Origin: a virus
Virus record (IMG/VR): IMGVR_UViG_3300025133_000042
Span: 1 to 64,000 of that record
Strand: one strand, 5' to 3'
Length of the DNA: 64,000 nt
The position numbers were made by a program, and so were the translations under genes. Below, in pieces: positions 1-64,000 of this stretch. How positions within the stretch are numbered: position 1 is the first letter of the stretch; every line of letters begins with the position of its first letter. The notes beneath the pieces were generated by a model, which was not told the origin of the DNA, ran no database searches, and worked only from the letters and a program-made list of their open reading frames with translations.

Positions 1-29
1 CTGGTACCATTGACATATTTGATTGCCAT
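1..29 (-). CDS. 5' end of a gene cut by the window edge
   Basis: Only nine codons are inside the window, starting with ATG at 29 and reading MAIKYVNGT. An AGAGG ribosome-binding stretch lies just upstream, and the start is 13 bases past the stop of the preceding peptidase-like gene, so this is the next gene of the same leftward operon. No function can be given. Confidence 0.5.
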
Positions 30-42
30 GCTTTACCTCTGG

Positions 43-711
43 TTATTTAGTCCACTCTTTCGTAAGTCTTTCGAAAAGCAGATTGTTGCGAAATTCTAGT
101 TCTTCGGAGACAGCATATGCTTCAACTTTCTCTTCAGTTACTTCTTCCTCAAGCTCTTCCTTAATTTCCTCTAGGGTTTGCTTATAAGCAGCAAACTGCT
201 CGGGTAGCATCTCTTCAATTAATCTTTCCGCCATCTGCTGTGCTTGTTTTTTTGTAATAGACATTCGCTTGTTCTCCTTAAGTTGTCCACATTTTACTTG
301 GTCTTCGAAGTCTCTTACAAGAAAACCATTTCCAAGTAAATAGGCTTCTGCCTCCATTCTTCTCATATGGGGGTTTTTTTGTGCATATCCCGGTGATAAA
401 TTGATATTATCATTAAACTCTCCGCGACAATTTTGCGCGTGATGCACCAATTCATGTGAGAATGATCTTAACATATCTTTTACGTGCCGTTTATCAACAA
501 AAATAGTAATTTGCATCTTATTTGGGTCATAATATGCTGTTTTTCCAAAAGGATCTTTGGAATTTTCCGGATCAGACACCAAATTAACGCCAATATCGTC
601 TTTAAACCCCAATTTTCCCTTTGCATAAGGGTAAAATCTTGTTATCATGCTCTCTAGAGCAGACATATCTTGCTCAGAGGCGTTATTTATACTATAACCT
701 GCACCAGGCAT
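43..711 (-). CDS. Putative zinc metallopeptidase with tag-like C-terminal segment
   Basis: The product (222 residues) has an HExxH zinc motif, SHELVHHAQ near residues 85-93, as in small phage and bacterial metallopeptidases; the third zinc ligand is not obvious. Around residue 150 a second segment starts, MSITKKQAQQMAERLIEE, which resembles the N-terminal tag of the protein cassette at 6.4-12.2 kb, followed by a Glu-rich helical tail. I take ATG at 711 because it sits directly after the stop of the upstream gene (TGATATG) with GGTGGG upstream; an in-frame extension to 807 would overlap that gene by 95 bases. The target is unknown, and it could be a structural or injected protein. Confidence 0.6.
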   Translation of the reverse strand: MPGAGYSINNASEQDMSALESMITRFYPYAKGKLGFKDDIGVNLVSDPENSKDPFGKTAYYDPNKMQITIFVDKRHVKDMLRSFSHELVHHAQNCRGEFNDNINLSPGYAQKNPHMRRMEAEAYLLGNGFLVRDFEDQVKCGQLKENKRMSITKKQAQQMAERLIEEMLPEQFAAYKQTLEEIKEELEEEVTEEKVEAYAVSEELEFRNNLLFERLTKEWTK

Positions 712-712
712 A

Positions 713-1696
713 TCAAGACCCACCAAAGCCCGCCGGGGCTGATTTACTTCTCTTATAACTAGGTTTTTGGCCGTAAGGTGTTGAATTTTTTTGACCTCCG
801 AGGGCAATTAGGCGCTTTTTCATGCGTTTATGCCGCGATCTGATCTTTTTCTGGTACTTTTCTATTTCGTTGAGCTTCATTTGGTCTGATTTTAAGTCAT
901 TTTTAACAAAAATCTTCAATTTCCTACCAAATTTGCCGTTTAGAGACCTCATTTTATCATATGACTGCACATATATGTCATCTAGCAAGCCTAAATACTC
1001 AGAATTTCTTAAAATTTTAAAAGCCAAGTTCTCAGGGGAGAATTCACCACTGTCTTCTAGGCCTGATTTGCGAAAATTTCTTATTTTTTCCTTTAATTTA
1101 TCAGAAAATTCATGCGCTAGCGCGTAATTCTCTTCTTCCAGGAAGTCTGACGCACGTTCGATCTGATCTGCAAGCATTTCAGCCTTCTTCATGACCAATT
1201 TATCATCAATTGCTATCTCTTTTCTCTCGGGTCTGATTATCCAGTCGCCGTCTTTCACCGAAAAGACGCCAGTCGAGTGGTGTAACTCCCCAGAATCTTG
1301 TATATATATCTCAATTTGGTGTCCGGCCATGAAAATATCATGCTTTCTATTCCACATTCCGGATTTAGCTCTAAAAAAATCGCTTACTAGGTCCCGATCG
1401 AAGGGAATTTTTGAGAAGTCAACAATAATATGCAAATCGATATCTGAAAAATTAGTCCAATTATAGTTTGCGATCGACCCGGTTATGGTGATGTCTTCGA
1501 TGTTAACATCATCTATCTCCAGACTTTCCCAAAACTCTTCAGCAACTTGTAATATTTTCTCCCTTACTGCCTTTTTTAGATCATCGTCGTCCCACAGGCC
1601 AGTATAAAGTGTTTCTTTTGGTAGATATCTTTTTGGATCGACCAGTTTTCTCTCATTTATATAAGTATTCCAAGATTTTTTGTTCATTAAAGTCAT
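713..1696 (-). CDS. Nucleotidyltransferase-fold protein
   Basis: The 327-residue product carries a Pol-beta-superfamily signature: GS at residues 73-74, then DID at 85-87 (SDIDLHIIVD), with a later acidic residue in IEIYI near 128. The C-terminal half is charged and helical and ends in a basic Gly/Ser-rich tail. The N-terminus, KSWNTYINER, resembles short Trp-and-Glu peptides at the ends of several other proteins here. A GGAG motif lies five bases before the chosen ATG; an internal ATG at 1687 is possible. It follows a small membrane protein and precedes the peptidase gene. Nucleotide and acceptor are unknown. Confidence 0.6.
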   Translation of the reverse strand: MTLMNKKSWNTYINERKLVDPKRYLPKETLYTGLWDDDDLKKAVREKILQVAEEFWESLEIDDVNIEDITITGSIANYNWTNFSDIDLHIIVDFSKIPFDRDLVSDFFRAKSGMWNRKHDIFMAGHQIEIYIQDSGELHHSTGVFSVKDGDWIIRPERKEIAIDDKLVMKKAEMLADQIERASDFLEEENYALAHEFSDKLKEKIRNFRKSGLEDSGEFSPENLAFKILRNSEYLGLLDDIYVQSYDKMRSLNGKFGRKLKIFVKNDLKSDQMKLNEIEKYQKKIRSRHKRMKKRLIALGGQKNSTPYGQKPSYKRSKSAPAGFGGS

Positions 1697-1935
1697 TATC
1701 TCTCCAATTTGCCCTCAAGTTTTCCAATCAATCGAATGATCTCAACGTTATCTTCTCTAATCTTATCGATATCGGCCTCAACGGCTTCAATTTTTGTCTC
1801 GATTCTTTCGAACTGATCATTATCCGCTCTCTGAATCCAAAAAATAACACCAGAAACAGTGGCGATAACAGCAACAGCGAAAGTAAACCAGTCTTTTACA
1901 CTACGCAATGTGTCATTATTATTTTGTTGGTGCAT
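1696..1935 (-). CDS. Small membrane protein with coiled coil
   Basis: This 79-residue protein has one hydrophobic segment at about residues 16-35 followed by a charged heptad-like helix rich in Glu, Asp, Ile and Lys to the C-terminus. That is the layout of many phage inner-membrane accessory proteins, including some spanins and holin-like proteins, but no family is recognised. It overlaps the upstream membrane-protein gene by 17 bases and meets the next gene at its stop. Confidence 0.6.
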   Translation of the reverse strand: MHQQNNNDTLRSVKDWFTFAVAVIATVSGVIFWIQRADNDQFERIETKIEAVEADIDKIREDNVEIIRLIGKLEGKLER

Positions 1936-2170
1936 TTTTATTTTTTCCTATTCTAAGCTTATTTTCTATTCTTCTTAACTTTTTCTTAATTTCTCTTTGT
2001 TGCTTCCGTACTGCGCGCCGCACACAGTTTTCATCGTGCTTGTGATTAAATAGTACTGTAGTGCTGGTTTTATGCCCTACATGAGCTAACGCCCCAAAAC
2101 ATAAAGAAGAAATTAAAAATACTGCAGATATAATTAAAAATAATGTTCTGTTTTTCCCGTTAGGACACAC
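1919..2170 (-). CDS. Small basic membrane-anchored protein
   Basis: The 83-residue product has an N-terminal hydrophobic segment (about residues 10-30, signal anchor or signal peptide), a His-rich stretch, and a very basic C-terminal helix. It is the first gene of a leftward run, and its start faces the rightward gene at 2215 across only 44 bases, so divergent promoters must lie in or near that gap. Function unknown; a lysis-accessory role is only a guess from the endolysin 3 kb away. Confidence 0.5.
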   Translation of the reverse strand: MCPNGKNRTLFLIISAVFLISSLCFGALAHVGHKTSTTVLFNHKHDENCVRRAVRKQQREIKKKLRRIENKLRIGKNKNAPTK

Positions 2171-2214
2171 AATTTTATTCTCCTGTGCTTATAATTAGAT
2201 AGATAGGAGTAACC

Positions 2215-2469
2215 GTGACAGAGTTATTTAAGCCACTTTTTATGAAGCCGGGAGATTTAGTAACACTTAGAGGATTTAAAAACGCACCCGAAAAGCCAAT
2301 TGGCATGGTTGTGAAGATTATCTATGGCAAAAAAAATAAAAACTTGAAATTGGTAAAAGTTCGTTGGCTTACCGAAACATATGCAAAACGGCATGGATGC
2401 CGCTTTCCACTTCAGTCTTGTCCAGAGAAAAAAATTGAAGTCATCAGTGAGGCGGCAGTTAAATATTAA
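2215..2469 (+). CDS. KxGDLV-family small protein on the plus strand
   Basis: This 84-residue protein is one of two convincing plus-strand genes in the window. After an eight-residue leader it reads MKPGDLVTLRG, then GMVVKIIYG and KVRWL, and ends near IEVISE. That is the same plan as the many small K-x-G-D-L-V proteins at 18-31 kb (short beta strands, SH3/KOW-like by inference). Start: GTG at 2215 behind TAGGAG; ATG at 2242 is an alternative. Its 3' end overlaps the 3' end of the convergent gene 2459-3070 by 11 bases. Molecular role unknown. Confidence 0.65.
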   Translation: MTELFKPLFMKPGDLVTLRGFKNAPEKPIGMVVKIIYGKKNKNLKLVKVRWLTETYAKRHGCRFPLQSCPEKKIEVISEAAVKY

Positions 2470-3070
2470 AAGTACGAAGTATGTTTTTTGTTTTTATTAC
2501 TAATGAAGTGTGCTCCCATGTCCATCCTTTGTATTTTTTTCCTTCATGATCTGCATCACCATGGCCATTTTTTGCCCGCAAAGAAAGATGCACCAACTCA
2601 TGCATCAATGAGGTTTCGGAAATTTTATTAACATAGCCGGCCCATATCCATGTGTAATTTCCTCCCCGAGCAAGTCCATTTACCCTAACATTGATAACTT
2701 TTTCACCTTTGAGATTGTACGCTTTTTTAACTGTTTTTTTGTTTACATCCCACTCTATCATGACGTCTTCGAGCATGCGCCGTACAGAATGATCATCATC
2801 CCCAAAATTTTCGACCCATTGCTGATAAAAAATTATCATTGATAATGATGTTTTATGCTTTTCATATAAATTGCAACTTGGAACTATTTGTGTAGCCTTC
2901 CCGAAAAAAGGTATCATAATCATTTGTGGAAATGGCCTATCGGGATCACAAAAAGATCTTTTATGTATTTTTGCAAGATCTGGATTATGAAAAAATCTAA
3001 TTTTTTCATTTCCGGCGCATGTCATAGAAAATACCATAACTATTAATAATAATATTGTTTTTTTGAACAA
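2459..3070 (-). CDS. Secreted HExxH metallopeptidase
   Basis: The 203-residue protein starts with a lysine-plus-hydrophobic signal sequence ending near Cys18, possibly a lipoprotein signal though the lipobox is poor. It carries HELVH at residues 157-161 followed by a His/Asp-rich GHGDADHEG stretch that could give further zinc ligands (His170, His175). It probably acts outside the cytoplasmic membrane on an unknown substrate. It converges tail to tail with the plus-strand gene at 2215. Family not identified. Confidence 0.6.
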   Translation of the reverse strand: MFKKTILLLIVMVFSMTCAGNEKIRFFHNPDLAKIHKRSFCDPDRPFPQMIMIPFFGKATQIVPSCNLYEKHKTSLSMIIFYQQWVENFGDDDHSVRRMLEDVMIEWDVNKKTVKKAYNLKGEKVINVRVNGLARGGNYTWIWAGYVNKISETSLMHELVHLSLRAKNGHGDADHEGKKYKGWTWEHTSLVIKTKNILRTFNI

Positions 3071-3082
3071 CTCATGCTTTTC

Positions 3083-3310
3083 CTAGCAGTCTGCTTTCTT
3101 CTTTGTGATCATCAATGTTTTTGTAATAACATCTGATTTAAACTCTTCCAACAAGTGTGAAAAATTTTCAATATCGGATTTTGTTATCTCATCCATCATC
3201 GCCCAAAGAGAATCAACTTCATCTTTAAGCTCTGCATTTTCTTTTTTAGCTTTTTCTATTAATTTATCGAGCTTTTTAATTTCTTCTTCTAATTCATCAA
3301 CTTTACTCAT
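3083..3310 (-). CDS. Small coiled-coil protein
   Basis: The start is taken at ATG 3310, which overlaps the stop of the VWA lipoprotein gene (ATGAGTAA), giving 75 residues. Most of the length is a Glu/Lys-rich heptad pattern typical of a coiled coil. Tight coupling to the lipoprotein gene suggests co-translation, but nothing shows the two proteins interact. Confidence 0.55.
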   Translation of the reverse strand: MSKVDELEEEIKKLDKLIEKAKKENAELKDEVDSLWAMMDEITKSDIENFSHLLEEFKSDVITKTLMITKKKADC

Positions 3311-5207
3311 TTGTTCCACCTTTACATATTTCATCAAGAATCTCCATCAAACTAGCATACATCTCAGTAGGATTGTTTGTGAGTTTATACCAAGCTCCAT
3401 TTCCAGCATTAGCAATATCTTCCCACTGTGTTGAGCCAGAAGATCTTGAGAATGTATATAGTTTAAGCTGCGGCGTGCCAGAAACAGCTGTTTTAACCTC
3501 TTCTACCTTTAATTCCGGACTCAAGTAGCTTTGAGGCTCCTCATCGCTAAAAACAATGATTATACGATCCGCGCCTGCCCGCCAACTAATATCAAAATTT
3601 TGCAAAGGCGGCGAGGATTCGATTACGCTAGTTCCTATTCCATTTGTGCCAGCTGCTCCAGACCATTGAAAATTAGACATGGGCTGAGGAAGGGTCGCCG
3701 TAATATTATGTACCGATATATAAATTGCATCAAGGAGCATTTCAAAAGCAGTACTCATCGATTGGGAGCTAGTATCCATGGCGGCCAAAGAAGCCAGGTA
3801 ATCAGAGAACCCGATTAAGTCTTGTACTAGTTCCAAACGCTCGTCATAAGTTGAAGGCAGCACAGCCACAGGCCCGCGCATAAATGCCCACTTAATAACA
3901 TCTTCGTCACTGAAATTTTGCGCAAATTGATTTAATGCTATCATTACGGCACTCATTTCATCGCCCATAGATCCAGACCAGTCAACAATGAAAAGAACAT
4001 CAGTTTCTTTCATCTCTTCGCCCCAGTCTGCTATGCCATCACAATCATCATCAAGCCCATTGCAAATTTCTGTTTGAGGTGTTATTTCGCCACTGCAATA
4101 AAATGGAATGAAGTTCTCGTCATCATCATAACTCCCCCACGCGCCGGCATCACAAGTCATTTCGCCTGGTATGCATATGCCGGTCATTATCGTTCCTTCT
4201 GGTCCGGTGTAGCATGGAGCATTGAGATCTTCATCGATTTCTTGGTTGCAGTTATCATCAAAATTATTACACTTTTCCTGGCTTAGTTCCATTCCAATCA
4301 GGGGATCACAAACACTATTTGGATCTCCAGAAGGCACCCAATAACACAAAGCATAGCATTCTGTCATCGCAAGGTCTATACAATCCGGATCTAAGCATTG
4401 ACATGTTTTATATCCCTGCCCACATAATAATGGATCATCTTGACACGGAAACAACACTCCGACATCCTGCATCGTACAAACACATTCTAGCCCTTCGTCG
4501 ATCTGACCGTCGCAGTCGTTATCTAAGCCATCGCAAACTTCATCTAATTCAGCCGGCGCAGTACAAGATACCCAGCTTCCCTCATAACACATCTCGTATC
4601 CAGCTCCGCATGCTGTGCTGCAGGGCTGAATAAGCCCTTCGTCTGTATCTCCGTCACAATCATCATCAAAACCGTTACACTGCTCGCCAGGTATTATTCC
4701 ACACTCGTCACATGCATTTAGCTGCCCTTCGTCGATTTCTCCATCGCAATCATCATCTTCATAGTTGCATAATTCTTCTTCGCAGGCTGTAGTGCAATCT
4801 GTATATTGTATCAAGCCTTTATTACAAACTTTTTCTTGAGTGCCAGGATATCCATCTGCAGTCGTACATTCAACTTCAGCAATAAGATATTGTGTTGGAT
4901 CGCACTCCATATACTGTATGCATTCAGATTCCGAATATAATACCTTGGGGTCTTCACAAATATTAAAGCATATCTCTTTTCTCCAAATTGAATCTAGTGG
5001 AGGGCAAAAATACCAATCGCACTCAATACACTCCGGATCCGGCGGAGGAGGTTCGGCTACCCAAGGAATAACTTCTATTATATCTTCTTCTTGTACATCT
5101 ACATCTTCAACTACATCTGGAATATTAGTATTATGCTCTTGTCCCGCATCGCTGCAACTAATCTGCAGAGAAATAAGCGCTACAAGAGCCAATACCAAAT
5201 TTTTCAT
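3303..5207 (-). CDS. MopE-repeat and VWA-domain lipoprotein
   Basis: The 634-residue product has a lipoprotein-like signal (LQISC, Cys18), an acidic linker, and a Cys-rich region with five MopE-type repeats (pattern C-[ND]-x-x-D-[DN]-[DN]-C-[DN]) near residues 147, 177, 225, 313 and 382. A von Willebrand A domain follows from about residue 402 with the metal site DWSGS at 409-413. The repeats match the putative metal-binding motif family named after the copper-binding MopE protein. The protein should be anchored in a membrane and face outward, where the VWA domain could bind a partner through a divalent metal. Such proteins are typical of Myxococcota-type bacteria and unusual on a phage. Role unknown: surface change of the infected cell or a virion adhesin are both possible. 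Confidence 0.75.
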   Translation of the reverse strand: MKNLVLALVALISLQISCSDAGQEHNTNIPDVVEDVDVQEEDIIEVIPWVAEPPPPDPECIECDWYFCPPLDSIWRKEICFNICEDPKVLYSESECIQYMECDPTQYLIAEVECTTADGYPGTQEKVCNKGLIQYTDCTTACEEELCNYEDDDCDGEIDEGQLNACDECGIIPGEQCNGFDDDCDGDTDEGLIQPCSTACGAGYEMCYEGSWVSCTAPAELDEVCDGLDNDCDGQIDEGLECVCTMQDVGVLFPCQDDPLLCGQGYKTCQCLDPDCIDLAMTECYALCYWVPSGDPNSVCDPLIGMELSQEKCNNFDDNCNQEIDEDLNAPCYTGPEGTIMTGICIPGEMTCDAGAWGSYDDDENFIPFYCSGEITPQTEICNGLDDDCDGIADWGEEMKETDVLFIVDWSGSMGDEMSAVMIALNQFAQNFSDEDVIKWAFMRGPVAVLPSTYDERLELVQDLIGFSDYLASLAAMDTSSQSMSTAFEMLLDAIYISVHNITATLPQPMSNFQWSGAAGTNGIGTSVIESSPPLQNFDISWRAGADRIIIVFSDEEPQSYLSPELKVEEVKTAVSGTPQLKLYTFSRSSGSTQWEDIANAGNGAWYKLTNNPTEMYASLMEILDEICKGGTNE

Positions 5208-5218
5208 ATGCTAAACCC

Positions 5219-5518
5219 TCATGGTCTTCTTCGTTTAAAGATGCCTCTCATGTCAATTTCTTGTGTCTCTCTGTCTGCGTCGAATGCATGGTCATGAAGC
5301 GCGCAGTACTCTGAATAAAGATCTGCCATCGCTTTTCCACACTTATAAGCGCTAGGATACTTTTTATAAAAAAATGCTTGACCCGCCGATCCAAGCCAAA
5401 AATTTGGATGCATTTTCCATTTCTGAGTAAGTACGTTTGCTCTTGCCTCGCCAATAAACTCCCCTTCAACATAAATCGCTTGAGTATATTCGTCTATTTG
5501 TTTCCAAGATATACTCAT
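5219..5518 (-). CDS. Hypothetical 99-residue protein
   Basis: The product is mixed charged and aromatic, with no signal peptide or membrane segment and a basic C-terminus. Its ATG overlaps the stop of the endolysin gene (ATGA), so it is translationally coupled to it and may be a regulator or partner of lysis. No family is recognised. Confidence 0.55.
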   Translation of the reverse strand: MSISWKQIDEYTQAIYVEGEFIGEARANVLTQKWKMHPNFWLGSAGQAFFYKKYPSAYKCGKAMADLYSEYCALHDHAFDADRETQEIDMRGIFKRRRP

Positions 5519-6369
5519 CTGATATCCTCTAAAATCTTGTCCAACTCAAGGCCGGCACAATCTATCTTGCCCCGCGTTAAGTGATAATGACAAACGACCC
5601 CTTTATATTTTCTATTCTTTGCAGGATCGTAGACTTTTGTTATCAAATCGCCGTTTTCAGTAGGGCACTGGAGGGGTATGTCATAATGACTGCTCAAAGC
5701 TCTTAAAAGGGCCTTGTAGGCTGCAATTTGAACAGGATAGTATCCAAGGTGCGGTCCTAGCTTTCTACCATGGACGCGGCTGGTTATTACAGGGCGTTTG
5801 CCAAATTTGTGTGCCTCATACCACTTATTGTATTTTGTGTAATATGCATTAGAAAAATCTATTCCTATCGAAACGCCATTAACTCCGCCTGCATGCCAGG
5901 CGGCATGGTTAGTATCGACAAACTGATGAATAACGCCATCATTATCAATACAAAAATGAGAAGATATCCCTCTTGCATGCAAAACTCTTCTGCACTTCTC
6001 CGCTGAAGTTGTTGCGTCCCAGTGCGTAACAATCATCTTTGGCTTTCTGATGGATCTAGATTTTTTATAGCAATTAGATGGAAGGAGGCTTAACTTGACA
6101 TCCCAGTCAATCTTCATCTTGACTCCATCTACTAGTATAAAGCTACCGAATCCGCGCGCGTCAAGGTCGCGACTACTAAGAAGCCTTCTGAAGGTCTGAG
6201 GACCAACCAGTCCATCAGTTTTTAAGCTGTGTTCTGCCTGAAAAAGTTTAATCCTTGCGATTAGGTATTTATCAAATCCTTGCAGCATCGGATCAAGCCA
6301 AGTTGGATCCCAGCCAAACTTTTTGGCTGATTTTTTATTATAGTTATTTATTCTCCACTCGCTAAACAT
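5515..6369 (-). CDS. Endolysin: N-acetylmuramoyl-L-alanine amidase with PG-binding domain
   Basis: The 284-residue protein has an N-terminal peptidoglycan-binding-1 motif (residues about 37-63, ending DGLVGPQTFRRLL) and a C-terminal amidase_2/PGRP domain. Predicted zinc ligands are His116 (VTHWD), His263 (CHYHL) and Cys271; the eight-residue His-Cys spacing matches T7 lysozyme (His122/Cys130). It should cut the amide bond between N-acetylmuramate and L-alanine during lysis. There is no signal peptide, so a holin or another export route is needed. AGGAAA lies before the ATG. Confidence 0.85.
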   Translation of the reverse strand: MFSEWRINNYNKKSAKKFGWDPTWLDPMLQGFDKYLIARIKLFQAEHSLKTDGLVGPQTFRRLLSSRDLDARGFGSFILVDGVKMKIDWDVKLSLLPSNCYKKSRSIRKPKMIVTHWDATTSAEKCRRVLHARGISSHFCIDNDGVIHQFVDTNHAAWHAGGVNGVSIGIDFSNAYYTKYNKWYEAHKFGKRPVITSRVHGRKLGPHLGYYPVQIAAYKALLRALSSHYDIPLQCPTENGDLITKVYDPAKNRKYKGVVCHYHLTRGKIDCAGLELDKILEDIR

Positions 6370-6430
6370 AAAACTATTTCCTAAGTTTGCGCTATACTAT
6401 TAAATATGAAGAATAAAACGTTTTTACAAC

Positions 6431-7174
6431 TTATTCCTCGTATTTGTATTTATATGAGCCCGGCGGCGGCGACACGGTATTGCCACGAGCATATGCACTA
6501 TCACCTTTTTCAGGCTTATAGTCAGGATCTTTTACGCAGTCCCCGCCAGAGCCACCAGCGCTCTTCCAAAAGTAACCGTCAGGACAATTGCCTTCTTCAA
6601 GCTCATCCTCTTCTAACTTTCTCTTTTTTGCACTCGAAAAGCGCTCAGCATAATCTTTGTCGGCACTAACGCTCTCCGGCTCTTCGGCACCCCGAGATTT
6701 CATTTGTCTGATCGCCTGCAGCGCTGCCATGTCAACTGCCGTCTTCTTAGATTGTCCGCGCTTAGATTTTTTGCCAATGCCCTGGAGGTGCTGCTTAAAT
6801 CTCTCTCCAAAGCCCTCATCAAAGATTTTTACAATCTCCTCTTTGACAACCTGTTCAAGATCTTCTTCCTCTTTAAGAGTGCCTTGCTGTTTTTTAATTA
6901 GACTTACTACATTCATAGCGATATCATATTCATATTGGCTGACTTTTCCACTGGCCAATAGTTGCTCAAGCTCTAATTCAATATCTTCGGTACCTTGCGC
7001 AAGCTTAGACATAGGGATATCTCCTGACTCGTCATCAAAAGCTTGGTCGTATTTGCCAGAAAATTTTATATCTCCCATCGTCGGTGAGTCTTCTCCCCCC
7101 ACATCCCGCGCTTCCCGCATTGCGTCAGCTTCTTCTTTAATAATTTGCTTTAATCGTTTTTTTGTAATTTTCAT
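6431..7174 (-). CDS. Tagged internal-type protein 1 (MKITK tag)
   Basis: This is the last gene of the tagged cassette. Residues 1-15 are MKITKKRLKQIIKEE; the I-K-E before the body fits a T4-type prohead-protease site. The 247-residue body is mostly charged helix (a second IVKEE-like stretch lies near residue 110), with a C-terminal Cys/Gly patch (NCPDGYFWKSAGG) and a Pro/Tyr/Lys tail. No enzyme motif is visible. By inference it is packed in the head and processed; the alternative is that the tag is a docking peptide. Confidence 0.65.
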   Translation of the reverse strand: MKITKKRLKQIIKEEADAMREARDVGGEDSPTMGDIKFSGKYDQAFDDESGDIPMSKLAQGTEDIELELEQLLASGKVSQYEYDIAMNVVSLIKKQQGTLKEEEDLEQVVKEEIVKIFDEGFGERFKQHLQGIGKKSKRGQSKKTAVDMAALQAIRQMKSRGAEEPESVSADKDYAERFSSAKKRKLEEDELEEGNCPDGYFWKSAGGSGGDCVKDPDYKPEKGDSAYARGNTVSPPPGSYKYKYEE

Positions 7175-7198
7175 GTTAAGGGTCCTTTAACTCTTTCT

Positions 7199-7609
7199 TT
7201 AATTGCATCCTTCGTACTGGCATGCCTGGCACTCTCCGCCGCGACACTTCCCGCTAGCACAATCCTCCGTGCTCTTGCACTCCCCGCCGGCTTTCTTTCC
7301 AACAAATCCACCCGGAGTTTGATCTCTGCAGCATTCCCATTCAGGAAATAATTCAGGAAACCACTTGAGTTCGAGCGGCCCCGGCCGGCCGCCGCGCTTA
7401 GCTTTTGCTTCCGCCTCCCGACGCCTCCGGTCAGCTAGCACGGCTCCAGCTGCTCCTCCGTGGCTTTTAAAAGCTCCTTTCCCCGCAGCTGCTCGTTCGC
7501 GCTCAATACGATCCAAAGTACCATATCCCGGTCCGCTCCCCCATTCCTTGATTGCAGCTGCTAGCTCTTCTTTAATAATTTGCTTTAATCGTTTTTTTGT
7601 AATTTTCAT
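7199..7609 (-). CDS. Tagged protein 2 with Cys-rich C-terminal domain
   Basis: After the tag MKITKKRLKQIIKEE the 136-residue product has a Gly/Ala/Arg-rich middle and a C-terminal region of about 40 residues with nine cysteines, including CKSTEDCASGKCRGGEC. Such spacing suggests a small disulfide- or zinc-stabilised module. A disulfide-rich domain would be odd in the cytoplasm but reasonable for a protein carried in a virion. It starts at the stop of the upstream tagged gene. Confidence 0.65.
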   Translation of the reverse strand: MKITKKRLKQIIKEELAAAIKEWGSGPGYGTLDRIERERAAAGKGAFKSHGGAAGAVLADRRRREAEAKAKRGGRPGPLELKWFPELFPEWECCRDQTPGGFVGKKAGGECKSTEDCASGKCRGGECQACQYEGCN

Positions 7610-8529
7610 TATTCAAAAACACCACTTTCCGTGTGTAATATTTCTGCAGCTTGTTTTAGTACGGTAGCTTCTTCTGGATTAAAACTATCGGCAACGTTGC
7701 GTAAATCTTCCGCCATTTGGAATAAGTCAGGCGTTTCAGGCAGCTCAATGTCTTCTTTTAGTCCCTCTTCAGGCAAATCAAGTTGCTGTTGTTCACCGGA
7801 TTGCATTTGCATTAAATCAGCCCATTTTTCTGGATCAGATACCTTCAGATCATCCATCATTCTTGTTAACATTCCGGCCGGCCATCTTTTTAAAGCAGCA
7901 AGAACATGATCATAAGATTCGCGTGCCTCTTTAGCTGCTGTTATCTCTTCTTCCAAAAATTGTTTTATCTGTTCTTCTGTGATTTTATCTCTTTCCAACG
8001 CCTCATGAGTAGCAAGTCCGCTCGTGCCTCCGCCAACAGTTCCTCGCGCCGGCGCGCCGGGTATGTCTCCGGCTTGTGTATATCCTGAATACTTTCCCTG
8101 ATTGATATTAAGCCACGTCAACAAGGGCTTCATTTCAGGACCATATATCCAAGAACGTAATGCACGTTGAGGGCCCGAAGCTGAAATGCCGGCCAACATC
8201 ATATCTGCAGATATTTTATTATCAACTAACTTATTCAGCGCCTCTTCGTTTGAAAATCCTGCCTTTTCGAAAATCCTGCTCCAATAATTTTTTAGGCCCT
8301 CCGGAGACAGCCTGTCTCTGGCATATTTTCTGCCCATCCCGGCATGCCCTGAAACTCCCGTTCGGCCAGCCCCGGGCACGTGATGGCCACCAGCTCCAGC
8401 CGGCCCCGATCGCGCCTCATGAAAAGTCGTCTGCAGTTCTTCTTTGATTTGTTTCAGGCCCTCTCCATTCAGAAGATGCTCTATTTCTTCTTTAATAATC
8501 TGCGCTAGCAGTTGTTTTGTAATTTTCAT
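7609..8529 (-). CDS. Tagged protein 3
   Basis: The 306-residue protein has the tag variant MKITKQLLAQIIKEE, a Gly/His-rich stretch at about residues 40-70, and then helical regions with several acidic segments. No catalytic motif is recognised. It abuts its neighbours within a base or two on both sides, so it is one member of a single transcription unit. Confidence 0.6.
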   Translation of the reverse strand: MKITKQLLAQIIKEEIEHLLNGEGLKQIKEELQTTFHEARSGPAGAGGHHVPGAGRTGVSGHAGMGRKYARDRLSPEGLKNYWSRIFEKAGFSNEEALNKLVDNKISADMMLAGISASGPQRALRSWIYGPEMKPLLTWLNINQGKYSGYTQAGDIPGAPARGTVGGGTSGLATHEALERDKITEEQIKQFLEEEITAAKEARESYDHVLAALKRWPAGMLTRMMDDLKVSDPEKWADLMQMQSGEQQQLDLPEEGLKEDIELPETPDLFQMAEDLRNVADSFNPEEATVLKQAAEILHTESGVFE

Positions 8530-8726
8530 TAATCTGTATCTCCATAGTGCTCATCTTCGAGCCAGTCTAGCGGGTATTCCCTCTCTTCATTCTCTTTATT
8601 CTGAATCATTTGACATACTTCCACAATATGCTCTTTCGGAATCGTATTTTTCATCTCAATCAAATTTTTCTTAGCCTCCATGGAGGTTAAAGTATTCTTA
8701 GACATCTCAACGCATATCAAGCACAT
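8529..8726 (-). CDS. Small untagged protein inside the tagged cassette
   Basis: The 65-residue product lacks the MKITK tag and is the exception in the cassette. It starts at a TAATG overlap with the gene before it. The sequence begins Cys-rich (MCLICVE), then is helical, with an acidic C-terminus. Function unknown. Confidence 0.5.
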   Translation of the reverse strand: MCLICVEMSKNTLTSMEAKKNLIEMKNTIPKEHIVEVCQMIQNKENEEREYPLDWLEDEHYGDTD

Positions 8727-9250
8727 TATTCATTCTCCTTGTTTTCATATTGCGATACTAAATGTTGTCTTCTTAATTTTTCCATTTCCTCGGGATTGCC
8801 GCGGCTCCAATGCGGCGCAACGGCCCTTACATGCGCCATCTTTGCTGCTCCGAGCATAAATTCAAATCGTTGTGAGGCCTGTTCTAGTTCTTCCGGAATA
8901 TCTTGATTGCCAAATTTTCCAGCAAGACTATCTAATAATTCCATGCCTTCCTTGGCATATTTAAAAACGGCTTTCCAGCCGCCTTTCCCAGTCCTCGTCG
9001 TCCCGGTAATCTCATTCACTTCTTCTTCTGCCAGGCCAGTACTTCCATATAAGCTCAAGACTCTAGTTAGGCTCTGATCATCAGCATTAGAAAATATTGC
9101 AAAAAGAGGATGCTTTTGGCCAAGCGTTCTCCACGATCGATTTGTAACCAGATCTAAAGCTTTTTGAGCTTTGTTCGGTACTTCTTCTTGTAAAACCGCC
9201 TCAAGCTCCTCGACAATTAGTTCTCTCAGTCGTTTTTCTGTTGTTTCCAC
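8726..9250 (-). CDS. Divergent tagged protein 4
   Basis: The N-terminus METTEKRLRELIVEELEAVL is a clear but diverged version of the cassette tag: hydrophobic, basic and Glu positions are conserved while the MKITK start is not. The 174-residue body is helical with no recognised motif. It shows that the tag pattern is kept while exact residues drift, which argues for selection on the peptide. Confidence 0.55.
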   Translation of the reverse strand: METTEKRLRELIVEELEAVLQEEVPNKAQKALDLVTNRSWRTLGQKHPLFAIFSNADDQSLTRVLSLYGSTGLAEEEVNEITGTTRTGKGGWKAVFKYAKEGMELLDSLAGKFGNQDIPEELEQASQRFEFMLGAAKMAHVRAVAPHWSRGNPEEMEKLRRQHLVSQYENKENE

Positions 9251-9251
9251 T

Positions 9252-9515
9252 TTATAAATACTCCTCGCTTTCGTTTAAGAATGGATCGTTTGTTGCTTTA
9301 TTGTCCTTCAGCGCCTGATGGAGAGCGAAAATTACACCATTGTCCAAATGAGTATACCGCGGAGGATCTTGTGCAGCCTGCTCAGCAGCTTCGACCAACA
9401 TTCGATTTAACTTGCTTCTAATTCTATCAATTGTCATATAGCCATATCCAGCAACCAAAACACTTCCCAGCTCTTCTTTAATAATCTGTTTTAATTGTGA
9501 TTTTGTTATTTTCAT
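9252..9515 (-). CDS. Tagged protein 5
   Basis: Translation from ATG 9515, just past the TAA of the gene before it, gives 87 residues starting MKITKSQLKQIIKEELG. The short body is helical. Upstream in-frame codons would lie inside the neighbouring gene, so the tag start is preferred. Confidence 0.6.
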   Translation of the reverse strand: MKITKSQLKQIIKEELGSVLVAGYGYMTIDRIRSKLNRMLVEAAEQAAQDPPRYTHLDNGVIFALHQALKDNKATNDPFLNESEEYL

Positions 9516-9516
9516 A

Positions 9517-9825
9517 TTATTCTCTCCCACGTCCCCCAACGCTGGCCTGTTTAGCTAAATATTCTAGCTTTGCAGCCAGGTCGTATTGATTTTCGCCATA
9601 TTGCAGGTCCAGTAACTCTCTAACAGCTGCCAATACTTCAGCCGTTTTTTCATCGGCGCGCCTGGTAACATCAAACATGCTAGGAGAGTGCCCAACTTCT
9701 GATGCTGGTGAGCCGAGAGGAGTTCCTGTTGCAAAGTCAGTACCAGCGACCGGTCGAATGGCTTCAAGTGACAACTGAAGTTCTTCTTTGACAATTTGTT
9801 TTAATTTTGATTTTGTAATTTTCAT
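9517..9825 (-). CDS. Tagged protein 6
   Basis: 102 residues beginning MKITKSKLKQIVKEELQ. The middle is Gly/Ser/Thr-rich and the C-terminal half helical, ending GRGRE. No known domain. Four bases separate it from the upstream tagged gene. Confidence 0.6.
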   Translation of the reverse strand: MKITKSKLKQIVKEELQLSLEAIRPVAGTDFATGTPLGSPASEVGHSPSMFDVTRRADEKTAEVLAAVRELLDLQYGENQYDLAAKLEYLAKQASVGGRGRE

Positions 9826-9829
9826 GTTT

Positions 9830-10462
9830 TTATGCCTTCTTTAATACTTCAGCAGCATGCTTGCCAGTGAAGGGTTTTCTTCCCTTAGGTGATGACCATC
9901 TGACACTAACATTTTTCGCCCCGCGGGCAGTAACTTTGCCTTTCCCCAACTCAGGCTCTTGCTTGTGAACAACGGAATCTCCTTCACGAAATCCAAATTT
10001 GGGAGCAGCTTCTTCAAGAGCACCGCCCCTCGATCCAAGTTTGGATTCTATATTTTCATTTCTTTCTTTTTCTAAAACTTTTGATAATTCGTTTGTTGCT
10101 GTTCTATAGCTAGATGAAGTCAAGCCGCCCGGCGCATCGGCCTCTTTTACATAATTTTCCACCGCCGCGCGTAAATCGTCAGACATCGCCTGATCTTTCA
10201 AAGAATCTTTGAGGCCGCTTATAAGCTGTGCAGCTTCTCTCTGGTTACGATCATATAGCGCATTGTGCGCGCGAACAAAAATATGGTTTATGTATCGCCT
10301 AGAGCGTTCTTCCGTTGGCTGCGATCCTGTTTCCGTTGGCTGTCGAATGTCAGTGAATGCTCGTACGCCGTCGGGTACTTCCCACCCACCAGGCGCTTCT
10401 TTAATTGCGCGCTGCAACTCTTCTTTAATAATCTCTTTTAGTTTTTGTTTTGTAATTTTCAT
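9830..10462 (-). CDS. Tagged protein 7 with C-terminal KOW/Tudor-like module
   Basis: After MKITKQKLKEIIKEE the 210-residue product has a helical body. Its final 55 residues read FREGDSVVHKQ, GKGKVTARG, VSVRW, a strand pattern like the KOW/Tudor-like tail of PcrA-type helicases and like the small KxGDLV proteins elsewhere in the window. That module could bind RNA polymerase or nucleic acid (inference). It is the only cassette member with a recognisable fold class. Confidence 0.6.
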   Translation of the reverse strand: MKITKQKLKEIIKEELQRAIKEAPGGWEVPDGVRAFTDIRQPTETGSQPTEERSRRYINHIFVRAHNALYDRNQREAAQLISGLKDSLKDQAMSDDLRAAVENYVKEADAPGGLTSSSYRTATNELSKVLEKERNENIESKLGSRGGALEEAAPKFGFREGDSVVHKQEPELGKGKVTARGAKNVSVRWSSPKGRKPFTGKHAAEVLKKA

Positions 10463-10971
10463 GATGCCTCCTCGATGGCTTCCCCTACAAAAATCGGATT
10501 TTTTCTTACGCCGCCGCCATATTGAGCGTATTCATAAACCTTGAATTCTCCACGTCGATACCGCGGTGATGTCTCCGTCGCAGCCAAATTAATTGCTTTT
10601 TGTGGGTCGTTCACAACTCTTTTTGAATTTCTTTTGACCCTGAAAACTTTTCCATCGGGCGCCACAACAGCAAAATAGTCTATATTTTCACCCTCTTTTA
10701 AAATTGTTCTTTGAATCGTAGATAAAATATATTGAGCACTATCACTTAAAGACCAAAAATCAGATCTTTCGCCGGCAAGAATATCCCTTACTGCTTGTTG
10801 TTCCGCGGGATCAGCAAGTTTTCTAATTTCATCATCAATTTTCATTTGCGCAGCTTCTTTATCACTTGGAATATCAGCAGGATCAATTCCTGTATCAATG
10901 TGCGCCTCTTTAATAGTTTTTTTAATCTCTTCTTTAATAATCTGTTTTAATTGTTGTTTGGTAATTTTCAT
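10459..10971 (-). CDS. Tagged protein 8
   Basis: Start chosen at ATG 10971, which overlaps the upstream stop (ATGA) and begins the tag MKITKQQLKQIIKEE; 170 residues. The body has a helical first half and a beta-looking second half (VVAPDGKVFRVKR). No family recognised. The next gene also overlaps it by four bases. Confidence 0.6.
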   Translation of the reverse strand: MKITKQQLKQIIKEEIKKTIKEAHIDTGIDPADIPSDKEAAQMKIDDEIRKLADPAEQQAVRDILAGERSDFWSLSDSAQYILSTIQRTILKEGENIDYFAVVAPDGKVFRVKRNSKRVVNDPQKAINLAATETSPRYRRGEFKVYEYAQYGGGVRKNPIFVGEAIEEAS

Positions 10972-11531
10972 CCTTTTGGCTCCCATGTATATCCTGGATC
11001 CTCGGGCCTATAGCCTCGACGCTGAGCTGCTTTTCTTCGCTGATCCTTTATCCGTTGCTTATCGGACGCAGCTGCTTTTTTATCAAGATCTTTTTTGTAT
11101 TCTGATTGCTTACGTGCTCTTCGAATTTCATACTCTGTATCAACGTCTTGTACTGCTTTTTTTGCTGTTTGTCCGCGCTCATAATCAGCTCCAGCTTTAA
11201 CGTTACCTGTTTCAATATCGGCTTCTGCCATGGCGACTAGTTCATCATAGATTCTTTTCTCTAAGCGACGAATTTCTTGACTGCTTAAACCAACCCTCGG
11301 CCAATTTCCTTTTTTCAGGCCCTTAAATCTTCCAGCCACCTTATCAACAGTTGATCTAGCCTCTAGTTCTGCATTTACAATACCGCCGACTTGCCATTTC
11401 GACAAGTCTTCAGCTTCTTCTGGCGATTCTGGTGTTGGCCATTTTTTTGGATCGGTATTAAATTTAGCACCGGTAAGACCAGCGAATTCTTCTTTAATAA
11501 TCTGTTTTAATTGTTGTTTGGTAATTTTCAT
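10968..11531 (-). CDS. Tagged protein 9
   Basis: 187 residues; the tag MKITKQQLKQIIKEE is identical to that of the next gene downstream, at DNA level too. The C-terminal part is long, basic and helical (KQRIKDQRRKAAQRRG), suggesting nucleic-acid contact. ATGA overlaps link it to both neighbours. Confidence 0.6.
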   Translation of the reverse strand: MKITKQQLKQIIKEEFAGLTGAKFNTDPKKWPTPESPEEAEDLSKWQVGGIVNAELEARSTVDKVAGRFKGLKKGNWPRVGLSSQEIRRLEKRIYDELVAMAEADIETGNVKAGADYERGQTAKKAVQDVDTEYEIRRARKQSEYKKDLDKKAAASDKQRIKDQRRKAAQRRGYRPEDPGYTWEPKG

Positions 11532-11833
11532 TCCGGAGCAACACCTTTTTCAATAGCAGCCCAACGATCATCATCAACCGCATCTTCTTTTCTCGCAGAC
11601 ATAGCTATTTGCTCAATTGTTTTTAATAAAGCCTCCGCTTTGCCATAAATCAATTCTATATTACTTGGCTTGGTAATTACAGTTTGGTCAAACTGCTTAA
11701 GTATCGAATCCAGATCACCAGCCAATTCTCTAGCTTTTACTAGAAGATTGTCGTTTGATTCTATATCAAGTTCTTGAATTAATTTTAATTCTTCTTTAAT
11801 AATCTCTTTTAGTTTTTGTTTTGTAATTTTCAT
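11528..11833 (-). CDS. Tagged protein 10
   Basis: 101 residues starting MKITKQKLKEIIKEELK. The rest is predicted all-helical with an acidic C-terminus. It overlaps both neighbours by four bases. No recognised domain. Confidence 0.6.
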   Translation of the reverse strand: MKITKQKLKEIIKEELKLIQELDIESNDNLLVKARELAGDLDSILKQFDQTVITKPSNIELIYGKAEALLKTIEQIAMSARKEDAVDDDRWAAIEKGVAPE

Positions 11834-12162
11834 TCGTCTAGTTTCCCACCAGTTCGACTGGAATTCGCTTTAAAAATTGCTTCTATCCATGCGATTTTTG
11901 CAAGGTTGAAATCTGCCGTCAATTTGAAGTTTGGATCAAAATTTAATTTTAATTCTTTTGCTTTTTTCATTAGGATTGCTTGCCCATCTCGAATCATCTT
12001 AGAGCCTTTTTGCAAATCTTCTAGGCTGGGCGCAGGTCGCGGGCCCCGACGATCCAGAGCTTGGCGCGCGACAGCAACGGCGCGCTCATCGCGATAACTC
12101 TCTTGTAGCAGCGCTAGCTCTTCTTTTAAAATCTGCTTTATCTGCTCTTTTGTAATTTTCAT
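11830..12162 (-). CDS. Tagged protein 11 (first of the cassette)
   Basis: 110 residues starting MKITKEQIKQILKEEL, then a helical body with a basic Arg-rich early part. It is transcribed first among the tagged genes and is coupled by ATGA to the upstream lipoprotein gene, so the cassette probably shares a transcript with that gene and the large protein before it. Confidence 0.6.
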   Translation of the reverse strand: MKITKEQIKQILKEELALLQESYRDERAVAVARQALDRRGPRPAPSLEDLQKGSKMIRDGQAILMKKAKELKLNFDPNFKLTADFNLAKIAWIEAIFKANSSRTGGKLDE

Positions 12163-12605
12163 TTTTCACTCCTTGTAATTTCAAAGAAAGCAACGTTAAT
12201 ATTCTGCTTGCTCCAATGAAAACTCTCAATTTTCAACTCAAAAATCTTAATATTAACCTCGCCGCCGAGCTTTCGGGCCATATGCTCACCCCAAGCGATG
12301 ACCAAAAGGCGAACAGCCGTGACTTCTTCCCGCGAAGCCGGCCCGGGCCAGGCCACAACAACCAACTCATCGATCCCCATGCACTTATGGTGTCGAGCAA
12401 AATTCGCTTTAAGACGAATTGCCCTCTGGCGCAAATTATACACTTCAACCGGATTTTTACAATTTTCCAGCCCTTTGATCGATATTTTGGCGATTTTTTC
12501 CGAATGCAAGGAGCTGTTAGCGCGATTTGATACATTACCAGCGGCGCAGGCCACCAATAATACAGATAAAAACACAGTTAGGGCTAATTTTAATAAATTT
12601 TTCAT
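12159..12605 (-). CDS. Predicted lipoprotein
   Basis: From ATG 12605 (ATGA overlap with the upstream stop) the 148-residue product has a classic lipoprotein signal, MKNLLKLALTVFLSVLLVAC, with lipobox LVAC. The mature part is small and mixed alpha/beta, with no known domain. It should be membrane-anchored. Superinfection exclusion is a common job for phage lipoproteins but is only a guess here. Confidence 0.65.
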   Translation of the reverse strand: MKNLLKLALTVFLSVLLVACAAGNVSNRANSSLHSEKIAKISIKGLENCKNPVEVYNLRQRAIRLKANFARHHKCMGIDELVVVAWPGPASREEVTAVRLLVIAWGEHMARKLGGEVNIKIFELKIESFHWSKQNINVAFFEITRSEK

Positions 12606-14893
12606 TTTTTGTATTTTCTCCACTCATTAAGTATGCCTTTCCAATCGTCAAAAGAGGAAAAACTACTTTCAGCAACTCGCTGCTGCCTTCTCATCTCGCT
12701 ATATGCATAATCTTTCTTAAATTTAGGAAGAATCTCTTTCACAATCATGTTTGTAACAATGGCCTCGGCCAGGAGCCTCAACCTCTCGTGAAATTTATCA
12801 TGATCTGCCATTTTAACAAATTTTTCAATGATTTTTAAGGCTTCTGGCTCTTCATTGCCCTGCAGCTGTACATCAAGCCATACTTCAATGCGATCTGCGA
12901 ATTTATACTCGCTGGTGCCGCCACCAAGACCAGTGCCGCCAGTTCTGGCTGTCTTAAAGCCAACATTGATGTTATAATCTGGAATAGGGTGGCCTGTTTC
13001 GGCTTCAGTTTCAGCAAGATTTAGCTTTTGCTGCGAAGCGATAATCTCAAGAGCCCGATCAGTGACATCTTGCATCCTCGCGATAATTTTATCTTTAAGC
13101 TTGTGCATATTTTGTCGCAGCCCGGTATGAATAGCTGTATGCATGGCCCGCATCAATCGATTTTCTTCTGTACCCTCAGGCCCGACGCCAGATTTTACTT
13201 TTGTCAGAAGCTCCGAGGGCAAATAAAGACGAACAGGCAAAAAAGTTGTCATTGTAACCTTGTTTTCTTCCAAATCAACGTCAAAATGCTTAAGATCCAT
13301 ATCCTCAAAGCGCTGAAGATTTGCATATGTTTCCTCACTCGCGAAGAAGCCGGCCTCATCAAGCCCAGACAAAAGCGTTTCGCGAAAATTTTCATACTCT
13401 GCGTCGTATTGCGACACGCGATCGACGAAAGCCTTAAACCCGTCCCAGCCCATTTCATCATAATCAGGGTCAACCCGTATGTAAGCTCGATTGCCACTAT
13501 CCTCTTCAACGTTATCTGGGTATATGCCGGCAGCATTCAAAGCGGACGTCACATAATCTTCAAAGCTGTCAATGTCTTCTGCCAGGCCTTCGGTTTCATC
13601 CAAATCAATTAATGCGCTTGCACTATAGTGATGGCCGTCTTCAATTGGCTCATAATAAATATTAAAATTCTCAACTTGCGCATCCCTTATATATTCCTCA
13701 TAATCATCAGCCGTTGCGCCGCCCGGATTTTCAACAGCATGCTGGCCAGCTTGACCCAGAATACTCCAATGATCCTCAGAAACAAGATCCTCGAAGGCTT
13801 CATGTACATCAACCTCAGTGGGGTCACCCAGCCCAAGGCCCTTCAAAATATACATAACAGTCTGAGGGATCGCAATCCCAGAATCCTCATGACCGCCATC
13901 GGAATAATCACTCATCCATTCAGTAAACACATCTTCCACATCAGAGGACAATTCCCGGGGATTAACTTGCGCGCCCTCATGGCCAGTGAAGACTTTATCG
14001 TCCTTACCCTCTCGGCCGGAGGCCGACCTAAAAATTTTCAGAAATTCTTTCGGGTTATCTTGCCCCAAAGCATACCCTTTCATCACCAAATTGCTATATG
14101 TACCGTCTCGTAAGCCGTCAGTGCCCACTTCATCGTCAGAGACATCATACACTTCCTCTGGTTCGGGCTCGCTAGATTCTTTTGCGTCAGCGCCATAAAC
14201 GAGGGCCATTTTCTTGTTCCAATCATCATTGTGAAGATGCTTAAAGAGGACAAAATAAAATACTTTGCCTTCCTTATCCGTATATTCGTCAAACCAGTTT
14301 CGCGACTCAGTTGCTGAGATGCACCATTTCGTGCCGCGTCCATAATAGCAAGCACCATCTTCGTCGTTTGGGCGAACCATCATCCAGTTATCTGCATCAT
14401 CGATAACGTCAGAGCTTTCTTTTGCTTTCTCTTCACGCTCTTTAGCATCATGCCGAGCCTGCAGCTCTTTATACGCAACGTAGATCTGTTGCTCCCAATC
14501 ACCAAAGTCCTTAAACTTGTTAATATCTTTGTCAATCAGGTTTTTTTCAGCTAAGCGATGGTATTTTCTTATATTATTGCGAATTGTGCTAAAGCGTCGA
14601 GATGCTTCATATTTAATCTCATTGCCAGCAGCGTCGACATCGCGCTGCATGCCAGTCTCATAGTTCTTTTGCATCTTAACCAGACGTGTATTGACCATGC
14701 CGGCAGCCCACATCGCGTATTTTTGGTTTCCGCTAGGGTCATTCGCGAGGATTTCGGTCTTAAAAAGGCCTTCAACGTACTGAATGACGTCCTGGCCCTT
14801 CAATCCCTTTACAACGCGCTTAAGGGCATCGTCCTTACGCCCCTCGACGAGAATTCGCGTTAACTGTTCCATTATAAGGCTAGAGAAGGCCAC
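12602..14893 (-). CDS. Large phage protein with GTKWC motif
   Basis: About 763 residues. GTG 14893 is preferred because GGAG lies eight bases upstream; ATG 14872 is the alternative and would start MEQLTRILVEGRK, a short peptide ending L-V-E like a prohead-cleavage tag. The first third is helical, then GRGTKWCISATESRN near residue 195 marks a compact domain whose name I do not know. The middle is very acidic, and the protein ends FDDWKGILNEWRKYKK, a Trp/Glu peptide seen at the ends of other genes here. It heads the operon leading into the tagged cassette. A structural or injected protein is my best guess. Confidence 0.55.
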   Translation of the reverse strand: MAFSSLIMEQLTRILVEGRKDDALKRVVKGLKGQDVIQYVEGLFKTEILANDPSGNQKYAMWAAGMVNTRLVKMQKNYETGMQRDVDAAGNEIKYEASRRFSTIRNNIRKYHRLAEKNLIDKDINKFKDFGDWEQQIYVAYKELQARHDAKEREEKAKESSDVIDDADNWMMVRPNDEDGACYYGRGTKWCISATESRNWFDEYTDKEGKVFYFVLFKHLHNDDWNKKMALVYGADAKESSEPEPEEVYDVSDDEVGTDGLRDGTYSNLVMKGYALGQDNPKEFLKIFRSASGREGKDDKVFTGHEGAQVNPRELSSDVEDVFTEWMSDYSDGGHEDSGIAIPQTVMYILKGLGLGDPTEVDVHEAFEDLVSEDHWSILGQAGQHAVENPGGATADDYEEYIRDAQVENFNIYYEPIEDGHHYSASALIDLDETEGLAEDIDSFEDYVTSALNAAGIYPDNVEEDSGNRAYIRVDPDYDEMGWDGFKAFVDRVSQYDAEYENFRETLLSGLDEAGFFASEETYANLQRFEDMDLKHFDVDLEENKVTMTTFLPVRLYLPSELLTKVKSGVGPEGTEENRLMRAMHTAIHTGLRQNMHKLKDKIIARMQDVTDRALEIIASQQKLNLAETEAETGHPIPDYNINVGFKTARTGGTGLGGGTSEYKFADRIEVWLDVQLQGNEEPEALKIIEKFVKMADHDKFHERLRLLAEAIVTNMIVKEILPKFKKDYAYSEMRRQQRVAESSFSSFDDWKGILNEWRKYKK

Positions 14894-14934
14894 TAAAAAC
14901 ACTCCAAATGGGTTTTGCTCATTGTAATTAGTTC

Positions 14935-14967
14935 TTACTTCATAAGAGGCAGAACTTTATGAAGTAA
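14935..14967. repeat. Perfect 11-bp inverted repeat
   Basis: Arms TTACTTCATAA (14935-14945) and TTATGAAGTAA (14957-14967) are perfect complements around an 11-base spacer. It lies about 40-75 bases upstream of the large-protein gene and near the only long gap between leftward operons. No T-run follows, so an operator or RNA-processing hairpin fits better than a terminator. Confidence 0.5.
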
Positions 14968-15152
14968 TAATGTATCAAAAAACGCTTTTTATTTTAATCA
15001 GTTTGCAGTTTGCTATCCTTAGCTAGAGATACCGCGTGTCCCACTCGCGCGCATGCCTGTTGAAATCTGCATGTTCAACCTTATAATCTCCAAATTATAT
15101 TTGGAATTAATTTTTAGGTTATTACATTATAACCATAACATAGGAGAACGTT

Positions 15153-15347
15153 ATGTCCCCTCTCACAATTGCCCTTGTCTTAATCGGGCTAGCTTCGAAC
15201 ATCGTTTGCTTTTGCTTCGGCGTTATTCTTGGCCGTCAAACAGCATATAAGGTGCTTCAGACTTACCAACATGCCGATACAGCTGTCGATATGCGCTGCG
15301 CCAAGTCCAATTGCAGCAAAGGTGCGCGCAAATCCCCCGAAGGCTAA
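15153..15347 (+). CDS. Small plus-strand membrane protein
   Basis: 64 residues, one hydrophobic segment at about residues 3-27 and a basic Lys/Ser-rich tail. A strong AGGAG sits eight bases before the ATG, which is why I accept it although it is on the minority strand. The preceding A+T-rich sequence has a hairpin (15090-15104) and could hold its promoter. Function unknown. Confidence 0.55.
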   Translation: MSPLTIALVLIGLASNIVCFCFGVILGRQTAYKVLQTYQHADTAVDMRCAKSNCSKGARKSPEG

Positions 15348-15603
15348 AATCTGAGAAATTTCCGTGTGTGCAGCGAAGGTATCTAGTCCCGCTATTGCCT
15401 AATGCTTAGTAGGAATATACATTCCGGGCAGGGGGGTAGGGGGTACCCCCTTGAATTTAAAGGTTTTTACGCTCGCTTGTTTTTGCGCTCGATAGGCGCT
15501 TTGTCTTCTCCTAGTGAGTTTAGCACACAATATACCGCGCGTTAAGTTCTATCGCGCCTAGGCGGAAGTTAAACTAAGTGTGCGGAACTATTGAACTTAT
15601 TAT
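15348..15603. other. Gene-free stretch with G-run palindrome
   Basis: No convincing gene is seen. The stretch has a run of Gs and the palindrome GGGGGTACCCCC at 15439-15450 but no U-tract after it, so I do not call a terminator. It separates the rightward gene at 15153 from the leftward small-gene block. Confidence 0.4.
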
Positions 15604-15789
15604 TTAGTCGATTTTGCCAACCATGGGCCAACCATCGATGAATTCTATCGATAAGTCGCCTGTTAGGTATCCATTGAGGGCCTCGACCATCTGCCGGGCT
15701 AGCTCAACCTCGCCTGACTCCGCAGTCTCTTCGATTATGCGGTGCATGCGGAACTCTATGAAATCAATGATGTTATCGTTGTCTTCCAT
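15604..15789 (-). CDS. Small acidic protein
   Basis: 61 residues, about a third acidic or amide, helical in the first 45 residues. It is the last gene of the leftward early-type block and has a free-standing start with GGGAATT upstream. No family recognised. Small acidic proteins can mimic DNA, but nothing specific supports that here. Confidence 0.45.
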   Translation of the reverse strand: MEDNDNIIDFIEFRMHRIIEETAESGEVELARQMVEALNGYLTGDLSIEFIDGWPMVGKID

Positions 15790-15951
15790 GGTTTGGAATT
15801 CCCTTTACTTGTGTGAATGGGTGGCTAGGGTACTTGATTCCTCACTGTTTCCAGCCACTTACGCTCACTATATCTATATAGGCTTGAAATCGTTATGTTT
15901 TCTTTTTTCCTTCCCCTGACCTAGCGTCACCGGGTCGGGGCATGTGTTTAT

Positions 15952-16203
15952 CTACCCAGTTTTAGACAGTTGCTTCAGGTGCTGCTTCAGGAGGCTTTGA
16001 GCTTCGGTGATAAGCGGGTTGCTTCCGTTCTGAATTGAGAGGTTCCTCATGAGCCACCTAACGTTAGATTCGATTGAAATATCCTTTCTCATGTTAGGAA
16101 TATTCATGTCCTCCAGAACATCGCTCAGTCGGCTGCTCACGAAGAGACTAAAGCCATCCGTTAAGATGCCGAGTTGATTATTGTTTTTTGTGACCTCGGA
16201 CAT
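15952..16203 (-). CDS. Hypothetical protein downstream of the sigma factor
   Basis: Start taken at ATG 16203 (MSEVTKNNN), two bases after the stop of the upstream micro-ORF; 83 residues. The sequence looks helical with an arginine-rich centre and could be DNA-binding, but no helix-turn-helix is clear. Probably co-transcribed with the sigma-factor gene. Confidence 0.45.
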   Translation of the reverse strand: MSEVTKNNNQLGILTDGFSLFVSSRLSDVLEDMNIPNMRKDISIESNVRWLMRNLSIQNGSNPLITEAQSLLKQHLKQLSKTG

Positions 16204-16204
16204 T

Positions 16205-16297
16205 TTACACCATCCAGCCAATTGTCATGAAGGTCGAAGTGAGAAGTGAGAGCAGAAACATCACAGTGCTATCAGGTGATTCAGGACATACTTTCAT
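16205..16297 (-). CDS. 30-residue membrane micro-protein
   Basis: A very short reading frame with a hydrophobic stretch (VMFLLSLLTS) follows the sigma-factor stop directly. GAGGAG lies eight bases before its ATG, inside the sigma-factor 3' end, which makes translation likely. Function unknown. Confidence 0.4.
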   Translation of the reverse strand: MKVCPESPDSTVMFLLSLLTSTFMTIGWMV

Positions 16298-16298
16298 C

Positions 16299-17132
16299 TT
16301 AGAAACTCCTCGAAATCATTGCGGAAACGCCCTCGGTGCCAAACTGGCGGGTGAAGTGGGCGGCGAGCTTGCCGCGCAAGTCCTTCTCAATTTGGCCGCA
16401 GCGCTGCTTGGTCACTCCGAAAGAATCGGCCGAAACACGCTCTTCGCCGCGCAACTCGTTGATAATACGACCGTTCAGGATGTCACGCTGTCGGGGCTTT
16501 AGGCTGTCAGCGAAAGCGGTCACTGCGGCCTGAATATTCGCAGAATTCTGCGTTCGCTCCATCGCGACATCTTGCGGCATGCTGCCGTCACCGATGAGCG
16601 TGGCAATCGTGCCACCGTCGGCGGAGAGGGGTGCATCCATCGAGGCACCGCGCGCGGTCATGTACTTCAGGCATGCAGCGGTGTCGGTGGCGTCGAGGTC
16701 GAGGTGTGCCGCAATCGCTTCGGGCGTTGCGTCCTGGCCGATGACCTTGCGCGCCTTCTGGAGCGAAGACCATAGCTTCTTGCTGGTGCGGCTCCCGCAG
16801 TGGACCAGCCCAGCGTTTGCCTGGACGTGCTCTTGACACTTTGCTGTCATCCACTGCCGGGCGTAGGTGGTGAAGCTCGCGCCCTTCGTCGGGTCGAACT
16901 TGTTAATTGCGGTCAGGATGCCCTCGACGCATGCGCTCATGAGGTCATCGAATTGAAGACCCTTGCGCTGGTGACGCTTGGCGACCTTGAAGGCTAGCCG
17001 GATGTTGGATTGCACGAGGTCGCGGCGGGCTTGCTCGTCGCCTGTCTTCTGTGCCAGGACTACAAGCTCGCTCTGAGCGGACTTGCTAAGGATGATTGCG
17101 GTGGCGGCTAGGTTGGTCAGTGCGTTGCTCAT
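16299..17132 (-). CDS. Sigma-70-family RNA polymerase sigma factor
   Basis: 277 residues. Region 2 spans about residues 36-105 (LVQSNIRLAFKVAKRH, FDDLMSACVEGILTAINKFD, FTTYARQWM), region 3 about 112-165, and region 4 about 205-260 (LKPRQRDILNGRIINE ... DSFGVTKQRCGQIEKDL). The length and plan match RpoH-like group-3 factors rather than ECF factors. It should redirect host RNA polymerase to phage promoters. The gene is clearly richer in G+C than the rest of the window, suggesting separate acquisition. Its own promoter is of the window-wide N16 type. It might serve the TTTACT/TATAGT promoters or a later class; the sequence cannot decide. Confidence 0.85.
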   Translation of the reverse strand: MSNALTNLAATAIILSKSAQSELVVLAQKTGDEQARRDLVQSNIRLAFKVAKRHQRKGLQFDDLMSACVEGILTAINKFDPTKGASFTTYARQWMTAKCQEHVQANAGLVHCGSRTSKKLWSSLQKARKVIGQDATPEAIAAHLDLDATDTAACLKYMTARGASMDAPLSADGGTIATLIGDGSMPQDVAMERTQNSANIQAAVTAFADSLKPRQRDILNGRIINELRGEERVSADSFGVTKQRCGQIEKDLRGKLAAHFTRQFGTEGVSAMISRSF

Positions 17133-17174
17133 ATTTTTGGAGTCTCTCCGGTGTGTTTCGTTGGCTACAGGTAA

Positions 17175-17202
17175 ACAGTAAGAACCGTTTCGGGCTAGAC
17201 AA
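17175..17202 (-). promoter_or_regulatory. Promoter of the sigma-factor gene
   Basis: -35 TTGTCT (17197-17202), 16-base spacer, -10 TACTGT (17175-17180), about 43 bases before the sigma-factor ATG. It overlaps the end of the 45-residue membrane-protein gene. Confidence 0.5.
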
Positions 17203-17332
17203 GGGGCAGGGTGAAGTTTTTTTCACTTTTCCTGGCCTCGACCAGAAACTGAATCATTCCAGCAATATAGCCTGTCATAAAGCTGCAAGTGAATGAAATG
17301 ATTGCGATTTCGGTGATTTCTGCTGCTGTCAT
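17195..17332 (-). CDS. 45-residue membrane protein
   Basis: MTAAEITEIAIISFT... has one hydrophobic helix (about residues 6-32) and a charged tail. GGAGGG stands seven bases before the ATG, a strong ribosome-binding site, so I accept this short gene. It lies immediately upstream of the sigma-factor gene. No family known. Confidence 0.5.
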   Translation of the reverse strand: MTAAEITEIAIISFTCSFMTGYIAGMIQFLVEARKSEKNFTLPLV

Positions 17333-17523
17333 CTAGGGTGCCCTCCGGCGTCGTTAATTCTTACCCCTATATATTGCAAGCTGCGTGCCAAGTCCTGAAT
17401 TTACGTGATATCAAGGAGTTAGGTCACATAACTGTGCAAGTATTGCCGTGTTCTCGCCACTTCTTGCATAGCGTTGCGTGCAGCGTTTAGGCATGAATCG
17501 CGCATTTATTGCGCGGTGTCTAA

Positions 17524-17853
17524 CTACTTGACATCGTTAGCTTTCTCGCCCCAACCGTAGTAGTCGAGTGACGCCTGCATAGCGGCCGAGCGCTCCGGGT
17601 CGGCCTGCGGATAGTACCGGTAGACCATCACCCACTCAGCGCAGCGCTCGGAGTAGACCGAGCCATCACCCTCGACGTAGCTATCATGCTTCCAGCTGGG
17701 CCGGGCGTACATCAGAGAGAGCGTCTTGTCTTCGTCAACGAACTGCGACCAAAACGATGAACGGCTCCAGAAGCACTCAGCTTGCTTCTCGGTGATAGCA
17801 CCGTAGCGGCTTGGCGCGGTGTAGGTCTCGGTGACAATGCTTCCGTATCGCAT
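17524..17853 (-). CDS. Hypothetical early protein (109 residues)
   Basis: Rich in Trp, Tyr and Ser, with no hydrophobic helix and no recognised motif. It has its own promoter and the leader ending AGGAGCCCAGCAT that recurs in this block. A small hairpin (17500-17514) lies just past its stop. Confidence 0.55.
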   Translation of the reverse strand: MRYGSIVTETYTAPSRYGAITEKQAECFWSRSSFWSQFVDEDKTLSLMYARPSWKHDSYVEGDGSVYSERCAEWVMVYRYYPQADPERSAAMQASLDYYGWGEKANDVK

Positions 17854-17885
17854 ATGCTGGGCTCCTATTCCCTGGGTACACTTAT

Positions 17886-17913
17886 ATCATAGGAACGGCA
17901 AAGAGAGGGTAAA
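17886..17913 (-). promoter_or_regulatory. Early-type promoter
   Basis: -35 TTTACC (17908-17913), 16-base spacer, -10 TATGAT (17886-17891), followed by GTGTACCC and an AGGAG ribosome-binding site before the 17853 start. Confidence 0.6.
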
Positions 17914-17925
17914 GGGTTTTTTTAA

Positions 17926-18129
17926 TTATGCCTTTGTGCCCTCGTTTGGGAGGCCAAAGAGGTGGGACAACTCCGCCTTGAGCAGCAGGCTATGGTAGAG
18001 GTCGATTTCCTGCTGGTGCGTGAAGTAAGGCGTCAGGTCGTCTTCGGTGGGGTTGAGGCAATACTGGGCTCGCGGCGAGAGCTTGTTCGCCATCCTCATA
18101 AGTTCGTATAATGCTTCCATCTTTTCCAT
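17926..18129 (-). CDS. Hypothetical 67-residue helical protein
   Basis: Mostly helical with acidic N-terminal and Leu-rich C-terminal parts (EIDLYHSLLLKAELSHLFG). No motif recognised. Preceded by GAGAGGAC, a usable ribosome-binding site. Lies downstream of the 18198-18429 genes. Confidence 0.45.
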   Translation of the reverse strand: MEKMEALYELMRMANKLSPRAQYCLNPTEDDLTPYFTHQQEIDLYHSLLLKAELSHLFGLPNEGTKA

Positions 18130-18197
18130 TTTGTCCTCTCACGTATGTAGTGCGTGAGCATAAAATTATGCACGTGTGTGCGAGCAAAAAATTCTAG

Positions 18198-18266
18198 CTA
18201 GTCGCCTGCGTCGTTCAGGTAGTCTATGAAGAACCAGAGCGCTAGCGCTGCCAATATCGCAGACAT
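18198..18266 (-). CDS. Possible 22-residue membrane peptide
   Basis: MSAILAALALWFFIDYLNDAGD is a single hydrophobic helix with an acidic end. It starts seven bases after the stop of the gene before it, but no good ribosome-binding site is seen, so it is uncertain. Confidence 0.3.
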   Translation of the reverse strand: MSAILAALALWFFIDYLNDAGD

Positions 18267-18273
18267 GGCGAGC

Positions 18274-18429
18274 TTAGCAGCCACACGCTTTGACGAATCG
18301 AACGATGTCAAAGCGTGGATTCTCGCCGCGCAGAGCATGAGCGAAGTCCATTGCGACTTGCTGCCGGGTGTCCTTGTTCTCGATGCCGCCAACGATGGCT
18401 GCAATCATTTGAAAGTGCTTGCGAGTCAT
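18274..18429 (-). CDS. Conserved small phage protein (NPRFD motif)
   Basis: 51 residues: MTRKHFQMIAAIV, then a Val/Ala helix, then ENPRFDIVRFVKACG. This N-P-R-F-D-x-x-R-F-x-x-A-C-G ending recurs in small proteins of many proteobacterial phages and plasmids, whose function is unknown to me. AGGAG precedes the ATG and an early-type promoter lies 30 bases upstream. Confidence 0.6.
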   Translation of the reverse strand: MTRKHFQMIAAIVGGIENKDTRQQVAMDFAHALRGENPRFDIVRFVKACGC

Positions 18430-18459
18430 GTCCGTTCTCCTGTTTCGGGGGACAACTAG

Positions 18460-18487
18460 ATGATAGGAACAGTTTTTAGGGAGTAAA
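18460..18487 (-). promoter_or_regulatory. Early-type promoter
   Basis: -35 TTTACT (18482-18487), 16-base spacer, -10 TATCAT (18460-18465), for the NPRFD-motif gene. The -35 lies inside the 3' end of the upstream gene. Confidence 0.55.
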
Positions 18488-18655
18488 GGAAATGCTTTGA
18501 GAATCAAGCTGGATAATCAGCGCAGAGAGCATTTTGCTAGCAACATCGAGGGACTCCACCATTTCCATCGATGAGTTTCGGTCAGAAAACAAGTGATTCT
18601 GGGCAAGTTTGTCAATGTTATCGCGGTGTTCGATAAGTTCTTCTAGGGTCATCAT
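18476..18655 (-). CDS. Small helical protein (59 residues)
   Basis: Start at the ATG-ATG pair (18655) because a perfect AGGAGG lies upstream. The product is helical (LEELIEHRDNIDKLAQNH) and unrecognised. Confidence 0.5.
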   Translation of the reverse strand: MMTLEELIEHRDNIDKLAQNHLFSDRNSSMEMVESLDVASKMLSALIIQLDSQSISFTP

Positions 18656-18690
18656 TTTTAGCTTCCTCCTACAGACAGCCAATTTCTACT

Positions 18691-18837
18691 TTATATCCGT
18701 GACGTTAAGAGATCAGCGGGCATATGGTAACGCCGACCGTTTCGCAGCACAGTCACCTGATTTGTGCCTTCCCACACTTCCAGCACAATAACGATTTCAG
18801 CCTCGTGCTTGATTCGTGCGATGTCGCCTGCTTTCAT
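18691..18837 (-). CDS. KxGDLV-family protein, short (48 residues)
   Basis: Reads MKAGDIARIKHEAEIVIV, VTVLRNGRRYHMP: the family plan of a conserved K-x-G-D start, a V-I-V strand and a basic strand. It begins at a TAATG overlap with the stop of the gene before it. Among the shortest members. Confidence 0.6.
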   Translation of the reverse strand: MKAGDIARIKHEAEIVIVLEVWEGTNQVTVLRNGRRYHMPADLLTSRI

Positions 18838-19094
18838 TAGAGCACCACAAGGTTGCGAGTGGCGCAGTCTTGCGTCCTGCTAGGGAAAGAAACAACCGGG
18901 TCAAGGCCCTGTGTGTCGATGACGAGACCAATCTCGAACATATGCGGCAGGTGCTTTCTCGCATAACGCTCTTGAGCGGCGATTCCGGCTGCGCTGACCT
19001 GCGTGCTAGGGACCGGGCGCTCGAATCGAACGAGGTCGCCTAGCTTAATTCGGTTTTTCCAAGGTCGGGCGGCGTGTGTCCAGGATTGGTACAT
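18837..19094 (-). CDS. KxGDLV-family protein with N-terminal extension
   Basis: 85 residues; the family core (IKLGDLVRFERP ... EIGLVIDTQG) starts at residue 16 after a Trp/Arg-rich leader. GGAG lies before the ATG, 30 bases downstream of an early-type promoter. The longer insertion between core strands is unlike its neighbours. Confidence 0.6.
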   Translation of the reverse strand: MYQSWTHAARPWKNRIKLGDLVRFERPVPSTQVSAAGIAAQERYARKHLPHMFEIGLVIDTQGLDPVVSFPSRTQDCATRNLVVL

Positions 19095-19125
19095 CGTGTG
19101 GGCTCCTTCTGCCAGGTACGTTTAA

Positions 19126-19153
19126 ACTATAGGGACGCTTTATCGTTAGTAAG
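19126..19153 (-). promoter_or_regulatory. Early-type promoter
   Basis: -35 CTTACT (19148-19153), 16-base spacer, -10 TATAGT (19126-19131), then TTAAACGTACC and AGGAG before the 19094 start. The same leader text recurs at several other genes. Confidence 0.6.
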
Positions 19154-19324
19154 TAGAAAAAGAAAACCGGCGCGATAAAGGTTGTCATTCCGGCAGGTTA
19201 AGTTGGGCTTAGACCAATGCACCTTGACCATGCCAGGGTCAGGGATGCCGATACAGGGTAGAAATTCTATAATGATACCAGGAACTTTGTCCAGGTGGTG
19301 GATCACCAAATCACCGACTTTCAT
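19127..19324 (-). CDS. KxGDLV-family protein
   Basis: 65 residues: MKVGDLVIHHLDKVPGIIIEF ... MVKVHWS, then a hydrophobic C-terminal strand. Coupled by ATGA to the gene before it. Its stop codon lies inside the -10 of the next promoter. Confidence 0.65.
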   Translation of the reverse strand: MKVGDLVIHHLDKVPGIIIEFLPCIGIPDPGMVKVHWSKPNLTCRNDNLYRAGFLFLLTNDKASL

Positions 19325-19530
19325 TTCACTTTTCTCAAGTCTTGGACCAGATAACGGCGCACTGTGCCGTTTAGCTTTGTCTTCGTCGTAAGCTGAACGT
19401 GGTACACAGGATATGCCTCGGGGTGACCCTCGGGGTGACCAGCTGGCTTTGCCATAACGATTAGGCCGATTGTGTTCTTTGGGACACCAATGGAAGCCCT
19501 CGTAATCCTTACCAAATCACCCGGCTGCAC
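19321..19530 (-). CDS. KxGDLV-family protein
   Basis: 69 residues: MQPGDLVRITRASIG, NTIGLIVMAK, YHVQLTT, with a Pro/His-rich insertion made by a short duplicated GHPE unit. GTG start, overlapping the upstream gene by 14 bases. Confidence 0.65.
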   Translation of the reverse strand: MQPGDLVRITRASIGVPKNTIGLIVMAKPAGHPEGHPEAYPVYHVQLTTKTKLNGTVRRYLVQDLRKVK

Positions 19531-19723
19531 GACTTAGCACCTCCAAGACGCCTCTTTCGGGCCTCGTAGTGGTATCGCCATGCCAGCGCACGATGCATCG
19601 GGTGCCTTCACACCGAATAACAACACCGGCTCGGCCGGTTTCGAGACCATGATAGCCGCGTTCAGCTTGTGCTAAGTCGTCGAGCATGACGAGATCTCCG
19701 ACCTTTGGCTTTTTGCTAGGCAT
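19517..19723 (-). CDS. KxGDLV-family protein
   Basis: Start taken at ATG 19723 (MPSKKPKVGDLVML) rather than further upstream, since the family core follows at once; 68 residues with RAGVVIRCEG and CIVRWHG strands. Its 3' end forms the start of the next gene through a 14-base overlap. Confidence 0.6.
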   Translation of the reverse strand: MPSKKPKVGDLVMLDDLAQAERGYHGLETGRAGVVIRCEGTRCIVRWHGDTTTRPERGVLEVLSRAAG

Positions 19724-19784
19724 TTCATGCCCTTGTGTGTGTGCATGTGAGGGAAAAATTTTGGCGCAGCGCTTCGCGCTGCTG

Positions 19785-20108
19785 CTAAAAGCCTCGAACC
19801 GCGCGAGCGGTAGCGTCACACCACGCCATGGCTCTCTCTTCGCCGCCGCCGTAGCAAAATTCTACAGGCTTGCCGATGACCTCCTCCCTCACATCGAACC
19901 GGGCAGCGATATAGTGGTCATTAACGCGCGCCACCGCAACTTGCGTGCCATCGGCTAGCCAAGCCTTGTGGATAATCGTTGCTGGCATATTGGCTGACGA
20001 TGGTCGACGCGGGCCGCGATATCCTCGCTTGTCACCGTTCGGTGCGGTGCGGTGGGACTTGTTGCTGACTTTCATATGACGCGAAAAGGTTCGATTCTTG
20101 GTCGCCAC
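19785..20108 (-). CDS. Hypothetical basic early protein
   Basis: GTG 20108 is chosen because AGGAGCCCAC, the leader shared with other genes of this block, stands right before it; 107 residues. The first 40 residues are very basic with Ser/Arg/Pro (RGYRGPRRPS); the rest is mixed, with GTQVAVARVNDHYIAARF. Possibly nucleic-acid binding. Confidence 0.5.
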   Translation of the reverse strand: MATKNRTFSRHMKVSNKSHRTAPNGDKRGYRGPRRPSSANMPATIIHKAWLADGTQVAVARVNDHYIAARFDVREEVIGKPVEFCYGGGEERAMAWCDATARAVRGF

Positions 20109-20136
20109 GTGGGCTCCTATTGCTTGAGACACCTAA

Positions 20137-20164
20137 AACATAGGCACCTAGGTTGAACAGTAAA
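20137..20164 (-). promoter_or_regulatory. Early-type promoter
   Basis: -35 TTTACT (20159-20164), 16-base spacer, -10 TATGTT (20137-20142), upstream of the 20108 start. An A+T-rich 7-bp hairpin at 20218-20236 lies between it and the preceding gene. Confidence 0.55.
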
Positions 20165-20270
20165 GCATTTTTTAAACCCACCCTAACCCGCTAACATTAC
20201 TACTTAAATTGAAGGAGGATAAGATATATTCTTATCAAGAAGTTAATGTAAGCACACTCGCAACTATCAC

Positions 20271-20504
20271 TTAATGAAGACGCTTGCGCCTCCATTTAGT
20301 GCTTTTATTCAATAAGAAGTGCTCGCACCTCCCCGAATCGATTGAATCGTAAATTGTTTTCTTCTTTTCTCTGAAAAGGTCGCCGGGGCCACCTGAATGG
20401 GCTGTGTAATATTGAACTGACTTGCCTGATAGCTTTGTTATCACGCCAGTCTTCACCCCATCGACGACAATCATGTCACCGACCTTTAGCGTCCACCTGC
20501 CCAT
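20271..20504 (-). CDS. KxGDLV-family protein
   Basis: 77 residues; the core LKVGDMIVVDGVKTGVITKLSG begins at residue 6 and is followed by a basic Lys/Arg tail. TGATG overlap with the upstream gene. Confidence 0.6.
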   Translation of the reverse strand: MGRWTLKVGDMIVVDGVKTGVITKLSGKSVQYYTAHSGGPGDLFREKKKTIYDSIDSGRCEHFLLNKSTKWRRKRLH

Positions 20505-20728
20505 CAGTCCTCGTTACAAGGCGGGTGCGACCAGTTCTCATATTGCCAATCGCTGATGATGCCACTCTTGCAAAGGCTATCCGTCCAATTGTTCCAAGCC
20601 TCGCAGCGCGCGCAGGTGTCGGGTCTGCCGTCTTGCTCATAAGTGCGCTGAACTATTGGCAAAATCAGGTTAGTGAACTCGTCAACAGCATCTTGCCAGA
20701 GCATCGGGTTGTCAATGTCGCGGGCCAT
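20504..20728 (-). CDS. Hypothetical Cys/Trp-containing protein
   Basis: 74 residues, helical start (WQDAVDEFTNLILPIVQ), then TCARCEAWNNW and a C-terminal Cys. The four cysteines could bind zinc, but the spacing is not a known motif. First gene after its own promoter. Confidence 0.5.
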   Translation of the reverse strand: MARDIDNPMLWQDAVDEFTNLILPIVQRTYEQDGRPDTCARCEAWNNWTDSLCKSGIISDWQYENWSHPPCNED

Positions 20729-20757
20729 GATGGGCCTCCTCTGTTTGGGACGTCTTA

Positions 20758-20785
20758 ACTATAGGCACGTATGAGCGTGAGTAAA
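20758..20785 (-). promoter_or_regulatory. Early-type promoter
   Basis: -35 TTTACT (20780-20785), 16-base spacer, -10 TATAGT (20758-20763), about 30 bases before the 20728 start. Confidence 0.6.
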
Positions 20786-20790
20786 AAATT

Positions 20791-21090
20791 TTAAAAGCTC
20801 CCGTTGTATTCCCAGCAAATATCATTGCCCCATCGACAATACTCCTCGAACCAATCATCAACATACCAAACGCAGCAAGTCGAGCCGTCGTCATACCAAT
20901 CGCACCACTCCGGTACATAATGATACGGTTCATCCCAGCACCCTCCAGCATAATAGTGCTCGATGGGCACATCCTGCGTCAGTGCGGTGGAGTGTGTGGT
21001 GCTAAAATCAAAACGTGGGGTCTTCGCCTCGAACGCGCAGGATGCCATGATCAGCGCTGCTAGTGTAAGAATCGTGACAATCTTTTTCAT
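20791..21090 (-). CDS. Secreted or lipid-anchored Cys/Trp-rich protein
   Basis: 99 residues with a signal peptide ending IMASC (possible lipobox, Cys18). The mature part is acidic and has seven further cysteines among many Trp/Tyr residues (CWDEPYHYVPEWCDWYDD, STCCVWYVDDW). Disulfides and an outside location are likely. It may act at the cell surface; no family is known. Confidence 0.6.
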   Translation of the reverse strand: MKKIVTILTLAALIMASCAFEAKTPRFDFSTTHSTALTQDVPIEHYYAGGCWDEPYHYVPEWCDWYDDGSTCCVWYVDDWFEEYCRWGNDICWEYNGSF

Positions 21091-21126
21091 GCTTGAATCG
21101 CAGGGACGGAGGCTAAGAAGTAAAAA

Positions 21127-22410
21127 TTATTTTTCATCGATTGCGATAACTCGCTCATTCGTCTGGAAGTAAGGCCGAGCGGCGTGTCGCTTGGTAGTCA
21201 TCCACATGCGCTGACATTTACTAGCTTTTGGCTTTGGAGCTTCCATATCTGTCAGGACAATGTGCCCGTCAAACTTATGAGCGTTGACATACTCAGTCGG
21301 GGCATTGAAGCACGTGCCGCCATAGCAGTAGCGTATTTTGGGATGGCTTTGGCCCTTTTTCCAAATAAAAACAGAATCTTTCGCGACCTGGGTGTCAAAC
21401 GGGATGACTGTAAACGTAGCGATATCAGCGAGCTTGTTCAGTTCCGCATAAAAAGCAGCCAGCATGCCGTCAGACACAGAGCCAGACTGGTCAATACTCA
21501 CTGCGATGTTCGCAGTCCGGTTAACTTTGCGACCGGGATGAATGTAGGGATAGCGACGATTCAGGCGTTTGGGTGTACTGCGCTTGTCGGCGCGTTGCGA
21601 CGTCTTGACGAAGTAGCGAAGCACCTTGCGCCAGTCGACCTTAGATGTCAGACGTTCAACAATTTCTTTGCGGCAAGAGGCGGAGACAGAGCCCCATCCT
21701 CGGCTAGAAGCCTCGTTAGCAGCGTCTCGGAGAGCCTCCTTAACACGCTCTTTCGCAATATCAACAGCTTGCTGTTGCTCAGGGGTCATCTCTCCCTGTC
21801 CCCACTCCGAGTGGTCGTCAAACTGACCACAATTATCAGGGTCAAAAGTGTTGGATGACCCTTGGCTCGAACCATCGTCGTCGCCTTCACCTGGCTGTCC
21901 GGCTTGCCCATCGGCGCCGGAATCGTCGTCTTCGTCAGCCTTCTTCTTCAGCATATCAAAGTAAACTTCTGCGGCGAGACCTCCCTCGAAGTCCTCGAAC
22001 ATCTTGCCACCTGGGATACAACAACTTTCAGGCAGCTTGTCAGCGCCGATATGCCAATTAATGGCAAGATCAGTAGCGATATTCCAGAGCTTGAATTCCT
22101 TCATCTGCTCGCTAGTAGGGTTCTTGGTTTGCATGACGCCTGCAAGGCTGTCTGGCAAGCGACCAGTGAGGTGCTCGTAAACAAGATGGCTGAATTCATG
22201 AATCAGCACGCCTTGGCGTTGCTGGTCGTTTAGCTCCTCGAAGAACTTGGCGTTGTAAGAAAGCTCAAGACGCCCATCGTCATTGATACGCACGCCAGCA
22301 GTCGGAATTGAATCATTCCGCTTCTTCTCAATCCGCCGAGAGAGCGCAGCATAAAAAGGCTCGCTCATCAGCAGACGGTAAACATGGTCATTGAGATTGA
22401 AGTCGGACAT
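21127..22410 (-). CDS. VWA-domain metallopeptidase-like protein (MoxR partner)
   Basis: 427 residues from ATG 22410, behind GGAGGACATCG. The N-terminal part has HEFSHLVYEH near residues 71-80 (HExxH plus a nearby His), as in VWA-like proteins with a putative metallopeptidase domain (DUF2201 type). A very acidic linker follows, and the C-terminal VWA-like domain has SIDQSGSVSDG as the metal site (DxSGS) and a later TD (LTDMEA). Such proteins are normally paired with a MoxR-type AAA+ ATPase, and one is encoded just upstream. Together they probably remodel or activate a target protein. Targets in phage are unknown. Confidence 0.75.
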   Translation of the reverse strand: MSDFNLNDHVYRLLMSEPFYAALSRRIEKKRNDSIPTAGVRINDDGRLELSYNAKFFEELNDQQRQGVLIHEFSHLVYEHLTGRLPDSLAGVMQTKNPTSEQMKEFKLWNIATDLAINWHIGADKLPESCCIPGGKMFEDFEGGLAAEVYFDMLKKKADEDDDSGADGQAGQPGEGDDDGSSQGSSNTFDPDNCGQFDDHSEWGQGEMTPEQQQAVDIAKERVKEALRDAANEASSRGWGSVSASCRKEIVERLTSKVDWRKVLRYFVKTSQRADKRSTPKRLNRRYPYIHPGRKVNRTANIAVSIDQSGSVSDGMLAAFYAELNKLADIATFTVIPFDTQVAKDSVFIWKKGQSHPKIRYCYGGTCFNAPTEYVNAHKFDGHIVLTDMEAPKPKASKCQRMWMTTKRHAARPYFQTNERVIAIDEK

Positions 22411-22442
22411 CGATGTCCTCCGTTCTTCCGGGGTACACATAA

Positions 22443-22470
22443 ACTATAAGTACCGTCGTCAAAAGGTAAA
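22443..22470 (-). promoter_or_regulatory. Early-type promoter
   Basis: -35 TTTACC (22465-22470), 16-base spacer, -10 TATAGT (22443-22448), then TTATGTGTACCCC and GGAGG before the VWA gene. So the VWA gene can be expressed separately from the ATPase gene. Confidence 0.6.
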
Positions 22471-22659
22471 GGGGAAAAAGCGGGGGGGAGTAAGGGGCGG
22501 ATTTTATTCACAGAGCCGCCGTGCTATCTTGTTTTTCTAGTTTCGCGACTGTCAACAAGCAAACCCAGTAGTCATAAACTATACAATCGCCCTGCTATAC
22601 GACTCTCACAATCAATACTCCTGCCCCTAAGCAGTATAAAACTCAACAATACTCAAACC

Positions 22660-23718
22660 TTACTCGGTCGCAGCACCGAGTACCTGAACCAACTTGTCAG
22701 CCACGCCAGTACCGTCGGCGCTGCGAGACTGATGGAACCCAGTAACATTCTTGATGTCTCCAGTGCCCAGAGCAGTCCAGAGCTTCATCGTAGCCTCAGA
22801 TGGCAGCGAGACAAAGTAGGTTGCCAGGTTAGCCAACTGATCAGCAGTCAGCACTTCCTTGAAGCACTCGCTAGACTCCATCTTCTCAATCAAAGCGCAG
22901 TGGTCAGTGATGGTGAATTCAGAGGTCTTTTCAACCTTGCCCTGGTCAAGAATCATCTCAGGGGTAACCTGTCGGTCATAATTCTGGAAGAAATCGTTGA
23001 AAGCTACTGCGGCCTCGAAGCCGACAAAGCCACCACAAAGGTGAAAAATGGCGGGAGTGTGCTCGATGAGCATGTCGGCCGAATCCAGGCAGTCATTCAG
23101 ACGCTTCCAGGAGCGCCGCGACGGGTAAACCTTGTTAGGCTCGAAATCTCCGCCATGCTCAAGGTGCGAGCGATTTTGGTTGATGAAGTCCCAGACAACA
23201 TCCGTAACATTTTCCTTGGCCCAGTTAAGCCAGTCCTCGGCGGTCGGCTCCACGTCGAACACAGTCCAGCGGTCAAGCTCGGCGGGATCCATCTCACCAA
23301 CCTGATACTGCGAGCCATGCTCACCACCGTTGACGGCAGCGACGACGACAGTATCCTCGTGCAAGAAGTTGCCAAAGATCTTGCGAGAATCAGTCAGTTC
23401 AAAAATGCCTTGACGGACTTCAGGAATAGCCCGGTCGACCTCATCGAGAAAGAGGAGCACCGGACGGGCGCAGGCATCTGCCAGCCAGTCAGGCGCACAG
23501 AAACTAGTCACGTCGCCATCGGTACGAGGCAGACCAACGAGGTCGCCCTCGGTCATCTGAGACGCTCTGCGCTCGACGACGGGGAGGCGCATGTCGCTGG
23601 CAATTTGATAGACAAGCTCGGACTTGCCAATGCCGTGACGACCACGGAGCATAAGAGGCTTGCGTACACGCAGAACGTGGGGAGCAACGGAAACAAATGT
23701 TTTGAAATCGAGAGCCAT
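22660..23718 (-). CDS. MoxR-family AAA+ ATPase
   Basis: 352 residues. Walker A is GRHGIGKS (26-33), Walker B VLLFLDEVD (87-95), sensor-1 region VVAAVNGGE, and an arginine in PAELDRW fits the AAA+ arginine finger. The length and single AAA+ module fit MoxR ATPases, which work with VWA proteins as ATP-driven chaperones or metal-insertion factors. The next gene (21127-22410) is the expected partner. The 220-base gap between the two holds a second promoter and no gene. Confidence 0.8.
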   Translation of the reverse strand: MALDFKTFVSVAPHVLRVRKPLMLRGRHGIGKSELVYQIASDMRLPVVERRASQMTEGDLVGLPRTDGDVTSFCAPDWLADACARPVLLFLDEVDRAIPEVRQGIFELTDSRKIFGNFLHEDTVVVAAVNGGEHGSQYQVGEMDPAELDRWTVFDVEPTAEDWLNWAKENVTDVVWDFINQNRSHLEHGGDFEPNKVYPSRRSWKRLNDCLDSADMLIEHTPAIFHLCGGFVGFEAAVAFNDFFQNYDRQVTPEMILDQGKVEKTSEFTITDHCALIEKMESSECFKEVLTADQLANLATYFVSLPSEATMKLWTALGTGDIKNVTGFHQSRSADGTGVADKLVQVLGAATE

Positions 23719-23760
23719 GGTGAAAACCTCTTAATGGCGGGGTGTTTGTATTACAAATAA

Positions 23761-23788
23761 ACTATAGGGACAGAGCCCCTATAGTAAA
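23761..23788 (-). promoter_or_regulatory. Early-type promoter
   Basis: -35 TTTACT (23783-23788), 16-base spacer, -10 TATAGT (23761-23766), about 42 bases before the MoxR start. Confidence 0.6.
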
Positions 23789-23799
23789 TAGTTTTCTTT

Positions 23800-23871
23800 T
23801 TAGGGAAGGACAGTAATACGAATAGCGAGAGCAGCGACAGTCATTAGACCATAAGCAAGATATAGAACCAT
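23800..23871 (-). CDS. 23-residue membrane peptide
   Basis: MVLYLAYGLMTVAALAIRITV is one hydrophobic helix. GGAG stands six bases before the ATG, and a separate promoter of the block type lies 61 bases upstream, which together support a real micro-gene. Role unknown. Confidence 0.45.
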   Translation of the reverse strand: MVLYLAYGLMTVAALAIRITVLP

Positions 23872-23931
23872 TTTTGTCTCCAAGGGAGCCAGAGTAAACA
23901 ACGAAGCCAAGACTGCCCTGGCTACGAACAA

Positions 23932-23959
23932 AGAATAAGAACCCTTTTAGGTGGGTAAA
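23932..23959 (-). promoter_or_regulatory. Early-type promoter for a micro-gene
   Basis: -35 TTTACC (23954-23959), 16-base spacer, -10 TATTCT (23932-23937). The only gene before the next promoter is the 23-residue peptide. Confidence 0.5.
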
Positions 23960-23967
23960 GACCTTTC

Positions 23968-24636
23968 TTAAATTTTCTTAGCGCGTTTGAGGTATCGCTC
24001 TTCTGTCTTGAAGGGTTTGGCGCCTCCAACTGGCAGCACAGTGTACTTTCTAGCGCCTTTGGTCGCGCTCAAGCTATTATCCGAAACATCAATGATTACA
24101 ACCATCTTGCCGCGATGGCGAGATGACTCGCCTGCAACGTTTTTTCCGTCGCGGATTTGAGCCATCGCGCCCGGTGCAAAGAGCGGAGGTGTCTCGGAAT
24201 TCGTCATGGCGCGTTGGACGTATTTGTTTTCCACCATCTTGCGGTAGAGCTTTTCAGAAGGAATGTAACTAGAATCATTAAGGATTCGATCAGACGCATC
24301 GCTAAAGTACGGCGGGTTCGCCTTGTAGTATCGCGCAGCGAACTCAGACTTTTGACGCTTGTCATCGTCAAAGCTCGCGCGCCATTCGCTAGCAGCCTTT
24401 ACGTTCTTCGGGTCGCTCTTTTTTTCAATTCGCTGAAAGATTTCATGCTGTTTGGAGGTGAGTCGACCCCACTTCTTAGCATTGTCTAGCAAAGAAGACA
24501 GGAAATTGCGTTCCCAGTCGGTCAGAGTAGTTACGCCGCGTGCTGCGACCCTCTCAATCCTTGAGATGAGATTCTTTGTCTCAGATGGATCAGTTGTCGC
24601 AGGTCGTCGAGAATATCGTCGTCGCGGGTAGCCCAT
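23968..24636 (-). CDS. Basic protein with C-terminal KxGDLV-like module
   Basis: 222 residues. The N-terminal 130 are basic and helical. The last 70 (FAPGAMAQIRDG ... RGKMVVIIDVSD ... KYTVLPVGG) resemble the strand plan of the small KxGDLV proteins. It may be a fusion of that module to an unknown domain. Own promoter and ribosome-binding site upstream. Confidence 0.5.
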   Translation of the reverse strand: MGYPRRRYSRRPATTDPSETKNLISRIERVAARGVTTLTDWERNFLSSLLDNAKKWGRLTSKQHEIFQRIEKKSDPKNVKAASEWRASFDDDKRQKSEFAARYYKANPPYFSDASDRILNDSSYIPSEKLYRKMVENKYVQRAMTNSETPPLFAPGAMAQIRDGKNVAGESSRHRGKMVVIIDVSDNSLSATKGARKYTVLPVGGAKPFKTEERYLKRAKKI

Positions 24637-24665
24637 GAGCCTCTCCGTGTCTTGGGTACATCTAA

Positions 24666-24693
24666 ACTATAGATACCAAGTTTCTTGAGTAAA
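24666..24693 (-). promoter_or_regulatory. Early-type promoter
   Basis: -35 TTTACT (24688-24693), 16-base spacer, -10 TATAGT (24666-24671), then GATGTACCC before the 24636 start. Confidence 0.6.
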
Positions 24694-25107
24694 CTAAAAA
24701 TATATCGAGCGTGAGACGCCAATACCATCGAAGGCGCAGCCTTCCTTGCGGATATCATTAGTGTCTTCGCCAATTCTCAAGAAAGAAAAGAATTCTTCCC
24801 ATGCGCGCTCGTAGGTTGTGCCGTCGCGGTGCTTTCCTGGCGGAGCTTCATCAAGACCATACTCAGACATATCATCACTAGCGAGAGCATCGATGAAATC
24901 GTTGATTGGGTCAATGTCTTCGTAGCCTTCGTACCACTTGATACTTGACCAATACACTAGCCAATCGCCAGAATTCTCATAGCCTGACTGGAAGGTGTCA
25001 GCGTTTTGACACATCTCCATGGACTTAGGATTCTTTGCGAGCATCGCCATAAAGGCAGGGGCAGCTTCGGGTGTAATAGCTAGCACAACTTCAGATCGAT
25101 AGCCCAT
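24694..25107 (-). CDS. Conserved phage protein (GYRSEV type)
   Basis: 137 residues from ATG 25107, which overlaps the upstream stop. The start MGYRSEVVLAITPEA matches a family of small phage proteins beginning M-G-Y-R-S-[ED]-V, known in many phages without an assigned function. Acidic and aromatic throughout. Confidence 0.6.
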   Translation of the reverse strand: MGYRSEVVLAITPEAAPAFMAMLAKNPKSMEMCQNADTFQSGYENSGDWLVYWSSIKWYEGYEDIDPINDFIDALASDDMSEYGLDEAPPGKHRDGTTYERAWEEFFSFLRIGEDTNDIRKEGCAFDGIGVSRSIYF

Positions 25108-25376
25108 TACTGACGAGCCTCCCACAAACGCCAGCCTGCTGTGCTAACTGACTGCTCCGTGGCGCCATCGATTTCTCGTCGCTTCGCGTGTGATGCGAAA
25201 ACTTCAGTGCCGTCTGGCATGCGAATGAGGTACTGTGAGCCTCTAATGTGCTCAAGCACGAGGGCGCCCTCGAAGCCTTTCTGTGTAATTACGGAGCCTT
25301 CGACGGCTCGACGTTCACGAGCGAATCTTGCTCGGTCTTCTGGCGAGAGTCCGTGACGGTTTTGTCGACGACCCAT
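25107..25376 (-). CDS. Basic protein with beta-rich core
   Basis: Start at ATG 25376 (MGRRQNRHGLSPED) with GGAGAG upstream; 89 residues. After a basic helix the text ALVLEHIRGSQYLIRMPDGTEVFA suggests an SH3/KOW-like barrel, so it may be a distant relative of the KxGDLV set. Coupled to the GYRSEV gene. Confidence 0.5.
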   Translation of the reverse strand: MGRRQNRHGLSPEDRARFARERRAVEGSVITQKGFEGALVLEHIRGSQYLIRMPDGTEVFASHAKRREIDGATEQSVSTAGWRLWEARQ

Positions 25377-25411
25377 TTTACTCTCCGTTGTACGGGTTGT
25401 TGTCTTCTTCA

Positions 25412-25440
25412 ACTATAGGGACATTATCATGTAAGGTAAA
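25412..25440 (-). promoter_or_regulatory. Early-type promoter
   Basis: -10 TATAGT (25412-25417) with TTTACC (25435-25440) 17 bases upstream, or TTACCT at 16 bases. Serves the 25376 start. Confidence 0.55.
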
Positions 25441-25449
25441 ATAATTTAT

Positions 25450-25629
25450 CTATCTACTTGAAATTAAAGTAGTATCCTCTGCTGACTGCCAGAACGTCAT
25501 ACCGTCGACATGACTCAAGTATTTGAAGCCTATCCAAATTTTGCTTGAGCCCAGCGAATCCGCATCAACAGCCATGACTATTCCAACCCGGCCACTGTTG
25601 TTATCCTCAATCAAATCACCGACTTGCAC
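25450..25629 (-). CDS. KxGDLV-family protein (59 residues)
   Basis: Begins with GTG at 25629 inside the 3' end of the gene before it (14-base overlap) and reads MQVGDLIEDNNSGRVGIVMAV. It is the last gene of the chained array. Core strands are present; the C-terminal half is less typical. Confidence 0.6.
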   Translation of the reverse strand: MQVGDLIEDNNSGRVGIVMAVDADSLGSSKIWIGFKYLSHVDGMTFWQSAEDTTLISSR

Positions 25630-25801
25630 TGATAAGCTCCAAGGCGTATCGGGCGCAGCTTCCCGGCTCGCGGTCTGGCATTGTCGACCACTTGACCCGG
25701 CATCGTCTGGCCTGAGCCTCTACCGAGATAATGATTCCAATACCATACATTTGCGGTGGTGCAACGGCTGGCCTCATTCGTACCAAGTCACCGACTTGCA
25801 T
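25616..25801 (-). CDS. KxGDLV-family protein
   Basis: 61 residues: MQVGDLVRMRPAVAP, GIGIIISVEAQARRCRVKWS, and an ending ELISASR produced by overlap with the next start. TAATG joins it to the small basic gene before it. Confidence 0.65.
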   Translation of the reverse strand: MQVGDLVRMRPAVAPPQMYGIGIIISVEAQARRCRVKWSTMPDREPGSCARYALELISASR

Positions 25802-25941
25802 TAGTCTCTCCAGCGAAGATGCTTCGCAACCTGACGTTTTGGCTTGCGCCTGCGACCCTTGCGGAAGTCATCGGCTCGCTTGTGATGGGCGCCAGCCTTG
25901 CCTGCATGCATCACTCGTGCGTCTATGCTTGCGTGTTTCAT
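25801..25941 (-). CDS. Small very basic protein (46 residues)
   Basis: ATG 25941 overlaps the upstream stop (ATGA). MKHASIDARVMHAGKAG is followed by an Arg/Lys/His-rich run; more than a third of residues are basic. Possibly RNA- or DNA-binding. Not a KxGDLV member although it sits in their chain. Confidence 0.5.
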   Translation of the reverse strand: MKHASIDARVMHAGKAGAHHKRADDFRKGRRRKPKRQVAKHLRWRD

Positions 25942-26135
25942 CTCCATCGCTCCAAATAAAGTGTGTTCGCCAGATAGGTGCTGCCCTCGGTATCCATGAC
26001 GCGAACAAAAGCCCGGTCGGTGGCGCCCGTGTCAACGAAGGACATAATCAAAGCCGGAACAATCTCGTTGTCGCGAGACATGGCCTTCACTAAAGCACCG
26101 GGCTTGATTTCATCTTGTCGAAGATATATGTTCAT
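25938..26135 (-). CDS. KxGDLV-family protein, leaderless
   Basis: 65 residues; IKPGALVKAMSRDNEIVPALIMSF is a variant core with G-A in place of G-D. The ATG is only six bases past the promoter -10, so the mRNA probably has no leader. Confidence 0.6.
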   Translation of the reverse strand: MNIYLRQDEIKPGALVKAMSRDNEIVPALIMSFVDTGATDRAFVRVMDTEGSTYLANTLYLERWR

Positions 26136-26141
26136 GCCTAC

Positions 26142-26169
26142 ACTATAGGAACGAAAAAAAATAATTAAC
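26142..26169 (-). promoter_or_regulatory. Early-type promoter, leaderless layout
   Basis: -10 TATAGT (26142-26147); the matching -35 position holds GTTAAT (26164-26169), a poor match. Only six bases separate the -10 from the ATG at 26135. Confidence 0.45.
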
Positions 26170-26342
26170 TAATCTTCTGCCCATTCGCAACGAATAATAC
26201 GGCTGCTCCCACATGCGTGACAGTTGCTGCCGACGGCATGCCGGGTCGCACGAGGCTTTGTGTGGTATTTGCAACCACATGAGCCGCAGTAGTAGTTGTA
26301 CTCTGCTTTCTTCTTCTCAGGTGGCTTCATCGCTGCAAACAT
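26169..26342 (-). CDS. Small zinc-ribbon protein (57 residues)
   Basis: Start ATG 26342 with GAGGAAG upstream. The centre has two Cys pairs, CGSC and CHAC, 26 residues apart with basic and His residues between: a zinc-ribbon pattern. The end is acidic (CEWAED). Likely a nucleic-acid- or polymerase-binding accessory protein. Confidence 0.55.
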   Translation of the reverse strand: MFAAMKPPEKKKAEYNYYCGSCGCKYHTKPRATRHAVGSNCHACGSSRIIRCEWAED

Positions 26343-26363
26343 CTTCTTCCTCTGTTGCTACTA

Positions 26364-26444
26364 TTATAGAGACATTCCCAGGATTAGAAAGGACGCCATC
26401 ATCATCACGAACCAAATCCCCTCTAGAATCTCGTATTTGTTCAT
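26364..26444 (-). CDS. Possible 26-residue membrane peptide
   Basis: MNKYEILEGIWFVMMMASFL follows GGGAGC by eight bases. A competing frame in the same stretch (ATG overlapping the stop at 26480, 57 codons) is also open, so which one is used is uncertain. A TATAAT-like box at 26354-26373 lies in this region. Confidence 0.35.
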   Translation of the reverse strand: MNKYEILEGIWFVMMMASFLILGMSL

Positions 26445-26479
26445 CTTTTTTGCTCCCATTGGCAATGAAAAACCATTCG

Positions 26480-26749
26480 CTATTTGACATGAGAAACCAC
26501 CATAATTTCCCAACTTTGATGTTTCCGAACTCTTGGCTTTGGCGTTGCCTCGTGAGGCAGGCTCTTCAGCCAATGCACAACGACATCGTATCGTTCTTCT
26601 TTCCATGCCCCAAGCATATTCGCCTTGTGGCGCTCGACGACGTGCTCTTTTGCCAGCACAAATCCGTACCATTCCGGCCCAGAGCTAGGGAGCCAAGCCT
26701 CGCGGACGACGGCGCCGGGCTGGAGCTTTTTAGCTTCCTTCAATTTCAT
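26480..26749 (-). CDS. KxGDLV-related protein
   Basis: 89 residues; the core is LQPGAVVREAWLP, WYGFVLAKE, YDVVVHWLKS, a looser form with a longer middle. ATGA overlap with the gene before it. Confidence 0.5.
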   Translation of the reverse strand: MKLKEAKKLQPGAVVREAWLPSSGPEWYGFVLAKEHVVERHKANMLGAWKEERYDVVVHWLKSLPHEATPKPRVRKHQSWEIMVVSHVK

Positions 26750-26928
26750 GGAGCCATAAACCTTTCCTTGTCTTCAGAAAAAGTATCGGTGGAGGCGTCA
26801 TCATTCTCTCTGTTGAGATTTGAGAGCAGGGCTTCAAGCACCTCAGCGCGCTCTTGCGCGGTATCCAGGCATTTAGAGCATTGCTCTTCCAGGGTTTGAG
26901 AAATAATGTCTTTCAAATTAGGATTCAT
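26746..26928 (-). CDS. Small acidic helical protein
   Basis: 60 residues, helical (LKDIISQTLEEQCSKCLD ...), no KxGDLV core. Sits between two family members with overlaps on both sides (4 and 11 bases). Function unknown. Confidence 0.5.
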   Translation of the reverse strand: MNPNLKDIISQTLEEQCSKCLDTAQERAEVLEALLSNLNRENDDASTDTFSEDKERFMAP

Positions 26929-27115
26929 TTAGAGCCTCCAGCCATCGTTCGCTGTTCCATGAATAGTCAGCGCAGCCACGGGGCGCGTCGAACCAGTATA
27001 CCCTGTAAGGACAGCCATTCGGGTTCGTAAGTTGTGGCCTGCTTACTTCTATTATAATCCCCAAGCTGTTGTGGTCAAGGGCATGATTGTTTTTTACCAA
27101 ATCACCGACTTTCAC
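26918..27115 (-). CDS. KxGDLV-family protein
   Basis: 65 residues: MKVGDLVKNNHALDHNSLGI, then YRVYWFD and a Trp-rich end. GTG start inside the upstream stop (GTGA). The last residues ALNES are encoded over the next gene's start region. Confidence 0.65.
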   Translation of the reverse strand: MKVGDLVKNNHALDHNSLGIIIEVSRPQLTNPNGCPYRVYWFDAPRGCADYSWNSERWLEALNES

Positions 27116-27348
27116 TTATCACCTGTACAGACTTTTGAGATTATTTTTACCAGACCTTCAGTCAGGGCATCTTCGCCTATGTCGCAGACGTAAGGAATAC
27201 TCGGCCACTTTATCTTCCATGAGGGCATCATGCCATCTGGGTATTCCGCTAATTCTCCAACTACGCCTACTTTGTAGCCTGGGCCGATAGCCACCACGAG
27301 ACCTATCTCGCCATCAGTATGGTCTTGAATTAAATCACCGACTTTCAC
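27112..27348 (-). CDS. KxGDLV-family protein
   Basis: 78 residues: MKVGDLIQDHTDGEIGLVVA, then a Gly-rich loop, WKIKWPS, and a longer C-terminal strand ending TGDK. 14-base overlap with the gene before it. Confidence 0.65.
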   Translation of the reverse strand: MKVGDLIQDHTDGEIGLVVAIGPGYKVGVVGELAEYPDGMMPSWKIKWPSIPYVCDIGEDALTEGLVKIISKVCTGDK

Positions 27349-27523
27349 TGAAAACCTTTAGTTCTAGTGCGTCGTACCACATACGACCGATTTCCTCAAA
27401 GTCGTCGAACCACTGTACCTCAAAGTAGACGGCGCCTTCGGCGCTCTCGTGGGAGTCCAGTACAATGCCTTTTCCTGGTGGATGTAGCCGATTGTTACGG
27501 ACAACCAAATCACCGACTTTCAC
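27335..27523 (-). CDS. KxGDLV-family protein
   Basis: Start is GTG 27523 (read MKVGDLVVRNNRL) inside the preceding gene's last codons; 62 residues with FEVQWFDDFEE and the overlap-made ending FSESR. Confidence 0.65.
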   Translation of the reverse strand: MKVGDLVVRNNRLHPPGKGIVLDSHESAEGAVYFEVQWFDDFEEIGRMWYDALELKVFSESR

Positions 27524-27701
27524 TGACAATCTCCAGATCTTCTTCTTCATACCACAGAAAGTCTTCAGGCCACTGGACGCATATGCTTAGCGCGGAGTGC
27601 CTCGACGACTCTATCATTATTACAATGCCGATGCCAGAGTCAATGTCCGACCCAAAAACTAGGCTTCCCTCTTTGCACCTTACCAAATCACCGATTTTCA
27701 C
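27510..27701 (-). CDS. KxGDLV-family protein
   Basis: 63 residues: MKIGDLVRCKEGSLVFGSD, GIGIVIMIESS, CVQWPEDF, ending EIVSESR. 14-base overlaps at both ends. Confidence 0.65.
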   Translation of the reverse strand: MKIGDLVRCKEGSLVFGSDIDSGIGIVIMIESSRHSALSICVQWPEDFLWYEEEDLEIVSESR

Positions 27702-27855
27702 TGAGTATTACCAACTGAGATTCCGGCCATTGTATTCGTTCGTCGCCACAAATAACTGTATACCAGCCACGCCAGGCCTCCGACGAAGAAACTATTAAGC
27801 CGAGCCTCTCGTCAGAAAACGAACCAATCAGCTTAACAATATCACCGACTTTCAT
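27688..27855 (-). CDS. KxGDLV-family protein (55 residues)
   Basis: Reads MKVGDIVKLIGSFSDERLGL, then WYTVICGDE and a short end ILSENR. It fills exactly the space between its neighbours with 14-base overlaps at both sides, which confirms it despite its length. Confidence 0.6.
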   Translation of the reverse strand: MKVGDIVKLIGSFSDERLGLIVSSSEAWRGWYTVICGDERIQWPESQLVILSENR

Positions 27856-28024
27856 TTAGCAACTCCAAAAGTTCATGCTCGATGGGGTAAAGCCCGCTAT
27901 GCTCAGGGCTACCAAACCAATGAATAATAGCCTGGTCTCCATACTTATCGCCGTCGATGTCCAAGATAATGCCGATATCTTTCGCGTGTGGATGTGTCCA
28001 CTTAACCAAATCACCGACTTTCAT
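27842..28024 (-). CDS. KxGDLV-family protein, leaderless
   Basis: 60 residues: MKVGDLVKWTHPHAKDIGII, IIHWFGSPEH, ending LLNESR. Its ATG is six bases after the -10 of a promoter that lies in the 3' end of the upstream gene, so part of the array can be transcribed from here without a leader. Confidence 0.65.
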   Translation of the reverse strand: MKVGDLVKWTHPHAKDIGIILDIDGDKYGDQAIIHWFGSPEHSGLYPIEHELLELLNESR

Positions 28025-28030
28025 GTCTTA

Positions 28031-28058
28031 ATCATAGGTACGGATTACGAGGAGTAAA
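28031..28058 (-). promoter_or_regulatory. Early-type promoter inside the array
   Basis: -35 TTTACT (28053-28058), 16-base spacer, -10 TATGAT (28031-28036), ATG at 28024. The -35 overlaps the 3' end of the gene at 28045-28251. Confidence 0.6.
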
Positions 28059-28251
28059 GAGTGTCGATTTGATTTTCGAGGACAGAGTGTCTGTACGGGT
28101 CATGGTTCGGACAATGGTTCCACTGAACGAAGTACCATGGTGTGTATTCTTTATCGGGCTGACCTTTGTCAATGCAGACGAGGAGACCAATACTCCCCGC
28201 GTCCCATATACGACCCTCTTCGAGGGCTATTACAATATCACCTGCTTTCAC
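28045..28251 (-). CDS. KxGDLV-family protein
   Basis: 68 residues: MKAGDIVIALEEGRIWDAGS, GLLVCIDKG, WYFVQWNHCPNH. It is the last gene of the upstream chain and ends in promoter sequence rather than in another start. Confidence 0.65.
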   Translation of the reverse strand: MKAGDIVIALEEGRIWDAGSIGLLVCIDKGQPDKEYTPWYFVQWNHCPNHDPYRHSVLENQIDTLYSS

Positions 28252-28447
28252 TAATTAACTCCAGTTCTTCAGGGTCGTGCCACAAAAAATCATCGTTCCA
28301 TTGAACGCGAAAACTCTTCCACGGTTCGGTCTCGCAGTCGCCGTCGATATAGGTGCCCTCGTCCATCATAGTAATGACGCCGGGGCCATAGTAAACACCT
28401 GATACCTGCCAGTTCTCTTTGAGCAGTGCAATATCACCGACTTTCAT
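28238..28447 (-). CDS. KxGDLV-family protein
   Basis: Start at ATG 28447 (MKVGDIALLKENWQ); 69 residues with VYYGPGVITMMDEG and FRVQWNDDFLWHDPEELEL. It is a close paralogue of the gene at 28612-28812, so these two are a recent duplication. Confidence 0.65.
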   Translation of the reverse strand: MKVGDIALLKENWQVSGVYYGPGVITMMDEGTYIDGDCETEPWKSFRVQWNDDFLWHDPEELELISESR

Positions 28448-28622
28448 TGTTACACTTTCCCAGTCGACGCATACGGCATCCACACCGATTGTCAATCCAC
28501 CGTTCGACTGTATTCCCAATGACTTCCATCACGGCCTCAAAATCTTCTTTGTTATCTAGGGAACGAGCATCGCACTTCTGTGCTAGCATATGTTCGATTT
28601 CTTTTACAAGATCATGCTTCAC
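28434..28622 (-). CDS. Small helical protein inside the array
   Basis: 62 residues from GTG 28622: MKHDLVKEIEHMLAQKCDA, helical, with a basic Cys-containing end. Not a KxGDLV core, yet it uses the same overlap device (11 bases upstream, 14 downstream). Confidence 0.5.
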   Translation of the reverse strand: MKHDLVKEIEHMLAQKCDARSLDNKEDFEAVMEVIGNTVERWIDNRCGCRMRRLGKCNNESR

Positions 28623-28812
28623 TGATTAACTCCAGTTCATGTGTTCCGTGAAAAGAAAAATCATCGATCCACTGTATTCTGTGAGAAACAAATCCCTCTT
28701 CGGGGTAGTCATCTTCGGGGTAGTCAGTTATAGATGTAATAACGCCAGGGCCATAGTAAACACCTTTTATCTGGTATTCCTCTTTGAGCAGAACGATATC
28801 ACCGACTTTCAC
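28612..28812 (-). CDS. KxGDLV-family protein
   Basis: 66 residues: MKVGDIVLLKEEYQIKGVYY, GPGVITSITD, HRIQWIDDFSFHG. Contains a short DYPE repeat (also a DNA repeat at 28701-28725). Close paralogue of the 28238-28447 product. Confidence 0.65.
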   Translation of the reverse strand: MKVGDIVLLKEEYQIKGVYYGPGVITSITDYPEDDYPEEGFVSHRIQWIDDFSFHGTHELELISEA

Positions 28813-28990
28813 TGACGACCTCTAAGTCATTGATATTAAATGTGTATTCAGTATCGAAAACTGCCTTAACAAAAGTAAAGTTGACCGCATCAGCCGGGTA
28901 TACCTGCGTGACTACGCCTATCGTGTCTTCGTATGCTCGACCCTTGCGGGTCTTCCGCATGGACAACCTTACCAAGTCACCGACTTTCAT
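28799..28990 (-). CDS. KxGDLV-family protein
   Basis: 63 residues: MKVGDLVRLSMRKTRKGRAY, TIGVVTQVYPADAVNFTFVKA, ending EVVSESR. 14-base overlaps at both ends. Confidence 0.65.
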   Translation of the reverse strand: MKVGDLVRLSMRKTRKGRAYEDTIGVVTQVYPADAVNFTFVKAVFDTEYTFNINDLEVVSESR

Positions 28991-29282
28991 TGACTTTCTC
29001 CAGAATTATCTTGTCGTAAAAACCGCCGGTGGTCTCGCGCTTGTCCATTGCGACGTTCTCCACCACTTCCATGCAAAGAGCATGTTCGAGACACAAAGCT
29101 CGCAACACTTCCCATATATCTGCTGCCTCTTCATAGCTAGGATTTTCAATAAATTCATTGAGTTCTTCATGCATCTTTTCGTACAAGCGAGCCCTGTATT
29201 CCTCGTCGTCTGCAATGTAATACTCGCATGTCCTGCCACTTTCCTCAATGATTCTGGGGATACCATCTCTAACCAGCTTCAT
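28977..29282 (-). CDS. MazG-like nucleotide pyrophosphohydrolase
   Basis: Start at ATG 29282, overlapping the upstream stop (ATGA); 101 residues. KLVRDGIPRIIEESG is followed by EKMHEELNEF and EEAADIWEVL, the EExxE ... ExxD metal-binding pattern of all-alpha NTP pyrophosphatases (COG4997/MazG superfamily). It probably hydrolyses non-canonical or signalling nucleotides. It is embedded in the KxGDLV array and ends with the same overlap-made NESR. Confidence 0.65.
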   Translation of the reverse strand: MKLVRDGIPRIIEESGRTCEYYIADDEEYRARLYEKMHEELNEFIENPSYEEAADIWEVLRALCLEHALCMEVVENVAMDKRETTGGFYDKIILEKVNESR

Positions 29283-29518
29283 TGTCTTGGCCTCTCGAAG
29301 CACGACATTTTCTGCCTCTTCGATACCTGCCCGCAGCGGGGACCGGACAGAGCAACAACGTCGATGGCGGACGCATAAACACCAGCATGTTCACCCATGC
29401 CGCATCGCTCCATCTCGTAGTCTTGCCCCTCCATAAAGCGTGCGGTGTACTCCCCACGAATAACATGATACAGAATTTTGTGATTGCCCTTGAGGCAAAC
29501 CAAATCACCGACTTTCAC
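29279..29518 (-). CDS. KxGDLV-family protein
   Basis: 79 residues from GTG 29518: MKVGDLVCLKGNHKILYHVI, then a longer middle and a basic end (CGQVSKRQKMSCFERPRQ) without the usual last strand. Confidence 0.6.
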   Translation of the reverse strand: MKVGDLVCLKGNHKILYHVIRGEYTARFMEGQDYEMERCGMGEHAGVYASAIDVVALSGPRCGQVSKRQKMSCFERPRQ

Positions 29519-29705
29519 TTATGACCTCAACCCATCCGTTGCGTACCGCAGTCAATATCAATCTCTGTGGGCTCTCATACAAGCTCCACTTGACCATAAC
29601 ATATTCTCCGTCTGGCCCTTCAACAGTACCATAGGAACGAACCTCGGACAAGACAAGGCCTAAATCACCGTCTCCTTTATCTTTAATCAAATCACCGACT
29701 TTCAC
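29505..29705 (-). CDS. KxGDLV-family protein
   Basis: 66 residues: MKVGDLIKDKGDGDLGLVLS, YVMVKWSLYESPQ, ending WVEVISESR. 14-base overlaps at both ends. Confidence 0.65.
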   Translation of the reverse strand: MKVGDLIKDKGDGDLGLVLSEVRSYGTVEGPDGEYVMVKWSLYESPQRLILTAVRNGWVEVISESR

Positions 29706-29880
29706 TAAAGTGCCCCTTCAAAATTTCTTCCATGGCGTCATGGATTCGATTTTCAAGCTCAATGGCGCGGGGTTTGTCCAAGTCTAAATCGAATGGAATA
29801 TCTACTCGACACTCAACAATATTTGGCCCGATTGCAATATGATATTGCGCGCCTGGAGTTTGGCATTTACGTTCCTTCAC
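29692..29880 (-). CDS. Small hypothetical protein inside the array
   Basis: 62 residues from GTG 29880: MKERKCQTPGAQYHIAIGPN, then a helix (AIELENRIHDAMEEIL). No KxGDLV core, but the overlaps with neighbours are the same. Confidence 0.5.
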   Translation of the reverse strand: MKERKCQTPGAQYHIAIGPNIVECRVDIPFDLDLDKPRAIELENRIHDAMEEILKGHFSESR

Positions 29881-30055
29881 TTACAACCTCGATGTATTCC
29901 TCCGACATAGGGCCTCCCATGTCAAAGCTAGCTTTGCATACGGGAGCAAGATTCCAATAGGCCGGGCCACCGATGTGGCCGCGTTCGGCCTCTGTGGTAA
30001 TAATATAGTAACCAATCTTTGCTGGTAAAACTTGAACTAAATCACCAACTTTCAT
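29867..30055 (-). CDS. KxGDLV-family protein
   Basis: 62 residues: MKVGDLVQVLPAKIGYYIIT, a Gly-rich loop, and YIEVVSEGT. ATGA overlap with the gene before it. Confidence 0.65.
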   Translation of the reverse strand: MKVGDLVQVLPAKIGYYIITTEAERGHIGGPAYWNLAPVCKASFDMGGPMSEEYIEVVSEGT

Positions 30056-30264
30056 GCTCTGCTCATAATATGAAACATATCGTCCTCAGTGCAGTAATCT
30101 TGCGATTTCCAAGGATCCGTTAAAATCTTACCTGAGTTCCAAGCGACTTCAACCATCAGCTCGTCGTCATTGTAATGACTTATATAAGTAGAAAGCACTA
30201 TTCCTATGTCGCCATCTGAGCAAGCAAGCACGTCTCCTACTTTTGGAGCATTTTCGCTTTTCAT
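30052..30264 (-). CDS. KxGDLV-family protein
   Basis: 70 residues; the core APKVGDVLACSDGDIGIVLS starts at residue 6, then LMVEVAWNSG. ATGA overlaps with both neighbours. Confidence 0.6.
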   Translation of the reverse strand: MKSENAPKVGDVLACSDGDIGIVLSTYISHYNDDELMVEVAWNSGKILTDPWKSQDYCTEDDMFHIMSRA

Positions 30265-30500
30265 TCTTGACCAAGCCTACTTGCGCTTATAATTTCCAAC
30301 TCGTGCGGCAGGTAGAGGCGCGCGAGTCTTTTGTGAGCCCACTGCACGCAAACAAGGGCTACATCACGGCTAGGTAGCATTACTGCGGTAACAATGCCGC
30401 CCCAATGGCAGCCAGCGCGATGTGCCACCAAATCACCAATTTCAGGGTGCCTTGCTGACTGTCTTAATTTCTGAGTAGCGGACACTTCTCTCGCTCCCAT
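30261..30500 (-). CDS. KxGDLV-family protein, start uncertain
   Basis: The core PEIGDLVAHRAGCHWGGIVT is clear, with ALVCVQWAHKRLARL after it. The ATG at 30500 (79 residues) has no good ribosome-binding site and would overlap the upstream gene by 59 bases; a nearer non-ATG start is possible. Confidence 0.5.
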   Translation of the reverse strand: MGAREVSATQKLRQSARHPEIGDLVAHRAGCHWGGIVTAVMLPSRDVALVCVQWAHKRLARLYLPHELEIISASRLGQE

Positions 30501-30618
30501 CTGATAAGCTGAGTAGCCTGTATTCTTGTTCGCCGGATCCGCGTCTCGGAAGGGCCTTGAGAACAATATAGTAACGAGTTGTCTCGTATAAAACAGAAAC
30601 TAAATCGCCTACCTTCAT
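30442..30618 (-). CDS. KxGDLV-family protein
   Basis: 58 residues from ATG 30618: MKVGDLVSVLYETTRYYIVL, EYRLLSLSDGS, with a basic last strand. Four bases after the upstream stop. Confidence 0.6.
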   Translation of the reverse strand: MKVGDLVSVLYETTRYYIVLKALPRRGSGEQEYRLLSLSDGSERSVRYSEIKTVSKAP

Positions 30619-30622
30619 GCGG

Positions 30623-30808
30623 CTAGGGAGCATACTCCTCGTCTGCCATGGGTGTGATAGTGACAACATTCTCCCACGTCATTGAGCCTTCGGGCCACAG
30701 AACCTTAAAGTCGACTGCGACGAGTGAGTCTGTGTGTGCTTCGCTTACGCGGGTGATGACTCCCATTGAGCCAGTATCAATGCACTTTACCAAATCGCCT
30801 GTAATCAT
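30623..30808 (-). CDS. KxGDLV-family protein, first of the array
   Basis: 61 residues: MITGDLVKCIDTGSMGVITR, VDFKVLWPEG, with an acidic end. GAGGAGG precedes the ATG and a promoter lies 30 bases upstream, so this gene opens the array. Confidence 0.65.
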   Translation of the reverse strand: MITGDLVKCIDTGSMGVITRVSEAHTDSLVAVDFKVLWPEGSMTWENVVTITPMADEEYAP

Positions 30809-30837
30809 CGAATCCTCCTCGATTCAGATACATTCAA

Positions 30838-30865
30838 ACTATAGTTACGCTGCTTCCTTAGACAA
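30838..30865 (-). promoter_or_regulatory. Early-type promoter opening the array
   Basis: -35 TTGTCT (30860-30865), 16-base spacer, -10 TATAGT (30838-30843), then TTGAATGTATC and GAGGAGG. It overlaps the upstream gene's stop region. Confidence 0.55.
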
Positions 30866-31324
30866 GAGCATATCCAACAAAGATTCCCTCCTAGCCTCTC
30901 CGTCGCCTACTCGGATAGAGAAAATCTTCTCACCGCCATAAGGCGAATAGACTCTTGTGCCTACCTCTGACAATACAGCAATAACCTCATGGATTTCAAC
31001 TTCGTAGAGGCTATAGCCACTACTATCATCCTCGAACTCCTGATGAGCAGGGCCTCCCTTTTCTGTGAGAAGAACCATCATGTTTTCAGTCAGTTGCTCA
31101 GGGGTGATTGGGTCTTCCTCAAATGACATCTCGGTGAAATGATCACTGTGCTCCTCGGGATAAGCCTCTAGTGTTAACCAACCTTCATGTTCCGAGTCGA
31201 CTTTTCTAATGTCCCAGCTATAGCCATTGTCATGCCAGTATAGATAATCGTTAATAAAACATCCAAGCACTTTCCTAATGATTTCAATACCATATTTGGG
31301 CTTAAATATGAAACTAGTCTGCAT
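30845..31324 (-). CDS. Hypothetical 159-residue protein
   Basis: Acidic and aromatic, with no signal or membrane segment; the last 30 residues are helical. It begins at the stop of the membrane-protein gene. No family recognised. Confidence 0.55.
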   Translation of the reverse strand: MQTSFIFKPKYGIEIIRKVLGCFINDYLYWHDNGYSWDIRKVDSEHEGWLTLEAYPEEHSDHFTEMSFEEDPITPEQLTENMMVLLTEKGGPAHQEFEDDSSGYSLYEVEIHEVIAVLSEVGTRVYSPYGGEKIFSIRVGDGEARRESLLDMLLSKEAA

Positions 31325-31612
31325 TTAAAATCCTATAAACCAGAACAATGAATGATATACGAAAACCATCGAGTAGATGGCCGTGACCGGGACGAGTATC
31401 TTCGGTCTCTTAAAGTATAAGAACACGGCAGCAACAGTAAATAAAGAAATTTTAACTGCTAGAAAAAAAGAAGGCCCATACGAAAGAGCATAGGCCATCA
31501 ATGGGTTCGCCTCCAAGACTCCGAGGCTTATAGCACACAAGGTCAGGCCCGCGTCTACTACATTCAACAGCAAGCAGGCAACAAGCAACCAAGCATATGT
31601 CTTCTCGTTCAC
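31325..31612 (-). CDS. Integral membrane protein (DUF5658-like)
   Basis: 95 residues with three hydrophobic helices. The text NVVDAGLTLCAISLGVLEAN matches the DUF5658 pattern (N-x-x-D-x-x-x-T ... E-x-N-P). Function of that family is unknown. Confidence 0.6.
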   Translation of the reverse strand: MNEKTYAWLLVACLLLNVVDAGLTLCAISLGVLEANPLMAYALSYGPSFFLAVKISLFTVAAVFLYFKRPKILVPVTAIYSMVFVYHSLFWFIGF

Positions 31613-31714
31613 TTCTCATTATATAACTATTGAGAATCGCTTAAAAAAGAAGAATAATTAATAAACCCACCACTTACCCGCATACCTTGAAAGGCAGCTC
31701 AAACCAAATTCTTA

Positions 31715-32518
31715 CTAACTATACAGGCACCTGCCATCAGGAATATTTCCGTCATCAGTAAGCTCAGTAGCTAGTTGCTTGATAACTCTGTCGCCAGGCT
31801 GCTCAATCACAGGGGCATCAAGGGGGCCAACAATCGCCTTAATGAAGCCATTTGTGTTCGTCCTGTGTTCTGAGGGGCTGATAGCAGCACCCATGAAGTT
31901 GTGGACCTGCAAGGGAAGCTGGGCGCCGATCTGGGCAACTGAGCGCGTTTGCCCCCAGCTTTCATGCTCAACAGGACGGCAGAGCGTCACATTGACAATC
32001 GAAGGACTGCCGTAATAGTGTGTCTCGCTAGCGTCCAGATCCTGATGAGAACGCAGTTCATGAATACGAACACCGGTGACCAGAGCAAGGTGGGGCTGCT
32101 GGTTATACATAACCTCAACTAGCGTGCCGATGCCAAAACCCTGTTCGACCATGCTGCGAGTATATCGCTCGTGCTGACGCTTGATTGCTGCGGTCCAGTT
32201 GACAATCTTTTGCTTGCGGTCTGGACAGGTGCGCTTTGTGTGACCAGGCTCGTGGCAATGAGAACACTTACGATTCTTGCCACGCTTGGCAGACACTTTA
32301 AGCGCAGCCTTGTGGCTTTCAAGATTCCGCTTTGCATAATTGCGCTCCCAGTCGTCAGTAAAGTTGTCTTCTGCGATTTGCTTTTCGTAGCCAGCAATCT
32401 GATCTTTGTGGTTCTGCGTCTTTGCCTTGCATGAACTCTTGTTGTGTCCCTGCTCATAGCAATAGCCGCATGTCACTGTGCGAACATACTTTCCATTCTC
32501 ATCTAGTCTATAAGCCAC
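31715..32518 (-). CDS. Protein with two CCHC zinc knuckles
   Basis: 267 residues from GTG 32518, chosen because GG-AGGG lies just upstream. It has two C-x2-C-x4-H-x4-C knuckles: Cys17/20-His25-Cys30 (CGYCYEQGHNKSSC) and Cys85/88-His93-Cys98 (CSHCHEPGHTKRTC). A charged helix lies between them. After the second knuckle a segment GIGTLVEVMYNQQPHLALVT resembles a KxGDLV-type barrel. CCHC knuckles usually bind single-stranded RNA or DNA and are best known from retroviral Gag and eukaryotic RNA-processing proteins, so the protein probably binds nucleic acid. It has its own early-type promoter. Confidence 0.7.
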   Translation of the reverse strand: MAYRLDENGKYVRTVTCGYCYEQGHNKSSCKAKTQNHKDQIAGYEKQIAEDNFTDDWERNYAKRNLESHKAALKVSAKRGKNRKCSHCHEPGHTKRTCPDRKQKIVNWTAAIKRQHERYTRSMVEQGFGIGTLVEVMYNQQPHLALVTGVRIHELRSHQDLDASETHYYGSPSIVNVTLCRPVEHESWGQTRSVAQIGAQLPLQVHNFMGAAISPSEHRTNTNGFIKAIVGPLDAPVIEQPGDRVIKQLATELTDDGNIPDGRCLYS

Positions 32519-32552
32519 AATACCCTCCAGTATAATTATCAGACTTGCATAA

Positions 32553-32580
32553 AACATAGCCACTTTTCTGGGCTAGTAAA
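32553..32580 (-). promoter_or_regulatory. Early-type promoter for the zinc-knuckle gene
   Basis: -35 TTTACT (32575-32580), 16-base spacer, -10 TATGTT (32553-32558), 34 bases before the GTG start and directly after the tRNA-Lys gene. Confidence 0.6.
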
Positions 32581-32587
32581 ATATATT

Positions 32588-32663
32588 TGGTGCCCCCTGT
32601 CCGGGTCGAACGGACGACCTATCGGTTAAAAGCCGAGTGCTCTACCAACTGAGCTAAGGAGGC
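32588..32663 (-). tRNA. tRNA-Lys (anticodon TTT)
   Basis: All four arms fold: acceptor GCCTCCT/AGGGGGC, D arm, anticodon loop CTTTTAA and a TTCGA T loop. CCA is encoded. 76 bases. Confidence 0.9.
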
Positions 32664-32702
32664 GAAATGTGAACTGGCGAGGCCCAGCCTACGCCCCCAG
32701 AG

Positions 32703-32774
32703 CCCGCATGACAGGATTCGAACCTGCAACCTCTAGCCTAAAGCTAGCGCTCGATCCTAGTGAGCTACACGCGA
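32703..32774 (-). tRNA. tRNA-like gene, possible UUA anticodon or degenerate
   Basis: Acceptor TCGCGTG/CATGCGG, a 4-bp D stem, T arm GCAGG-TTCGAAT-CCTGT and a D loop with GG are all present, but CCA is not encoded. The anticodon arm is abnormal: either a 5-bp stem closes a five-base loop TTTAG, or opening one pair gives a seven-base loop CTTTAGG with anticodon UUA, which would read the UAA stop codon. It is a broken tRNA or a suppressor-like tRNA; sequence alone cannot decide. Confidence 0.5.
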
Positions 32775-32775
32775 G

Positions 32776-32810
32776 ATGGGCTGCGATGCGGGGAGTTGAA
32801 CCCCGTCGCC
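32776..32810 (-). other. T-arm-like hairpin, tRNA relic
   Basis: GGCGACGGGG-TTCAAC-TCCCCGCATCGC looks like the T arm and 3' acceptor strand of a tRNA, but the space before it is taken by a promoter, so no D or anticodon arm exists. It would lie at the 5' end of the tRNA transcript. Confidence 0.45.
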
Positions 32811-32819
32811 AGTGATACA

Positions 32820-32847
32820 ACTATAAGAGCCGAGCGCGCAGAGTAAA
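32820..32847 (-). promoter_or_regulatory. Promoter of the two-tRNA cluster
   Basis: -35 TTTACT (32842-32847), 16-base spacer, -10 TATAGT (32820-32825), reading into the T-arm relic, the tRNA-like gene and tRNA-Lys. Confidence 0.6.
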
Positions 32848-32849
32848 GA

Positions 32850-33170
32850 CTAATCTTCCATTATCTTGCTAAGGGCTTCCAATGTCTTTTCCAAGACCTG
32901 TAGCGCTGCGATGTCTTTAACGGTCTCAAGAGTGCTTGAGGCTGCATCATTGTGGAGCGATAAGAAATCTTGGGAACTCATCTGGGCCGGCTGATAGAAC
33001 TTGTCTTGAGAATCAGAACTTATAGAAGTGTTTTTCTCTTCTGCGTTCTTCCCCGCAGCCTTGTTCTGCTCTTGCCCTTGAGCACCGTTTGTGCCAACAG
33101 ATTGGCCTTGACCAACAGCGGCGGGGCGTATCATGCCGCTGGACGCGGGTGATACTGAACCAACTTTCAT
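32850..33170 (-). CDS. Low-complexity hypothetical protein
   Basis: Start at ATG 33170 (MKVGSVSPASSG); 106 residues. The first half is Gly/Gln/Ser-rich and disordered (VGQGQSVGTNGAQGQEQ), the last third helical (ETVKDIAALQVLEKTLEALS). The first four residues match the KxGDLV start, but no core follows. Function unknown. Confidence 0.5.
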   Translation of the reverse strand: MKVGSVSPASSGMIRPAAVGQGQSVGTNGAQGQEQNKAAGKNAEEKNTSISSDSQDKFYQPAQMSSQDFLSLHNDAASSTLETVKDIAALQVLEKTLEALSKIMED

Positions 33171-33289
33171 ATTTTTGCCTTTTTCTCTTTCTACTAACCT
33201 CTTTTGTCCTGTAAGTGGTAAGTACATAATATAACTAGGCAAAAAATATGAAAATCTCTATACATATATGCAGGCAAGCATAAAATTAT

Positions 33290-33379
33290 CTAATAACATG
33301 CATGATAAGCAACTACCAGCGCGACGAGGAGCACAACATCGATCATGAACCATTCTAAACTCGGGCGAAATTCTTTCAT
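33290..33379 (-). CDS. Possible 29-residue membrane peptide
   Basis: MKEFRPSLEWFMIDVVLLVA has one hydrophobic helix. No clear ribosome-binding site, so only a candidate. Confidence 0.3.
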   Translation of the reverse strand: MKEFRPSLEWFMIDVVLLVALVVAYHACY

Positions 33380-33406
33380 ACAAATAACTAGATGCCGAAT
33401 ATGTTA

Positions 33407-33688
33407 TCAACTATCTTCTTTCGGTACGAAGTCAATATAAGAGCCAGCTTCAAATAAACAAGAATTTTTTTCGACCTTGCTTACAACCTGTAGTTGATCG
33501 ATCAAAAAACTCATTACCCTTTCTTCAGGATAAAGAAAAACGGCGACACACACGTTGGCCTCTCTTCGTATGACGAGGCCAATTTCATCGTATGGTATAT
33601 CTCGGATGTCAGCGGGGAGATTCCCAAGACTATAAGCAGAAAATCTTACTTTTACTAAATCACCAACGCATATTTCTTTTTCAGGCAT
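33407..33688 (-). CDS. KxGDLV-family protein outside the array
   Basis: 93 residues; ICVGDLVKVRFSAYSLGNLP, then EIGLVIRREANVCVAVFL. It has a longer C-terminal extension than array members and is not overlapped by neighbours. Confidence 0.6.
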   Translation of the reverse strand: MPEKEICVGDLVKVRFSAYSLGNLPADIRDIPYDEIGLVIRREANVCVAVFLYPEERVMSFLIDQLQVVSKVEKNSCLFEAGSYIDFVPKEDS

Positions 33689-33706
33689 CGGCCGCGAAAA
33701 ACCTTG

Positions 33707-34270
33707 TCAAAAAATCTCCTCCGCATAAGAGACTTTTCTTGCATCTAACTTAATTTGCGGATATTTCTCTTGTAAGCGCCTAACGCAATCAACATTGGCG
33801 CGAGAATCATCTAAAAACAATATGTCTTTGTGACCTCTAAGAATCTTTTTCTCGATCCAGTCTGCTTTGGCTTGACTATCAGAATCATCCAAAGTAACCA
33901 ACTCTATCGTATTTGTCATATCGAAGCCTAAATCTTCTAAATATGTGATGATAGCCATTCGTGCGGCGTTCTGACGAGCGGTCAAAATAACAACTTTCTC
34001 GTCTGTACCAGCGTCACATGATTCTCTAAGCAAGCTGGTCACCTGTGTAATCTCGCGAGGGTTGACGACGTTTTCAAAATCTGAAAAATCGTACTCATTG
34101 CGCGAGTTTTTATTGTGAAGCTTAAAATCTGAAGTTGAAATATTTTCCTCGCGGCCATTTGGATAAGTTACGTTTACCACGCAATCTGTCTTGACCAGAG
34201 TGTCATCAAAATCAAATACGCACAGCTTTTCTTTTAGCTGGCGAGCTTTATAATTATACCATTTTCTCAT
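33707..34270 (-). CDS. HAD-superfamily phosphatase
   Basis: 187 residues. Motif I FDFDDTLVKT near residues 19-28, motif II VVILTAR and motif IV LFLDDS are all present. This matches HAD phosphatases such as the 3'-phosphatase part of polynucleotide kinase or phage 5'-nucleotidases; no kinase domain is present. It could trim DNA/RNA ends or nucleotides. The ATG is six bases from the promoter -10 (leaderless). Confidence 0.75.
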   Translation of the reverse strand: MRKWYNYKARQLKEKLCVFDFDDTLVKTDCVVNVTYPNGREENISTSDFKLHNKNSRNEYDFSDFENVVNPREITQVTSLLRESCDAGTDEKVVILTARQNAARMAIITYLEDLGFDMTNTIELVTLDDSDSQAKADWIEKKILRGHKDILFLDDSRANVDCVRRLQEKYPQIKLDARKVSYAEEIF

Positions 34271-34276
34271 ACTATG

Positions 34277-34305
34277 AGTATAAGAACTATTTTGTTGTGA
34301 GTAAA
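34277..34305 (-). promoter_or_regulatory. Early-type promoter, leaderless layout
   Basis: -35 TTTACT (34300-34305), 17-base spacer, -10 TATACT (34277-34282), six bases before the ATG at 34270. It overlaps the 3' end of the methyltransferase gene. Confidence 0.5.
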
Positions 34306-35144
34306 ACTTCTTTTGCGGGCTTTGCTACAAAGCCGTTCTCCGTCTTCTTTCTGCGGCCGGCTGTGTAGGTTACATCAAAGTATTTGATCTTGTCGGCGTC
34401 CCATCGATCTTCAAAAAAATTATCGCCTGAATCGCGGTTGGATAGCCAGCCTGTTGCTCCTACTTCGCCACAATGTTGTAGGCAACCGATGACTCTCTCT
34501 TGCTCGGAATCATTAAAATCAGTGTTATACTGAGTAAAAGAATCGCGATAAGGAGGATCCATAAATACAAAGCTATTTTGACTTGCGTACTCTCTCACAA
34601 CGGGCTCAAAATCATTGCAAAAAATAACGGTGTTCTGAAGTGCATCATGCCACCACTTTACAATCTCTCTGTCATACACCTTGTCTTTCTGCTTCCCCAA
34701 GCCAAACGGAGTTCCAAATCGATTATTGGTGTTCTTGTTGATCTGCCAAATGCCATTAAAGGCCGTCTTCATCATAAAATAAAGAGTGGCTGCTTCCTCG
34801 GTTTTGGACCACTTTTCATAGTCATAAGCGTGCTCGTGACGAAGGGCATAAAACCAGATCTTTCTGTCAGCATGACTGAGAGGAAGATATTGCTTCTCTA
34901 GTTCGTCGAGCCTAAGCTGAAAGGACACAAGATTATGCTTTATTTCTCGATAAACAGAGACAATGCTAGGATTGCTATCGTTGATAATGAACTGTGCCTT
35001 TGGGTTCTTTTTATATGCCCAAATGAACATTGCTCCGCCTCCGAAGAAAGGCTCAATATACTTATCAAAATTCTCCGGCAAACAAGGCATATACTTTTTG
35101 AGCATTTTGTTTTTGCCGCCGGCCCAAATGAATAATGGCTTCAT
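34287..35144 (-). CDS. D12-class DNA adenine methyltransferase
   Basis: 285 residues. FIWAGGKNKML at the start, YIEPFFGGGAMF (SAM-binding motif I) near residue 29, and MDPPYRDSF (DPPY catalytic motif) near residue 195 identify an N6-adenine methyltransferase of the Dam/DpnII-M class. Its ATG overlaps the stop of the gene before it (ATGA), which encodes an EcoRI/MunI-like nuclease, so it is most likely the protecting half of a type II restriction-modification system. Target site not readable from sequence. Confidence 0.85.
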   Translation of the reverse strand: MKPLFIWAGGKNKMLKKYMPCLPENFDKYIEPFFGGGAMFIWAYKKNPKAQFIINDSNPSIVSVYREIKHNLVSFQLRLDELEKQYLPLSHADRKIWFYALRHEHAYDYEKWSKTEEAATLYFMMKTAFNGIWQINKNTNNRFGTPFGLGKQKDKVYDREIVKWWHDALQNTVIFCNDFEPVVREYASQNSFVFMDPPYRDSFTQYNTDFNDSEQERVIGCLQHCGEVGATGWLSNRDSGDNFFEDRWDADKIKYFDVTYTAGRRKKTENGFVAKPAKEVLLTTK

Positions 35145-35677
35145 ACAATCTCCATGATCTGTTTAGCCACCTTATCAATATTGGAGTTTTCTCTATCAAG
35201 AATAGCGTAGTTCTCCCCAGCTAAAAATAAAGAAAATTCATCTTGGTAGTGCTGAGGATTGACCAAATACGGCTTCTTGTCCTTTCGTGCAACGTAGAAG
35301 GGCTCACCCGAAAACGTTTTACCCGCAAAGACCAAAAAGAAAGGTTGCGTTGGCGTATCGTATAGCAACTTTATTTTTTGCTTAAGTCCTGGTGATAAAT
35401 ACCTATACGCGCGCTCATGAGCATTGCCGCCTTTATTGCCTGTTTTGTTCTCAACAAAAAGATGTTTTCGCGTCTTTAAATTAAAAATACAGCAATCGGG
35501 TTTGATGCCCCTGCCGTCGTCATATATTTCAATTTTTTTAAATTTTGTCCTAACTTCATAAAAATCAGGCAAATGTGTTGCTATTTTAACAGCAAAAGTT
35601 TGTTCGCCTGCGGTACCTATCACCTTCGCGTGCGCGACCCAGCTAGAATTCCTTGCAGATAATGCTGCACTTCCCAT
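35141..35677 (-). CDS. EcoRI/MunI-like type II restriction endonuclease
   Basis: 178 residues from ATG 35677, with AGGAG five bases upstream; an earlier in-frame start at 35701 would lie on the promoter. The PD-(D/E)xK core is KPDCCIFNLK ... FVENK with Asp61, Glu76 and Lys78; the 15-residue Asp-Glu spacing equals that of MunI (Asp83/Glu98/Lys100 as I recall them). GGNAHERAYRY (83-93) matches the EcoRI recognition segment G-N-A-x-E-R (residues 140-145), which contacts the AATT core. It should therefore cut an AATT-centred palindrome (inference). The methyltransferase is coupled directly downstream. Confidence 0.75.
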   Translation of the reverse strand: MGSAALSARNSSWVAHAKVIGTAGEQTFAVKIATHLPDFYEVRTKFKKIEIYDDGRGIKPDCCIFNLKTRKHLFVENKTGNKGGNAHERAYRYLSPGLKQKIKLLYDTPTQPFFLVFAGKTFSGEPFYVARKDKKPYLVNPQHYQDEFSLFLAGENYAILDRENSNIDKVAKQIMEIV

Positions 35678-35696
35678 AATAATCTCCTGTCTAGAC

Positions 35697-35724
35697 AACA
35701 TAGGAATGGTCGCGTGTCAGTCAA
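35697..35724 (-). promoter_or_regulatory. Promoter of the restriction-modification pair
   Basis: -35 TTGACT (35719-35724), 16-base spacer, -10 TATGTT (35697-35702), 19 bases before the nuclease ATG. The -35 overlaps the end of the gene at 35717. Confidence 0.55.
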
Positions 35725-36349
35725 GAACTATTTTGGAAAGAGCTTTAGCAGCCATGCGCTCTAATCGGCTCAATGATTTCAGGGTCTCAAGGCCTTCGGA
35801 GAATGTGAATGGCCGGCCTTGGACGCGCGTCATAAACTCTGATTCTTCGCCCATCTTGAGATTCCCAACTTCGATTTTCTGGTCTAGACCAGGAAATTCA
35901 CTATTGTTTGTGCCATACAAATAGGCGCCTTGACCACCCATGGGAATTATCAAAACTGAATCTTGACAGAACTTTTTGCCTAACATTATTATATTATTAA
36001 TAAAGTTTGAATCTTCCTCAAGGTTGACTACGATTAGGCTCTGCTCACCGACCTCGACGGCATCAGGGGTCTCAAAGTCCTCGATATAACTGCCCTTCGC
36101 CTTTGTTACTCCATACTTTAAAGACAGCAACGCAGCCTTTAAATTGCGATTTCTAAGCATGTTTGACCCCGAGATGCCCCCATGGTCGTCGGAAGCTGTC
36201 GGATCCGGGGAAGAGCACTTAGAGAGGTCAGCTGGGTCATCCCTGAAGGCAGTTATAACTGCAACATCAGTCTTCCCGATAAAATGGTAGACCCTCGAAA
36301 GAGAAGACTCATTGAGAAAGGACTTCCACTTTTCAGGCCCCGAACTCAT
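35717..36349 (-). CDS. Hypothetical protein with N-terminal KWKSFLNE peptide
   Basis: 210 residues. The start MSSGPEKWKSFLNESS carries a Trp/Leu/Glu peptide like those at the ends of other proteins here. The body (NRNLKAALLSLKYG, EQSLIVVNLEED, SVLIIPMGGQGAYLYG) is alpha/beta and vaguely like DUF3293 proteins. ATGA overlap with the upstream gene. Possibly a head-packaged protein. Confidence 0.55.
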   Translation of the reverse strand: MSSGPEKWKSFLNESSLSRVYHFIGKTDVAVITAFRDDPADLSKCSSPDPTASDDHGGISGSNMLRNRNLKAALLSLKYGVTKAKGSYIEDFETPDAVEVGEQSLIVVNLEEDSNFINNIIMLGKKFCQDSVLIIPMGGQGAYLYGTNNSEFPGLDQKIEVGNLKMGEESEFMTRVQGRPFTFSEGLETLKSLSRLERMAAKALSKIVLD

Positions 36350-36621
36350 TGGGCCACCTCGGCGCGGCGCAGGCAGGCTTTCAGTGTTCTAATTTCCTTA
36401 CCGGCGTTAATAACTCTAACCTCATCAGTGCGATATTCTGTTTTAGACAGATCTGTGCCGCGCAGTAACTTTAAGTGTGCCATGGCAGAAATATATTTAT
36501 CGTCGCTAACCCAATCAATGCCGGCATATGACCAGCCATCTTCTTTAATTTCAACTTTCTTGATCACCCCGTATCTTCGGATGCCTTGATAGTCTTGAAA
36601 CACTACATCATCAATCTTCAT
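36346..36621 (-). CDS. KxGDLV-related SH3-like protein
   Basis: 91 residues: MKIDDVVFQDYQGIRRYGVI, then SYAGIDWVSDD. The core is recognisable though the Gly is Asp, and a charged helical tail is added. Coupled by ATGA on both sides. Confidence 0.5.
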   Translation of the reverse strand: MKIDDVVFQDYQGIRRYGVIKKVEIKEDGWSYAGIDWVSDDKYISAMAHLKLLRGTDLSKTEYRTDEVRVINAGKEIRTLKACLRRAEVAQ

Positions 36622-37136
36622 TTTGTCTCCTTGCGAACTTCAATTGGCTCAAACCATACAACGATGTCTAAGCCTGATGTGTTATAATATGCACCCTTGT
36701 AGGGGGAGCCTTTCGGAAGTAGGCTCTCAGGTGGTGGGCCATATTTTGATTGTCTTGGCTTGTTGCCTAAACTTCTTAATATTCTATCATAATCTGGAGT
36801 GACTCTGTAGGGGGAAATAGACTTTTGTTTCAATTCCAGGGGATCTTCAGACAAATTATAAATCTGAGATGCAAGCACTTCAACAGAATACAAAGTTGCG
36901 CTCTGAGATACTTGATCTTCTGCTTGGTCTAAGTTGGTGTAAAAAAATATCCTTGGCATATCAGAAACATTATAGTCATTGCGAGAATAGGGTTGTCTTT
37001 TATCCAGAAAATACCCTGGGTCGAGAAAAAGACTTTCTTCGTCTGCGCCGGAAAAATGATACAAAGTCACGTTGCCAGATAAGCCGACAGACTCTACTAG
37101 GGTAAAATTCTTCCATTTTTTAAAAAGATCTTTCAT
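36618..37136 (-). CDS. Possible injected protein with KWKNFTLVE peptide
   Basis: 172 residues. The start MKDLFKKWKNFTLVESV ends in L-V-E, as a prohead-protease site would. The body begins VTLYHFSGADEESLFLDPGY and continues with PRIFFYTN and YSVEV strands; Tyr-His then G/S near a strand faintly recalls ADP-ribosyltransferase folds, which T4 also packages (Alt), but no catalytic Glu motif is certain. Confidence 0.5.
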   Translation of the reverse strand: MKDLFKKWKNFTLVESVGLSGNVTLYHFSGADEESLFLDPGYFLDKRQPYSRNDYNVSDMPRIFFYTNLDQAEDQVSQSATLYSVEVLASQIYNLSEDPLELKQKSISPYRVTPDYDRILRSLGNKPRQSKYGPPPESLLPKGSPYKGAYYNTSGLDIVVWFEPIEVRKETK

Positions 37137-37149
37137 TCTAAATAAATAG

Positions 37150-37539
37150 TCACCCCTCGTAATGTTTCGCCTTTACATGTTCAGCAATGGGAATCGCCTC
37201 GCCATCGCCGTCGACTCTAACGAATTTAATGTTAGTCTGACAAACGACTCTCTCTGTCCCGTTATAGACGCTATATCTTCTAGCCTGTATACTGACAGTA
37301 CATGATGTTCTCCCAAAATTTACCAATTCGCCATAAATTTTAATAACTTGGCCGGGACGAACGGGCTTCAAAAATTCAACCTTGTCCATGGAAACCGTAA
37401 CCATCCTGGGCGTATCGGACAACTCGCTGGCAAAAGCCACGGCGGCCTCGTCGAGCCAAGCTAACATCAGGCCGCCGAATAAATTTCCGTGGTACCCACA
37501 GTCGCCCTCTTTGCACATATGTGTTGATATTAGTTTCAT
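37150..37539 (-). CDS. Hotdog-fold acyl-CoA thioesterase (YciA-like)
   Basis: 129 residues from ATG 37539. NLFGGLMLAWLDEAAVAFA is the hotdog thioesterase signature with the catalytic-region Asp, followed by VSMDKVEFLKPV and the GELV and FVRVD strands. It should hydrolyse acyl-CoA thioesters in the cytoplasm. A metabolic gene of this kind is unusual on a phage and might alter host lipid or CoA pools. It precedes two tRNA genes. Confidence 0.8.
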   Translation of the reverse strand: MKLISTHMCKEGDCGYHGNLFGGLMLAWLDEAAVAFASELSDTPRMVTVSMDKVEFLKPVRPGQVIKIYGELVNFGRTSCTVSIQARRYSVYNGTERVVCQTNIKFVRVDGDGEAIPIAEHVKAKHYEG

Positions 37540-37560
37540 AGTATTCACTCAAATATATAG

Positions 37561-37634
37561 CGCGCCCGGCAGGATTCGAACCTGCGGCCCTCGGCTTAGA
37601 AGGCCGATGCTCTATCCAGCTGAGCTACGGGCGC
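37561..37634 (-). tRNA. tRNA-Arg (anticodon TCT)
   Basis: Canonical fold with acceptor GCGCCCG/CGGGCGC, anticodon loop CTTCTAA and T loop TTCGAAT. CCA not encoded. Confidence 0.9.
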
Positions 37635-37639
37635 AGAGA

Positions 37640-37714
37640 TGGAGCTGGCGGTCAGATTCGAACTGACAACATTCACGTTGGCAACGTGACACTCTGCCAT
37701 TGAGCTACGCCAGC
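37640..37714 (-). tRNA. tRNA-Gly (anticodon GCC)
   Basis: Canonical fold with acceptor GCTGGCG/CGCCAGC and anticodon loop TTGCCAA. CCA is encoded. It lies five bases upstream of tRNA-Arg. Confidence 0.9.
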
Positions 37715-37717
37715 AAA

Positions 37718-37816
37718 TTATAGTCCAAATAGCACAAAAATTACAGTACCAATGGTCAAGCCAATCATAATCCTTGTAAAGAACTTATCGCTTTCTAGGT
37801 GATGCAAATTATTCAT
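37718..37816 (-). CDS. 32-residue membrane protein
   Basis: MNNLHHLESDKFFTRIMIGL then a hydrophobic helix. AGGAGAAGTT directly precedes the ATG, a strong site, so this short gene is likely real. It lies between a basic-protein gene and tRNA-Gly. Confidence 0.5.
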   Translation of the reverse strand: MNNLHHLESDKFFTRIMIGLTIGTVIFVLFGL

Positions 37817-37831
37817 AACTTCTCCTTTTGT

Positions 37832-38089
37832 TTATTTAAAATCTGGTGTGGGGATGCACGTTTCAGGATCGATTGTGACCTGGCCTTCTTTGTGCGCGCT
37901 AACAAACCTCTCCGCTGCTTTCTTGTTGCGAAAATTAGTAAGGTACGTCATTCTTTCGGCTTCGCGAAGTAATACTTCGTAGCATCCATGGCGTGCATGA
38001 TTGATAATATAGTTACATACTTCTTTATTCTCTTTGAGTCTCTTAAAATTTCTAGGGTTCTTACGAAACTTTTTAGATCTGGTAGCCAT
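37832..38089 (-). CDS. Small basic protein
   Basis: 85 residues; the first 25 are strongly basic (RSKKFRKNPRNFKRLKENK), the rest mixed. AGGAGAAG precedes the ATG. Possibly nucleic-acid binding; family unknown. Confidence 0.5.
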   Translation of the reverse strand: MATRSKKFRKNPRNFKRLKENKEVCNYIINHARHGCYEVLLREAERMTYLTNFRNKKAAERFVSAHKEGQVTIDPETCIPTPDFK

Positions 38090-38109
38090 ATTCTTCTCCT
38101 TTTCGTGAA

Positions 38110-38185
38110 TGGTGGGCTCTCTCGGATTCGAACCGAGGACTAACCGGTTATGAGCCGGCGACTCTAACCGCTGAGTTAAGAGCCC
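38110..38185 (-). tRNA. tRNA-Met or Ile2 (anticodon CAT)
   Basis: Canonical fold with acceptor GGGCTCT/AGAGCCC and anticodon loop CTCATAA. CCA is encoded. Whether C34 is modified to lysidine (Ile-AUA) cannot be told; the acceptor does not have the C1-A72 mismatch of initiator tRNA. Confidence 0.85.
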
Positions 38186-38189
38186 GGGC

Positions 38190-38245
38190 TGGCAGCCGAG
38201 GCGGGACTCGAACCCGCAAGCCCTAAGGGGCGACAGATTTTACTT
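38190..38245 (-). pseudogene. 3' half of a tRNA-Leu, truncated
   Basis: From AAAATCTGTCG through the long variable arm, T arm GCGGG-TTCGAGT-CCCGC and acceptor strand to an encoded CCA, this matches the 3' half of a leucine tRNA, including similarity to the intact tRNA-Leu 300 bases away. The 5' half is absent. Confidence 0.55.
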
Positions 38246-38303
38246 TGTAACAAACCACCCTCAACTTGTGGCCTTGAACTCAATATTATTGATATTCACT
38301 CTA

Positions 38304-38465
38304 TCATTTATTTTCATTTCTTATATCCTCAGTATCAGTGTTGGGATCTTTATTCTTTTTAAATAAGTCCTCATTCGTTTCTGATTTACCCATCTTAAAG
38401 ACCATCGATATTACAACGAGCGTCCAAATATTTAAACATAAAAGAAAGCAGAGCCAAAACATCAT
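38304..38465 (-). CDS. Small membrane protein (53 residues)
   Basis: One hydrophobic helix (FWLCFLLCLNIWTLVVISM) followed by a charged Lys/Asp/Glu tail. Double ATG at the start; no strong ribosome-binding site. It lies between tRNA-Leu and the truncated tRNA. Confidence 0.4.
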   Translation of the reverse strand: MMFWLCFLLCLNIWTLVVISMVFKMGKSETNEDLFKKNKDPNTDTEDIRNENK

Positions 38466-38494
38466 TTTATAAAGTATAAGACATATAAGTTACT

Positions 38495-38580
38495 TGGTAG
38501 CCTCGGAGGGACTCGAACCCTCAAGTCCATTAGGACGTCAGATTTTAAGTCTGATGCGTATGCCATTCCGCCACAAGGCC
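38495..38580 (-). tRNA. tRNA-Leu (anticodon TAA)
   Basis: 86 bases with a long variable arm. Acceptor GGCCTTG/CGAGGCT (wobble pairs), anticodon loop CTTAAAA, T loop TTCGAGT. CCA is encoded. Confidence 0.85.
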
Positions 38581-38605
38581 AAAATGGGCGCAAAGCGCCC
38601 GCGGG

Positions 38606-38941
38606 CTAAGGAACAAATGGTGCAGGAATAAATGCAGCAGAAAAAGCATCCGCGCCGAAACGAGTGGGATCCTCGTCTAGCGGGGGCTCATCTTCTTCAT
38701 TAACATCTGCAAATTCTTCGACGTCAGGCAAAACAGCCGACGACGCGTCATCACTTAGCTGCTCCGAATCCAATGTAGAAACATCTTCTTCAGAGTCAAC
38801 ATCCAAGCCCAAAACTACAGCATCAGACTTGCCCACATTCGACACAATGTCAGGCGTGGGTTCTAGCACAACGACTTCGCTGGGGTCGCTGCAGCCAACC
38901 ATAACCAGCATCAATACCGGCATTAAAAATACATTCTTCAT
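38606..38941 (-). CDS. Acidic lipoprotein
   Basis: Start at ATG 38941 behind AGGAG; 111 residues. Signal MKNVFLMPVLMLVMVGC with lipobox-like VGC, then a very acidic Asp/Glu/Ser-rich mature part and a hydrophobic end (FSAAFIPAPFVP). Probably membrane-anchored and disordered; function unknown. Confidence 0.55.
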   Translation of the reverse strand: MKNVFLMPVLMLVMVGCSDPSEVVVLEPTPDIVSNVGKSDAVVLGLDVDSEEDVSTLDSEQLSDDASSAVLPDVEEFADVNEEDEPPLDEDPTRFGADAFSAAFIPAPFVP

Positions 38942-38969
38942 TAACACTCCTTTTAAAGATAATAAAAAA

Positions 38970-39042
38970 CTGCGTAGACAGGACTCGAACCTGTGACCCG
39001 GCGGCTAACAGCCGCCTGCTCTACCAACTGAGCTACTGCGCA
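38970..39042 (-). tRNA. tRNA-Asn (anticodon GTT)
   Basis: Canonical fold with one C-A mismatch in the acceptor stem; anticodon loop CTGTTAG, T loop TTCGAGT. CCA not encoded. Confidence 0.85.
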
Positions 39043-39186
39043 CTAACAGTTGAATTCTTCTTTAAGAAGAAGAAGAACCTCTTCCAGTTCTTCAAATATT
39101 TCTTCCTCGTCGTACCCTTGATCTAAAAGGGCAACGATCTCTGGCTTGAGTATGCTCTGCAGCTCTTCTTGCAAACTAAGTGACAT
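39043..39186 (-). CDS. Small acidic helical protein (47 residues)
   Basis: ATG 39186 overlaps the stop of the gene before it by 11 bases. MSLSLQEELQSILKPEIVAL then a Glu/Leu-rich helix. It ends directly at the tRNA-Asn gene. Function unknown. Confidence 0.45.
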   Translation of the reverse strand: MSLSLQEELQSILKPEIVALLDQGYDEEEIFEELEEVLLLLKEEFNC

Positions 39187-39367
39187 CTTCTGGCGCCTCT
39201 TGTTCATTCTGCAGTAGCATGCGCAACTTATCTCTAATTTGATCGACCATGCCAATCCTGCTATCTGGCGTGCCAGTATTGTAGTCGATCGCCTTTTTCA
39301 ACATATATAAGTCTTTAAGCACCTCGTTGATCACGTCCTCTTCCTTGTTCGGGACATAAACTCTCAT
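39176..39367 (-). CDS. Small helical protein (63 residues)
   Basis: MRVYVPNKEEDVINEVLKDL, helical with an acidic end. GGAGGAAG precedes the ATG. No family known. Confidence 0.5.
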   Translation of the reverse strand: MRVYVPNKEEDVINEVLKDLYMLKKAIDYNTGTPDSRIGMVDQIRDKLRMLLQNEQEAPEDVT

Positions 39368-39379
39368 TACTTCTTCCTC

Positions 39380-39535
39380 CTAGAGCTGAATAATAATGAC
39401 TCTTTCTTCCTCTTCTGGATCCCCCCAAGTTTCCCAGCCTTTTTTCTTGTCTGGGTTTAATTTTTCAGGATCTTCCAAGGGTATATAGTCTGGTACGGGT
39501 ATTTCCAGCCATGGCCGTTGGTCTTGGCCGCTCAA
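39380..39535 (-). CDS. Small protein with uncertain TTG start
   Basis: An open frame of 51 codons reads PWLEIPVPDYIPLEDPEKLN, KGWETWGDPEEEERVIIIQL, which looks protein-like and lies between two real genes. No ATG or GTG is available; TTG 39535 overlaps the upstream stop. Accepted on composition and position only. Confidence 0.4.
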   Translation of the reverse strand: MSGQDQRPWLEIPVPDYIPLEDPEKLNPDKKKGWETWGDPEEEERVIIIQL

Positions 39536-39714
39536 CGGCCTTGACCCCTGTATGGCTTGCGTCGTCGCCTGGCCTTGGATGGCCGAGTGCCGGCGCGCTT
39601 TCCTTCGTGAAAGGTCTCTCCGCCAGCAGCTGGCTTCTTGCTGTAAAGCCCATTACCCACGGTGGTCTTCTTCTTCGGAGAAGACCAAACATAATCTGTA
39701 TTTTTCTTAGCCAT
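39532..39714 (-). CDS. Small basic protein (60 residues)
   Basis: ATG 39714 overlaps the deformylase stop by eight bases. MAKKNTDYVWSSPKKKTTVG followed by an Arg/Lys-rich end. Possibly RNA- or DNA-binding. Confidence 0.5.
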   Translation of the reverse strand: MAKKNTDYVWSSPKKKTTVGNGLYSKKPAAGGETFHEGKRAGTRPSKARRRRKPYRGQGR

Positions 39715-40153
39715 CAAATAACTCCTTGTCTACGGCTCGATCAAACATCGTAACTCCATTCAAATGATCTATTTCGTGTTGCACACATACGCACTCCAGC
39801 GCATCGTCCTTAAACGAAAAGAATAATTGATTTTTATGATTATCAGAAGCGACGACGATGTCTGTCCATCGTTCAGTTAGAACATAGTCACCTTTAAAAG
39901 AAAGACAACCTTCTTGAAAGAAACTTTTACCAAACTTGCCTACGATCTTTGGATTGATTAAAATTGTAGGCTTTCGAACTCTAATAACACATACAGCATA
40001 GTCAATGCCAACTTGGTTGGCGGCTAGGCCGGCGCCGTCGGGCTGGTCAGATAAGATCTCCAATAATCGATTTCCGATCTCCAGGCCGACGGGAACACTG
40101 GCGCAAGGCTTGCATGGTCTGCTAAGCTGTTTTATGTCGGTAACGAAATCCAC
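39707..40153 (-). CDS. def: Peptide deformylase
   Basis: 148 residues with all three deformylase motifs: GAGLAANQVG (motif 1, GxGxAAxQ), EGCLSF (motif 2, metal Cys) and QHEIDHLNG (motif 3, HExxH). It removes the formyl group from nascent peptides in the cytoplasm. Shorter than bacterial Def (about 170), as in other marine-phage deformylases. GTG start behind GGAGGAG. It sits next to the small heat-shock protein gene. Confidence 0.9.
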   Translation of the reverse strand: MDFVTDIKQLSRPCKPCASVPVGLEIGNRLLEILSDQPDGAGLAANQVGIDYAVCVIRVRKPTILINPKIVGKFGKSFFQEGCLSFKGDYVLTERWTDIVVASDNHKNQLFFSFKDDALECVCVQHEIDHLNGVTMFDRAVDKELFDG

Positions 40154-40205
40154 AAGCTCCTCCGTCTTATATAAATATGTCGACGGAGGAGCAACGGCAA
40201 GTCAA

Positions 40206-40634
40206 TCACTTGATGCTGACGTTAATTGCCTGGGTCTCCGGGCGCTGTGGAACAACAAGACGCAGCAGGCCATTTTCAAAATCGGCTGTGGCGGCGTTGA
40301 GATCCAAGTTGCTGTCATAATTGACATATGTCTTGGAAAAGTTCCGGCGGGCGACTCGTCGGCCGCGTTCTTCAGCGGTGATGTTCTCAGAGTTTGCCGA
40401 GACCGTGATCGACTTCTTCTCTGGTTTGATTTCAATTGAAAGGTCTTCTTTTCGAAAGCCAGCCAAAGCGAACTCCATCACAGTATCGCCATTGTCTTCT
40501 CGATAAATATCGGCCACGGGGTACCCCTGTGTTGTCTTTTGCATCAACTGTGGGAAATCCAACATGGTGTCAAAGATATCGTTAAAAACGCCTCGACCCA
40601 AGACACTTGGGCGGTAAGTAGTTAAAGTAGTCAT
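40206..40634 (-). CDS. Small heat-shock protein (HSP20 family)
   Basis: 142 residues with an alpha-crystallin domain from about residue 40 (YPVADIYREDNGDTVMEFAL, AGFRKEDLSIEI) to the conserved GLLRLVVP, and a short C-terminal tail whose AINV part recalls the I-x-I/V anchor. It binds unfolding proteins without ATP. Own promoter 63 bases upstream; the leader carries a 6-bp hairpin (GGCGAC/GTCGCC). Confidence 0.85.
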   Translation of the reverse strand: MTTLTTYRPSVLGRGVFNDIFDTMLDFPQLMQKTTQGYPVADIYREDNGDTVMEFALAGFRKEDLSIEIKPEKKSITVSANSENITAEERGRRVARRNFSKTYVNYDSNLDLNAATADFENGLLRLVVPQRPETQAINVSIK

Positions 40635-40696
40635 AACAATTTTCTCCTATTATAGCAAGTTATGTTTTGGCGACCTCGATGAGCGTCGCCAAGGAA

Positions 40697-40724
40697 ATAA
40701 TACGCACCCCTCTTCGAGAGTCAA
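40697..40724 (-). promoter_or_regulatory. Promoter of the HSP20 gene
   Basis: -35 TTGACT (40719-40724), 16-base spacer, -10 TATTAT (40697-40702). Confidence 0.6.
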
Positions 40725-40727
40725 GTG

Positions 40728-41075
40728 TTATTTCCAAAAAAATTGTATATACATTATTAAGCATGCAAGAAAAAAGCACACTAATGTCTTGGCAGTGAAC
40801 ATGCTTTCGTTTAAATAATACCACGTCATCACAGGGAAAACAGCGTATGACGCTCCAAAGCCAAGAAACCTAGTGTACCATAACTCGCCTGATTCAGCCA
40901 TTAATAATCTTGTGCCATAAGCAAAACAAATTCCAGTCGGTGTTGCCAACAGTGCAACTGAAAATAATAAATTATTTCTTGGCCAAGGCCAGACAAACTG
41001 AGAATTGACTTGATACCAAGCCAATACATGGCCCAGCGAATAAAGCACCAAGGCTAGAAATATTCTTTGGCTCAT
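40728..41075 (-). CDS. Four-helix membrane protein
   Basis: 115 residues with four hydrophobic segments (about 3-22, 34-55, 70-86 and 93-113). Resembles small multi-helix proteins of marine myophages but I cannot name a family. One base past the upstream stop. Confidence 0.55.
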   Translation of the reverse strand: MSQRIFLALVLYSLGHVLAWYQVNSQFVWPWPRNNLLFSVALLATPTGICFAYGTRLLMAESGELWYTRFLGFGASYAVFPVMTWYYLNESMFTAKTLVCFFLACLIMYIQFFWK

Positions 41076-41438
41076 TTAATTTAATTTTGCTGATATCGAT
41101 AGATTGCGCAATTGACTTTCGCAATATACCTGAGAAAGCGCTATTGTCTCTAAAAGATACATATCTTCTTCTACTATCATGATTTTTTCAGGATTATCTT
41201 CCACGAAAACTGGCTCTTCCATGGCCTCGTCGGCGAGGGCCATCATTTGGCAAGAAAGAGTCAGCCCTTGGCACAACAAAGAAAGAACGGGCATGGACTG
41301 AAGTCGTGGATCCTTAGCCAAATAACCTTCTATAAGATCCGCATATATCGCAGCCTTTTCTTCAGATTCCATTGCAAAATCTTCCAAAGATGACAACTGC
41401 ATTGCATATGCCATTTTAGGCTTGCCTTCTTTACTCAT
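41076..41438 (-). CDS. Hypothetical 120-residue helical protein
   Basis: Helical and acidic, with Met-rich and Leu-rich stretches (SLLCQGLTLSCQMMALADEA). Overlaps the glutaredoxin-gene stop by eight bases. Unrecognised. Confidence 0.5.
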   Translation of the reverse strand: MSKEGKPKMAYAMQLSSLEDFAMESEEKAAIYADLIEGYLAKDPRLQSMPVLSLLCQGLTLSCQMMALADEAMEEPVFVEDNPEKIMIVEEDMYLLETIALSQVYCESQLRNLSISAKLN

Positions 41439-41697
41439 CGGACAACATATTTTTTAAATCTGTATATCCGCCTATGAACTTAGTCGTATCGATAGGGTTA
41501 TCGCTGTCACACTGGAAGACCATTGGCACTGTCTCGTGGGACCAAGCAGACTTCATCTCCTTCAAAACTCCAGGTGAATCGTCAAGCGAGATAGTATAGA
41601 ACTCCTTTTCATAAATAGAAAGGAGTTCTCTTGCCTTAATACAAAAAGGGCATTTTTCTTTTATATAGAGAATGTATTTTTTATCTTGCTCTTCCAT
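41431..41697 (-). CDS. Glutaredoxin-like protein
   Basis: 88 residues from ATG 41697, two bases past the upstream stop. YILYIKEKCPFCIKARELL has the C-P-F-C redox site; TVPMVF supplies the cis-proline and FIGGYTDL the glutathione-side Gly-Gly. A thiol reductant for ribonucleotide reductase or disulfide control is the expected role. Confidence 0.8.
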   Translation of the reverse strand: MEEQDKKYILYIKEKCPFCIKARELLSIYEKEFYTISLDDSPGVLKEMKSAWSHETVPMVFQCDSDNPIDTTKFIGGYTDLKNMLSDE

Positions 41698-41698
41698 G

Positions 41699-42010
41699 CT
41701 ACTTCTCTTGTAGCCTCCTAGCAACCTGCTCAGTGGTGGCCACGATTGTCATGCTTGTCGACGGGCCGTGCTTAAAAAACACTCTTGTGTAGGACGCGTC
41801 CTTATTTAAATCTAGTTGGGAGCAAATATTTTCTCTGTTTGTTTCTGCCTTCTCGTCAATACAAAAATGACTAATATTTGTTGAATCTACAAAAACTTCG
41901 CGAAGGGTCCAGCCATAAATTAGTTTGCCCTTTTGTCCAGTGTTGGAATTGACCACATTTGGATCATAGTACCCTGAATCCTCTTTAATTTCAATAAACT
42001 TAACAATCAT
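41699..42010 (-). CDS. Hypothetical 103-residue protein
   Basis: Mixed alpha/beta: YGWTLREVFVDSTNISHFCI and YTRVFFKHG strands. No family recognised. It precedes glutaredoxin in the operon. Confidence 0.5.
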   Translation of the reverse strand: MIVKFIEIKEDSGYYDPNVVNSNTGQKGKLIYGWTLREVFVDSTNISHFCIDEKAETNRENICSQLDLNKDASYTRVFFKHGPSTSMTIVATTEQVARRLQEK

Positions 42011-42013
42011 TTT

Positions 42014-42238
42014 CTAAAACTCCTTTTTAATATATTTGTTCATTACCCACGCGTGGGCGCCATTATAGATAATGGTAGTCACGCCGGATTCCATCCACGC
42101 TCTCGCAGGGCCTTCTCTCTGCTCGCAAACAACATAGTATCCCGGCTTATCGGGGTAAAGCACTTCCCAGCTTAAACCATCGTTACTAAGGATGGGGGCG
42201 TTCGACGGAACGTACACCAAATCACCGGGTTTGCTCAT
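42014..42238 (-). CDS. KxGDLV-family protein outside the array
   Basis: Start at ATG 42238 inside the upstream gene's last codons (17-base overlap); 74 residues: MSKPGDLVYVPSNAPILSND, GYYVVCEQREGPARAW, TTIIYNG. The overlap device resembles that of the main array. Confidence 0.6.
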   Translation of the reverse strand: MSKPGDLVYVPSNAPILSNDGLSWEVLYPDKPGYYVVCEQREGPARAWMESGVTTIIYNGAHAWVMNKYIKKEF

Positions 42239-42557
42239 CTTCGGCCTCCTGCGAGGGCGCCTGCAGGTCATCAGCAGGGGCGCCTTGTTGGGCTTCAGAC
42301 GCGTGCTGATAGAGCTTGTCAATCACGCTGGAGATTTGTTCCATGGACTGATCAACGGCATACAGTTCTCTTCTTAGAGCGTGGATATTGTCTTTTATGT
42401 TGAGCAGGTTCACTACGCGTAGTTGAAAGCAGTTTGATAAGTTATTCGAAGACTCTAGAGCTGCGGACAACATCTTCAGCGCATGATCTACTTGCTCTCC
42501 AATATCCTCTCTTATCTCGTCATATGTATATTCTTTTGTTAATTTCATAATTTCCAT
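42222..42557 (-). CDS. Helical coiled-coil protein
   Basis: 111 residues, long amphipathic helices and a Gln/Glu/Ala-rich disordered end. Just downstream of groEL in the same transcript. Function unknown. Confidence 0.5.
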   Translation of the reverse strand: MEIMKLTKEYTYDEIREDIGEQVDHALKMLSAALESSNNLSNCFQLRVVNLLNIKDNIHALRRELYAVDQSMEQISSVIDKLYQHASEAQQGAPADDLQAPSQEAEDEQTR

Positions 42558-42560
42558 TTA

Positions 42561-44126
42561 TTATTCCTCTATCACTGCAGCTGCAGTAGTTATCAGAGTC
42601 GAAGAAACGCTAACAGCGTTAGCCAAAGCATTTCTTGTCACCTTCACAGGATCAATGATTCCAGCATCATACATGTTAACTAGGTCGTTTCTAGCGAAAT
42701 CCCACCCAACGTCTAAGTCTGTAGAATCAAGCTTGTTGAGGATGACCTCGTAGCTAAGATTTGCATTATTTGACATCTGCTTAAGAGGCGCGATGAGGCC
42801 ATTTCTGACGATTAAAGCGCCCGTCAGGCGGTCACCGGACAGATCGTCTGTGGCAAAGTGCCGGCAGCGCAAGAGCGCGACGCCTCCGCCGGGGACGACG
42901 CCTTCTTCCTGCGCGGCTGTGACGGCTTCGAGAGCGTCCTCAATCCTATGTTTTTTCTCTACCATTTCAACATCTGTTGAAGCGCCGACTTTAATAACAG
43001 CGACTCCAGAAGCTAATCTGGTGATTCTTTGTTGCGTCCTTTCACACTCAACAATATCGTCAATCTGTCTAACCAGCTCTTTGAGCATTTCAATTCTTTC
43101 TTGAATCACGTCGTTGTTGCCCAAGCCGCCGACAAAAGTAGTTTTGTTCTTTAGAATTTCAACGCTCTTACATGTTCCCAGGTCAGACATTTGCACATCT
43201 GCCAAGAGTTTGTCTTTCTTCGCGGAGACAAAAGTAGCGCCAATAGACAGTGCCAAGTCTTCCAAGGCTTCAGTTCTCTGCTCTCCGTAGCCGGGAGCTT
43301 TTACTGCAGCGACACGCATGGAGCCACGGACGGTATTCATGATAAGCGCTGCGAGAGCCTGGCCCTCAATTTGCTCGGCAACAACAACGAAGGGCCGGCC
43401 GTCGCGGGCGGCTAATTCCAGCACTGGGAGGATTTGAGCCACTTGGTCTATCTTATGATCTGTGACCAGGACCAAGCACTCGTCGTACTCAACGGCCGCT
43501 CGTCGTTGGTTTGTAATAAAAGAAGTAGAAAAGTATCCAGAATCAAACTGAAATCCCTCGATAACATCAAGGGAGGTGTCAAGCGATTTGGCTTCTTCAA
43601 CTGCGATGGCTCCGTTGTTACCAACCATCTCTACAGCCTCGGCAATGAGCCGGCCAATAGTTTCGTCGCCATTTGCTGAAATAGTCGCGACGCTCTCAAT
43701 CTCCTCCAGAGACTCAACATGCCGGGCCATTCCTTTGAGTTCTTCGAGGACGCGGCGTAGAGCCATATCCATGCCGCGCTTAAGTTCGACAGTACTCGCG
43801 CCCGCAAGAATATATTTCTGTGCTTCGTTGAGAAGCTCGCGGGCCAGGACGGTCGAAGTAGTAGTGCCGTCTCCAGCATTGGTGTTTGTCTGTGACGAAG
43901 CCTGCTTTAAAATCTGTGCTCCAGTATTTTCAATCGGGTCATCCAAATCGACAAACCTAGAGACTGTCACACCATCTTTGGTAATAATGGGCATGCCATC
44001 TTTTTGTTTTAAAATGACGTTGTTCCCGCGAGGACCCAGCGTGCACGCAACCAAATCAGCCAGCTTATTCGCGCCGGCTAATACTCTAGAATTAAGCTCC
44101 TGGCCGGAGCTACATATCTTTGACAT
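42561..44126 (-). CDS. groEL: GroEL chaperonin
   Basis: 521 residues, group I chaperonin. TLGPRGNNVILKQKDGMPII near residue 30, the ATPase signature GDGTTTSTVLA and the APGYGEQR segment are intact, so it should form a ring and bind ATP. It lacks the Gly-Gly-Met C-terminal repeat of E. coli GroEL (548 residues). The likely co-chaperonin is the GroES-like product at 55853-56125. A phage copy suggests folding of a phage protein the host ring does not handle, as with T4 gp31/gp23. Own promoter. Confidence 0.95.
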   Translation of the reverse strand: MSKICSSGQELNSRVLAGANKLADLVACTLGPRGNNVILKQKDGMPIITKDGVTVSRFVDLDDPIENTGAQILKQASSQTNTNAGDGTTTSTVLARELLNEAQKYILAGASTVELKRGMDMALRRVLEELKGMARHVESLEEIESVATISANGDETIGRLIAEAVEMVGNNGAIAVEEAKSLDTSLDVIEGFQFDSGYFSTSFITNQRRAAVEYDECLVLVTDHKIDQVAQILPVLELAARDGRPFVVVAEQIEGQALAALIMNTVRGSMRVAAVKAPGYGEQRTEALEDLALSIGATFVSAKKDKLLADVQMSDLGTCKSVEILKNKTTFVGGLGNNDVIQERIEMLKELVRQIDDIVECERTQQRITRLASGVAVIKVGASTDVEMVEKKHRIEDALEAVTAAQEEGVVPGGGVALLRCRHFATDDLSGDRLTGALIVRNGLIAPLKQMSNNANLSYEVILNKLDSTDLDVGWDFARNDLVNMYDAGIIDPVKVTRNALANAVSVSSTLITTAAAVIEE

Positions 44127-44143
44127 AGAAACCTCTCTAATAT

Positions 44144-44171
44144 AGAATAATCACATTATATATCAAGTCAA
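44144..44171 (-). promoter_or_regulatory. Promoter of groEL
   Basis: -35 TTGACT (44166-44171), 16-base spacer, -10 TATTCT (44144-44149), then AGAGAGG before the ATG. Confidence 0.6.
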
Positions 44172-44179
44172 TACTATAT

Positions 44180-45589
44180 TTAACTTTGATCCGAATATCT
44201 TGGATCTTTTTCGAGCACGTCAGTAATCTTTTCACTACTCTCTAGAGCTGTGACTGCTGATGCTTGTGCCTTTGCTCTTCGCTTTTCTCTGTAATAAGAT
44301 CCAATATTATCAGCTAAGTTTTTTGTTTCAGTCAACAAAGTCATGACGTCGCCTTTGAGCTTTTCGGTATAGATTTCAGCTAGTTGGTCAATTCTATCTT
44401 GTGAGAGTTCAAGCGATCCGAAAGTGTGAAGGCCAATTTCAGCATGCAAGTCTTTAATCTGCTTCCACGTGGCTTTCCACTGCGTCCCGGCGTCTTTGCC
44501 TTCTACTAAAAGCTCTTCTTTCATGAGTCTTTTTTCTCTGGCGTGGAAACTCTCTGCCATTTCGTTCTCGCGGTCCATAAACGCCGCCATGTCTCTCTCG
44601 CCTCCCGCTTTTTTCCTATCGAGTTCCGTGCGCTTCTTGAGGGCTTTCTTTTCCGCTGCAGCGATTTCTTCCGGGGTCCTAAACTGCTCAGCTTCTTTTG
44701 GGTTGTAGCCGCCAGCTTTCAAGAAAGCAGGAATCATTCCTCTTCCATAGCCAGGAGTCTGCATTATGGCGGCACCTGCTCGCATTCTATTTTCTTTAGA
44801 ACCGTCAGCGGCCATGGCAGCAAAAGAGTTTTCAAGCTCTGTAGTGCGCATGCGACCTAGCAGCCCTTCACCACCGCCGACGCCTTCAATAAACGTCAAA
44901 AAGTTAGATCTATTGATTTCAAACTCCCAAAGCTGAAGCTGGTCTACGTTCTCACTTGGAGTGTACTTGAATGCAATTAGATACTTAATCATTGGTTCGC
45001 CGCGAACAATAAGATAATCGACTAAGTTTGTATAGCTTCCTTTGGTAACTCCCTGAAGGGTTAGCAGCTTCAGACTAACCGGAACTCCGCCACCGTAGTC
45101 CGAGAAGGCGACAAAATCTTCGATTGGAAGAGTGCCGCCGACCTTGCCAGCTATTTGCTTGCCACCTGTTAAGGCGGCCATGAAGCCCTCAAACACAAAG
45201 CCTGCGGCAGACTCGTTAAAATCGTTTAATGTTGCCTGCAGGGCCTCGATGACCAACATCATGTTAATGATCACGCCAGGAGATCGTTTTCTGGCTGCGG
45301 CCTTAGGGTCGAGAAACTTATTAAGGTCTAGTAGCTTCGCCTTGATGTCTCTACCACCACGAACAACAGAAAATATTTTCATTATCTGTTCTCTATCTTG
45401 AGAGTTGGGATCTCCCCAGGCCTCAGAAGGAGTCCAGGAAGGAAGATCAACGTGCATACTGAATCGTCCGCCAGTGGATTCTTTGGCCTCTGTTAATAAG
45501 CCAGCGCCCGACAGCTCGGCTTCAACCAGCTTAGCCAAGTCATTTAAATTAAACTTCTCTGCATAAAAATCTTCAACGTACTTTTCCAT
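44180..45589 (-). CDS. Large hypothetical protein with CTS-like start
   Basis: 469 residues from ATG 45589, behind GGAG. The first residues, MEKYVEDFYAEK, resemble the T4 capsid-targeting peptide MKTYQEFIAE, and GLLTEA follows at about residue 35. The middle (FVFEGFMAALTGGKQI ... VAFSDYGGGVPVSLKLLTLQ) has a Glu-Asp-SLK order seen in some PD-(D/E)xK nucleases, but that is weak. The C-terminal third is long charged helix. A virion or injected protein is my best guess. Confidence 0.5.
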   Translation of the reverse strand: MEKYVEDFYAEKFNLNDLAKLVEAELSGAGLLTEAKESTGGRFSMHVDLPSWTPSEAWGDPNSQDREQIMKIFSVVRGGRDIKAKLLDLNKFLDPKAAARKRSPGVIINMMLVIEALQATLNDFNESAAGFVFEGFMAALTGGKQIAGKVGGTLPIEDFVAFSDYGGGVPVSLKLLTLQGVTKGSYTNLVDYLIVRGEPMIKYLIAFKYTPSENVDQLQLWEFEINRSNFLTFIEGVGGGEGLLGRMRTTELENSFAAMAADGSKENRMRAGAAIMQTPGYGRGMIPAFLKAGGYNPKEAEQFRTPEEIAAAEKKALKKRTELDRKKAGGERDMAAFMDRENEMAESFHAREKRLMKEELLVEGKDAGTQWKATWKQIKDLHAEIGLHTFGSLELSQDRIDQLAEIYTEKLKGDVMTLLTETKNLADNIGSYYREKRRAKAQASAVTALESSEKITDVLEKDPRYSDQS

Positions 45590-45631
45590 GATGTAACTCC
45601 TCAACTTATAAATAGATTCAAGCTGCTAGAA

Positions 45632-46312
45632 TCAGACGATAATATCTGCGATTCCCAAATCAACTGCTTGCTGGGCGTCGAGATATACATTTGTCTTCTT
45701 GGCCATCAACTTTTTGATGTAGGCAGGAGTCATGTCTGTCTCGGCGGCGAGGGCGAGGGCATATTGTTTCTGTGTGAACTTCGTCTCAGCAAACTCGTTC
45801 TCCATATCAGCAATATGCCCGCTGTGGCCTGAGTTGACTCCATGAATCATGACGCGGCAATGCTTGCCAATCTTCCTCTGTCCTTTCGTGCCTGCAGCAA
45901 GAAGAAGCACGCCGGCGGACATGACCTTGCCAATGCCACAAGTAACGACTGGGATTGTTTCTCTCACGTATCTTATCACGTCGTATACTGAAAACATCTC
46001 CGAGGCTTGTCCGCCATAGGTACTAACATAAAACTCAATGGGGCCAGGCTCTTCTTCAGCTGGGTCTTGCATGATGTCCTTCTGAAAGAGGAGGAGGCTA
46101 AAAACAGCTTCCTGGGCCTTGATTTCGTTGACATCTCCATAAATACCCGTCATATGCACTGGCCTCGGAGCCGCGGCTAGCATATCCATGATCATGCCCT
46201 TGTCTTCTTCGGGTGGATTTTCAGCGGTATCCGGGACGTGCGGGCCAGGGTCCGAGTCCGAGTCCGAGTCCTTGGTGCCTCGACGGCTGGGCTTGGTTGT
46301 CTTGGTAATCAT
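45632..46312 (-). CDS. ClpP-like serine protease
   Basis: 226 residues. A disordered N-terminal 35 residues (Ser-Asp repeats) precedes the ClpP core: nucleophile Ser132 in GKVMSAGVLLLAAG, catalytic His157 in RVMIHGV, and the later TDMTPAY region for Asp. The core length matches ClpP (about 195). No Clp ATPase is in the window, so it may use a host unfoldase, or act as a prohead protease as ClpP-fold enzymes do in some phages. If so, it would be a candidate to cut the I-K-E tags at 6-12 kb. Confidence 0.85.
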   Translation of the reverse strand: MITKTTKPSRRGTKDSDSDSDPGPHVPDTAENPPEEDKGMIMDMLAAAPRPVHMTGIYGDVNEIKAQEAVFSLLLFQKDIMQDPAEEEPGPIEFYVSTYGGQASEMFSVYDVIRYVRETIPVVTCGIGKVMSAGVLLLAAGTKGQRKIGKHCRVMIHGVNSGHSGHIADMENEFAETKFTQKQYALALAAETDMTPAYIKKLMAKKTNVYLDAQQAVDLGIADIIV

Positions 46313-46680
46313 TTCATCTCCTCGTCTATGATTCTCATTGCGCTATTCCAATCTTTAAATTTCAGATTTCTCATTATGTGTTTGGGCAGTGCAGCTAATA
46401 ACGAATTAATCGCTATTATTCTCCATAACTTAGACATCTCCTCGTCTTGATTCTTTATGGAATCTAGTTCTAATATAGGCATGCCCGACTCTTCTAACAA
46501 GGTGTATTTTATATTTTCCGACATTTTCTTAGTTTCGTCGGCAATTCTCATAGCTCCTATGCAATTTTTAATTGTTGTGTTATAAACTTCAATTGATTTG
46601 CCTACGTCAAAAAGCCCAGACAAAAACTTATAACTAATTACACCAGCCAAAAAATAGAATAAGGCCTCGTATTGCTCCAT
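46309..46680 (-). CDS. Membrane-anchored helical protein
   Basis: 123 residues; a hydrophobic segment at about residues 7-25, then long helices. ATGA-coupled to the ClpP-like gene, so the two may be functionally linked. No family known. Confidence 0.5.
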   Translation of the reverse strand: MEQYEALFYFLAGVISYKFLSGLFDVGKSIEVYNTTIKNCIGAMRIADETKKMSENIKYTLLEESGMPILELDSIKNQDEEMSKLWRIIAINSLLAALPKHIMRNLKFKDWNSAMRIIDEEMK

Positions 46681-46690
46681 AAAACACCAT

Positions 46691-46721
46691 AAAAAAAGGC
46701 AGGGGGATACCCTGCCTTTTT
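46691..46721 (-). terminator. Rho-independent terminator
   Basis: GGCAGGG/CCCTGCC stem (46698-46704 with 46710-46716), five-base loop, extended by A/T pairs and followed by seven T on the minus strand. It ends the transcript of the acidic protein gene; the flanking A and T runs could also let it work on the plus strand. Confidence 0.8.
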
Positions 46722-46743
46722 AGTTAAAAATCTCTTTTTATTC

Positions 46744-47271
46744 TTACTGCCCTGCCAAAATTCTTTTTGCGACGCGGCGGGCGACCATGTTGACCACCTC
46801 GTCGAGAGTCTCCTCTGACTCTTCCAAGTTATTTTCCTTCTCTTCAAGAGTCTCCTCTGACTCTTCCAAGTTATTTTCCTTCTCTTCGAGCGGGTGCTTG
46901 GACTGCTCCATCATCTCCTCCTCAGGCTCAGGAGGAGGGCCTTCTTCCTCAGGAACAGGGACTTCTTCTTCGGCGGGGCCGGCGTCATCTTCGACTTCAA
47001 TGTCGGCGCCGGTGTGCTGCTCAATAACAGCTGCCAGATCCCGGACCAAAGCCTCGACATCGACGGAGCCGTCTGCTGGTGCCTCCATCTCATCTTCGGG
47101 TCCGGGGGAGAGGTCGACCGGCGCTTCTTCGGGCTCGGGGCCCATGTCCAGCTCATCGTCCTCAGACACGTACTCCTCTGTTAAGCGAGTAACAAAGCCA
47201 TCAGCCAGCTTATTCATGTTGGCATATTTCATCATATTGCGAATTTCATTTTCTGTAAGAAGGTTTTTCAT
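46744..47271 (-). CDS. Acidic repeat protein
   Basis: 175 residues from ATG 47271. The start MKNLLTENEIRNMMKYANMN is helical; the centre is Glu/Pro-rich and disordered; two exact copies of a 14-residue unit (LEEKENNLEESEET) follow, then a basic amphipathic end (VVNMVARRVAKRILAGQ). Strong terminator downstream. Acidic head scaffolding or core proteins look like this, but the assignment is only a guess. Confidence 0.55.
   Translation of the reverse strand: MKNLLTENEIRNMMKYANMNKLADGFVTRLTEEYVSEDDELDMGPEPEEAPVDLSPGPEDEMEAPADGSVDVEALVRDLAAVIEQHTGADIEVEDDAGPAEEEVPVPEEEGPPPEPEEEMMEQSKHPLEEKENNLEESEETLEEKENNLEESEETLDEVVNMVARRVAKRILAGQ
46804..46887. repeat. Two tandem 42-bp repeats
   Basis: Copies at 46804-46845 and 46846-46887 differ at one or two bases and encode the duplicated 14-residue unit of the acidic protein. 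In-frame unit length allows copy-number change without a frameshift. Confidence 0.8.
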
Positions 47272-47330
47272 AAACACAGTACTCCTAGCGTCTTTTATAA
47301 ATAGTAGTTAAGTTTTTATAAAGCAAATTT

Positions 47331-47564
47331 TTAATCACGGTCAAAATGCTTCTTTATTTTGTGCAAGATCTTGTCTTCTAGCTGCTTTATTCTAACATAG
47401 CTCAAGCCCAAGCGATCTCCGATTTCGCGAAGAGTCATTGGCCCGTTGATGTTAACACTTTCAAGCGTACAGTTTAAATCTTTACTATAGCTTATCCAGT
47501 ATCTGCATTCTTCTACCGGGCATTCTACGTTTAATCTTTTGCATGTTTCTAGGCACTTTCTCAT
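47331..47564 (-). CDS. Sigma-region-4-like regulator with Cys cluster
   Basis: 77 residues. The first half has five cysteines (CLETCKRLNVECPVEECRYW), a possible zinc site. The second half, GPMTLREIGDRLGLSYVRIK, is a helix-turn-helix like sigma region 4.2, which contacts -35 elements. It is too short to be a full sigma factor; it may recruit or block RNA polymerase at certain promoters. ATGA overlap with the upstream gene. Confidence 0.6.
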   Translation of the reverse strand: MRKCLETCKRLNVECPVEECRYWISYSKDLNCTLESVNINGPMTLREIGDRLGLSYVRIKQLEDKILHKIKKHFDRD

Positions 47565-47914
47565 AATTCGGGGTGCTCCATTTCAATTATATCAAAAATA
47601 TCATCTAGCTCGTCCTTGTCCAAGCCAAAATTAAGTGAGGCTTCTGTTGACGCGGCGTGCATCTTCTTTATATATTCTCTCTTGGGCTTGCCCTGTATCA
47701 CGTGCAGCTCTTTGAAATTCTCTATAAAAGACAAGATATTTGAATCACTTTCTAGATATCCTGTAATCATCATTCTAAAGAACTGAGATTGGCTTAAGTT
47801 GTCGTACTGACATCTTATTCGCAGCTGCGCTTGGCGGTCTTCCGAATCATAAAACATGAACTTCTTTCTGGTTTTTGGATCGGGCCTTGTGGGATCTTTC
47901 AACCGTTCCTCCAA
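47561..47914 (-). CDS. Conserved phage protein, possibly ribbon-helix-helix
   Basis: 117 residues. KFMFYDSEDRQAQLRIRCQY then LSQSQFFRMMITGYLES gives a strand followed by two helices, like phage ribbon-helix-helix proteins. It lies between the regulator above and IMP dehydrogenase. DNA binding is inferred. Confidence 0.5.
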   Translation of the reverse strand: MEERLKDPTRPDPKTRKKFMFYDSEDRQAQLRIRCQYDNLSQSQFFRMMITGYLESDSNILSFIENFKELHVIQGKPKREYIKKMHAASTEASLNFGLDKDELDDIFDIIEMEHPEL

Positions 47915-48921
47915 AGAATGTGCGTGTTACTTTCTAATTGTGCTGCGCTTGACTGTAAGATGAAATGTCTCTTACTTTGAAGTTCTTTAATGCTTCGCAC
48001 GCCTGTATAAGACAAGCCGCTACGAATGCCACCATCGATATCTTTAAGGATATCATCAACGGACCCCTTATAAGGCACCATAGTTGCGACGCCTTCTGGA
48101 GTGGAGCTTTTCCCCCTCCAATCTCGTTGGGCCTCCTTCGACGCCATGCCTCTGTATTCCTTGTACTTTTCGCCCTTCGCACCCACTAGGACCTCGCCGG
48201 GTGTTTCGTCCGTGCCTGAAAGCATTGAGCCGATCATTATAAAATCAGCGCCTGCTGCTAGGGCCTTCACCATGTCACCTGTTGTTTTAATGCCGCCATC
48301 AGCAATGATTTTGGTATCATAACTAGTCTTCGAGCACTCCAAAACACTTTGAAACGTGGGTACCCCGTGGCCGGTCACGATTCTCGTAGAACAAATAGAG
48401 CCGCCGCCGATGCCGACGCGGATTGAGTCCGCGCCCCACTCTGACAGAGTCTCGAAGGCCTCAAGTGTCGCGACATTCCCAGCCATAACATGGACAGCCT
48501 CCCCAAACAAATCTTTAAGTTTCTTAAGACAGCCTTCCATCATCTTGTGGTGGCCGTGGGCAACATCGACACAAAGAATACTTGCGCCGGCAGAATAAAG
48601 AGCAACAGCGCGGTCCTGATAGTCTCCTGACATTCCGATGGCTGCAGCAATCTTTTCTTGACGCGATACATCTTTGATATACGACACCATCTCCACTTGC
48701 TCAGGAATGGTGTTGTATCTGTGTATTATCGCTAGGCCGCTGTTCTTATCCATCGCCAGGGCCATCATCGTTCCTGAGACAGTGTCCATGGGCGAAGCAA
48801 TCACCGGAAGTCTAAAATTGTGTTTACCCAACTGGGAGCTGGTATTCACCTCGCGCCTGGACTTAATATCACTCAGCTGCGGGACCAGCAGTATATCATC
48901 AAACGAATATGTTTGTTTCAC
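47899..48921 (-). CDS. IMP dehydrogenase, catalytic domain only
   Basis: 340 residues from GTG 48921, which overlaps the upstream stop and has GGAG eight bases before it. [10 protein letters not shown] and SPMDTVS open the barrel; [18 protein letters not shown] holds the catalytic Cys loop in IMPDH form (R-I-V-T-G), not the GMP-reductase form. The barrel is continuous where bacterial IMPDH has CBS domains (about 490 residues in total), so nucleotide feedback through CBS is lost. It converts IMP to XMP for guanine-nucleotide supply. Confidence 0.8.
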
Positions 48922-49265
48922 TTTAAAGTCTCCAAATATCTCTGCAAGTACCAAATCGCCTTTTCTATATCTTTTTTCGGCTCGCCCTTCATGTTGTGCC
49001 GTGCGACGTATTTAATCACGTTGCCGCAATGAAAGCCTAGGCCCCAATCTTCAATAATATCAATAACTTCGTGCTGGCCTTGGTTGTAGTGTTTTGGGTG
49101 GTCAACTTTCGAAGCGGGCGCAGGGGCCGGATCTCTAAACTGCAAGTCCTTATAGGGGTCCTGGTTATATACAATGTCAGGCTCGCTAGGCATGGAGCCT
49201 TGATGGGGCCAAGGACTTTTGACCTTCTTAACTAGCTCTCTCCACTCTTCTTTGCTTATCTTCAT
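48918..49265 (-). CDS. DUF3310 protein
   Basis: 115 residues; the C-terminal part KVDHPKHYNQGQHEVIDIIE ... GNVIKYVARHN ... DIEKAIWYLQRYLE is the DUF3310 pattern common in phages, sometimes annotated as a nucleotide-kinase-like protein without proof. It lies between dUTPase and IMPDH, which fits nucleotide metabolism. Confidence 0.75.
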   Translation of the reverse strand: MKISKEEWRELVKKVKSPWPHQGSMPSEPDIVYNQDPYKDLQFRDPAPAPASKVDHPKHYNQGQHEVIDIIEDWGLGFHCGNVIKYVARHNMKGEPKKDIEKAIWYLQRYLETLK

Positions 49266-49268
49266 TTA

Positions 49269-49778
49269 TTAAAATCCGTGCCCGATGCCATCATTGAGGG
49301 GGTTCTCGCTGGCCGGCTTGATATCCGTACTTCCCAAAGCACCGTGGCCTCGGTCGCTCATAGTAATAGGATACCAATCATAAAGACCGCCATCGACGCG
49401 CTCAAGGGCTCTAAAGTGAACGACGGGGACCATAACTAGCTGTGCAATCTTATCGCCGGCGGCGATGTGTTGCACCTCAGTTCCAACATTGTGTAAGTCG
49501 ATGAAGACTTCTCCATCATAGCCGCTGTCGATGATGTGGGCTCCGACAACAAGAGAGCGCTTGGCGCCCATGCTAGAACGATTACATACTTGCAACATAT
49601 AGCCATGTGGAATTCCAAATGTCAATCCCGTTGATAGAAGCTGGCTTTCGCCCGGCTTAATCGTCGCCACGGAGACGTTTGGGTCTCTAGGACAATAAAA
49701 AACGTCCAGCCCAGCATCGCTGGGGTTCGAGCGCATCGGTGGCCTTGCATCAGGCCTCATTTTATATTCTAAAATCAT
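49269..49778 (-). CDS. dut: dUTPase
   Basis: 169 residues from ATG 49778 (TAATG overlap). The five trimeric dUTPase motifs are present: SDAGLDVF, RSSMGAKRSL, IIDSGYDGE, DKIAQLV, and the C-terminal DRGHGALGST, where Leu replaces the usual Phe. It hydrolyses dUTP to dUMP, keeping uracil out of DNA and feeding thymidylate synthesis. Confidence 0.9.
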   Translation of the reverse strand: MILEYKMRPDARPPMRSNPSDAGLDVFYCPRDPNVSVATIKPGESQLLSTGLTFGIPHGYMLQVCNRSSMGAKRSLVVGAHIIDSGYDGEVFIDLHNVGTEVQHIAAGDKIAQLVMVPVVHFRALERVDGGLYDWYPITMSDRGHGALGSTDIKPASENPLNDGIGHGF

Positions 49779-50053
49779 TATAATACTCCATTTTCTTTCT
49801 CTACTTGTTCGATAATTGATTGAGCTTTGTTCCAGCAATCTGGACAATATAGTCTTACAACTTTTTGCTCCTCTCTCACGATCACATTCCATGTCGTTAC
49901 GTGCTCTTTCGATTTTTTATCAAAAGGCGCAGCACACGCTGCACATTCGTCGTCAAGCATATCAAACATCATTAGCTTCTTGGCCATTTGCTTTTCTGCT
50001 TTCTTCTGCTTTTTTAAGACGTTGCGCGCCATTTTTCTTTTTAAGCTTCCCAC
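49778..50053 (-). CDS. Conserved zinc-ribbon phage protein
   Basis: 91 residues. A basic helix, then ECAACAAPFDKKSKEHVTTW and VRLYCPDCWNKA give two Cys pairs 34 residues apart. Similar proteins occur in marine T4-like phages without known function. GTG start overlaps the DNA polymerase stop. Confidence 0.6.
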   Translation of the reverse strand: MGSLKRKMARNVLKKQKKAEKQMAKKLMMFDMLDDECAACAAPFDKKSKEHVTTWNVIVREEQKVVRLYCPDCWNKAQSIIEQVEKENGVL

Positions 50054-53000
50054 TAGCCTAGCATCCTAAACGTGTGGCGAATTGATCGGGTGCTAAACCC
50101 CCAGTCTTCGCTATATTGAAGCTTTGCGGCATAAGGCCTGTTGATGTAAATATGATCATCATCTTTAATCCCCCAGCACTTAATAGAGCTTGTCGTTGAA
50201 GTGTCGTCGATGACCTTGACAATCCAATAAAGCTTGTCATTTTTAGTTTTCTTGGGAATGATTTCTCTCGGTATGAACCAAGAGATGCCCAAATCCTCAT
50301 CGTAGTTGCCCAGCGGCGGGACCATGTTTCTGTTGATGGCCTCTCGGATTCTCTTAGTCAGGACCAAATCGAAAGGAAACATACCAGTAAGAGAAGAGAC
50401 AAAATCAATCTTCTCTTCTCTCGTAAAATCCTCTTCTGGGGCGTATAAATTAATGTTTTCTTCCAGCTTCTTCTGACTCTTTGGCTTGTCTTGGATGCAT
50501 GACATCCAAAAATGCTTGCAGCCAGTAAACCTCTCGTCGACTAATGAATCTAAAGCACCGCTGCGACAGAGCACATCTAGTGCTTTTTTGTTCAATTTTG
50601 AATATACGATCTCTTCATTATATAGCAACTCCTCGACAGTGGTAAAAGGACGATTGTTGAGAATCTGCTCAACAGCCTTTTCGCCTAGGCCCTTGATGGA
50701 GCTGAAAGGCTGGATGAGGGTCTTCCCATCGCCTGCAATCTCCCATTGTTCAGTCGAGGTGTTGATGTTGATCTGCTCAATATTAAACCCATGTTTCTGA
50801 GCAAGGCTAATAGCTGCCTCTTTGCGAGATTCTGGCTCTTTGTCAAGGAAAGCTGCAGCCCAGCACTCAGGATAGTAGTTAAGAAGCCAGGCGCACTGGA
50901 AAGACAAGATTGAGTATGATACCGCATGCGACTTGTTAAAGCCATAGCCAGAGAAGTACTCAAATTTCTGCCAAAGGCCTTGTGCCGTTGACCGATCGAT
51001 GCCCTTCTCGACGCAGCCGGCAATAAACTTATCATAAATCTTGTTTTTTGCCTGTGCCCCCTTACCTGTACCTTTCTTGGTAAGGAGCTTGCGCAGCGCG
51101 TTGCCTTCATCCATTGTCAAATCCTTACCCAGCTTGTGAGCAAGAAGCGCAATCTGCTCTTGGAAAATCAAGAACCCTGCAGTTTCTTCGGTCACTCCTT
51201 TATCTAAGTCATTGAGATAATTAATCTCCTCAGGGCTGTGCTTGGCCTTAACATACCGCTTGTCCACTCCTGCGCTCAGGGGGCCTGGTCGATAAATAGA
51301 AGTAATGGCCGAGATATCAATAATATCTTTTGGCTTTGCGCGCTTGCAAAACTTTTGGGCTCCAGCGTTTGTAAACTGAAAAACGCCCATGAAATTTCCC
51401 TTTTGGAAAATGTTCTCATATACTTTTTGATCACTGAGATCGATCTTATCTGGGTGGAGCTTGGAATCATAATACTCCTTAATATCTTGGAAGGAGGGAT
51501 TCTCGTTTCCATGGTATCGTTTTAAAACATGCCCGACTGCAGATTGGATCATCTCCAGGGTAGAGAGGCCGAGCAGATCAAACTTAATAAAACCCAAAGG
51601 CTCAAGGTGTCTAACGTTCTGGCCTTCCGACCAGGGCGTCTGGACAACCCCCTTCGAGCAGATAAGAGGCATGTGCCTGTCAAGATCTTCTCCAATCACG
51701 ACGCCGCCGGCGTGGCGGCTCGTGGACCTCACTTGTCCTACTAGTGCTTCGACATGGGTCTTGATATCGGGATACTTGTCTAGAAACTTAATCAGCGAAT
51801 CGGAATACTTCATCACCTCCTCGAAAGTTGGAATGTACATTCCTGCGCGAATGCCATGATCTGCCTTTGCTTTTGGGGTTGCCTCCCTCACCATTCTTCC
51901 GGTGACAGAGTTGACCTCGACGAAAGGTACGTCGTAGAGCTTGCTAATATCCTTAATCAACGAACGCAACTGAAGTGTGTTGAAGTTTGAAATGGGCACG
52001 ACAGTTGTGTCTCCCCATTCCTTGGCAAGAATTTCTTTAAGCCCGAATGCATCGCTAACATCGTAATCAATATCAGGATAGTCGGTCGCATCCGAGCGCA
52101 GAAAGCGGCTGAACAGAAGGCCATACTTAATCGGATCTACCTGAGTAATCCCAAGCGCGTACGCGACAAGAGAGCCCGCAGCGGAGCCGCGGCCGGGTCC
52201 GGAGAGCATGTGCTTGTTTGCCATGTCGCTAATCGCCTTCATGGTTAGGAAGTATTTGCTAAACCCCCTCTCGTTAATAACTGTAAGTTCATGCTTAAGA
52301 CGGTCAATATATTCTTTGTTGTTGTCGAAGCCAAGCTTGCGAAGGGCAGCGATGGACTCTTTGATGAGCGTCTCCTCTGCATCAGCGCCGGAAGGGACAA
52401 CGAATCCAGGCAAGCGTACTGTGTCGTCTGGCATAAAAGCCTCAATTCGCTCATTCGCAATCCAGTGGGTTTTCACGAGAGAGTCATAAATCAAGTCATC
52501 ATCATACTCAACGCCACACTCTTTGGAATACTTCTTATAGGACTCCCACATCTGATCGCCGTTCTTGGGGTATAGCTCCATGCCCATCTCGTCAACGTCA
52601 ACTGGAAGTTCAGACTTGAGATATTCGGGCTTGTTCTTCGATTTACCAAGCCAACCTAAGCGCTTATAAAGCTCTCGGTCTTTCCAGGCAGCGGCGCTTG
52701 GGTAATGTGAATCAGCAGTAGAGATAAGGTCAATGTCAAACTCCTCATGCATCTGGATGACATATTTATTTAGCTCGTGCTGCTCTGGTACATTGTTCCA
52801 TTGCAGCTCGCCATACCAGCGGTCTCCAAGACAATCCATCATCTTGCGTGTGGTGGCCCTCATGGCGCCCAGGACTGCTTCAGGGCCGTCGTCGCGATTG
52901 TTCCAATAGTCTTTGGCGTAAACGCCGCCAAGACACGCAGAAGAGGCAATAACTCCCTCGCCATGCTCCTTTAAGAGCTTGTAGTCTAGCCTAGGCTTGC

Positions 53001-53484
53001 GATAGAAGTTATCACCCTGGTGAGAGTCAGAAACTATCTTGAAGATATTGTTCAAGCCAGTCTGATTCATAGCTAGCAACACAAGATGACCGCTATTATT
53101 AAGTTTGCTGGACTTGCCCTTAGAAGCCGTTTCGTCTTCTGCTTCGACTTTATCTGTGTCGTTGATGACCTTACGTGCTTGCTTCTTATCTTCTTTAATT
53201 CGATCGTACTCTCCCCTCCACTCCTCGATGGAGGCAATAAAATAGGCCTCGACGCCGAAGATTGGCTTAAAGGTCTTGCCTTGGGACTGCATCTTCTTTG
53301 CATGCAGAACCTGATAAGACAGACCATTCATGTTCCCATGGTCTGTCAAAGCAAGGGCCTCCATGCCATTTTCATATGCAAAGTCCATATGGTCTTGCGG
53401 ATATCCAAAACCATCGAAGACCGAACCAGCAACGCTGTGTGCGTGCAAACCCACGAAGGGAATCTTACTCTCTTTTCTATTCAT
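50053..53484 (-). CDS. dnaE: DNA polymerase III alpha subunit (DnaE type)
   Basis: 1143 residues from ATG 53484, behind GAGGC. The PHP domain starts at once (GLHAHSVAGS, residues 12-21; LTDHGNM). The C-family polymerase core shows GPGRGSAAGSLVAYALGIT and the catalytic Asp pair in YPDIDYD, with FDLLGLSTLE for the third acid. The length is close to bacterial DnaE (1160). It is the replicative polymerase of this phage. T4-like phages use family B, so a C-family enzyme beside T4-type recombination genes marks a mosaic. No beta clamp or epsilon subunit is in the window. Confidence 0.95.
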   Translation of the reverse strand: MNRKESKIPFVGLHAHSVAGSVFDGFGYPQDHMDFAYENGMEALALTDHGNMNGLSYQVLHAKKMQSQGKTFKPIFGVEAYFIASIEEWRGEYDRIKEDKKQARKVINDTDKVEAEDETASKGKSSKLNNSGHLVLLAMNQTGLNNIFKIVSDSHQGDNFYRKPRLDYKLLKEHGEGVIASSACLGGVYAKDYWNNRDDGPEAVLGAMRATTRKMMDCLGDRWYGELQWNNVPEQHELNKYVIQMHEEFDIDLISTADSHYPSAAAWKDRELYKRLGWLGKSKNKPEYLKSELPVDVDEMGMELYPKNGDQMWESYKKYSKECGVEYDDDLIYDSLVKTHWIANERIEAFMPDDTVRLPGFVVPSGADAEETLIKESIAALRKLGFDNNKEYIDRLKHELTVINERGFSKYFLTMKAISDMANKHMLSGPGRGSAAGSLVAYALGITQVDPIKYGLLFSRFLRSDATDYPDIDYDVSDAFGLKEILAKEWGDTTVVPISNFNTLQLRSLIKDISKLYDVPFVEVNSVTGRMVREATPKAKADHGIRAGMYIPTFEEVMKYSDSLIKFLDKYPDIKTHVEALVGQVRSTSRHAGGVVIGEDLDRHMPLICSKGVVQTPWSEGQNVRHLEPLGFIKFDLLGLSTLEMIQSAVGHVLKRYHGNENPSFQDIKEYYDSKLHPDKIDLSDQKVYENIFQKGNFMGVFQFTNAGAQKFCKRAKPKDIIDISAITSIYRPGPLSAGVDKRYVKAKHSPEEINYLNDLDKGVTEETAGFLIFQEQIALLAHKLGKDLTMDEGNALRKLLTKKGTGKGAQAKNKIYDKFIAGCVEKGIDRSTAQGLWQKFEYFSGYGFNKSHAVSYSILSFQCAWLLNYYPECWAAAFLDKEPESRKEAAISLAQKHGFNIEQININTSTEQWEIAGDGKTLIQPFSSIKGLGEKAVEQILNNRPFTTVEELLYNEEIVYSKLNKKALDVLCRSGALDSLVDERFTGCKHFWMSCIQDKPKSQKKLEENINLYAPEEDFTREEKIDFVSSLTGMFPFDLVLTKRIREAINRNMVPPLGNYDEDLGISWFIPREIIPKKTKNDKLYWIVKVIDDTSTTSSIKCWGIKDDDHIYINRPYAAKLQYSEDWGFSTRSIRHTFRMLG

Positions 53485-53500
53485 ATTTGCCTCTGCAGAC

Positions 53501-53528
53501 ATTATAGAGACACAAAAGAGGAAATCAA
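53501..53528 (-). promoter_or_regulatory. Promoter of the polymerase gene
   Basis: -35 TTGATT (53523-53528), 16-base spacer, -10 TATAAT (53501-53506), about 17 bases before the chosen ATG. Confidence 0.55.
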
Positions 53529-53725
53529 ACAGAAAGTGAATTATCTTTTTCAAAGAGGTAGAGACCAGTCTCTTCTAGGTTCAGCCTCTTTGGGATGGCT
53601 GCAAGCGGAAGAAGGCCATGAATGACAAAGACCAGGCCGGTGAGAAGCAGGCGCGCTCCAATTCCGCATGCAAAAAGTAAATGCTCCAGATATGACATAT
53701 TTTTCTCTTGTAAGTGTTTAAACAT
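53525..53725 (-). CDS. DUF6356-like membrane protein
   Basis: 66 residues; MSYLEHLLFACGIGARLLLT and VFVIHGLLPLAAIPKRLNL match a small membrane-protein family found in many phages and bacteria (DUF6356 pattern, from memory). The start at 53725 has AGGAG ten bases upstream; ATG 53698 is the alternative. Confidence 0.6.
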   Translation of the reverse strand: MFKHLQEKNMSYLEHLLFACGIGARLLLTGLVFVIHGLLPLAAIPKRLNLEETGLYLFEKDNSLSV

Positions 53726-54494
53726 CGTCTTCTACTCCTATACCGCTTAACTCGTTTTTCGGTATTAACGCGGGCTTTTGCAATGACTGCGAAAGAGCCT
53801 CTAAGTAAGTATCCCAACAAACAATACTGTCATAAGTTTTTATCTCTATCTTTTTAAAATTATTTACTTCTTCAAATATTCTTATGTCTTGGTCATTGTA
53901 CCTATCATGAGAATATTTTTTTATAATCACATCCAAAGTTGAAGGGGGGAAGCTGGCGCCCAAGAAATCATTAGTCGCTATTGACTTGCCCTCAGAAGAG
54001 AGAGATATGCTTTCGCCTGAGCTTATTTCAGATCGGTATGGCTGTATGCAGCTTGGGTCGTATACCCCGCAAGGAAATGAAACATAGTAGCTTGTGGGCT
54101 TGAGCCATTTGCTCATCCCAGCTGATATCTTCTTCGATGTCAAGCCGCCGGCTAGAATTGAAAGCCAAGTGTTCTTCTGTTTGTAGAACCTTACGCCAAC
54201 AGGAACATAGTATATCTTTATAAGCTTTCGATGCTCGTCAGGATATCTAGCTCTTGTTCTATTAAAGTAAACAGGATCATAGACGTAATCGCCGATTGCG
54301 TGGCGGACCAGCGGCTTGGTGTCGTCGTCGCACACTAGCCAGATTGTATTACATCCAGCATATGCGCACTCTATTACAGCGCGTTCGATGGCCAAGTAAT
54401 TTAATGATATTGGCAACAAGGCGGGCCCGACAGGGCTGGTGATTTCAGACTCAATGCCTGAAACAGGGATTATTCCGGCTATATGTCGTATCAT
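53718..54494 (-). CDS. Nucleotidyltransferase-like protein
   Basis: 258 residues. IAGIIPVSGIESEI ... LLPISLNYLAIERAVIECAY ... NTIWLVCDDDTKPLVRHAIG follows the first strands of NTP_transferase enzymes (sugar-nucleotide pyrophosphorylases), but the usual GGxGTR loop is altered. Similar proteins occur in marine myophages. Substrate unknown. Confidence 0.55.
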   Translation of the reverse strand: MIRHIAGIIPVSGIESEITSPVGPALLPISLNYLAIERAVIECAYAGCNTIWLVCDDDTKPLVRHAIGDYVYDPVYFNRTRARYPDEHRKLIKIYYVPVGVRFYKQKNTWLSILAGGLTSKKISAGMSKWLKPTSYYVSFPCGVYDPSCIQPYRSEISSGESISLSSEGKSIATNDFLGASFPPSTLDVIIKKYSHDRYNDQDIRIFEEVNNFKKIEIKTYDSIVCWDTYLEALSQSLQKPALIPKNELSGIGVEDDV

Positions 54495-54504
54495 TAAGAA
54501 CCTT

Positions 54505-55155
54505 TCAGGAAGTTAATTCTACCACATGATAAAGTTGTTTTTCAATTGGGTAGACATCTCTCTTCCAGAGATTCATCTTGGTCTCTACTCCAGCAGAGGA
54601 GAAAAGCTTTTCTAACTTCTGTCTTATAGTTGTGTCCGAATACTCTAGATCTTGAAGGTCTTCGGAAGTGAGATGCTGTTCGACGAGAACATCCCTCTTG
54701 TCGTTCTTTTGATCTATTCTTGTAGAAGGAAATGTCTTAATTGATTTAACCTTGCCCCAAGTATGGTACTGGACTTCCAGGGTCTCTGATGAGCCTCGTA
54801 CATCAAGCCAGTCTATGACCCTGTAATAGTCTACTTCGCTATCTACTTCCGAACAAGCGACGTTCGACGCGCTGAAGAGATGCACCCTGGGACAAACAAT
54901 GCTTGTCTTAACTCGGGGATGATGCACTATCATTCCGTCACGCAAATCAATAGCGACGGGCGGGGTGGTAAAAGGCGTACGCCCTTCAAGGGCGGCGTTC
55001 CAGAGCATGCTAGCTGCCATTTCTTCTTCTGGTTCATATGAGTGATATTTTAACCTAGAGTTGAGGATGATGTTTAAGCCGCACTCATCTGCGAACTGCA
55101 TAGCGGCCATGGTGTGGCCAATAACAACATCCTCTTCCAGATTTAAAACTAGCAT
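54505..55155 (-). CDS. Hypothetical 216-residue protein
   Basis: Begins VLNLEEDVVIGHTMAAMQFA. Mixed alpha/beta, no motif recognised. It overlaps the transglycosylase stop by seven bases and precedes the nucleotidyltransferase-like gene. Confidence 0.5.
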   Translation of the reverse strand: MLVLNLEEDVVIGHTMAAMQFADECGLNIILNSRLKYHSYEPEEEMAASMLWNAALEGRTPFTTPPVAIDLRDGMIVHHPRVKTSIVCPRVHLFSASNVACSEVDSEVDYYRVIDWLDVRGSSETLEVQYHTWGKVKSIKTFPSTRIDQKNDKRDVLVEQHLTSEDLQDLEYSDTTIRQKLEKLFSSAGVETKMNLWKRDVYPIEKQLYHVVELTS

Positions 55156-55817
55156 CCAGGCACAAAGTTTCTTTCTACTTTAATAAGGCGATGCCATTTT
55201 TTGAGCAAGGATAGGTGCAACGGCTTTTCTCGGCAACGGCCGTCGGCTTTTGGGGCTCTGATTGCGGTGACCCATGCAGCAACCCACCGTCGTTCCGGAG
55301 TTTTGTATCTGCAAAGACTTTTGACTTTTGGCAACCTCTTTATTATGTGCTGCATCCAAGCATGGGCCGCGGCCACGTGGTCGGATCGATCGATCCCGTA
55401 TCCCCTCTTCTTATTTTCCCACCATGGCCACATCTGTAGAATGCCGAGTGCCATGGGCTTCCTTTTCGATTTGCTGAATTTATGATCCCCCTTGGCATTG
55501 GGATTGTATCCGCTCTCCTTGCAGGCGGCTGCAAGGAGCATCCCGCGAAGTGACGCAGGAACTGAATATTGTTTTTCAATTTCAATCAAATCATTAATTA
55601 TGCCTTCACTTGCTAGCGACACGTTCTTCACGTTCCTGCAGTTGATAATGGCCTGCTCTCTTATTTCTTCATAAGTTACAGGGCCGTCGACGTCATTTGA
55701 GATGGGGTTGACGAACGCCGGCGCCTCAGTCTCATAAAGATTAATCAAGCTGACATAAGGATTCGTGTCTCCAGGAGCCAGCGCTTGCATCACAAGGATA
55801 GGTAATATATACTTCAT
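55149..55817 (-). CDS. Secreted lytic transglycosylase (SLT-like)
   Basis: 222 residues from ATG 55817 with a signal peptide (MKYILPILVMQALA). The catalytic region is LLAAACKESGYNPNAKG (Glu in KES) followed by MALGILQMWPWW, the SLT pattern E-S-x-x-x-P then G-x-x-Q. It cuts peptidoglycan between MurNAc and GlcNAc in the periplasm. It may assist lysis beside the amidase 49 kb away, or serve DNA entry if virion-bound. Confidence 0.75.
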   Translation of the reverse strand: MKYILPILVMQALAPGDTNPYVSLINLYETEAPAFVNPISNDVDGPVTYEEIREQAIINCRNVKNVSLASEGIINDLIEIEKQYSVPASLRGMLLAAACKESGYNPNAKGDHKFSKSKRKPMALGILQMWPWWENKKRGYGIDRSDHVAAAHAWMQHIIKRLPKVKSLCRYKTPERRWVAAWVTAIRAPKADGRCREKPLHLSLLKKWHRLIKVERNFVPGC

Positions 55818-55852
55818 ACTTAAAGAGATCTCCAAAGCTCCATATAAGTAGT

Positions 55853-56125
55853 TTACTTATCAGAATCAACAAAAGCAATTACACTATTTTCTGGAATAAT
55901 ATGAAATACTTGGCCGTCATACTGGACTTCTTCTAAAAGGTGAGCATGAACCAATAGTCGTGAACCTCTGACAAGGTCAGTGTAGTCATTAGGCTGTACA
56001 AGCTTAACAAATACATAAGGCTGGTCTCTTTCCTTAAAATTATCAGGAACCAACACAAGATTTTTTTGCTCCTGTGCTGATTCCACTGGCGTAACTATTA
56101 AATATTTATTAACTGGGTGTAACAT
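55853..56125 (-). CDS. GroES-like co-chaperonin
   Basis: 90 residues, close to GroES (97). MLHPVNKYLIVTPVESAQEQ gives the first strands; a loop around residues 17-35 could be the mobile loop; LVRGSRLLVHAHLL, then DGQVFHIIPENSVIAFVD match the GroES order (V-x-x-G ... D-G-x-x-Y-x-I ... E-x-x-I-x-A). It would cap the phage or host GroEL ring, like T4 gp31. It lies 12 kb from groEL. Assignment is by fold pattern, not close identity. Confidence 0.6.
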   Translation of the reverse strand: MLHPVNKYLIVTPVESAQEQKNLVLVPDNFKERDQPYVFVKLVQPNDYTDLVRGSRLLVHAHLLEEVQYDGQVFHIIPENSVIAFVDSDK

Positions 56126-56126
56126 T

Positions 56127-56375
56127 TCACACCTTTTTATCGTTTAGTTCGTTAAAATAGCTAGTAAACTGAGTAATATCATCGCCCTTGCGAAGCATTC
56201 TATAAGCTCGAACAGCTTGCCTCATCTCATCTCGGGAGAGCCACCCATTTCGAGCATAGTTTGTACGCAAATCGCGCTTATGCTCCTTATATGGCTCCAT
56301 CTCATCTTCAATCGCCTTCAGGGCCCGAACATACTCAACAACATAATCTTCTTTCGACATATAATCAGTAGACAT
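56127..56375 (-). CDS. Conserved helical phage protein
   Basis: 82 residues: DYVVEYVRALKAIEDEMEPY then RTNYARNGWLSRDEMRQAVRAYRML. Similar to small proteins of T4-like marine phages and faintly to GapR-type DNA-binding helices. First gene after its promoter, two bases before the GroES-like gene. Confidence 0.55.
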   Translation of the reverse strand: MSTDYMSKEDYVVEYVRALKAIEDEMEPYKEHKRDLRTNYARNGWLSRDEMRQAVRAYRMLRKGDDITQFTSYFNELNDKKV

Positions 56376-56406
56376 ATCAACCTCCGTGTGTCATAACTGC
56401 ACTACA

Positions 56407-56434
56407 ATAATAAACACATTAGTTTTCTTGTCAA
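56407..56434 (-). promoter_or_regulatory. Promoter before the GroES-like operon
   Basis: -35 TTGACA (56429-56434), 16-base spacer, -10 TATTAT (56407-56412), then GGAGG before the 56375 start. Confidence 0.65.
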
Positions 56435-56443
56435 GGCATTATA

Positions 56444-58300
56444 CTAAATAACCTCGCAAGACCCTCCCGAACAGGCCAGCTCGCCAGTTAAATTAGTATT
56501 GTCATCAAACTCAACAACTTTTGCGATATCAACTTCGCGCAGAGAGCATGCGAGATTTTCGTACTCTTCCTTTGTACAGTCTTCAAATGGCGCCTGCTTG
56601 TACGTGTGGTCCGAAAAAGGCAAAACAGATAGGCCGTTATAAGTCGCTCTGTTCTCCCACATCCATTCACGAACAACATCCCATTCGTCCTCTCTGATAG
56701 AAACAGTCGCAGATACATTATGTGTATTCTGGCCGCGGCCATGGCCGGGGCGGACCCAATCAGAAGATATTTTCTTAATCCGACGAAGCAAATCCAAGCA
56801 CCCTTCCTGTCTTGTAATCGCATTCTCTGGGGCCCTCTGGGGAACGGAAATAACAGCTGTATCATGGGGCCTAAAAAATTCATCCTCAACCAAATCGGCG
56901 TTATGAATAGCCAAATGCGTATAGATGGCTTCATTCTTGCCAACACGTAGTCGACGAATATAATAGTCGTTATGCCATGCATGGATACCACTAGATGTCC
57001 CCAGCGTTAAAGATGTTGTTCCTGCAGGCTTAACACAGGTTGTCCGAGTGGCCGGCCGAATGTTGATTAAGGACGCGACGCGTCGGTTTTCTCTCCTAAC
57101 AACGGAAGAAGCCGATTTCATATTTAAATCCAAAACGCGGCCGGAGGCAATACCAGTCATGGAGACCCCAATAAGCGCATCCTTTTCTGTTGTCCGGCGC
57201 CACACGTCGCGGAGATAATGAAAATCAGTATATCCTGCTTGCAAGGTTGCAATGAAGCTGGCTGCGCGGCAGCGGCTCTCATAGTCCTCTTGGCCGGTAA
57301 GATCAGAAGCGTTAACCTCGACCAAGTTGCAAAATTGATATGGCCTGAGGGCGATCTCGCAACACGGATTCGTGCCCCAGTCTTTGTCGTTTGAAAAATA
57401 GAACCCGGGCTCGCCGGCGCCGCTTGCTCTCACTCTTTCCCAAATTGAATTGAAGAAATCTTTTGTTATAAGGTGTCGCATGAGGACAACTGAGTTGTTG
57501 GCTCTTCCTCGCTGAGGATTTGTCTCCCACCAATCTCCTGTCTTTGCTGCAAGCATTTCTTCATCTTCTGCGGAAAAAAGTGAAATAAGAGCAGCCCGAC
57601 GGATCCCCCCGGCAAGAACAGCATCAGCAATATGACAAATGATATCATGCACTTCGATAGGCTCAAGCTTGTCACCGCTCTCCTTCGCATCAAGAATTCC
57701 TCGTATCTTAAGGAGGCATTCTTTCAACGGTTGAGGGCCGGGAGCTTTGCCTCCAGATGTAACTAGTCTGCTGCCTTTCGGACGGATGTCAGAAAAATCA
57801 AATTTTAATTTTGATCCGCCTTTAAAGTATGAGTTAACTAAAACCTTTACTGCGTCGGCCCATCCTTCGATCGAATCACCGATAAGATATCGCCTAGAGC
57901 GCTTTGCACTCGGCATCTGAAGTTCCGGGAGCTTATCAACATGGTGCCTTTGAACAGAATATCCAACACCAGTGCCGCCAAGAAGGAGAAACATGCACTC
58001 AGAAAAAGAAGCGACATGATCGATAGGCATATAAGCACAGTTGTATATCCTGTTAGGTGCCACTTCAATCGGCTTGCCCCCGAATTGCATGGAGCGCATG
58101 GATGGTAAAACTTTTTTCGCATAGACGTAATTATAAGCCTCTTCGACTTCAGTCCTTAAATTCGGATACTTCTTAAGGTGCATGGCCTTGTTGCGATCGA
58201 CTAATTCCTCCCAGGTTTCACGTCTGTCTTCCTGCTTCAGATATCTTGCATATTTCATATAAACAGTGATATCTGACAAAATTTTACTAGCTAGGTCCAT
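56444..58300 (-). CDS. Class II (B12-dependent) ribonucleoside-triphosphate reductase
   Basis: 618 residues. NCAYMPIDH, GGTGVGYSV, NPCCEIALRPYQFCN (active-site Cys region), and PAGTTSLTLGTSSGIHAW (phosphate loop) fit the monomeric adenosylcobalamin type, and the end ELACSGGSCEVI carries the redox Cys pair. It makes dNTPs from NTPs and needs host cobalamin and a thiol donor such as the glutaredoxin at 41431. Shorter than the Lactobacillus enzyme (739). No class I subunit genes are in the window. Confidence 0.9.
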   Translation of the reverse strand: MDLASKILSDITVYMKYARYLKQEDRRETWEELVDRNKAMHLKKYPNLRTEVEEAYNYVYAKKVLPSMRSMQFGGKPIEVAPNRIYNCAYMPIDHVASFSECMFLLLGGTGVGYSVQRHHVDKLPELQMPSAKRSRRYLIGDSIEGWADAVKVLVNSYFKGGSKLKFDFSDIRPKGSRLVTSGGKAPGPQPLKECLLKIRGILDAKESGDKLEPIEVHDIICHIADAVLAGGIRRAALISLFSAEDEEMLAAKTGDWWETNPQRGRANNSVVLMRHLITKDFFNSIWERVRASGAGEPGFYFSNDKDWGTNPCCEIALRPYQFCNLVEVNASDLTGQEDYESRCRAASFIATLQAGYTDFHYLRDVWRRTTEKDALIGVSMTGIASGRVLDLNMKSASSVVRRENRRVASLINIRPATRTTCVKPAGTTSLTLGTSSGIHAWHNDYYIRRLRVGKNEAIYTHLAIHNADLVEDEFFRPHDTAVISVPQRAPENAITRQEGCLDLLRRIKKISSDWVRPGHGRGQNTHNVSATVSIREDEWDVVREWMWENRATYNGLSVLPFSDHTYKQAPFEDCTKEEYENLACSLREVDIAKVVEFDDNTNLTGELACSGGSCEVI

Positions 58301-59660
58301 TTTTTCTTTCCTTCTTGAATTGTTTGTAGTGTTCTGTTAGGCTTTTTGCTAACTGCCGTGGTGAGCTACTCTGGTTTATAACAGAAGGATCAATAGGTTC
58401 CAATACTTGGAGTGTAACATTGCTTGTGTCGATATGCATAGGGAACACTAGGCCGTCGGGGCCGTTGCGATTTTTTGCAACAAACATTCTTGCAGTATTC
58501 GCATTTTTGTCCCTGATTGTCCTTGAAATAGAACAAATAAAGTCCGCTACAAAACACTTGTTAAACGCCTCCGAAATAGATTCCATAGTTACAACTTCTG
58601 CGTTCAATCCAGTCCTGTTTGTTTGGGATGCCGTCCACAGCGGGCACTTGTTTTCTTGCGCAATTGCCCTAAGGTCTTCATAAATAGACTCTAGTTCATT
58701 CCTTTTCTCCTTGAAGTTTGTGCAGCTTCGGAGCAAATCAGCGTAATCTACTATAATCATGTCGATTTTTTGATTTTGTTTTTTTAATTTTTCTATATGA
58801 GATCTGATAGTATTGGGCGAGGCCGTTTTGGTCGGATACTCTTTAATAATCAATCGACCTGGAATATCAGCAATGGCCTCCATGACCTCGTCCTTTCTAT
58901 TAAAAAGAGTCGACAGAGGAATTCCGGATATGCAACTATCATATCTCTGACCAGTAATTTCTTCGGAAAGCTCTAATGTGTAGTGCACTACATTTTTTCC
59001 AGTCTTAACGGCTTGGACGCCGAGGTGCGCTAGCGCCATAGATTTGCCGGCGCCCGTTGGTGCAATAACAACTCCCAGCTCGCCGGTCCCTAAGCCGCTC
59101 TTTGTCAATTTATCAATTCTGCTCCATCCAGTGGTAATCGGATTTCGTATTTTAATTTCATATCGGCGCTCAAAGTCTTTAATAAAGTCATGACCAAAGT
59201 CATTGTCCATGCCAAGCTTAAGTGCGTTGTCAATCACATTCTTGACTTCATCATAAGATGAATTTTGAACCAGATCAACAGATTGTACCAAGGCCTCTTT
59301 CAGCTTTTGCCTCTTGCAGAAATCAAGAGAAGTAGATTTAATATACTTCTCGTCTGGAATACTGTTCTTTATCAACAGTCGGGCAAAATAATCTCGAACC
59401 TGCTTTTGGGTCGATTCATTCTCGTTATCCATCTCGGTGCGCAAAATCGTTGCCAATGTCTGCTTCGTTGGATGGACGCCATATTCATTACGATAATCAA
59501 ACAGCTTCTTGATAAACACCCTCAGGTATTTAAGCTCGAAAAAGTTAATATCTACAATTTCTTCCATTTGATCCGCGAATGGACGATCTTCAATTATTAG
59601 ATGAAGAAGGTCCTCTTGGAATCTCTTTCCATATTTTGAAAAGTCCGCTTCTAGTTTCAT
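58287..59660 (-). CDS. Replicative DNA helicase (DnaB/gp41 type)
   Basis: 457 residues. An N-terminal helical domain (to about 160), then a RecA-like motor with Walker A APTGAGKS (200-207), Walker B MIIVDYADLL, and an SQTNRTG-type motif 3 region. It should unwind the fork as a hexamer for the DnaE polymerase. No separate primase gene is recognised here. Overlaps the reductase gene by 14 bases. Confidence 0.9.
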   Translation of the reverse strand: MKLEADFSKYGKRFQEDLLHLIIEDRPFADQMEEIVDINFFELKYLRVFIKKLFDYRNEYGVHPTKQTLATILRTEMDNENESTQKQVRDYFARLLIKNSIPDEKYIKSTSLDFCKRQKLKEALVQSVDLVQNSSYDEVKNVIDNALKLGMDNDFGHDFIKDFERRYEIKIRNPITTGWSRIDKLTKSGLGTGELGVVIAPTGAGKSMALAHLGVQAVKTGKNVVHYTLELSEEITGQRYDSCISGIPLSTLFNRKDEVMEAIADIPGRLIIKEYPTKTASPNTIRSHIEKLKKQNQKIDMIIVDYADLLRSCTNFKEKRNELESIYEDLRAIAQENKCPLWTASQTNRTGLNAEVVTMESISEAFNKCFVADFICSISRTIRDKNANTARMFVAKNRNGPDGLVFPMHIDTSNVTLQVLEPIDPSVINQSSSPRQLAKSLTEHYKQFKKERKNGPS

Positions 59661-59693
59661 TTCCTACCTCTTAAACAGAATAGCTACATTTTA

Positions 59694-60659
59694 TTAGTTG
59701 TCTAGACACATCTTGTTGAAGTGTGCAAATAGATCAATAAAGTTTGATTCGCCAAAGCTATCCTTGGCCATCATCGTGATAAGCTTGGTTTTTGAGTACT
59801 CAAAAGAAAACCCCTTAACAACCTCCCGAATGTGCTTTTTGGCGCCAATGGTCAACAAAGGGGCGTACAGCTGCATCATTTGGTAGTTTCTATCCAGAAT
59901 GTGCTGCTTATCCAGCACAGTCTGGTAGATTTTCACATTAGATTTTCTAGATGTTTCCTCAGCGAAATCCAACACATCGCTAAGTGTTGCTGACTTGTCT
60001 TCACAAAGAAAAGGAAATCGCTTAGCCACGGTCTTCAGTCCAGCGCCTCCGATACCCTCAAGATTGTCCGATTTGTCGCCGGCCATTGCACGGGCCATGG
60101 CAAAATTGCAAGGGTGAATGTCGAACTTTTCAACAATTTTGTTTTTATTAAGAATTTCTTTCTGGATTGGCCGGTAAAGCACAGTCTTGTCATCCAAGAG
60201 TTGAAAGAAATCTTTATCGCTCGATACAATAATTTTCTGATGATCTGAAAGCTCCGGCATTTGGCAGAGATGCGCAATGATATCGTCAGCTTCAGTTGAC
60301 TTAAATTTAAATTGCACTATTGGCATCTCATTATAAAATTCAATAATCCTAGTTTGCTGCCAGAGCTTGTTCTCAAACTCTTCTTGCTCAGAAAGATTTC
60401 TAATTGCTCGATTCAAGCGGATTGCTTTACGGCCGGCTTTGTAGTCTTTCTTGATAGATTTTCTTTTCGCGGAGCCGCCTTCGCCATCCCAACAGATGTA
60501 AATTTCATCTGGCTTCGTCTCTCGAACTAGCTTTTGAAGCGACTGTATGCACCCCTTTAGGCCGCCGATGGGGTTGCCATTAGTTGAAATGCTGGGGTTA
60601 ACAATATAGTTGCGAAAAAAAAGATTTAGCTGATCAATTATCAGCACTCTTTGTGTCAT
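59694..60659 (-). CDS. 5'-3' exonuclease / RNase H (FEN type)
   Basis: 321 residues from ATG 60659, inside the end of the gene before it (26-base overlap). Acidic metal sites: RVLIIDQLNLFFR, CWDGEGGSAKR, STEADDIIAHL, VSSDKDFFQL and GDKSDNLEGIGGAGLKTV (helix-3-turn). This is the T4 RNase H/FEN family, which removes RNA primers and flaps. Confidence 0.85.
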   Translation of the reverse strand: MTQRVLIIDQLNLFFRNYIVNPSISTNGNPIGGLKGCIQSLQKLVRETKPDEIYICWDGEGGSAKRKSIKKDYKAGRKAIRLNRAIRNLSEQEEFENKLWQQTRIIEFYNEMPIVQFKFKSTEADDIIAHLCQMPELSDHQKIIVSSDKDFFQLLDDKTVLYRPIQKEILNKNKIVEKFDIHPCNFAMARAMAGDKSDNLEGIGGAGLKTVAKRFPFLCEDKSATLSDVLDFAEETSRKSNVKIYQTVLDKQHILDRNYQMMQLYAPLLTIGAKKHIREVVKGFSFEYSKTKLITMMAKDSFGESNFIDLFAHFNKMCLDN

Positions 60660-60999
60660 TGAGGTCCTCTCTGTAAATTCTACTTTTAAACTGTTTTGCA
60701 CGGGTGACCAGGAACGAATATACGCCATCAATTTTTAGCGCTTCGGCTGACATCCTGCTGATGTGCCTTTTTAATGTAGGCTCCAAGATAAAAAATTTAA
60801 CCTTTAAAATAGTTCTTTCTACTGTTTCAGAAACAGGCTTCGCTGGTTCAACAACCGTCGTTGTTGTGATACCGCAAACGCCTCTTAGATTGTCAGTCAG
60901 AACTGTTAAATTCTTAGATCGATCGGACCTTAAAACGACAGTAGCTACATAGAGTTGGTCTCTAAAGACTTCTAATATGAGATCTTTCAAATTCTGCAT
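60634..60999 (-). CDS. Conserved hypothetical protein
   Basis: 121 residues from ATG 60999, behind GAGGG. LTVLTDNLRGVCGITTTTVV followed by TVERTILKVKFFI resembles small proteins of marine myophages that sit in replication operons. Beta-rich; function unknown. Confidence 0.5.
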   Translation of the reverse strand: MQNLKDLILEVFRDQLYVATVVLRSDRSKNLTVLTDNLRGVCGITTTTVVEPAKPVSETVERTILKVKFFILEPTLKRHISRMSAEALKIDGVYSFLVTRAKQFKSRIYREDLNDTKSADN

Positions 61000-61026
61000 T
61001 TTTTTCCCTCGCATATTAATTAGTCT

Positions 61027-61467
61027 TTAAAGTTTGTACATCTCTATTCCACCGTAATTTGTAGTATAAAAAACTCGTTTAATCCCCGCAGACTTCATAA
61101 TTGAATGGCACATCTTACATGGCTTGCTCATTCTGAACTCGCCTTGGTTATTGATCCGGCAAACAAAAATATCTGCGCCGGCGGTTTGTTCCTTCGACAA
61201 TCCAGAAACGCATTCAGTCTCCGCGTGTCTTGTTGCAGGGCCGCAGCCTTGCGGTCGAAAGCGATCAGCGAAAGAAGTAAAATCATCTTTGTTGTAAGCC
61301 GATCTAATAACTGAGCCGCCTTTGACTAAAACTGCGCCATGGCGGAGCTTTCCGTAATCGCTATTCGCCGCTTGGGCTCGTGCCGCTTCAAAATATCTGT
61401 TAATTCTACCAGACATCCGAACAGCGGTGCCGGCAATAGAGGTGCGATTTGTATTTTCCGTTGCCAC
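61027..61467 (-). CDS. dCMP/cytidine-deaminase family protein
   Basis: 146 residues from GTG 61467, right after the upstream stop (a TTG at 61488 is possible). RHAETECVSG supplies the zinc His and catalytic Glu, and KPCKMCHSIM the two zinc Cys: the H-A-E ... P-C-x-x-C signature. dCMP to dUMP is the likely reaction, feeding thymidylate synthesis with dUTPase, but other deaminase substrates cannot be excluded. Confidence 0.75.
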   Translation of the reverse strand: MATENTNRTSIAGTAVRMSGRINRYFEAARAQAANSDYGKLRHGAVLVKGGSVIRSAYNKDDFTSFADRFRPQGCGPATRHAETECVSGLSKEQTAGADIFVCRINNQGEFRMSKPCKMCHSIMKSAGIKRVFYTTNYGGIEMYKL

Positions 61468-61468
61468 T

Positions 61469-61780
61469 TTAAAAATATCGTCGCGCAATCTTTCGGCGCT
61501 TCTTGGGCCGGGTGGGAACTGGAGGGCCGGCCCTAAGGCGCGTCATGGCGTTGTGGAGGCGAATACGAGTAAGCGAATTCATATCACTGTGGCGCTGGGC
61601 GCTTTCAAGCGATAAGTTAGAGGCATTCGAATTCGCAGAATAGTGTGGGACGCCTAGGGAATAAGAAGAACGATAAGAAGGCAGATCATGGCCCGGGCCA
61701 ACGTTGATGGTAATCGGCGTACATGCTGTAGCTGCGGTAGCCATCGCTATGGCCAGAATGATTCCCCTATAATACTTCAT
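61469..61780 (-). CDS. Small basic lipoprotein
   Basis: 103 residues; signal MKYYRGIILAIAMATAATAC with lipobox TAC, a Ser/Tyr/Asn-rich middle and a strongly basic end (RPKKRRKIARRYF). Membrane-anchored by prediction. It lies oddly inside the replication operon between recA and the deaminase gene. Confidence 0.6.
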   Translation of the reverse strand: MKYYRGIILAIAMATAATACTPITINVGPGHDLPSYRSSYSLGVPHYSANSNASNLSLESAQRHSDMNSLTRIRLHNAMTRLRAGPPVPTRPKKRRKIARRYF

Positions 61781-61783
61781 TTA

Positions 61784-62893
61784 TTATTCCTCTTTATCAA
61801 TATCATAAAAGCTAGATGCATCTGCCTCTCTCTTTTCAAACTTTAATATAACCTCGTCGTCCATCAAAGTCAATACGCGGGTCCTAAATTTCTCACTTTT
61901 TAGCTTTTCCATCCATCTAGAAGCTTGAAATTTCTCAGAAGTTCCATCTTCATAGATCAGGTTGTACCATGCGCCTTTCTGTTCGACGCTTTTAGAGCCT
62001 TTAATCGCCTCGAACCAGCTTTCTTCATCTTGAATGCCGATTCTGCTCCCCCACATAATCTTGAAAGTGCATTGGCGGCCTTCGGTGCCAAAGCGACTCT
62101 TTTTAAGTGTCACTTTTACTTCCGAACCCACCCTAAAGCCATTCTCATCCAACAAAAAGCTGGCCTTGGCTTTACGCTTGGTCAGCCAAATGCGCAGAGA
62201 ATAAGCATAATGCATTGCTTTCCCGCCCGGGGTTACGTAGGGCTCGACCATAGCCTCCGAAGGACTTCTTGTGATATTCGTCTTAAGCTGATTAAGCACG
62301 AGCAACGTTGATTTGCTATCGGCAATCGGAATCGCCAATTTGGACATTCCCTTTGCCAGAATACGAGCCTTGACTGCCATGGACGACTGTGGATTAAAAT
62401 CTCCCTCGACGTCGCTAATGGCAGGCGTTAAGGCAAGGCTATCCCAAATAAATAGCATTCTGTTGTCATTTGACCCTAGAAGCTCTTCGACGGTCTCCAG
62501 AACAAACTCCACACTTTGCGCCTGCACGTACAACAAATTATCTAAGTCGCAGCCCGCGTTACTCAAAAAAGTGGGATCGATGGCGGACTCAGAATCAAAA
62601 TAAATGACATCAATACCCATCTTTTGGGCGTTTGCAGCAACTTGTGCTGCCATATAAGACTTTCCAGACCCTTCGAGGCCTGCAATTTCAACAATTTTGC
62701 CGAGTGGGACGCCTGCGAGGCGGCCCCTGCAAATCATTGAATCGAGCCAACGAGATCCAGTACCAATCCAATCGGTTACTTCTGTTGGATTTTCTTCTTT
62801 CAAATCGTAGGCAACATGCATGCCTGCTTTCTTGTTGATGAGAGTCCTCATCTCATCTAAATTCAACTTACCAAGTTTCTTTCTCTTCGCCAT
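61784..62893 (-). CDS. uvsX: RecA/UvsX recombinase
   Basis: 369 residues. Walker A GLEGSGKS (72-79), a Walker-B-type strand MLFIWDSLAL, VLNQLKTNI, and PGGKAMHYAYSLRIWL identify the phage UvsX/RecA class. It drives strand exchange in recombination-dependent replication and repair. It shares 26 bases with the gene before it. Confidence 0.9.
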   Translation of the reverse strand: MAKRKKLGKLNLDEMRTLINKKAGMHVAYDLKEENPTEVTDWIGTGSRWLDSMICRGRLAGVPLGKIVEIAGLEGSGKSYMAAQVAANAQKMGIDVIYFDSESAIDPTFLSNAGCDLDNLLYVQAQSVEFVLETVEELLGSNDNRMLFIWDSLALTPAISDVEGDFNPQSSMAVKARILAKGMSKLAIPIADSKSTLLVLNQLKTNITRSPSEAMVEPYVTPGGKAMHYAYSLRIWLTKRKAKASFLLDENGFRVGSEVKVTLKKSRFGTEGRQCTFKIMWGSRIGIQDEESWFEAIKGSKSVEQKGAWYNLIYEDGTSEKFQASRWMEKLKSEKFRTRVLTLMDDEVILKFEKREADASSFYDIDKEE

Positions 62894-63161
62894 TGGAGCC
62901 TCTTATTTCCGGTATTTCCATTGTCTGATCAGGGTCTTGGACCGGGAGATCAAACGGTGTATAATTAATATAATCACGTTTTAGCTGGTCGGCAAGAGAA
63001 ATCAGCAAGGGCTCTACTCGATCCACCTTGGTGACTATTTCCTCGTGCTGTGCGTGGTGTCGCTGGCGTGAGCTGAACATCTTACTTTCCAAAATAGCCC
63101 CAGTTCCCAGGCCAAGACAAAATAAACTTATTCCGAACCCAGTATATAATAAAGCTTCCAT
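62868..63161 (-). CDS. Small membrane protein
   Basis: 97 residues; one N-terminal hydrophobic helix (about 5-25), a His-rich charged middle and an acidic end. Overlaps recA. Unknown function. Confidence 0.5.
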   Translation of the reverse strand: MEALLYTGFGISLFCLGLGTGAILESKMFSSRQRHHAQHEEIVTKVDRVEPLLISLADQLKRDYINYTPFDLPVQDPDQTMEIPEIRGSNGEEKETW

Positions 63162-63195
63162 AGCTATTACTAACTAGTGCTAAGTATTTGAAAAT

Positions 63196-63238
63196 AAGGC
63201 CTCTGTAAACCCAGGCCTTCCTGTGGGATATAGCTACT
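63196..63238. repeat. 43-bp post-gene repeat, copy 1
   Basis: Read on the minus strand it starts just before the TAG stop of the FKBP gene and continues CTATATCCC ... AGGAAGGCCTGGG ... AGAGGCCTT, with a 7-bp AAGGCCT/AGGCCTT hairpin. It differs from copy 2 at one base. Lack of a T-run argues against a simple terminator. Confidence 0.75.
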
Positions 63239-63659
63239 CTAGCTCGACCAGCTCGACTTCGAAGTTAAGATGTTTCCCCGCAAGGGGATGATTGTGATCT
63301 AACACAACTGTATCTTCCTCTACAGAAGCAATCGTCGCGGCCATCGGAGCACCGGTGTCGGTGGCGCCATAGACCGTCTCGCCGACATTGAAATCGAAAT
63401 CACCAGGAAACATGTTCTTTGAAGTTGGCACTAAAGCGCTAGGGTTCACGGGGCCATAGGCTTCTTCAAGCCTAAACGTCTTTTTCTCGCCTACCGACAT
63501 TCCAACCACTGCAGACTCAAAATCTGGCAAGAGCATGCTCGAACCAATCTCGAAATCAAGAGTCTCGTCGCGATAATGCGAATTGTCGAACTCCGTTCCA
63601 TCATCTAGGGTGCCTCGGTAGTGTACCTTGACTTTCTGTCCATTTTTTGCTTTAAGCAT
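63234..63659 (-). CDS. FKBP/SlyD-type peptidyl-prolyl isomerase
   Basis: 141 residues. KVKVHYRGTLDDGTEFDNS and FEIGSSMLLPDFESAVVGMS, GEKKTFRLEEAYG are the FKBP signature; the region about 70-120 is the inserted chaperone domain of SlyD, and LDHNHPLAGKHLNFEVELVE closes it. It speeds proline isomerisation and assists folding. The Cys/His metal tail of SlyD is absent. Confidence 0.9.
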   Translation of the reverse strand: MLKAKNGQKVKVHYRGTLDDGTEFDNSHYRDETLDFEIGSSMLLPDFESAVVGMSVGEKKTFRLEEAYGPVNPSALVPTSKNMFPGDFDFNVGETVYGATDTGAPMAATIASVEEDTVVLDHNHPLAGKHLNFEVELVELE

Positions 63660-63683
63660 AATATAATCCTTATTTTTAAGTTC

Positions 63684-63726
63684 AAGGCCTCTGTAAACCC
63701 AGGCCTTCCTGCGGGATATAGCTACT
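63684..63726. repeat. 43-bp post-gene repeat, copy 2
   Basis: Same element as copy 1 (one mismatch), placed at the stop codon of the next gene upstream. So two consecutive, unrelated genes end in the same sequence, stop codon included. Confidence 0.75.
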
Positions 63727-64000
63727 TGCCTAGAATATCTTCTAGTTCGTCAATATAAGACTTGAAAATTTTATTAAAAGCCCTCTTGGAGATTTGGTGG
63801 TCCTTGCACGTGCTCTGAAAATGCTTCAAAAATCCAACGGCAATAGACTCTGCGGCCCTGTTGGTCACATTGCCACCCTCTCTCTTATAATGTGTGGTAA
63901 AACTCCTTGCGTTCTTATGGTAGTTGACCGCACCATCAAAATAGGAAATAAAAGCCTCTTTCGCATTGGAGCGGCTATGCAGATCGGTGTTTTTGTAGAT
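63722..64000 (-). CDS. 3' part of a hypothetical gene (window edge)
   Basis: The last 92 codons of a gene that starts beyond 64000. The visible part is helical and basic (YHKNARSFTTHYKREGG, ISKRAFNKIFKSYIDEL), ending ILGK. It precedes the FKBP gene. No family recognised. Confidence 0.55.
   Translation of the reverse strand: MYKNTDLHSRSNAKEAFISYFDGAVNYHKNARSFTTHYKREGGNVTNRAAESIAVGFLKHFQSTCKDHQISKRAFNKIFKSYIDELEDILGK

Follow-up and report, generated by a model that had tools for sequence, protein, structure and literature searches.

The stretch of DNA analyzed here (64,000 nucleotides; called the window) belongs to the IMG/VR virus record IMGVR_UViG_3300025133_000042, which is 104,857 bp long and comes from an environmental tailed phage. 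The phage origin originally proposed from the DNA was borne out, because the record has genes for a tail sheath, a tail tube, a portal protein, and a large terminase, which confirm a contractile-tailed phage.

Two genes on the minus strand make up the locus. The first encodes a 178-residue predicted type II restriction endonuclease of the MunI/EcoRI family (35141 to 35677), and the second encodes a 285-residue D12-class (Dam-family) N6-adenine DNA methyltransferase with a DPPY motif at residue 196 (34287 to 35144). The nuclease stop codon and the methyltransferase start codon overlap in ATGA (35141 to 35144), and GGAG precedes this overlap within the nuclease gene. Together, these features predict translational coupling of the nuclease and methyltransferase. 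The nuclease gene has a leader (35678 to 35701, minus strand) with the putative ribosome-binding site GACAGGAG. An alternative in-frame ATG upstream (35699 to 35701) would give a 186-residue nuclease. We prefer the 178-residue start because GACAGGAG lies immediately upstream of it and because the alignment of the family with MunI starts at that methionine.

The original prediction had placed a restriction-modification pair at 34287 to 35724. The 34287 limit held, but the upper limit was slightly too high because the nuclease gene starts at 35677 or 35701. The ATGA overlap with a D12-class adenine methyltransferase was as predicted, with the ORF coordinates and the Pfam and NCBIfam matches in agreement. 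In the window, the pair is near tRNA genes rather than in the replication region, where it typically sits in its relatives (see below). When we inspected the neighboring ORFs by eye, there was no candidate for a controller (a small helix-turn-helix C gene), and the relatives' loci that were compared have no conserved third gene of the controller kind.

Family and fold of the nuclease

The nuclease scored 27.6 bits against Pfam PF11407 (RestrictionMunI; cut-off, 25), and PADLOC type II models concurred. The window nuclease alone gave a weak match to MunI in the PDB (E = 0.0013). A profile made from 27 phage nucleases matched MunI (1d02) with an E value of 5.4e-9, and this match included the N-terminal MGxxxLSxRxNW. 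The other members of the 27-sequence alignment are 43 to 57% identical to the window nuclease. Even so, D61, E76, and K78 (numbered for the 178-residue product) and GGNAHER (residues 83 to 89), all of which had been picked out originally, are invariant in it. Conservation of these residues across such divergence is far beyond chance and argues that the nucleases are selected for activity. The catalytic Asp is preceded by Pro in the window nuclease and by Leu in most relatives.

An AlphaFold model made from 5 sequences was poor (pLDDT, 70) and was superseded by an AlphaFold2 model made from the 27-sequence alignment (mean pLDDT, 85). The newer model matched MunI 1d02 with a Z score of 14.0 (rmsd, 2.4 over 135 residues), and the next entry had a Z score of 9.6. 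Foldseek returned seven significant matches to the model (ranks 1 to 7). All were MunI or EcoRI chains, with EcoRI (1eri) as the second family (E = 4.4e-5). Therefore, the structure-based search that had been proposed as a check agrees with Pfam and the profile in supporting an EcoRI/MunI-like nuclease. In the model, D61 comes before a strand, E76 and K78 are within the next strand, and GNAHER opens a helix. Judged from alignment and model, the nuclease is of the MunI/EcoRI-type PD-(D/E)xK fold, with MunI closest and EcoRI next, and it probably functions as a homodimer. Two other identities were rejected. A phosphoribosyltransferase match covered only a partial stretch, fell below the NCBIfam cut-off, and was missing from the structure matches, and no individual stretch of a Tachylectin-2 match passed.

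MunI, which recognizes CAATTG, is the best match by both sequence and structure over nearly the whole length. As predicted, its spacing of 15 residues between Asp and Glu is the same in the phage nuclease, and the two also share MGxxxLSxRxNW and GNAHER. (In 1d02, the Asp is replaced by Ala, as would be expected of an active-site mutant.) The HMMER alignment places another MunI E-x-K over the ExK of the phage nuclease. With the numbering that we assume for the MunI catalytic residues, we place about ten extra MunI residues between ExK and GNAHER, because of the Asp spacing of 15 and because a gut homologue has 'NKKTGKTLFGEIK' where the phage family has 'NTKTGKCLFIENK'. The phage nuclease is thus shorter than MunI in this region, and it also differs in having Gly for Arg115, in being virus borne, and in having a Dam-family methyltransferase as its partner. 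EcoRI, which recognizes GAATTC, shares PD...ExK and GNAxER with the phage nuclease. However, it is larger (261 residues in the compared chain), has extra arms, and is only about 13% identical.

The methyltransferase and the predicted target

The methyltransferase matched PF02086 (1.7e-37) and TIGR00571 (163 bits; cut-off, 114.85), and its nearest solved structure is DpnM (2dpm; E = 2e-26). DPPY is present in all 36 of the aligned methyltransferases that reach that position. The phage enzyme has its fold family and DPPY in common with the GATC methyltransferases DpnM and T4 Dam, a group with some phage-borne members, but it differs from them in being partnered with a MunI-like nuclease.

The residues that read the target were compared by using EcoDam numbering, which we presumed by transfer through DpnM, T4 Dam, and the EcoDam sequence as we take it to be. 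EcoDam reads GATC with Lys9 at the first base pair, Arg124 at the fourth, and Leu122 and Pro134 at the third (PMC10073500). The window methyltransferase has Q134 and I6 at the positions of the Arg and Lys in DpnM. Gln replaces the reader of the fourth base pair in every family member that covers the position, whereas DpnM and T4 Dam retain Arg. The reader of the first base pair, Lys in DpnM, gives way to Ile or Met (to Val in a single solitary relative). The phage enzymes retain the Leu-like and Pro positions. These residues suggest that the methyltransferase belongs to the Dam family but that its target is probably not GATC. Solitary methyltransferases of the cyanophage type carry the same Gln, so it is not an adaptation to the nuclease alone. 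We considered whether the gene that precedes the solitary methyltransferase in S-RIM2 might be a nuclease and rejected this, because its product is DUF6551-like (below the cut-off) with nothing nuclease-like recognizable.

In EcoRI, Arg145 and the main chain of Asn141 and Ala142 contact A:T pairs (PMC4081073). The position of MunI Arg115 is Gly83 in the window nuclease. Both outer G:C readers are lost and the inner A:T readers kept, and the nuclease keeps the AATT-reading motif without the Arg115 of MunI, for which we assume a role in target recognition. Because of this, the target of both enzymes would more probably be AATT than GAATTC or CAATTG. The original prediction of kinship with EcoRI and MunI was therefore upheld, but the GAATTC or CAATTG target that it implied is the less probable one. 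The sites that it listed are positioned correctly (GAATTC at 39052 and 61575 and CAATTG at 2297), and the whole window has 21 GAATTC, 16 CAATTG, and 379 AATT sites. We rejected palindrome counts as an indicator of the target. The observed-to-expected ratio of AATT was 0.94 in the window's genome, 0.59 to 0.93 in five relatives, and 0.23 to 0.98 in comparison phages, so that AATT was not singled out and the ranges of relatives and comparison phages overlap. The bacterial enzyme MluCI, whose specificity we take to be AATT, would have the same target as the phage pair. Mosaicism has been raised as a possibility for MluCI together with EcoRI and MunI (PMC4081073). AATT is a concrete specificity prediction for both phage enzymes.

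A virus-borne family of gene pairs

The nuclease family surfaced through genes neighboring the methyltransferase relatives, whereas searching viral contigs with the window nuclease by itself yielded no relatives. The alignment led to 40 other IMG/VR viral contigs with the nuclease, the longest being 191 kb. A repeat scan with other patterns returned the identical 40, which include near-identical contigs and amount to about 27 to 30 distinct ones. A standard review describes type II nucleases as rare on bacteriophages (PMC4081073). This agrees with the rarity that had been noted originally, but with at least 41 viral contigs carrying it, the pair is not an isolated oddity.

The methyltransferase gene is directly behind the nuclease gene in all 40 contigs as well as in the window, so that pairing is obligatory wherever the nuclease was found. 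The junction is a 4-base overlap in 28 of the 40, a 1-base overlap in 11, and abutting in 1. The nuclease-first order that had been remarked on is thus kept in 40 of 40 relatives, and no controller gene is evident near the pair. Distances among nucleases and among methyltransferases are correlated (Mantel r = 0.77; p = 1e-4).

Among 31 loci compared, a gene for a single-stranded-DNA-binding protein was just upstream of the pair in 23 and a RecA/UvsX-like gene was downstream in 15. These flanks define a typical location of the pair within the replication region, often between the single-stranded-DNA-binding-protein and uvsX genes of T4-type phages. A portal family was shared by four of the nine long records tested. 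With recombination genes nearby in relatives, a PD-(D/E)xK enzyme might have another job, such as repair, recombination, or nicking, and overlap the methyltransferase gene incidentally. We consider this extremely unlikely, because both the sequence and the structure match MunI best, with a clear margin, the base-reading GNAHER motif is kept, and the pairing holds in all 40 contigs. A genuine MunI/EcoRI-family restriction-modification pair is what we propose with high confidence.

Two pattern sets were scanned against 84,980 bacterial and archaeal genomes and found no nuclease relatives; the scans were seeded by short peptide patterns, which more distant bacterial homologues may have escaped. 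Catalogued phages had one weak relative, in a gut phage, which we rejected as a family member because it is closer to MunI, whose extra residues and Arg it has. With no cellular copies and this weak relative alone in catalogued phages, the nuclease-methyltransferase pairs look like a virus-borne lineage, found only in viruses in the collections searched. Our searches of the open-access literature turned up no earlier description of this family. Its enzymes add members to families already known, and what is new is a virus-borne, nuclease-first, and apparently virus-restricted lineage of complete systems.

One contig (L004) matches another (L005) on both flanks and differs by lacking only the nuclease gene, with the methyltransferase kept. 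An assembly error is possible, but this suggests that some phages can do without the nuclease. Methyltransferase-only relatives also occur in cyanophages. Such relatives would be expected if the methyltransferase were the useful enzyme, as a shield against a host restriction enzyme with matching specificity, and if the nuclease were a passenger or addictive gene of a captured bacterial system. However, a passenger would decay, whereas none of the 27 diverged nucleases has a change at a catalytic or recognition residue. Furthermore, the nuclease and methyltransferase codiverge, and no bacterial donor lineage was found in the 84,980 cellular genomes. Therefore, a passenger nuclease is unlikely.

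Several other features of the relatives were observed. Among them are the regions upstream of the pair in L014 (2810 to 3529) and L005 (3353 to 4162). Some relatives have a second D12 methyltransferase upstream of the pair, and in L014, an extra 240-residue protein is encoded between this methyltransferase and the nuclease. It has a homologue in cyanophage S-RIM50 and no family match, and it is possibly the product of another restriction gene. Two large relatives have extreme depletion of a palindrome, GGCC in G001 (191 kb; 0.03 of expectation) and AGCT in G002 (185 kb; 0.10 of expectation), which is perhaps avoidance of host restriction. By eye, we also saw an FtsZ/tubulin-like ORF adjoining the terminase and portal genes of L006 (4425 to 5558).

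Proposed role and neighboring genes

Pairs of a cutter and a protector are normally a bacterial defense against phages. A cell that is to retain its restriction system needs the methyltransferase to act before the nuclease, which is why there are controller genes and why the nuclease is expressed late. A nuclease-first pair without a controller would be safe in a phage because the phage DNA arrives methylated and host survival is unnecessary. We propose that replicating phage DNA is marked by the methyltransferase, which is predicted to modify the second A of AATT, and that the nuclease, with its MunI/EcoRI fold, cleaves the same sequence if unmarked. Virion DNA would come premarked, making it safe to translate the nuclease first with no need for a controller. 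The unmarked host chromosome would be attacked, causing shut-off and supplying nucleotides, and unmarked DNA of a competing phage would be attacked too.

Chlorovirus pairs such as CviAII are similar in that a lytic virus has an adjacent nuclease and methyltransferase with a short target (predicted for the phage pair). Chlorovirus nucleases adjoin their methyltransferases and typically recognize 2 to 4 bp, those packaged in virions are considered to break down host DNA within minutes, and some chlorovirus methyltransferases occur without their nuclease (PMC7019647). Chloroviruses, which differ in infecting eukaryotic algae and in packaging their nucleases in virions, are the closest precedent in function.

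The same enzymes might instead serve mainly to exclude coinfecting or later phages with unmarked DNA, with host DNA being cut incidentally or protected. The presence and absence of the nuclease between near relatives (L004 and L005) are expected of a phage-phage weapon. Also, T4-type phages usually have other nucleases that degrade host DNA, and the KVP40 annotation lists dexA, 46, and 47 among them. Even so, the host chromosome, if the phage methyltransferase leaves it unprotected, presents far more sites, and virus exclusion by chlorovirus nucleases was tested with a negative result, the nucleases not being responsible (PMC7019647). Because of this chlorovirus precedent, we favor destruction of host DNA and put exclusion of rivals second, as a possible but less probable main benefit.

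No integrase was detected in the 104,857-bp record, which may be incomplete, and its absence fits a lytic phage. Type II systems on plasmids can work by postsegregational killing, and forced maintenance was one of the roles originally suggested for the pair. A selfish maintenance module of this kind is the least likely of those roles and very unlikely overall, because this is a large contractile-tailed phage with no integrase found, and a lytic cycle offers no segregating lineage to hold.

Taken as a whole, our best explanation, toward which we lean modestly, is a complete type II restriction-modification system that belongs to the phage, would be directed at AATT, and would chiefly destroy host DNA. 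There is about an even chance that the pairs are an autonomous virus-specific lineage, long resident in the T4-type replication region, that combines self-methylation with an AATT cutter against host and rival DNA as the phage counterpart of the chlorovirus systems. With the family conserved on 41 or more viral contigs but not found in the cellular genomes scanned, restriction would be a regular phage tool and not only an antiphage defense. If this is true, restriction has been converted from a host defense into a phage weapon. The pair also offers small enzymes and a clean test of how a phage discriminates its own DNA from that of its host.

Directly upstream of the nuclease gene is a SAM lyase family gene (35717 to 36349, minus strand; 210 residues; PF23780, 34.9 bits; cut-off, 28), which probably shares a transcript with the pair. 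We rejected it as a component of the system because it is absent beside the other pairs. A homologue in G001 (48% identical) is at 1.5 to 2.1 kb, near the record end, and the G001 pair is near 12 kb. Enzymes of this type remove the methyl donor or, as anti-CRISPR agents, may break down SAM-AMP (PMC12255297). This methyl donor is the one that the neighboring methyltransferase needs. On the other side, 16 bases after the methyltransferase gene, is a candidate additional member of the system, a gene for a HAD phosphatase (33707 to 34270, minus strand) that resembles the phosphatase domain of polynucleotide kinase (phrog_415, 6.1e-9; weak Pfam HAD matches were below the cut-off). It could process DNA ends.

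A tRNA gene at 32702 to 32774 (minus strand) was called with the anticodon TTA, which would read the stop codon TAA, and yet TAA ends 21 of the 41 large ORFs of the window. The gene encodes either a suppressor tRNA or is degenerate. By eye from the sequence, we also recognized genes for a GroEL-like chaperonin (42561 to 44126), an IMP-dehydrogenase-like protein (47899 to 48954), and a thioesterase-like protein (37150 to 37548). Finally, many tiny ORFs that start with M(K/Q)VGDLV occur in the window (29867 to 30669) and in two relatives, L003 (7667 to 8663) and L006.
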